A DNA stretch of 20,017 nt from positions 1 through 20,017 of IMG/VR virus record IMGVR_UViG_3300034374_006238; one strand, written 5' to 3'. This DNA is from a virus. Below the pieces are notes generated by a model. The model saw nothing but the letters and a program-made list of their open reading frames with translations, did not search any database and had not been told where the DNA came from. Positions 1 through 20,017 of the stretch are shown here, one piece after another. The first letter of the stretch is position 1; the number at the start of each line of letters is the position of its first letter. Made by a program: the position numbers and the translations under genes.

Positions 1-189
1 TGTATATACTTTGTGAGGACTACCCTTAAAATAATTATCTTCAATTGATTGCCAAACCTTTGCAATTATATTGTTATCACAGAAGCAATCAAACAAGAAT
101 GTTTTCATTTGCTCATCATCTAGACCAGATACTTCTATATTTTCAAGCTCATCTACATAAGCTTCACTCAAATCTAAATCGTATTTCAT
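1..189 (-). CDS. Hypothetical protein, partial (C-terminus outside window)
   Basis: A leftward reading frame starts with ATG at 189 and stays open for 63 codons to the window edge, so its end is missing. It is preceded by a strong ribosome binding site (AAAGGAGAAT, complement of 194-203). The visible part begins MKYDLDLSEAYVDELENIEV, is acidic and shows no motif I recognise. Upstream lie about 200 bases of non-coding DNA with a possible structured RNA and a leftward promoter near 400-427, so the gene may have its own transcript. It could be an immunity-region or accessory protein. The function is unknown. Confidence 0.7.
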   Translation of the reverse strand, partial: MKYDLDLSEAYVDELENIEVSGLDDEQMKTFLFDCFCDNNIIAKVWQSIEDNYFKGSPHKVYT

Positions 190-264
190 AATAATTCTCC
201 TTTGATTAATTAACTACATTAAATAATAACTACTGTATAAAAGCTATCATCTAATATAATTAGT

Positions 265-393
265 CTGCTACTTCTACTTGCCTATGCTGTTACCCTTTAT
301 TGCAGCGTTATCGGGATAGGTTCGTTTACCTCACAGATTTGAATAAGTTTTTAAATATCTTTTGATTTGGTAACAATCATTCTGTTACGCTAT
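265..393 (-). ncRNA. Candidate structured non-coding RNA or long leader
   Basis: The 250 bases between the two leftward genes contain a GC-richer island, unusual in this AT-rich DNA. A leftward promoter (400-427) would start transcription near 393. On the leftward RNA, TGTTACC (375-369) can pair with GGTAACA (294-288), and AGCGT (391-387) with ACGCT (308-304), in interleaved order. TGTTAC can instead pair locally with GTAACA (388-383). A compact set CCTAT/ATAGG, GCTG/CAGC and CCC/GGG lies within 281-320 and would fold on either strand. Short pairings like these arise by chance fairly easily, so strand and extent are uncertain. No ORF was seen here. Confidence 0.35.
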
Positions 394-399
394 GAGATA

Positions 400-427
400 A
401 GTATACAACTATTTTACAAAAAGTAAA
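400..427 (-). promoter_or_regulatory. Leftward sigma-70-like promoter with overlapping inverted repeat
   Basis: On the minus strand a TTTACT -35 box (427-422) and a TATACT -10 box (405-400) are separated by 16 bp. The palindrome TTTAC-AAAAA-GTAAA (413-427) covers the -35 box and could be an operator. This promoter would transcribe the structured stretch and the partial gene ending at the window edge. Confidence 0.5.
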
Positions 428-439
428 GTATTATTTTAA

Positions 440-637
440 TTATTTAATAAATATATTTTGTGGAGAATGAACTAATGCAATTATCTTATCTACTTGCTCA
501 TCACTAAAGCTATTATGACCTTCATGATACCTAAATAATTGCCTTGATATATCTAAGTAATTAGCTATAGACGATTTATTTATTCCATGAAGCATTTTAA
601 CTGCATTTATAGTGTCTGTAATGTTTGATTTTTTCAT
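440..637 (-). CDS. Small HTH (Cro/cI-like) regulator
   Basis: A 65-residue protein. Residues about 16-45 (LHGINKSSIANYLDISRQLF and following) read as an XRE/Cro-type helix-turn-helix: a short helix, a turn after the N-K-S pattern, and a recognition helix around DISRQLFRYHEG. It has no dimerisation or cleavage domain, so it resembles Cro or a minimal repressor. It is transcribed leftward, divergent from the early genes at 798, with its own promoter at 670-697. The intergenic region carries a perfect inverted repeat over the rightward -10 box. That arrangement is typical of a lysis-lysogeny switch. Which role it plays cannot be told from sequence. Confidence 0.75.
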   Translation of the reverse strand: MKKSNITDTINAVKMLHGINKSSIANYLDISRQLFRYHEGHNSFSDEQVDKIIALVHSPQNIFIK

Positions 638-669
638 TTGAATATTTCCCTATGTTATTGAAAACATAT

Positions 670-697
670 ATATTATCATACTTTTATTTTTTGTAAA
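670..697 (-). promoter_or_regulatory. Leftward promoter of the HTH regulator
   Basis: On the minus strand TTTACA (697-692) and TAATAT (675-670) are 16 bp apart. Transcription would start near 662, about 25 bases ahead of the regulator's ATG at 637. Confidence 0.5.
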
Positions 698-730
698 GAT
701 AATAATTTATAAAAAAGTTTACTTTATTTA

Positions 731-758
731 TTGAATTATGTATAACTTGTGTTATACT
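731..758 (+). promoter_or_regulatory. Rightward early promoter with operator-like inverted repeat
   Basis: TTGAAT (731-736) and TATACT (753-758) are separated by 16 bp. An overlapping pair, TTTACT (719-724) and TATAAC (741-746), is 17 bp apart. The perfect inverted repeat GTATAAC-TTGT-GTTATAC (740-757) spans both -10 boxes, so a dimer bound there would block polymerase. It is the best candidate binding site for the divergent HTH regulator. Confidence 0.6.
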
Positions 759-797
759 ATATACATAAATTAAACAACAATCAAAAGGACAAGTAAA

Positions 798-1328
798 ATG
801 AAAAGATTAGAAATATTGAAAAACTCTTTGGAAAAAAAAGAAGCTAAACAGGATGATAATTTCAACTCACTATATAAGCACCAAGCAATGACGCATGGTT
901 CGCCAGTCAATGATAAGCGTGGTGGTGGTGCGTGGTTTAATGCTCACGAAAAGATAAATGATAGTATACGCAACCAATATGCGTCTATTGAAAAAACCAA
1001 GCAGGCTATAGAAAGAGAACAGAAAAGACTTGCAAGAAATGAAGATGCTAGAGAGATGTTGCTTGATTACCCGCAAGCGATAATTGATCTAGTTGAAGCA
1101 GGTACACTTATTCAATGGAATAAATACCCAAATACTTTTTTTGTCAATGGGCTTGACAAAATAAGAATAATTTATGAAAAAAAAGAGCTTAAAACTAAAA
1201 TTACTGAGACTTTATATCACAAATATGGTAGTGCGTTTGCTTCAATATCAACTAAAGAACAAATAAAATACTTTAATGATTTGTTTAATGAGCTGAAAAG
1301 CAAAGTAAATAAAATTACTAAAAAATAA
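798..1328 (+). CDS. DUF3560-like hypothetical protein
   Basis: A 176-residue basic, largely helical protein and the first gene of the rightward early transcript. Its start is supported by AAAAGGACAAG about 7 bases upstream. Residues 32-75 (HGSPVNDKRGGGAWF, then a helix rich in Glu, Lys and Arg) resemble the small conserved block of DUF3560-type proteins found on phages and plasmids: a Gly-Pro motif, an Arg-Gly-Gly motif and a coiled helix. The C-terminal half (about 85-150) reads as a compact alpha/beta domain. I recognise the general style but not a biochemical activity. A specific function should not be inferred. Confidence 0.8.
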   Translation: MKRLEILKNSLEKKEAKQDDNFNSLYKHQAMTHGSPVNDKRGGGAWFNAHEKINDSIRNQYASIEKTKQAIEREQKRLARNEDAREMLLDYPQAIIDLVEAGTLIQWNKYPNTFFVNGLDKIRIIYEKKELKTKITETLYHKYGSAFASISTKEQIKYFNDLFNELKSKVNKITKK

Positions 1329-1346
1329 AAACTAAGGATAATAATA

Positions 1347-1481
1347 ATGAGTAGTACAACAACGCATATGCGAGTAAACAAGAAAATTCTAGAAGACTTG
1401 AATGAGTTAGCAAAATCTAAAGATATGACAATGCAGGCTGTCTTGAGAATGATGATAAGAAAAGAAAAAGAGCTTAAATAA
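1347..1481 (+). CDS. Small ribbon-helix-helix-like protein
   Basis: A 44-residue protein starting at ATG 1347 behind AAGGAT (1334-1339). The sequence MSSTTTHMRVNKKILEDLNE followed by LAKSKDMTMQAVLRMMIRKE has the layout of an Arc/CopG ribbon-helix-helix protein: a short strand around THMRVN, helix 1 (KKILEDLNELAKSK), a turn (DMTM) and helix 2 (QAVLRMMIRKEKE). Such proteins bind DNA as dimers. It lies 18 bases after the preceding gene, so the two are probably co-transcribed. It may be a transcriptional regulator of the adjacent replication genes. That role is inference. Confidence 0.7.
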   Translation: MSSTTTHMRVNKKILEDLNELAKSKDMTMQAVLRMMIRKEKELK

Positions 1482-1516
1482 GTATTGAATATTAATATTA
1501 ATTATTTTATTTATTG

Positions 1517-1525
1517 TGTTATAAT
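1517..1525 (+). promoter_or_regulatory. Extended -10 promoter for the replication operon
   Basis: TGT-TATAAT (1517-1525) is an extended -10 box. The -35 region (about 1497-1502, ATTAAT) is poor, as is usual when a TGn extension is present. Transcription would start near 1531-1532, exactly where the leader begins to match the one at 4320. Confidence 0.55.
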
Positions 1526-1530
1526 ACTAG

Positions 1531-1639
1531 TATCAAATTTGCATAAGCTGAGCGTGAGACCTTAGCTTTATGTACCAAAGTTTGGGGGAGAGCTTATCCT
1601 ATTAGCTGTCTCACCTCCCCCACTAAATAGGAGTTAATT
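1531..1639 (+). promoter_or_regulatory. Structured pseudoknot leader RNA, member 1 of a two-member family
   Basis: This is the leader of the replication protein gene. P0 pairs 1542-1552 with 1561-1572, 11 bp with one G-U pair and one bulged T, leaving an 8-base loop. Loop bases GTGAGAC (1554-1560) pair with GTCTCAC (1608-1614). TGGGGGAG (1583-1590) pairs with CTCCCCCA (1615-1622). The two pairings are interleaved and their 3' strands are contiguous. Between them lies hairpin AGCT/AGCT (1591-1594, 1604-1607). Its loop TCCTATT (1597-1603) is perfectly complementary to AATAGGA (1626-1632), which contains the Shine-Dalgarno sequence. The leader at 4320 repeats this layout with different bases, so the fold appears selected. 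The likely role is control of translation; the signal is unknown. Confidence 0.85.
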
Positions 1640-2383
1640 ATGACTGAAATATCAAAAAAAGAAAAACCAAATTATTACGCTATAATCACCGCAAATGTCA
1701 GGTACGATAAAGAATTAACAGCTAATGCTAAACTATTATATGCTGAAATAACTGCTTTATGCAATATGAATGGAAATTGCACAGCATCATCTGAATACTT
1801 TGCTAAATTATACAATGTAAGCAGAGTATCAATTCAAAAATGGCTATCACAATTAGAAAATTGTGGCTATATAAACAGAAAAGTAACATACAAAAAAGGT
1901 AGTAAACAAATTGACACTAGGTACATAACAATTATTAACAACCCTAGTAAAGAAAAGTTTACTACCCCTAGTAAAGAAAAATTAACAGAGAATAATAATA
2001 TATCTAAAGATATATATAAGAATAATAATATTACATATAGTAATAACTCTATAGTCTCTTTTTCAGGATCTGATAATGGAGTAATTGAAGCGGGAGATAT
2101 AACCAAAGAAGTTATTGATCATTTAAATCAAGTAGCTAAAACAAACTACAAATCAACTACACCTTTGAATAGAAAATATATTAAAGCAAGAGTTAAAGAA
2201 GGTTTTACCTTAGAAGATTTCAAAACAGTTATTGAAAACAAAACAAGGCAGTGGTCATCAAACAGTGAAATGGTTGCTTATCTGAGACCCCAAACGCTAT
2301 TTGGTACAAAAATGGAGAGCTACCTTAATCAGCCTAAGCCACAATCAAGATTAGACAGAGCATTCGAGGATATGGGATTATGA
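1640..2383 (+). CDS. Phage replication protein with HTH_36-like and Phg_2220_C-like domains
   Basis: A 247-residue protein. Residues about 5-95 form a winged-helix domain of the HTH_36 type (KLLYAEITALCN, then the recognition helix near NVSRVSIQKWLSQLENCGYI, then a wing ending TRYITI). Residues about 100-150 are a low-complexity Asn/Ser linker with a duplicated PSKEK motif. Residues about 155-235 match the conserved phage C-terminus Phg_2220_C, in style EVIDHLNQVAKTNYK to RPQTLFGTKMESYLNQP. Such proteins act at phage origins as replication initiators or primosome-like (DnaD-type) factors. The ATGA overlap with the helicase-loader-like gene supports this. AGGAG lies 6 bases before the ATG and may be hidden by the leader RNA. 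Confidence 0.85.
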   Translation: MTEISKKEKPNYYAIITANVRYDKELTANAKLLYAEITALCNMNGNCTASSEYFAKLYNVSRVSIQKWLSQLENCGYINRKVTYKKGSKQIDTRYITIINNPSKEKFTTPSKEKLTENNNISKDIYKNNNITYSNNSIVSFSGSDNGVIEAGDITKEVIDHLNQVAKTNYKSTTPLNRKYIKARVKEGFTLEDFKTVIENKTRQWSSNSEMVAYLRPQTLFGTKMESYLNQPKPQSRLDRAFEDMGL

Positions 2384-3024
2384 TAATTGAAGACACAAAA
2401 AAAATAATGAAGTTGTTAGATGCTAATTACAATATTTTAGATTCTGATGATAATGAGAAAAACAAAATAAAGATAAACATTTGGCATAAGGTATTACAGT
2501 ATTACACTTTTGAAGATGTTGGCAAGGCTTGTGGTAGCTACATAAACAATAGCCGTATTACTCCTAAGCCAAGCGACATCAAAGCAGAACTAGAAGCTAA
2601 ACAAGCTAAAAGACATTCGGTCTATAAGCAGGTTTCTAATCAGCAATTAGAATGCGAAGCAAAGCTTACTAAGCAAAATCTACAGCAATTATGCAACAAA
2701 GAGTTTGCACCTTTTTTAGATATGAACTTATCAAATGAATTAAGATCTGAATTAATAGAAAAGCATAACCAAGCAAACATAGATGAATTCGTAAGCCATA
2801 TATGGGCTTATGTTATGCACACAGATGATTTTCAAATTCATCATGCTCAGATGGCTTTAGATGATGTTAGAGGTACTAAATTTACATTTAAAGAGTTTAT
2901 GCAAGCTTTAATTAATGCTCATGATCTCTCACAAGAAATTGCAAGAAATCCAAACAAGATAGAAGCTTGTAAACAATTTTTATATGGTAATCAAAATGAA
3001 AACCCAATCAAAAAAACAGCATAG
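2380..3024 (+). CDS. Replicative helicase loader-like protein (G39P-like N-terminus)
   Basis: A 214-residue protein whose ATG overlaps the preceding stop by four bases, implying coupled translation. Residues about 5-75 resemble the N-terminal domain of phage helicase loader/inhibitor proteins of the G39P type: a helical start, then KINIWHKVLQYYTFEDVGKA, and a SRITPKPSDIKAEL segment. The middle (70-130) is Gln/Lys-rich and helical. The last part has no motif I know. In this family the protein loads or restrains the replicative helicase at the initiator-bound origin, which fits its position. The assignment rests on pattern similarity and position and is moderate. Confidence 0.7.
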   Translation: MIIEDTKKIMKLLDANYNILDSDDNEKNKIKINIWHKVLQYYTFEDVGKACGSYINNSRITPKPSDIKAELEAKQAKRHSVYKQVSNQQLECEAKLTKQNLQQLCNKEFAPFLDMNLSNELRSELIEKHNQANIDEFVSHIWAYVMHTDDFQIHHAQMALDDVRGTKFTFKEFMQALINAHDLSQEIARNPNKIEACKQFLYGNQNENPIKKTA

Positions 3025-3092
3025 CAACAGATCATTAATCAAGAAAAAAATATAAAATAAAATATCATCAAAAAAAATACTAGGACAATGAA

Positions 3093-3290
3093 ATGGCTAA
3101 TTCAAACTCAGAAAAAACAAAAAAAATAAGATCTCAAAATGCTGTTGAATGGACTAAAATAACTAAAAGATTCGAAGTGAAATTAAAGCCGAGTGACAGT
3201 AAATATATAAATATAATTAATGATTTAAATCAAAAAAACAACATAGACAAGTTAAAGTTTTTAATTGATTTTTATCAAAAAAATAAATAA
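3093..3290 (+). CDS. Small basic protein, possible ribbon-helix-helix
   Basis: A 65-residue lysine-rich protein. The ATG at 3093 is chosen because TAGGAC lies just upstream; the ATG at 3088 leads to a stop after a few codons. Residues 28-64 (RFEVKLKPSD, then SKYINIINDLNQ, then DKLKFLIDFYQK) could form a strand and two helices as in ribbon-helix-helix DNA-binding proteins. A strong promoter directly follows it, so it probably ends this operon. The function is unknown. Confidence 0.6.
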   Translation: MANSNSEKTKKIRSQNAVEWTKITKRFEVKLKPSDSKYINIINDLNQKNNIDKLKFLIDFYQKNK

Positions 3291-3294
3291 TAAG

Positions 3295-3323
3295 TTGACA
3301 AAACAATTATAATCGACTATAAT
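3295..3323 (+). promoter_or_regulatory. Near-consensus sigma-70 promoter
   Basis: TTGACA (3295-3300) and TATAAT (3318-3323) match both consensus boxes and are 17 bp apart. Transcription would start near 3330, giving a short leader before the gene at 3353. An 11-bp palindrome (ACTATAATAGT, 3316-3326) covers the -10 box. Confidence 0.8.
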
Positions 3324-3352
3324 AGTAACATAAATAAGAAAAAAGGATAACA

Positions 3353-3814
3353 ATGTCAATTTTAAACAAAGATCAATATCAAAGAAGAGCAGAAAATTCA
3401 GCTAAAAGAATGGAAATTCAAAAGCAAATATCTTCATTAACTGAAGAACAGCACGATGCAATTGCTAAAGTATGTAGCATGAGACATGATCTGCACTCTA
3501 ATTTGGATGCATTGCTTATAAGCGAAAGTGTTAATTTTTCTACATTTAATTCTTGGTTATGTGGTGATAATGATGAATCATTTAATATGCTTTTGAAAAA
3601 TGTTGGAATTGATAATGACTTATCTTGGTCACCAGAAGATTTACCTGCGGATGATTCTATGTGGTCTGAATTTTATTCAGATTATGATGAATTCTATGAG
3701 GAAGAATATGAAATAGCAAGTAATATACATTTACAGATAGAAAATTTCTTAAGAAAAATTGATGCAGAACACGGTACATCTTATGCTCCAACAGGATTCC
3801 AAAGAATTTTATAA
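3353..3814 (+). CDS. Acidic hypothetical phage protein
   Basis: A 153-residue protein with AAAAGGA just ahead of the ATG and a near-consensus promoter upstream. The N-terminal 45 residues look helical (RRAENSAKRMEIQKQISSL). The middle and end are strongly acidic: residues about 98-125 carry DDSMWSEFYSDYDEFYEEEY. There is no signal peptide, membrane segment or known motif. Small, very acidic phage proteins are sometimes DNA mimics or inhibitors of host nucleases, but nothing here proves that. It is the first gene of a unit that includes the RusA resolvase. Confidence 0.7.
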   Translation: MSILNKDQYQRRAENSAKRMEIQKQISSLTEEQHDAIAKVCSMRHDLHSNLDALLISESVNFSTFNSWLCGDNDESFNMLLKNVGIDNDLSWSPEDLPADDSMWSEFYSDYDEFYEEEYEIASNIHLQIENFLRKIDAEHGTSYAPTGFQRIL

Positions 3815-3849
3815 AATGGAAATTATATCAATAAAAAGGGCTAAATAAT

Positions 3850-3891
3850 ATGAAAAAAAAGCCAGTAGAAATAATTGAATATGAAAAGTAG
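3850..3891 (+). CDS. Possible 13-residue micro-ORF
   Basis: ATG at 3850 opens MKKKPVEIIEYEK and then TAG. It has a good ribosome binding site (AAAAAGGG, 3833-3840) at normal spacing. The downstream rusA start has none nearby, so translation here may help deliver ribosomes to rusA 12 bases later. It may not make a functional peptide. Confidence 0.3.
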   Translation: MKKKPVEIIEYEK

Positions 3892-3903
3892 TCGCAATAT
3901 ATC

Positions 3904-4308
3904 ATGGAGATAATTAATAAAATGATTAATATATGCTATCTAGTTAAGCCTAAGCCAGCACCAAGACCACGAGTTACAAGTAGAGTTACTTACAACGCTA
4001 AGGACTATACAGCGTGGAAAAATGGTTTGAAGTTGATAGCTAAAACAAAGATGAAAAAACCTCTCGAAGGTGCGGTAGGCATGAAAGTAGAATTTTTTTA
4101 TAAAATTCCCAAGAGCTGGAGCAAGCAAAAGAAAGCTGATGCAAAATGGCATATTTCAAGGCCAGATAAAGATAATTTGCTAAAATCGGTTTTCGACGCA
4201 CTAAATGGTGTAGCTTTCGTTGATGATTCTCAAGTATGTCAGCTTGATTCAAGAAAACAATATGCAGAATTTGAAGGTGTAAAGATTGAAATATACGACA
4301 TATCTTGA
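3904..4308 (+). CDS. rusA: RusA-family Holliday junction resolvase
   Basis: A 134-residue protein. The family core is clear: RPDKDNLLKSVFDALNG (87-102) followed by DDSQV (107-111). Asp88, Asp90 and Asp107/108 correspond to the metal-binding aspartates that cut Holliday junctions. RusA enzymes act as dimers and resolve branched DNA made during phage recombination and replication before packaging. The ATG at 3904 lacks a nearby ribosome binding site. The in-frame ATG at 3922 (MINICYLVKPKPAPRPR) has GGAG at 3906-3909, 12 bases ahead, and gives an N-terminus more like other RusA proteins, so it may be the true start. The promoter of the next operon lies inside the 3' end of this gene. Confidence 0.92.
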   Translation: MEIINKMINICYLVKPKPAPRPRVTSRVTYNAKDYTAWKNGLKLIAKTKMKKPLEGAVGMKVEFFYKIPKSWSKQKKADAKWHISRPDKDNLLKSVFDALNGVAFVDDSQVCQLDSRKQYAEFEGVKIEIYDIS

Positions 4309-4314
4309 TATAAT
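4286..4314 (+). promoter_or_regulatory. Sigma-70 promoter overlapping the end of rusA
   Basis: TTGAAA (4286-4291) and TATAAT (4309-4314) are 17 bp apart. The predicted start near 4320-4321 coincides with the beginning of the second structured leader. A 13-base palindrome, GATATA-A-TATATC (4307-4319), covers the -10 box. Confidence 0.75.
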
Positions 4315-4319
4315 ATATC

Positions 4320-4433
4320 TATCAAATTCGTTGATAATTCAAGAGTGGTGTCTTAAATTAATCATAATCAAAGTTTGCCTAGGGCGTTCCAGTCGCCACA
4401 CCACCTAGGCAATAACTTAACTGGAGATAAATA
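4320..4433 (+). promoter_or_regulatory. Structured pseudoknot leader RNA, member 2 of the family
   Basis: It has the same layout as 1531-1639. P0 pairs TGAT/ATCA (4332-4335, 4361-4364), AATT/AATT (4336-4339, 4356-4359) and AAG/CTT (4341-4343, 4352-4354), with a bulged A4360 and a C-A mismatch; its loop has 8 bases. Loop GTGGTGT (4345-4351) pairs with ACACCAC (4398-4404). TTGCCTAG (4375-4382) pairs with CTAGGCAA (4405-4412), contiguous with it. Between them lies hairpin GGCG/CGCC (4383-4386, 4394-4397). Its 7-base loop TTCCAGT pairs with ACTGGAG (4420-4426), which contains the GGAG ribosome binding site. An upstream ATCAA/TTGAT hairpin (4321-4325, 4331-4335) competes with the base of P0, hinting at a switch. 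Confidence 0.85.
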
Positions 4434-5174
4434 ATGTTTAAGAAAAAAATATTTAATAAAAATGTAGCAGTACATTGTGATACAGAAGCTAAAGACTTGG
4501 CTCTGCGTACTTATGCCCATAGTAAAGGTTATAAGTGGTGCAATGGGAATAGTTTTTTAGACAAATCTGAGTTTTATTCTGTAGGGGATGATTATTGTCT
4601 ACTTATAGTCAATGGTAATTTTGGTACTCTAAATAAACTTAAAACCAAAAATTACTACAAAGTGATATCTTTTGAAAAGGCTTTTAAAAAAGGATATGAA
4701 TGGGATGAAAAATTAGGAAAGGTTGTATTTCCCGCAAGTGAGAAACAAGAAGTTAAACAAGAAGTTAAAGAAGAAATTAAGTACCCTATATTTGCCAAAG
4801 GTAAAGATGATGTGCTTGTAGTCAAATTTACAGCAAGTGAAACAGGAGAAGTTGTATTATCTCCTAGTAATTCTGAAGTAATCTTAAATATTGTATACGG
4901 AAGTTTTGTTTCTCATACTGATAAAGATGTTTGGCAAATACTAGACTACAACGAAGAGCGTAGTCTATATGATACTCAACCAGTTATAGTTTGGGATGAT
5001 GATATGAAAGCAGATAAATCTTTAAGATTTTATGATGCTGTCAATGATGGAACTTTTTCATTTTCAGGGAAGAGAAATGGCTCTAATTGGAGTAAAATGA
5101 AGCCATTAACAAAAGAGCAACTGATTGCATTTAAAGATGAAATAGAAGAGATGTATAAGAATTTAAAGGTGTAG
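4434..5174 (+). CDS. Two-domain hypothetical phage protein under leader-RNA control
   Basis: A 246-residue protein preceded by GGAG (4423-4426). Residues 1-100 form one unit, with a start like VAVHCDTEAKDLALRTYAHS and a GYKWCNG motif. I have the impression that related N-termini occur in unannotated phage proteins. Residues 104-117 are a charged repeat linker (QEVKQEVKEEIK). Residues 118-246 form a second unit, with WDDDMKADKSLRFYDAVNDG and FSGKRNGSNWSKMKPLT. It has no membrane segment or catalytic motif I recognise. It heads the operon that contains ssb, suggesting a role around DNA replication, but the activity is unknown. Confidence 0.75.
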   Translation: MFKKKIFNKNVAVHCDTEAKDLALRTYAHSKGYKWCNGNSFLDKSEFYSVGDDYCLLIVNGNFGTLNKLKTKNYYKVISFEKAFKKGYEWDEKLGKVVFPASEKQEVKQEVKEEIKYPIFAKGKDDVLVVKFTASETGEVVLSPSNSEVILNIVYGSFVSHTDKDVWQILDYNEERSLYDTQPVIVWDDDMKADKSLRFYDAVNDGTFSFSGKRNGSNWSKMKPLTKEQLIAFKDEIEEMYKNLKV

Positions 5175-5176
5175 AT

Positions 5177-5263
5177 ATGGAAGAAAATAAATATATTCAA
5201 GATGTTGATTGCGACCTATGCGATTATGAAGATGTTGAAATAGAAAATATAATACAGTATTAA
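5177..5263 (+). CDS. Small acidic 28-residue protein
   Basis: ATG at 5177, two bases after the previous stop, opens a 28-codon frame beginning MEENKYIQDVDCDLCDYEDV. AAAGGTG (5165-5171) gives it a good ribosome binding site. The peptide is very acidic and has a C-x-x-C pair (Cys12, Cys15). It sits in an operon between the 246-residue protein and an HTH protein. Such small acidic proteins are often missed. No function can be assigned. Confidence 0.5.
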   Translation: MEENKYIQDVDCDLCDYEDVEIENIIQY

Positions 5264-5273
5264 GAAATAAGAT

Positions 5274-5630
5274 ATGAATTATACAATTAAGGAAGCATCT
5301 CAAGAACTTGGAATATCTGAAACTACTGTTAATAGTTTTATAAGCAAGCTAGACTTAAAAGTTAAATATAAACCTATTAAAGTTAATGTTAAATCAAGTG
5401 CAGGAATTAGGTATCAAAAAATTGTAAATTGTAAATATCTTACTAATATTCAATTTTGTAGAATTAAATTTGCTATTAATCTAAACAATAAAATCAAAGA
5501 AAGTTATAGAATTGAAAAAATTACAATTGGTTTAAAAGAAAAATACAATAAAAATAAAAACCATGTTAAAAAATATATGAAGTCTAAACACTTCGATTTT
5601 TTTAGCACAACATTTGGAAATATAAAATAA
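5274..5630 (+). CDS. HTH DNA-binding protein
   Basis: A 118-residue, strongly basic protein. Residues 1-28 (MNYTIKEASQELGISETTVN) read as a MerR/excisionase-like helix-turn-helix, with EASQELGIS as first helix and turn and ETTVNSFISKL as recognition helix. The rest is Lys/Asn-rich without a recognised domain. Its stop overlaps the ssb start by one base (TAATG), so the two are translationally coupled. It probably binds DNA, as a regulator or replication accessory factor. Its ribosome binding site is weak (around AAGAAAT). Confidence 0.7.
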   Translation: MNYTIKEASQELGISETTVNSFISKLDLKVKYKPIKVNVKSSAGIRYQKIVNCKYLTNIQFCRIKFAINLNNKIKESYRIEKITIGLKEKYNKNKNHVKKYMKSKHFDFFSTTFGNIK

Positions 5631-5959
5631 TGAATATAGTTAATTTGGTTGGAAGACTTGGAAAAGATGTAGAGCTAAGACAAGTGGGCGAAAATAAAGT
5701 TACAAGTTTAGCTCTTGCTACTACCGATGGTTTTGGAGATAACAAAAAGACTAATTGGCATAATGTATCTTTCTGGAATAAACAAGCAGAAGCTTTAGAG
5801 AATTATTGCTCGAAAGGTAGTCAATTAGCAATTACTGGAAGTATCGATTATTATCAAGATAAAGAGGGTAATTATAGAACACAAATAAAAGGCATAAGCT
5901 TTGAGTTTATTGGTGGTAGTGGTCAAGGTAATAACTTTGATGATGATATTCCTTTTTAA
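5630..5959 (+). CDS. ssb: Single-stranded DNA-binding protein
   Basis: A 109-residue SSB, at the short end for the family. Residues 1-95 are the OB fold: NIVNLVGRLGKDVELRQV at the start, then TNWHNVSFWNKQAEALENYC and KGSQLAITGSIDYYQDKEGN. The C-terminus is a short Gly/Asn linker ending DDDIPF, the acidic tip that recruits partner replication and repair proteins. It coats single-stranded DNA at the phage fork. It is coupled to the upstream HTH gene by a one-base overlap and is the last gene before a new promoter. Confidence 0.95.
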   Translation: MNIVNLVGRLGKDVELRQVGENKVTSLALATTDGFGDNKKTNWHNVSFWNKQAEALENYCSKGSQLAITGSIDYYQDKEGNYRTQIKGISFEFIGGSGQGNNFDDDIPF

Positions 5960-5982
5960 TAATTTAAATAATCTATAAAATA

Positions 5983-6011
5983 TTGACTTATATTATATAG
6001 TACGCTATAAT
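5983..6011 (+). promoter_or_regulatory. Near-consensus sigma-70 promoter for the repeat-protein block
   Basis: TTGACT (5983-5988) and TATAAT (6006-6011) are 17 bp apart. The start would be near 6018, ahead of AAAAAGGAC and the ATG at 6054. CTATA-A-TATAG (6005-6015) is a palindrome over the -10 box. Confidence 0.75.
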
Positions 6012-6053
6012 ATAGATAAGAATTTAATAAATTAGATAAAAAGGACAAATAAA

Positions 6054-6527
6054 ATGAAAGAAAAAATGACAAGTTATGAAGCATATGTATATTGTAGAGA
6101 TGTCAAAGATACTAAAGAAATTAGACGATTGATTACTGATAGCAATGATGCTTATTGGTATTGCATATATGTAAAGGACAGAAAAAGCATTAGAAAGTTG
6201 ATTACTGATAGCAAGAATGCTTTTTGGTATTGCAAAGATGTCAAAGATAGAAAAAATATGAGAAAGTTAATTACTGATAGATATCATGTTTTTTGGTATT
6301 GCAGAGATGTAAAAGATAGAAAAAATATGAGAAAGTTAATTACTGATAGCTATGATGCTTATTGGTATTGCATATATGTAAAGGACAGAAAAAGTATAAG
6401 AGAGTTGATTACTGATAGATATCATGCTTTTTGGTATTGCAGAGATGTAAAAGACAGAAAAAGTATAAGAAAGTTGATTACTGATGATGCTTTGATTGAT
6501 GAATTAGATAATATAAAGTTAATTTAA
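6054..6527 (+). CDS. Protein of six 23-residue solenoid-like repeats
   Basis: A 157-residue protein made almost entirely of tandem units of exactly 23 residues from residue 10 to about 144. The unit reads A-(Y/F)-W-Y-C-x-x-V-K-D-R-K-x-x-R-K-L-I-T-D followed by three variable positions. The variation lies at the I/R/K-Y/D pair after Cys and at the last three positions. The spacing recalls helical repeat families such as DUF4116 or LRV-type solenoids, which usually mediate protein contacts. Each unit has a conserved Cys, so a metal or redox role cannot be excluded. AAAAAGGACAAAT supports the ATG at 6054; an in-frame ATG at 6066 matches the start of its shorter paralogue at 6734. The function is unknown. 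Confidence 0.75.
   Translation: MKEKMTSYEAYVYCRDVKDTKEIRRLITDSNDAYWYCIYVKDRKSIRKLITDSKNAFWYCKDVKDRKNMRKLITDRYHVFWYCRDVKDRKNMRKLITDSYDAYWYCIYVKDRKSIRELITDRYHAFWYCRDVKDRKSIRKLITDDALIDELDNIKLI
6081..6485 (+). repeat. Tandem 69-bp coding repeats (six units)
   Basis: Six consecutive units of 69 bases encode the 23-residue repeats. Adjacent units are very similar at DNA level (for example the recurring TATTGCAGAGATGTAAAAGA), so unit number can change by unequal recombination or slippage without breaking the frame. Confidence 0.85.
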
Positions 6528-6537
6528 AAGGAAAAAT

Positions 6538-6732
6538 ATGTCTAGAAGTAAATCTTTAATTAAAGCACAAAAAAAGTATTGTAAGAACAATGTAAAACAA
6601 ATTAAATTTGATTTGATAAAAAATAACGATATTGAAATGGAGATAATATCAAGATTTGAAAAGTCGCAAAATAAAAAAGGTTTATTTATTAAAATTTATC
6701 AAGCGTTTAAAAAATTGGATATGGAGAAATAA
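6538..6732 (+). CDS. Small basic phage protein
   Basis: A 64-residue lysine-rich protein with AAAAGGA just upstream of the ATG. The opening MSRSKSLIKAQKKYCKNNVK followed by a strand-like KQIKFDLIKNND and two helices (EMEIISRFEKSQ, KGLFIKIYQAFKK) is a pattern I associate with small phage and plasmid proteins, often ribbon-helix-helix-like. It lies between the two repeat-protein genes and is probably co-transcribed with them. The function is not known. Confidence 0.65.
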   Translation: MSRSKSLIKAQKKYCKNNVKQIKFDLIKNNDIEMEIISRFEKSQNKKGLFIKIYQAFKKLDMEK

Positions 6733-6733
6733 G

Positions 6734-6931
6734 ATGACAAGTTATGAAGCATATGTATATTGCAGAGATGTAAAAGATAGAAAAAATATGAGAAAGTTAA
6801 TTACTGATAGCTATGATGCTTATTGGTATTGCATATATGTAAAGGACAGAAAAAGTATAAGAGAGTTGATTACTGATGATGATTTTGAAATCCCAAATTG
6901 CAATATAAAGTTGAGTAAAAAGGACAAATGA
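6734..6931 (+). CDS. Two-unit paralogue of the 23-residue repeat protein
   Basis: A 65-residue protein. ATG 6734 is preferred over a longer frame beginning at 6656, because GGAG (6723-6726) precedes it and its first residues MTSYEAYVYCRDVKD copy the larger protein from its Met5. It has two 23-residue units, corresponding to units 4 and 5 of the larger gene, then a different acidic and basic tail (DDDFEIPNCNIKLSKKDK). A 120-base stretch is identical to 6297-6416, so the copy is recent. Its stop lies within the ribosome binding region of the next gene. Confidence 0.7.
   Translation: MTSYEAYVYCRDVKDRKNMRKLITDSYDAYWYCIYVKDRKSIRELITDDDFEIPNCNIKLSKKDK
6758..6877 (+). repeat. 120-bp direct repeat, identical to 6297-6416
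   Basis: Bases 6758-6877 are identical to 6297-6416 by direct comparison (offset 461). The 29 bases from the ATG (6734-6762) also match 6066-6094. The short gene is therefore the larger gene with internal units removed. Confidence 0.9.
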
Positions 6932-6932
6932 A

Positions 6933-7400
6933 ATGGAAGTCAACAAATTAAGAAAAATATATTTAGAAAAAATAGTTAGCTTATTTATGAATGAACAGAA
7001 ATTATCAGATGGCAATAATTTTTATTTTATCGACATACATGGAGATGTTGAAGACAATTGTGATGTAATCGTAAAGATATGTGAGATAATAGTTAGTGGC
7101 TACATTGCTGGCGAGGATGTCATATTAAGAAAATTTATGCGTATTAACATGAAAAAACAGATTGAACATCTTAGCTGTAGTTTGATTGGTGGCAATAAAG
7201 TTTGTTTTTGGCTAGAAGGTTATCAAGAATATTTTAATGATAAAACTCTAGTATTCGAGTTCATGGAAAAAATACGCAAGCTAAATTATGATTATGTTGA
7301 TCGATGTATTAGAAGATACGAAGACGAGGGTTTAATAATTGAACCAGAGTTTGTCGAGATTTTAACAACAAATGACAAATTTGAAAGAGTAAAAAATTAA
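6933..7400 (+). CDS. Hypothetical protein
   Basis: A 155-residue soluble protein with an extended start site AAAAAGGACAAATGAA ahead of ATG 6933. It begins with a helix (MEVNKLRKIYLEKIVSLFMN) and continues with YFIDIHGDVEDNCDVIVKIC, then a mixed region with a CFWLEGYQEYF segment and a final helical part (VDRCIRRYEDEGLIIEPEFV). I recognise no motif. It ends the accessory block that begins at 6054 and is followed by a new promoter and leader. Confidence 0.7.
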   Translation: MEVNKLRKIYLEKIVSLFMNEQKLSDGNNFYFIDIHGDVEDNCDVIVKICEIIVSGYIAGEDVILRKFMRINMKKQIEHLSCSLIGGNKVCFWLEGYQEYFNDKTLVFEFMEKIRKLNYDYVDRCIRRYEDEGLIIEPEFVEILTTNDKFERVKN

Positions 7401-7402
7401 TA

Positions 7403-7431
7403 TTGATTTTATAACGAAATAATTGTATTAT
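7403..7431 (+). promoter_or_regulatory. Sigma-70-like promoter for the ClpP-like gene
   Basis: TTGATT (7403-7408) and TATTAT (7426-7431) are 17 bp apart. The predicted start at about 7438-7439 begins the GGCTAGGG leader. Confidence 0.6.
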
Positions 7432-7438
7432 TAATTTT

Positions 7439-7514
7439 GGCTAGGGAGATATCCCGAAAAGAGGAATGTCCACCTCCTGCCTTTTAAACAGGACTTTGCA
7501 CAAAGGAGACAATT
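7439..7514 (+). promoter_or_regulatory. Structured leader with possible ribosome-binding-site switch
   Basis: CTCCTGCC (7474-7481) can pair with the transcript's first bases GGCTAGGGAG (7439-7448, two bulges). Part of it can instead form hairpin TCCTG/CAGGA (7475-7479, 7489-7493). The loop of that hairpin begins CCTTT (7480-7484), complementary to AAAGG (7502-7506) in the AAAGGAG ribosome binding site. The two states exclude each other, as in a translational switch. A GGGA-GATA-TCCC hairpin (7444-7455) competes with the first. It lacks the P0 hairpin and the CAAAGTTTG core of the leaders at 1531 and 4320. Confidence 0.45.
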
Positions 7515-8072
7515 GTGAGCAAAAAAAAATCAGAATATAAACAAATAGAAATTCACACCAAAGAAGAAAACTTTTCACTTATAAGTAACACAAAAAATAT
7601 TTATGATTTGTATGTGGGCGAGTTCGATGATTCAGAGCTAGGTCACAACATGATAATTAATAAATTGTCTCAACTTGACAAAAAAGATACTTTAAATATT
7701 CATATAAGCTCGAATGGTGGTGTTGTAAGTTTGCTAATTAATTATATAAACATTTTGCAAAAAACTACTGCTACAGTCAACGCTTATTTAAATTTTGGCT
7801 ATTCTGCTGGAGCTTTATTATTTGGAGCTTGTCACAATAGATATGTATACTCACATTCTTCATTAATGTATCATACATTCTCACAATGTATAAATGGAAA
7901 ATCTCAAGAGTTGCAATCAAATTTAAGTTGTAATATGAGAATAATACATGCATTGATGAATAATTTTTATTTAGGCATTAATGAAGAAGAATTTAACCAA
8001 CTCAAAGATGGTAAAGATTTTTGGTTTGATGCAGATGAGATAGTAGATAGAAAAATAGCGATAATGATATAA
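7515..8072 (+). CDS. ClpP-like serine protease
   Basis: A 185-residue ClpP-fold protein. The GTG start is supported by AAAGGAG (7502-7508). Residues about 60-69 (NIHISSNGG) form the oxyanion/substrate strand. GYSAG places the nucleophile at Ser97. SLMYHTF gives His120. The KDFWFDADE segment aligns Asp168 with the third catalytic residue. These spacings nearly match E. coli ClpP (Ser97, His122, Asp171). Phage ClpP-like proteins often act as prohead proteases, but this one stands alone, far from the scaffold-capsid genes, which have their own DUF2213 protein. It may process head proteins or degrade host or phage targets. Confidence 0.85.
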   Translation: MSKKKSEYKQIEIHTKEENFSLISNTKNIYDLYVGEFDDSELGHNMIINKLSQLDKKDTLNIHISSNGGVVSLLINYINILQKTTATVNAYLNFGYSAGALLFGACHNRYVYSHSSLMYHTFSQCINGKSQELQSNLSCNMRIIHALMNNFYLGINEEEFNQLKDGKDFWFDADEIVDRKIAIMI

Positions 8073-8090
8073 CTATGAGTGATATTAACA

Positions 8091-8228
8091 ATGTCTAAAC
8101 TAACAGATGAAATTAAAAATAGAGATAAAATAAAAAATGATTTTTGTTTAAAACAAAATATAAAACTAATAAGAATCCCGTATTATCATTACCATAAAAT
8201 AGAAGTTATTTTAGATAAGGGGTTATAA
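8091..8228 (+). pseudogene. C-terminal remnant of a phage (homing) endonuclease
   Basis: A 45-codon frame from ATG 8091 with a weak ribosome binding site (GAGTGA). Residues 7-40 contain RDKIKNDFCLKQNIKLIRIP followed by YYHYHKIEVILDK. I recognise this as the end of phage VSR-like/DUF723-type endonucleases, where an RDKIK..yC..N.IkLiRIPY motif follows the catalytic core. The upstream catalytic part (a YDG.QHF-type motif) is absent and the frame is closed at 8076. Such enzymes often lie beside terminase genes, as here. It may be a decayed intron-less homing gene or a small translated leftover; it ends directly at the next start. Confidence 0.6.
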
Positions 8229-8774
8229 GTGTCTTTAAGTACTAGAAAAAAAAATCAGATAATTGCAGAGTGGAAAGCTGGTAGATTTAATAGCTATTAT
8301 GCTGTAGCTAAACACCATCAAATAAGTCAGCCAATAGCCAAGAAAATGTTAGTAAATATAGATCAATCAAATGTAGATATAGTAAGGACTGGAGTGGAGT
8401 ATGAAACAGCTAAAAAACTTAGTAAAAATTTAGTAGAAATAAAAGCTATAGAAAATGAGGTTGCTAATAGGATTAAAGTTGACAATATATCTAATAAGAT
8501 ACTTGATAAAGCTAGCCAAATGATATCATCAAACAAGACTATTGAGAAAGTAAATGTCGGCGATGGTATGCAATCATTTCAAGAAAGAGAATTGAATAGT
8601 GCGGACTTAAAAAATTTAGCTGATACAGTTGATAAGGCTAGTGTTACTCTTGGAGTAAACCAAAGACACGCTAGCAGTCAAGTAACAGTTAATAATACTA
8701 ATGCACAGCAGAATAACGATAATAATAGCAATTTAATCACAGAAGCCCTGAAGGCAAAGTATGCAAATAAATGA
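8229..8774 (+). CDS. terS: Terminase small subunit
   Basis: A 181-residue protein starting at GTG 8229, directly after the preceding TAA, with AAGGGG upstream. Residues about 8-40 (NQIIAEWKAGRFNSYYAVAK, HHQISQPIAKKML) form an HTH typical of small terminases that recognise the packaging site. The central part is helical and would oligomerise. The C-terminus is an Asn/Gln-rich flexible stretch (VTVNNTNAQQNNDNNSN) ending in a helix likely to contact the large subunit. It overlaps terL by 14 bases. Identification rests on HTH, length and position. Confidence 0.8.
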   Translation: MSLSTRKKNQIIAEWKAGRFNSYYAVAKHHQISQPIAKKMLVNIDQSNVDIVRTGVEYETAKKLSKNLVEIKAIENEVANRIKVDNISNKILDKASQMISSNKTIEKVNVGDGMQSFQERELNSADLKNLADTVDKASVTLGVNQRHASSQVTVNNTNAQQNNDNNSNLITEALKAKYANK

Positions 8775-10134
8775 CATCGTCAATTGTAGAACTGATCTAC
8801 TAACTTTTTCAAAAGCTATTTTCAAAAGCCGTAAAGGTATCGACTGGGTAGAAAACTTGCATCATAAGGTTATATGTGAACATCTTGAGCGTGTTGTTAT
8901 TGGCGACATTAAAAGGCTTATAATTAATATACCCCCGAGATATTCAAAGACAGAGTTAGCAGTTATCAACTTCATTGCTTGGTGTATTGGTAATTATCCA
9001 GATAGCGAATTTATTCATGCGAGTTATTCTAAGAGATTAGCTACTAACAATACATGGAATGCTAGAGCAATAGTTGAGGGCGAAACCTTTGAGGAAATAT
9101 TTGGAGAAATAGGACTAAGGAACGATAGCAACGCAAAAGACGAGTGGCGGACAAATGCTGGCGGTTGTGTATACGCTACGGGTGCAGATGGTACTATCAC
9201 AGGCTATGGTGCTGGTGGTATGTCAACCAATTTCAAGGGTGCAATAATTATAGATGATCCACACAAGGCTGGGGAAGCTAACAGCGATACTATGCGTAAC
9301 AATGTTATTGATTGGTTTAGCACAACTATAGAAAGCCGAACCAACTCAAAAGATACGCCAATTATATTAATCATGCAAAGACTACATGAGGAAGACTTAA
9401 GCGGTTTTTTGTTAAATGGCGGTAATGGGGAAGATTGGACACATCTTAATATACCAGCTATTGATGATGATGGATTGCCTTTGTGGGAATATAAGCATTC
9501 TATAGAAGATTTGCGTAGAATAGAAAGTGCTAATCCTTACGTATTTGCTGGACAATATATGCAGACGCCAGCACCTAAGGGAGGTGGATTGTACAAGCAA
9601 GATCGGTTTAAATATTACACAATAGAGCCTCAATTTAAATATAGATTAATGTTTGCTGATACGGCAATGAAAACTAAAGAAGCAAATGATTATAGTGTAT
9701 TGCAGGTGTGGGGATATACAGCAAATAAAGATGCTTATCTGATAGACCAGCTGAGAGGAAAGTGGGAAGCTCCAGAGCTAAAGCAAATGACTACATCATT
9801 TTGGGAGAAGCATAAAAATTTATCTAACGGCAGGCTAAGAAATTTATGTGTGGAAGATAAAGCTAGTGGTACTGGATTAATTCAATCACTTCAAAGGGAA
9901 AATAATATAACCGTTAAAGCAATTCAAAGAAACAACGATAAGATAACAAGGGCTTATGATGCCGTTCCATATATGGCTAGTGGCAGAGTTTATTTTAGAG
10001 ATGGAGCGGACTATTTATCAGACCTAATACCAGAGCTTTTAGTATTCCCAAATGGAAAGCATGATGACCAAGTAGATGTGTTGAACGATGGTATATCAGA
10101 ATTAGAAAAAAAATCATCTTCATTTTTTGGTTAA
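8761..10134 (+). CDS. terL: Terminase large subunit
   Basis: A 457-residue packaging motor and nuclease. The ATPase has a Walker A variant PPRYSKTEL (58-66), Walker B AIIIDD (161-166) and a coupling segment around QRLHEEDL (206-213). The C-terminal RNase H-like nuclease has FAD (298-300, Asp300), VEDKASGTG (364-372) and HDDQVDVL (434-441), which supply the metal-binding acids. It pumps DNA into the prohead through the portal and cuts concatemers. Length and motifs look complete. It overlaps terS by 14 bases, with GAAGG inside the terS end as ribosome binding site. Confidence 0.96.
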   Translation: MQINDIVNCRTDLLTFSKAIFKSRKGIDWVENLHHKVICEHLERVVIGDIKRLIINIPPRYSKTELAVINFIAWCIGNYPDSEFIHASYSKRLATNNTWNARAIVEGETFEEIFGEIGLRNDSNAKDEWRTNAGGCVYATGADGTITGYGAGGMSTNFKGAIIIDDPHKAGEANSDTMRNNVIDWFSTTIESRTNSKDTPIILIMQRLHEEDLSGFLLNGGNGEDWTHLNIPAIDDDGLPLWEYKHSIEDLRRIESANPYVFAGQYMQTPAPKGGGLYKQDRFKYYTIEPQFKYRLMFADTAMKTKEANDYSVLQVWGYTANKDAYLIDQLRGKWEAPELKQMTTSFWEKHKNLSNGRLRNLCVEDKASGTGLIQSLQRENNITVKAIQRNNDKITRAYDAVPYMASGRVYFRDGADYLSDLIPELLVFPNGKHDDQVDVLNDGISELEKKSSSFFG

Positions 10135-10186
10135 TATTTATCAAAATATGCTAAAATAAATTTATATAAATTATTAAGGTTAAATA

Positions 10187-11677
10187 ATGTTTAATATATT
10201 TAAGAAAAAAAAAGTAGTAATTGATATCCCTGTTGTAGAAGAAAAAAACAAAGAAAAAAGTTTGTTTTGGGGTAGAAGATTACAGAAGCCAACCACAAAT
10301 CAAATAATAGATAATGCTTTCAATAAATCGATTAAATCCAAGCCAAACATCCAACATACAGGCATGGATTCTGTATGTTTCAACAATGCTTACAGTATGG
10401 GTAATAATTATGGAGTTAATCCAATAGCCTTTGATTGGTTTGCTTCCGATTCTTTTATCGGTTTTGGTGCAATGGCAATTATCGCACAAAATAGTTTAAT
10501 TTCTAAAGCTTGTAGTTTACCTGGAAAAGATGCGATAAGAAAAGGCTGGAAAGTTTCAACTATTGAAGACACAAAAATAGAAAGTAAAATATTTGATGAA
10601 ATAAGAAATTTAGATAGGCATAAATATAAAATCAAAGATAAGCTTATTAATCAAGCGCAATTCACTAAAGTTTTTGGCATTCGTGTAGCTTTATTTGTTG
10701 TAGAAAGTACCGATCCTAAGTACTATGAAAAACCTTTTAATATTGATGGAGTCAAAGCTGGAAGTTATAAGGGAATTTCACAAATAGACCCACAATGGTG
10801 TACGCCTATCACCACTTCAGATAATGTCTCAGACCCGGCAAGTTTAAATTATTACGAGCCAACATACTGGCAGATTAATGGAAGAAAATATCATAAAAGC
10901 CATTTAGTGATAACTCGAGGTGATGAAGTGGCTGATATACTTAAGCCAACTTATCAGTATGCGGGAATATCTCTTGTACAGAAAATATATAATCGTTTAT
11001 ATGGCGCAGAAAAAACAGCTAATGAAATCCCGATGCTGGTACAATCTAAGCGTTTAAATGTTTTCAAAATGGAAGGTATGAGCGACAAGGTAGGAGACTA
11101 TAATTCTTTCAATGATTCGATGCAAAAATGGGTCGAGCTAAGAGATAATTATGGCATAAGATTTGCTGATACTAAGGATAGTATTGAGCAGTTAGAGACT
11201 TCATTAAGTGATCTCGATGTCAATGTGATGACACAGTATCAATTAGTTTGTAGTATTGCTAATACCCCGTCATATAAGCTATTGAACTCGCCTATGAAAG
11301 GTTTCTCAAGTGGAGATACAGAGGAATCAAGTTATCATGAAGAGCTTGAGAATATACAAGATTTGATTCTTGAGCCATTTCTTGATAGACATTATCAATT
11401 GTTAATTAAATCAGAAATAAAACCTAAATTTAATATTGATTTCAATGCTTATATTCAGTGGAATGAATTAGACGCCATAACCGAAAAAGAAAGAGCGGAA
11501 ATTGATGAAATTAAATCAAGGACAGATATTAATTACACAAATGCTGGCATACTTGGTCAAAATGGTATTAATAAAAAACTAACAGATGATGAAAACTCAC
11601 CATATTTTGGCATGATTGATAATGATTATAGTGATTATAGCGATATTGATGAAAAAGAAAATATTGAAGAATTATAA
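10187..11677 (+). CDS. Portal protein (DUF1073 family)
   Basis: A 496-residue protein directly after terL, with AAGG ahead of the ATG. After a basic 50-residue start, the family core begins near SFIGFGAMAIIAQNSLISKA and continues through ACSLPGKDAIRKGWKV. The helical stem region lies around IANTPSYKLLNSPMKGFSSG (about 355-375), with the GFSSGDTEE segment typical of portals. The last 50 residues are acidic and probably flexible. Portal dodecamers form the DNA entry vertex and bind terminase and connector proteins. DUF1073 proteins fill this slot in many proteobacterial prophages. Confidence 0.9.
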   Translation: MFNIFKKKKVVIDIPVVEEKNKEKSLFWGRRLQKPTTNQIIDNAFNKSIKSKPNIQHTGMDSVCFNNAYSMGNNYGVNPIAFDWFASDSFIGFGAMAIIAQNSLISKACSLPGKDAIRKGWKVSTIEDTKIESKIFDEIRNLDRHKYKIKDKLINQAQFTKVFGIRVALFVVESTDPKYYEKPFNIDGVKAGSYKGISQIDPQWCTPITTSDNVSDPASLNYYEPTYWQINGRKYHKSHLVITRGDEVADILKPTYQYAGISLVQKIYNRLYGAEKTANEIPMLVQSKRLNVFKMEGMSDKVGDYNSFNDSMQKWVELRDNYGIRFADTKDSIEQLETSLSDLDVNVMTQYQLVCSIANTPSYKLLNSPMKGFSSGDTEESSYHEELENIQDLILEPFLDRHYQLLIKSEIKPKFNIDFNAYIQWNELDAITEKERAEIDEIKSRTDINYTNAGILGQNGINKKLTDDENSPYFGMIDNDYSDYSDIDEKENIEEL

Positions 11678-11679
11678 AA

Positions 11680-12528
11680 ATGGCTAAAAATTTAAAGCTA
11701 TCAAGCAATAAGCAAAAATGGGTAAATAAGTTTAACCCTAATCTTATAGTAGGCGAACCTTTACGCCCAAATTATGAGATTGAAAAAAACACAGTTAGAA
11801 AAGTTGAAAGACTAACTAAGAAGATGATTAAAGAGTTTGAGAGAGAAGTTATAAGACTTTTCAAAAAAGAAAGCCCAGCATACTTCGCACAAGATGCAAG
11901 TATATCTAGCCAAGTTAGAATACTATTAAGCAAGTTAGAAGATAAATTTTATTCTATGTTTAAAGTAGAGGGCAATAATATTGCTAACTATATGACTAAT
12001 AGCGTTAATAGACATTCTAAAGCACAAACGCAAAATAGTCTTAAGAAATTAAGCGGTGGATTATCAATCAATGTTAAAGACTTGAGTGCTGAGACAAAAG
12101 AGATATTAAAAGCTAGTGCGAGTCAAGCCTCGAGTTATATAAGAAGTATACAAGCTGATTATCTTGATCAAGCTTCAGGCTTTACTTATCGGAGCATAAC
12201 CCAAGGCGAGGGTCTCAAAGAATTAATTCCACAATTACAAATACTCAGCGGTAAGACTTTAATAAACGCTAAATTATTAGCACTAGACCAAACAAGAAAA
12301 ACAAACGCTACACTTGATGAAGCGAGAATGAGACAGAACGGAATTACTAAATTTAGGTGGAATCATTCAAGTGCAGGAAAGACACAAAGGCAAACCCATG
12401 TTGAATTTGATGGTCAAATATACGAACTTAACGACCCGCCATACGATAGAGACGCAAAACAAAAAGTAATGCCGGCACAGTTACCTTATTGCAGATGTTT
12501 TAAAACTCCTGTTATTGAATTTAATTAA
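11680..12528 (+). CDS. Mu gpF-like minor head protein
   Basis: A 282-residue protein, two bases after the portal gene. The N-terminal 200 residues are mostly helical and Lys/Ser-rich. The C-terminal domain (about 200-282) carries the Mu F-like signature: LALDQTRKTNATLDEARMRQ, then FRWNHSSAGKTQRQTHVEFD, and a final MPAQLPYCRCFKTPV with a conserved Cys pair. Members are minor capsid or head morphogenesis proteins injected with, or bound near, the portal. There is no strong ribosome binding site, so translation is probably coupled to the portal gene. Confidence 0.88.
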   Translation: MAKNLKLSSNKQKWVNKFNPNLIVGEPLRPNYEIEKNTVRKVERLTKKMIKEFEREVIRLFKKESPAYFAQDASISSQVRILLSKLEDKFYSMFKVEGNNIANYMTNSVNRHSKAQTQNSLKKLSGGLSINVKDLSAETKEILKASASQASSYIRSIQADYLDQASGFTYRSITQGEGLKELIPQLQILSGKTLINAKLLALDQTRKTNATLDEARMRQNGITKFRWNHSSAGKTQRQTHVEFDGQIYELNDPPYDRDAKQKVMPAQLPYCRCFKTPVIEFN

Positions 12529-12554
12529 TTATTTTAAATTATTAATATTAATTA

Positions 12555-12583
12555 TTGACAATAATAAAATATTTATATATCTT
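12555..12583 (+). promoter_or_regulatory. Sigma-70-like promoter for the capsid operon
   Basis: TTGACA (12555-12560) and TATCTT (12578-12583) are 17 bp apart in the 84-base gap before the protease/scaffold gene. The -10 box is weak. This would allow the head genes extra transcription independent of terminase and portal. Confidence 0.5.
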
Positions 12584-12612
12584 AAAATTAATTAAGGTTT
12601 ATAATATTAATT

Positions 12613-13665
12613 ATGAATAAATTAGAAGAAGATGAAAACGGATTTGTCTTGGTGGAAAAAAGACCTATATCAAAAGTTGGAGTATTCGAATATCTAGGTA
12701 GTTCAATAGGTGCAGAAGACCCTGATAGAATTTATAAGGTATATCGCCCAGCTGAGGAGCTATCAAATAAAGAAACTATTGACTCATTTAAATTAGTTCC
12801 GTGGATAGATGAGCATGAAATGCTTGGCACTGATGGTACGCCAGCAGAGCAAAAAGGAATCCAAGGAACAACTGGCGAAGATATATATTTTGAGGGTGAT
12901 ACACTTTATGGAAACTTAAAAGTTTATAGTGGTAGTTTAAAAAATATAATAGAAAACGGAAAGAAAGAATTAAGCCTTGGCTATAAATGCAAATACAAGT
13001 TTGAGAGTGGCGTTTTTGATGGACAAAAATACGATGCAATACAAACAGAGCTAAGAGGCAACCATATTGCTACAGTAGAAAACGGGCGAATGGGTAAAGA
13101 GGTTGCTGTTTGCGATTCTGCAATAGTAACATTTGACTATAATGACATAACAACTGACATAACAACAGGAGAAATACCTATAATGAATGATGAATTAATA
13201 AAATCTTTAGAGGAAATGCTAAAGCCAATTATGGAAAAAATAAATGAGCTATCTGAAAAAATAGATAGCAAAGAAGTTGTCGAAGAAGAAACCGAGGACG
13301 AGTACAAAGAGGTTAAAGATTCAGAAGTAAATGAAGAGAAAAAAGCTTCTGACATTGAAGAAGAGAAAAAGGCAATGGCTCAAGATGCGATGGATGCTAA
13401 GATAGCATTAAAAGAAGAGTTCAAAAGTAGAGATAGATTAGCTAGCGAAATTTCAAAAGTTGTTGGTTCTTTCGACCATTTAGATATGGACTTTAAAGAT
13501 GTTGTCGATTATGGCCTTAAGAAATTAGACATTACAGCAGATAAAGGACAAGAGCTTGCTACATTAAAAGGTTACTTATCTGCAACCTCAAAAGTAGTGC
13601 ATACTGATGTAGCTATGGACGCTGGAATCAAGAAAGGTAAAGAATCTTTTTACGATAATTTTTAA
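12613..13665 (+). CDS. DUF2213-like head maturation protease/scaffold
   Basis: A 350-residue protein. Residues 1-170 match the DUF2213 style (RPISKVGVFEYLGSSIG, then VPWIDEHEMLG, then GYKCKYKFESG, and TELRGNHIATVENGRMG). Residues about 185-265 are a very acidic coiled-coil stretch rich in Glu, and the C-terminal 85 residues are helical. DUF2213 proteins lie between Mu F-like and capsid genes and are taken to be prohead proteases fused to a scaffold. The His in DEHEM and the later GNHIA are candidates for catalysis but unproven. TAAGG lies rather far (about 15 bases) from the ATG. Confidence 0.85.
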   Translation: MNKLEEDENGFVLVEKRPISKVGVFEYLGSSIGAEDPDRIYKVYRPAEELSNKETIDSFKLVPWIDEHEMLGTDGTPAEQKGIQGTTGEDIYFEGDTLYGNLKVYSGSLKNIIENGKKELSLGYKCKYKFESGVFDGQKYDAIQTELRGNHIATVENGRMGKEVAVCDSAIVTFDYNDITTDITTGEIPIMNDELIKSLEEMLKPIMEKINELSEKIDSKEVVEEETEDEYKEVKDSEVNEEKKASDIEEEKKAMAQDAMDAKIALKEEFKSRDRLASEISKVVGSFDHLDMDFKDVVDYGLKKLDITADKGQELATLKGYLSATSKVVHTDVAMDAGIKKGKESFYDNF

Positions 13666-13683
13666 AAAAAAAGGAAAATAAAT

Positions 13684-14139
13684 ATGCAAACAATAGTAAA
13701 TAAAAAATTAGCTTTTGGTGTTGTAGGTGAATTATACGACAATACAGTTAAGAAAATAGATACATATGTACTAAATAGTGATGATAATGTTATTGGTACT
13801 GCTTTCACTAGAGTTTCTGAGGGTGTAGCAGGAAAAGGCGGAACTGGTACATTTGTAGGTCTATTAGTTTTGCCTAAGCAATATGTTAATTATAGCTCTA
13901 GCATTGGTTCTACAAACTCTATTCCTCGTGGAACTCAAGCGAGCATAGCAAAGACTGGTAGAATTATTGCAAATGTTGGCGGTACTGCTAGTGTTGGCGA
14001 TGATGTTTTCTTTGATAACACTACAGGTGCTTTAGGTGTTGGTACAGCTGGTGCGGGTCAAACTCAAATACCAAATTGCAAAGTATTTTATTTTGATGCT
14101 GAAGCAAATGGCTTGTGTGTATTAGAGCTACTTAACTAA
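13684..14139 (+). CDS. Capsid cement (gp24-like) protein
   Basis: A 151-residue Gly/Thr/Ala-rich, beta-strand-rich protein with AAAAGGA upstream. Motifs such as VNKKLAFGVVGELYDN, FVGLLVLPKQYVN and a SVGDDVFFDNTTGALG segment fit the small structural cement proteins encoded just before DUF2184 capsids. It would bind the outer capsid surface and stabilise it. The lack of charged tails and of any enzyme motif agrees. The assignment uses position plus composition. Confidence 0.78.
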   Translation: MQTIVNKKLAFGVVGELYDNTVKKIDTYVLNSDDNVIGTAFTRVSEGVAGKGGTGTFVGLLVLPKQYVNYSSSIGSTNSIPRGTQASIAKTGRIIANVGGTASVGDDVFFDNTTGALGVGTAGAGQTQIPNCKVFYFDAEANGLCVLELLN

Positions 14140-14155
14140 TTAAAGGAAAAATAAG

Positions 14156-15244
14156 ATGAAAAGATATTCAAGACAAGATTTAATTAACAATAAAATTGCT
14201 CATGACAATATGAGTGCTCAAGACTCAGCAGAGAATGTTGAGATCACAAAAAAATTAATCACTCGCGATACGCTAGGAATTAATTTTAGTGCAATGGATT
14301 CTCAAGCTCCATATATTGGCGGTTCTGTCTCTGGTAGACAAGACTTGTTTAGAGCGTTTTTACCTGGTGTAATTAGAGATATGACGCAAATGCGTCAAAT
14401 TGATAATGTACTTGGTATGACGATGGTTGGCGATTTTCTAACTAAAGAAGTAGTGCAAGCTACAGAGCAACGCACTGGTAATGCTATTGGCTATAGTGAA
14501 TTTGCATCTGCACCTAAAGTTTCTTATCTTACTGATTACGAAGTGAGAAACACTGTTAGATTTATGGTTGAAGCAGAATTTGGTGGCGATAGCGACAAAA
14601 TGGCTATTGCAGCAGGACAAGACCCAAGAACCACAAAAATGTCAGCTGTAACTACTGCTTTGGAAATTGCAAGAAATGAAGTTTCGGTTTATGGTTATTT
14701 TGGTGGGCAAAACAAAACATACGGATTGCTCAACGACCCTAACCTGCCTGCATATATTACTCTTCCTAACGGTGCAAATGCTACTCCTGAATGGTCAACT
14801 AAAACTTTCTTAGAAAGACAAAAAGATTTTGTTGAAGCAATTACAGCTTTAGAATTGTCTACAGGTAACAACTTTAGTGCAAGCATGATGAATTTTACTT
14901 TTGTAATTCCTTCATCTGTAAACGGCTATCTTAACGAATTGAATAATTTCGGAACGATGTCTCTTAGAAAATGGATAAATGAAACATATCCTAGATGTAC
15001 GATTGTACCAATGTCTGAGCTAAATGATGCAAACGGTGGAGCAAATGTATTTTATATGTTTGTTGACAATCTGCTTGGTGATTCATCTGATACAGGTGCT
15101 GTTATGAGCCAACTTGTCGTTTCTAAAATCGAATCTGTTGGTACAATGATAACTTACGATACACAATCAGAGAAATTCAGAAACTCTTGTGCTGGTACTA
15201 TTGTACATAGACCTTACGCGGTATACAGAGCTACTGGAATGTAG
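14156..15244 (+). CDS. Major capsid protein (DUF2184 family)
   Basis: A 362-residue protein with AAAGGA ahead of its ATG. The N-terminal 50 residues would form the processed or flexible arm. The core has GRQDLFRAFLPGVIRDMTQM, the central PKVSYLTDYEVRNTVRFMVE (about residues 120-139), EIARNEVSVYGYFG, and a C-terminal YRATGM ending. This order is typical of DUF2184, an HK97-fold capsid family of proteobacterial phages. It forms the icosahedral shell, with neighbours supplying protease, scaffold and cement. Confidence 0.92.
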   Translation: MKRYSRQDLINNKIAHDNMSAQDSAENVEITKKLITRDTLGINFSAMDSQAPYIGGSVSGRQDLFRAFLPGVIRDMTQMRQIDNVLGMTMVGDFLTKEVVQATEQRTGNAIGYSEFASAPKVSYLTDYEVRNTVRFMVEAEFGGDSDKMAIAAGQDPRTTKMSAVTTALEIARNEVSVYGYFGGQNKTYGLLNDPNLPAYITLPNGANATPEWSTKTFLERQKDFVEAITALELSTGNNFSASMMNFTFVIPSSVNGYLNELNNFGTMSLRKWINETYPRCTIVPMSELNDANGGANVFYMFVDNLLGDSSDTGAVMSQLVVSKIESVGTMITYDTQSEKFRNSCAGTIVHRPYAVYRATGM

Positions 15245-15252
15245 TATAATTA

Positions 15253-15280
15253 TTATGATGATAAATTAATATCATCATAA
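15253..15280. repeat. 10-bp perfect inverted repeat after the capsid gene
   Basis: TTATGATGAT (15253-15262) and ATCATCATAA (15271-15280) form a perfect stem with an 8-base loop, 8 bases after the capsid stop. No T-run follows, so it is not a standard terminator. It could protect the 3' end of capsid mRNA or be a protein-binding site. Confidence 0.6.
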
Positions 15281-15316
15281 CTAGTATGAAAATTAAATTA
15301 AAAGGACTTTTTAGAA

Positions 15317-15673
15317 ATGGCAAATGTTTATATATATTCAACGATGAGTTCAGATAACGATTATATAATTTATGACAATGGTTTTGCAAAAAGCAAAGTA
15401 ACAATCGCAGGCAAAGCTAATGTTGCGAATAAGTTAACTTTGTTAGTTAAACAGGTAGCGGTGACATGTATTGCACAAGATAAGTACGAATTGATAAAAG
15501 AAAACTATCACTTTAAAAAACATCTTGAAAATGGTTTTTTAACTGTTGAAAATAAAAATATTGAAGCCCCAAAAGTTTCAAAAGATATGGCAAAAAAAGA
15601 CAAGTCAGCACAAAAAACAAAAGAAGATTTTAAGCATATAAAAGATTTAAACCCAACTTTCGCGGTGGAGTAA
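15317..15673 (+). CDS. Conserved small structural or connector protein
   Basis: A 118-residue protein with AAAAGGAC upstream. Its opening MANVYIYSTMSSDNDYIIYD and the middle ENYHFKKHLENGFLTVENK are familiar from short proteins that sit between DUF2184 capsid and DUF4054 genes in related prophages. The C-terminal 35 residues are Lys-rich and probably disordered. It may join head to connector, but no activity is known. Its stop is immediately followed by the next ATG. Confidence 0.7.
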   Translation: MANVYIYSTMSSDNDYIIYDNGFAKSKVTIAGKANVANKLTLLVKQVAVTCIAQDKYELIKENYHFKKHLENGFLTVENKNIEAPKVSKDMAKKDKSAQKTKEDFKHIKDLNPTFAVE

Positions 15674-16090
15674 ATGGCTAGCATAGTATTTGATATAGCA
15701 GAATTTAGAATTAAATATTCAATATTCGATGGTATATCTGATTCTGTTGTATTGAGAGCATTTGATAGTGCCGAAATGTTTATATCAAATAACACTAGTT
15801 GTTATTTAGATGAAAATAGGCTTAAATATGTTTTATATTTAATGACTGCTCACATCTTGCAAATTGGCATTTACACTGCCTCTAATCGTGGTGGTACAGC
15901 TGGTATTGTATCTAGTGCTAGTATTGATAAGATATCTGTATCTTTTGAATCAAGAATAAGCAAATCTGCTTTTCAATATTTTTTAAACAAAACTATTTAT
16001 GGTGAAGAGATTCTAGCATTATTTAGTTTGTGGTCTGCTGGTGGGTATTACATTGGTGGTTCAAATTCAACATTAGGATTTAAGAGATAA
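15674..16090 (+). CDS. DUF4054 head-tail connector
   Basis: A 138-residue protein beginning directly after the previous stop. It follows the DUF4054 pattern: FDIAEFRIKYSIFDGISDSV at the start, a helix with LRAFDSAEMFI, RLKYVLYLMTAHILQIG, GIVSSASIDKISVSFES, and an aromatic and Gly-rich end (LWSAGGYYIGG). Members are adaptor proteins attached under the portal. The one-base TAATG overlap with the next gene shows tight coupling. Confidence 0.85.
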   Translation: MASIVFDIAEFRIKYSIFDGISDSVVLRAFDSAEMFISNNTSCYLDENRLKYVLYLMTAHILQIGIYTASNRGGTAGIVSSASIDKISVSFESRISKSAFQYFLNKTIYGEEILALFSLWSAGGYYIGGSNSTLGFKR

Positions 16091-16530
16091 TGAAAGTAAA
16101 TAAGAAAACAAGTATTGACATTAAGAAAATCGCTAATAATTTAGCTGATATGAAAGTACAAGTTGGTTTTCTTTCGAGTGCTAAATATGAAGATGGGAAA
16201 AGCGTTGCTCAAGTAGCAATGTCAAACGAGTATGGCGTTCCACAAAAAAGACAACCTCCACGACCATTTATGCGAACTGCTTTGAAAAAGGCTAAAGAAT
16301 GGAAGAAGACTTTTGATTTCATGATTAAGAAAGACTTCGTTCGTGGGGGCGATTTTAAGACCTCATTTAATACTTTGGGGTTGGTCGTTCAAGGCGACAT
16401 AAAAACATCAATAAAAGAGCTAACAGCTCCAGCATTAGCACAATTAACAATTGATAAAAAGGGATTTTCTAAACCTCTTATAGATACTGGTTATATGTTA
16501 GATTCTGTTAACTATGAGGTTAATAAATGA
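16090..16530 (+). CDS. Neck or tail-completion protein
   Basis: A 146-residue basic protein. It has the typical features of phage tail-completion or virion morphogenesis proteins: an N-terminal VQVGFLSSAKYEDGKSVAQV strand-turn region, NEYGVPQKRQPPRPFMRTAL (about 50-69), an alpha-helical middle, and a C-terminal LIDTGYMLDSVNYEV motif in which a D-T-G is followed by L-x-x-S-V. Such proteins sit between connector and tail. It overlaps neighbours by one base upstream and four downstream. Confidence 0.82.
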   Translation: MKVNKKTSIDIKKIANNLADMKVQVGFLSSAKYEDGKSVAQVAMSNEYGVPQKRQPPRPFMRTALKKAKEWKKTFDFMIKKDFVRGGDFKTSFNTLGLVVQGDIKTSIKELTAPALAQLTIDKKGFSKPLIDTGYMLDSVNYEVNK

Positions 16531-16892
16531 TTGGAAATTTGTATAAAATAGCCTCTAATGCTATAGGCGGTTCAGTAGGTACAGATATTATTTTTTATAA
16601 AAAATTCCTTGGCAATGTTACTGGTAAAGGTTTTGTTGTTGTTCCGTCTTATGCTGAGCCAGTGCAGATATCTGGAAGCTTTCAAGTTGTATCTTCAAGT
16701 TTGTATTCACAGCGTGGTTTAGACATTAATAAGCATTATAGAATTTTATATACTGATACGGAAATAACAGAAATTGATACAAATACATCTAGCGATCGTA
16801 TTGTATATGGTAATGATACTTACCAAGTTCTAGATAAAGAAGATTGGTATGTTTATAACGGTTGGGTAGGTGTTCTGTGTGTTAGATTATGA
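16527..16892 (+). CDS. Head closure or collar-type protein
   Basis: A 121-residue protein starting in an ATGA overlap with the previous gene. It is mainly beta-strand, with SVGTDIIFYKKFLGNVTGKG and SYAEPVQISGSFQVVSSSLY, and a YQVLDKEDWYVYNGWVGVLC end. The pattern resembles small phage collar (gp37-like) or head closure proteins encoded in this slot. No enzymatic motif is present. The identification rests on position and fold impression. Confidence 0.7.
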   Translation: MIGNLYKIASNAIGGSVGTDIIFYKKFLGNVTGKGFVVVPSYAEPVQISGSFQVVSSSLYSQRGLDINKHYRILYTDTEITEIDTNTSSDRIVYGNDTYQVLDKEDWYVYNGWVGVLCVRL

Positions 16893-17409
16893 CATTAATG
16901 ATATTGTTGGAAATATAATCATAAACGGCTTATCAGCACTTAATATTGATGCTAATGTGCTTCTTAATTATCAACCGACAAAACAAGGTATGAGAGAAAA
17001 TACCGTTTATTTCTTCAATGTTGGCGATAATGATATTGGATATATGGGTAGACACTCAACATACAATAAAGACCAAGATAAATTAATATATAAAGAATTA
17101 CAAGTATCTGAAACAAAATTTCAAGTAAACACAATATTGAAACAAGACATAGAAAATCTTAATATAACAGCAAAAGATTTGTGTAATTATGTTAAAATGA
17201 TATTGCAAAGTACAGAAACAATTAATATACTAAAAGAAAATAACTTAGAAATATTAAGAATAAGTAATATTATCAATACTCCTTTCACAAATGGAGCAGA
17301 TAATTATCAATATAATCCTAGTTTTGATTTTGTTATTATACACACTCAAGAATTAGAATATAATATAAATAAAATAGATAAAATTAACCAAACATTAAAA
17401 GAGGTTTAA
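16879..17409 (+). CDS. Neck/tail terminator-like protein
   Basis: A 176-residue protein starting at GTG 16879, overlapping the upstream gene. AGGTG (16868-16872) lies six bases ahead. An earlier in-frame GTG at 16870 adds three residues and has a poorer ribosome binding site. ATGs in the area are out of frame. The start VLDYDINDIVGNIIINGLSA and the end YNPSFDFVIIHTQELEYNIN resemble phage neck or tail terminator proteins (gp12-like), where a PSFD-V-I-H segment is usual. It would cap the tail tube before head joining. Confidence 0.72.
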   Translation: MLDYDINDIVGNIIINGLSALNIDANVLLNYQPTKQGMRENTVYFFNVGDNDIGYMGRHSTYNKDQDKLIYKELQVSETKFQVNTILKQDIENLNITAKDLCNYVKMILQSTETINILKENNLEILRISNIINTPFTNGADNYQYNPSFDFVIIHTQELEYNINKIDKINQTLKEV

Positions 17410-17410
17410 A

Positions 17411-18907
17411 ATGGCGATTAATTTCATAAAATATGTTGATATAACATCAGGAGTTGGTGCTGGTGCTTCTGTAGCACGAGTAGAGCCAATCCTTAGAATT
17501 ATTAGTAGCAACGCATTAATACCAACTAGCACAGTTGTAGATTTTGATTCTGCGTCAGAAGTTGGTTTGTATTTTGGTACTAATTCCGAAGAATATAGAA
17601 GAGCTTCTTTTTATTTTGGTTTTGTTTCTAAAAGCATAACATCGCCTAATAAAATTAGTTTTTATAAGTATAATCCGACCGATTCTAGTGCTTTAATTTA
17701 TGGCGGTAAAACTCAAAAAGTATTGACTGATTTTACTGCTATTTCTGATGCTACATTCAATCTAGAGATAGGTGGAATTACTCATTTAATTACTACTGAT
17801 TTAACAACTGCAGTCAGTTTAGCTGATGTTGCATTATTAATACAAACACAGATACAATTAGTATCAGATACCCAATTTGCAAATGCTACTGTATCATACA
17901 ATGCTACTAGAAGTTCTTTTGACTTAGTTAGTGGCGATACTGTAACTGCTACAATTAGCGTATCATCTTCTCTAAATGGTACTGATATCGTAAATCTTTT
18001 AGAATGGAATGCTTCAGCTATATTCTCTGATGGTTTAAGTGAAAAAACAATAACAGAAACACTTGATAATACTGTTAATATAAGCTCTAATTTTATTACA
18101 TTCTTATTTACTGATACATTTACTATTGATACTAAACTAGAAGTTGCTCAATGGTCTAAATTACAAAATAATAGATATCTATATTTAACATCTACAAGTT
18201 ATGATGATGCACAAGCTCATTATGATGCTTTAAATACATACGGCGGTGTAGATATTATTTTGGCTTCTAGTGTAGCTAATGAGTACCACGAAATGATGCC
18301 TGCTTGTATTGCTGCGTCAACTGATTATTCAAAATCTAACTCTATTAAGAATTATATGTATCAGCAGGCTAGTCTAACTCCGTCTGTTACAGAGACTGCA
18401 CAGTCTGATGTATTAGATAGCTTAAGAATAAATTATTATGGTCAAACTCAGACAGCAGGTCAAAATATATCTTTTTATCAAAGAGGTAATTTGATGGGGC
18501 TTGCTGTTGATCCTAGCTATGAAAATATATTCATAAATGAAGCATGGTTCAAGGGTGCGTGCGGTTCAGCTTTAATTGAGCTACAACTAGCATTAGAGCA
18601 AATACCTTGGAATGCTAGCGGAGCTGGTCAAATATCATTAACACTACAAAATGTTATTGAAGAAGCTTTGAAAAATGGTGTTATATCTGTAGGCAAGCCA
18701 CTAACTAACACTCAAAAATTATATATAGGTCAGATAGCTAATGATGATAATGCTTACAGAAATGTTGAGGAACAAGGTTTTTGGCTAAATGTTGAGCTTA
18801 CATCTGAAACAGTTGATGGTGTTGTGGAATACTTAGCTAATTACACAATTATATACAGTAAATCAGATTCTATAAATAAAATTACTGGTTCACACATACT
18901 AATTTAA
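17411..18907 (+). CDS. Contractile tail sheath protein (DUF3383 family)
   Basis: A 498-residue protein with GAGGT upstream. The DUF3383 pattern is clear: a short N-terminus MAINFIKYVDITSGVGAGAS, an RRASFYFGF segment, a variable middle with an adhesin-like beta region, YLYLTSTSYDDAQAHYDALN, MPACIAASTDYSKSNSIKNY, INYYGQTQTAGQNISFYQRG, and NEAWFKGACGSALIELQLAL. DUF3383 proteins are sheath proteins of myophages. The sheath surrounds the tube and contracts during injection. Its presence shows the phage has a contractile tail. Confidence 0.9.
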   Translation: MAINFIKYVDITSGVGAGASVARVEPILRIISSNALIPTSTVVDFDSASEVGLYFGTNSEEYRRASFYFGFVSKSITSPNKISFYKYNPTDSSALIYGGKTQKVLTDFTAISDATFNLEIGGITHLITTDLTTAVSLADVALLIQTQIQLVSDTQFANATVSYNATRSSFDLVSGDTVTATISVSSSLNGTDIVNLLEWNASAIFSDGLSEKTITETLDNTVNISSNFITFLFTDTFTIDTKLEVAQWSKLQNNRYLYLTSTSYDDAQAHYDALNTYGGVDIILASSVANEYHEMMPACIAASTDYSKSNSIKNYMYQQASLTPSVTETAQSDVLDSLRINYYGQTQTAGQNISFYQRGNLMGLAVDPSYENIFINEAWFKGACGSALIELQLALEQIPWNASGAGQISLTLQNVIEEALKNGVISVGKPLTNTQKLYIGQIANDDNAYRNVEEQGFWLNVELTSETVDGVVEYLANYTIIYSKSDSINKITGSHILI

Positions 18908-18924
18908 TATAAGGAAAATATAAA

Positions 18925-19365
18925 ATGGCAGATATTTCAGGTAGTGGCACTACAATTATTGTGGCAGGAAGCAAGACTTTTCCTGTAGGATTTCCAATTA
19001 CTCAACTTGCTGATGATGTAGACCCTATTGATTTTGCGGATCTACAATTAACAGAGACAGCGATGGGAGTTAATGGCGACATGGTGTCATGGACGACGCC
19101 TCAACCAATAGAGTTTACTATTGCTGTAGTTCCGAATGGTGTTGATGATATAGCTTTAAGTGTATTACATGAAGCAAATAGAGGTGCTAAAGGCAAAGCG
19201 TCTGCTAAAGATAATATTACTGTAACTATTATATATCCTAATCTGAGACCAATTGTTCTTAGAAATGGTGTTATCATAAGTGGGAGTGCTGGTACTTCTA
19301 TGTCAAGCAATGCAAGAATTAAAACCAAGAGTTATACTTTTAGATTTGAAAACAAAGTAGGTTAA
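18925..19365 (+). CDS. Tail tube protein (DUF3277-like)
   Basis: A 146-residue beta-rich protein with AAGGAAAAT upstream. It begins MADISGSGTTIIVAGSKTFP and contains FPITQLADDVDPIDF, VSWTTPQPIEFTIAVVPNG, and ends in YTFRFENKVG. The position directly after the sheath gene, and the size, are those of the tail tube protein that stacks as hexamer rings inside the sheath. I associate this sequence style with DUF3277. Confidence 0.82.
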   Translation: MADISGSGTTIIVAGSKTFPVGFPITQLADDVDPIDFADLQLTETAMGVNGDMVSWTTPQPIEFTIAVVPNGVDDIALSVLHEANRGAKGKASAKDNITVTIIYPNLRPIVLRNGVIISGSAGTSMSSNARIKTKSYTFRFENKVG

Positions 19366-19391
19366 TACAATATTTTAAAAGGACAGATAAA

Positions 19392-19835
19392 ATGCTAATA
19401 AAACCTAAATTAATAGAGATAACTAATATTGATGGCAACATTTTAAAATTTAATATTAGTCGTTTGCCTGCGATTGTTGGCAGAGAAATATTGGCTGGGT
19501 ATCCGTCTTCTTTAATCCCAAAAGTTGGCGAGTATAAAGTCAATGAAGCCTTAATGATTAAGCTTATGAGTTATGTCGAGGGATTCAATGGCAACGATGA
19601 ACCAATTGCATTAAATAGTTATCATGTAATCAACTCATATGTTAATGATACTACTACGCTAATGTTAATTGAGCTAGAAATGTTTAAATACAATTTTCCA
19701 TTCCTAAAATTTGAAAAAAGCAGAGGTTTTTTATCTTCTTTTGTAAGCAAAATAAAAGATGATAGTTTTGTTGATAGTTGTGTTAATAAGTTCAAAGTTG
19801 CCGCTTTCGATATTTACACCAAAATGAAAAAATAA
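19392..19835 (+). CDS. Tail assembly chaperone, copy 1
   Basis: A 147-residue protein with AAAAGGACAG ahead of the ATG. Residues 17-48 (FNISRLPAIVGREILAGYPS followed by PKVGEYKVNE) match the I-S-R-x-P-A-x-x-G-R-E-I-x-x-x-Y-P signature of phage tail assembly chaperones encoded just after the tube gene. The rest is helical, including LMLIELEMFKYNFPFL. These chaperones coat the tape measure while the tube polymerises. Many phages use a programmed frameshift here. A slippery AAAAAA precedes the stop, but the -1 frame gives only about two dozen further codons. A second gene copy follows. Confidence 0.82.
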   Translation: MLIKPKLIEITNIDGNILKFNISRLPAIVGREILAGYPSSLIPKVGEYKVNEALMIKLMSYVEGFNGNDEPIALNSYHVINSYVNDTTTLMLIELEMFKYNFPFLKFEKSRGFLSSFVSKIKDDSFVDSCVNKFKVAAFDIYTKMKK

Positions 19836-19871
19836 CATTACTTGTCTTTAATTTAACATGCAGGATTGATA

Positions 19872-20017
19872 ATGTTAATAAAGCCAAAGATTATACAAAT
19901 TAAAGATATTGATGATATTGAATTAAAATACCAAATTAGCAGAATACCTGCGATTCATTTTATTGACATTCTGAAAATATATCCTTTAAATAGCAAAAAT
20001 ATTCCAAAAATTCCAAA
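19872..20017 (+). CDS. Tail assembly chaperone, copy 2 (partial)
   Basis: ATG 19872, after a CAGGAT ribosome binding site, opens a frame that runs off the window after 48 codons. It begins MLIKPKIIQIKDIDDIELKY and continues ISRIPAIHFIDILKIYP. It is clearly homologous to copy 1 (MLIKPK, ISR-x-PA-I, YP at matching places) but diverged, and lacks the GRE motif. It is in the same reading phase as copy 1, with two in-frame stops between them, so it is a separate tandem paralogue and not a readthrough product. Confidence 0.8.
   Translation, partial: MLIKPKIIQIKDIDDIELKYQISRIPAIHFIDILKIYPLNSKNIPKIP

Follow-up and report, generated by a model that had tools for sequence, protein, structure and literature searches.

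The timing of phage replication-gene expression is assumed to be mostly transcriptional, and to our knowledge few phage pseudoknot operators are well characterised. In riboswitches of the SAM-II and preQ1-II types, a compact pseudoknot sits just upstream of the Shine-Dalgarno (SD) sequence, and its pairing state sets access to the SD. In HK022, two early transcripts begin with put, a structured RNA that acts in cis, and in ColIb-P9 repZ, one of the IncI/IncL/M-type rep leaders, a pseudoknot activates and an antisense RNA inhibits. The operator of T4 gene 32 combines a pseudoknot of ~28 nt with >40 nt of unstructured RNA, and an A/U-rich ribosome binding site (RBS) with UUAA/UAAA units follows the pseudoknot of the T4/RB69 gene 32 leader (PMC535899).

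We analysed the 20-kb IMG/VR record IMGVR_UViG_3300034374_006238 (G000), referred to as the window, which has a G+C content of 31% and encodes a replication initiator, a helicase loader, RusA, a single-strand binding protein (SSB) and the terminase large subunit (8761-10134). A preliminary description had proposed that two of its leaders, M1 and M2, represent a new family of cis-regulatory RNAs, sharing one interleaved fold but not its base pairs. Complementarity is kept in homologues and Rfam holds no match, in agreement with that proposal. The result is an RNA supported by comparative genomics, with three separate testable pairings, that is kept at two promoters despite swapped genes.

Architecture of the two leaders

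The leaders, their elements and the genes directly behind them lie on the plus strand. M1 (1532-1622) precedes the replication initiator gene (1640-2383; HTH_36 and Phg_2220_C), whose operon also encodes a helicase-loader-like protein (2380-3024, plus strand; phrog_2289). M2 (4321-4412) precedes a gene for a 246-aa protein without a family match (4434-5174), and the SSB gene lies further downstream in the same stretch (5630-5959, plus strand). Domain matches place replication-related operons under both leaders, in line with the original view that both serve early operons. M1 follows a TATAAT -10 box (1520-1525, extended as TGT-TATAAT), and its transcript is expected to start at about 1532, the spacing from the -10 box to ATCA being equal in all five copies described below; the M2 promoter is TTGAAA-17-TATAAT with TG (4286-4314; 11/12). 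We infer that M1 and M2 each start at the 5' end of a transcript. Both contain AUCAAAUU...CAAAGUUUG, and when they are aligned the 5' ends share TATAAT-N6-ATCAAATT, while CAAAGTTTG precedes helix H2 in each.

In M1, the conserved 5' strand AUCAAAUUUG (1532-1541), unpaired in the model, leads into hairpin P0 (1542-1552/1561-1572; 11 bp with one bulge), whose 8-nt loop (1553-1560) contains strand L, GUGAGAC (1554-1560). The 10-nt linker UACCAAAGUU (1573-1582), with a conserved CAAAGUU, is followed by H2 (1583-1590/1615-1622; 8 bp) and by the P3 stem (1591-1594/1604-1607) with its apical loop UAUCCUAUU (1595-1603). Strand L', GUCUCAC (1608-1614), pairs with L and is directly abutted by H2. The SD region AAUAGGAG (1626-1633) contains AAUAGGA, predicted to pair with the complementary UCCUAUU of the P3 loop (1597-1603). 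M2 has the same elements: P0 (4332-4343/4352-4364; 11 bp), L (GUGGUGU, 4345-4351), the linker (4365-4374), H2 (4375-4382/4405-4412), P3 (4383-4386/4394-4397), the P3 apical loop UUCCAGU (4387-4393), L' (ACACCAC, 4398-4404) and the SD region ACUGGAG (4420-4426), with all 7/7 loop bases complementary to the SD context. All the elements of the preliminary description were found where it had placed them, and both leaders share the 11-bp bulged P0, except that P0 of M2 has a C.A mismatch besides its bulge.

The pairings behind the "interleaved" fold first described are real, but the arrangement differs. P3 is not a separate hairpin filling a gap; it continues H2, so that the two form one hairpin (1583-1622 in M1 and 4375-4412 in M2) with an uninterrupted 5' strand and with L' as a 7-nt bulge on the 3' strand. 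As modelled from the aligned sequences, L/L' is a 7-bp kiss between the P0 hairpin loop and this bulge. The energy of H2 plus P3 is -13 to -16 kcal/mol, and the fold of about 80 nt ends 2-10 nt upstream of the SD.

Covariation and distribution

Architecture alone is weak evidence for such an element, and only covariation settles whether the fold is real. An exact 7+7-bp descriptor has about one chance match per 20-kb strand, and ordinary nested folding gave z values no lower than -2.1 and -1.6 for M1 and M2. For a single leader the architecture is not improbable; the original argument that chance does not explain the kept complementarity is borne out by the covariation of four copies.

Three extra copies were found in IMG/VR. 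A search pattern made of the promoter and the two conserved strands matched a near-identical contig (3300007344_000366) and one new phage, G001 (IMGVR_UViG_3300048504_000503). Leader M3 of G001 belongs to its second operon (L, GUUAGAC/GUCUAAC; H2, UGGGGUG/CACCCCA), and M4 lies upstream of its initiator (L, GUUGAGC/GCUCAAC; H2, UGGGGAG/CUCCCCA). A second pattern yielded M5, the initiator leader of G388 (IMGVR_UViG_3300023210_000227), which departs from M4 in the 5' strand only. The known set is three related uncultured phages with effectively four distinct copies. G388 is a mosaic phage (loci L223 and L224): its structural genes are different, and its homology to G001 is confined to an early-left block, about 97.8% identical, that breaks off just before the expected position of the second leader. 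Since only this block is shared, the element travels with a replication module.

Automatic alignments of the copies misplaced H2 and P3, so a one-copy model was used to realign the remaining copies. The resulting alignment of M1-M4 (A10) was fitted to the nested structure, with L/L' left outside the model. With the pseudoknot included, 94% of the cells are paired and 19/27 pairs are changed on both sides; none of 500 shuffles reached any of five measures, and pairing fell to 32-45% in slid controls with the partner moved by 1-3 columns. For L/L', H2 and P3, pairing across the four copies is 100%, with compensatory changes in 13/17 pairs (0/500 shuffles). L/L' and H2 each have 5/7 pairs doubly changed and keep complete pairing in the homologous leaders, and for L/L', which lies outside the fitted model, this is independent of the fitting. 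Support for P0 is weaker (84-85% of cells paired). A further possible pairing, of the 5' CAAAUUU with the linker CAAAGUUUG, overlaps H2 and is invariant, and therefore carries no evidence either way. Judged by sequence comparison, the fold is confirmed.

A covariance-model search of phage DNA, as had been proposed, recovers the other copies from a single one. A model built on M3 only and run over 58 kb returned M1, M4 and M2 as the next-best matches (E of 1e-6, 1e-3 and 8e-3; following match, 0.94). Over 0.9 Mb of viral DNA, mostly unrelated, a covariance search gave 94 and 64 bits for the pair of copies in G001 and no more than 20.7 for any other match. The leader is absent from initiator relatives that have other upstream DNA (L122 and L124). 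In phages related by terminase, the early region was missing from the fragments or gave scores at noise level only, and among GenBank phages and plasmids neither the leader nor a relative of the HTH_17 protein was found. Covariance model R2 gave four weak matches in 369 Gammaproteobacteria genomes, with a limited number of candidates scored. The only plausible-looking one (L229) lies behind an engA/der-like GTPase gene, lacks L/L' and was rejected. Matches to short sequence patterns were mostly due to chance. The distribution is narrow, covering a few phages.

No part of the window matched an Rfam 15 covariance model at the gathering score, and at E values up to 10 M1 and M3 gave chance matches only, far below threshold, which bears out the earlier statement that no known riboswitch or Rfam family is recognisable. 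The suggested link to Francisella-like genomes found no support in the genomes searched. A tau-like protein of G001 hinted at a Francisella-type host through an NCBIfam model that we take to be Francisella-type, and in 30 genomes of the only candidate host family matching this clue no leader and no related terminase was convincingly found among the limited candidates scored.

Gene context and a predicted anti-SD loop

Between the window and G001, the terminases are 92% identical, the initiators 32% and the SSBs 31%. Both phages have one leader before the initiator and one before a second operon, at the same two promoters, and the second operon contains SSB in both. The first genes of that operon are unrelated: the window has the 246-aa protein, and G001 has a 117-aa protein behind M3 (L172 2833-3186) that is DNA polymerase III tau C-terminal-like (28% identity over 98 aa with L233). 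Where the window encodes RusA (3904-4308), G001 has a VRR-NUC nuclease instead (L172 2357-2707). Because the leaders stay at the two promoters while the downstream genes change, we conclude that they act in cis. Three other strong promoters (-10 boxes ending at 758, 3323 and 6011) have plain leaders of only 30-43 nt, and a consensus scan of window positions 1-9000 found 0 terminator-like sites (1.9 expected). Retention at the same promoters, short plain leaders elsewhere and the lack of terminators favour control at the RBS over product-specific autoregulation or antitermination.

Several other features of these early regions were observed. In both phages the initiator leader is immediately preceded by the gene for a small protein of 44-55 aa (window 1347-1481; G001 locus L172 about 350-530), an order that resembles the copG-rep order of some plasmids. 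The window's protein is CopG/Arc-like (PF12441, E of 8.5e-5, below cut-off); that of G001 has no family match, and its stop codon overlaps the -10 box of the initiator leader. The 117-aa tau-like protein may give the phage a hold on the replicase of its host. Proteins made of tandem repeats of ~23 residues (YCxxVKDRKSxRKLITD) occur in several copies per phage, without a family match (window 6054-6527 and 6735-6931; G001 L172 4357-4683 and 6142-6531). At locus L209 (2590-2900), a non-coding, AT-rich stretch beside the early promoter carries a strong inverted repeat (cattacttta...taatggg), and the stretch is also present in G001, at the contig end.

The P3 apical loop matches the SD context of its own leader in M1 (UCCUAUU/AAUAGGA), M2 (UUCCAGU/ACUGGAG, the whole loop) and M3 (UAAUCC/GGAUUA). 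Loop-only duplex energies for these copies are -7.1, -8.7 and -6.8 kcal/mol (shuffle p of 0.033, 0.007 and 0.012), and own-SD pairing is stronger than swapped pairing with the SDs of other copies. When the leader and about 50 nt of the gene were scanned, the SD context clearly outranked every other partner of the loop in M1 and M2, and the strongest window of M3 (-7.1) spans GGAUUAAAUCAA, nearly tied with a site in P0 (-6.7). M4 gave only -0.6 kcal/mol (p of 0.82), and in M4 and M5, the initiator leaders of G001 and G388, a long AU hairpin capped by UUUU replaces the anti-SD loop, so hiding of the SD is not universal. The joint shuffle p over all four copies (5e-5) is only indicative, since the test was devised after the match had been seen in M1-M3. 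The strands of L' or H2 were also considered as partners of the SD, and this pairing is not conserved. The loop-SD match, missed in the preliminary description, argues more strongly for a role in translation than any other observation.

On balance we favour a new, narrowly distributed, cis-acting translational control RNA of phage leaders that hides the SD, probably as an on/off switch. Comparison of the copies shows that the leader, from the transcript 5' end, folds as two tandem hairpins, with the P0 loop strand L kissing bulge L'; statistical support for pairing of the P3 apical loop with its own SD, which would hide the RBS, comes from three of the four distinct copies. Because L/L' is always 7 bp, with zero linker bases to P3 or H2, its stacking on H2 would displace P3; pushed off the H2 stack, the P3 loop could fold back onto the SD. 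By a geometric argument, the constant 7 bp with zero linkers would fit the crossing of one deep groove. Lacking the kiss, P3 would stack on H2 to give 11-12 bp; in M1 and M3, the 3 nt from H2 to the SD contact would then be too few to reach. We infer that the kissed form is the OFF state and that translation turns ON when the kiss is opened or prevented, most likely by a phage or host RNA-binding protein, or by a ligand. With the element at two promoters, initiator expression would be tied to the second, SSB-containing operon, and the earlier suggestion that the RNA may coordinate replication-gene translation is plausible. A bolder reading, which we put forward tentatively, is a new class of switch: the 7-bp loop-bulge kiss would be the sensor that swings the anti-SD hairpin onto the RBS, and a shared signal would synchronise the initiator and SSB operons.

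Alternatives and comparison with described systems

The presence of SSB in operon 2 of both phages, and a pseudoknot followed by an A/U-rich RBS that contains UUAA/UAAA units, as in T4/RB69 gene 32 (PMC535899), would suit an SSB operator in which the pseudoknot nucleates SSB and excess SSB coats the RBS and shuts the initiator and SSB operons. We regard this as unlikely: the genes directly behind the leaders encode the initiator, the 246-aa protein or the tau-CTD-like protein, with SSB further down; identity between the SSBs is just 31%; 2-10 nt separate the pseudoknot from the SD, compared with >40 nt of unstructured RNA in T4 (PMC535899); and the anti-SD loop is left unexplained. A riboswitch, in which the conserved unpaired AUCAAAUU and UCAAAGUU would bind a small molecule in a pocket at the kiss and thereby set SD access, would account for an output at the SD and for the unpaired bases conserved next to a covarying pseudoknot. 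These bases, however, are A/U-rich and small in number, M4/M5 lack some of them (linker UCAGUU), the element occurs in a few phages only, and the genes suggest no metabolite, which makes this explanation equally improbable.

Antitermination of the HK022 put type, in which RNA polymerase, on starting either operon, is modified by the nascent leader, fits two copies at the 5' ends of early transcripts that are independent of the downstream genes. It is very unlikely given the lack of terminator-like sites noted above, the other strong promoters without such a leader and the complementarity that extends to the SD. We give least weight to a 5'-end mRNA stabiliser, a knotted end that blocks 5'-dependent decay without switching. 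The structure is stable, and about 10 nt separate it from the inferred start of the transcript, but a plain hairpin would be sufficient, and the conserved 7-bp kissing and SD-matched loops are left unexplained.

The translational control RNA that we favour would be a compact model for a loop-bulge kiss possibly controlling SD access, and its covariance model a means of finding more copies. It resembles the SAM-II and preQ1-II types in having a pseudoknot just upstream of the SD, with a role in SD access that is here predicted; it differs in its loop-bulge kissing topology, very narrow distribution, and lack of an Rfam match or known ligand. Like HK022 put, it is a structured 5' RNA on two early transcripts in cis, but its two copies point in the same direction and extend to the RBS, and the scan revealed no terminator-like site downstream. 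As in ColIb-P9 repZ, a leader pseudoknot precedes a replication initiator gene, whereas here only one of the two copies has an initiator behind it and no antisense promoter stood out: a minus-strand scan gave one weak 9/12 site at 4337-4310 and none opposite M1 among the sites listed, such sites being about as frequent in the region as in shuffles. The T4/RB69 gene 32 operator is the closest system in possible function, sharing a leader pseudoknot 5' of the SD, a replication-related operon and an adjoining A/U-rich RBS sequence (PMC535899). It differs in size, spacing and gene context: the T4 operator lies directly before gene 32, whereas the present element is a loop-bulge kiss of about 80 nt with an anti-SD loop, occurs in two copies per phage and does not have SSB as the first gene.
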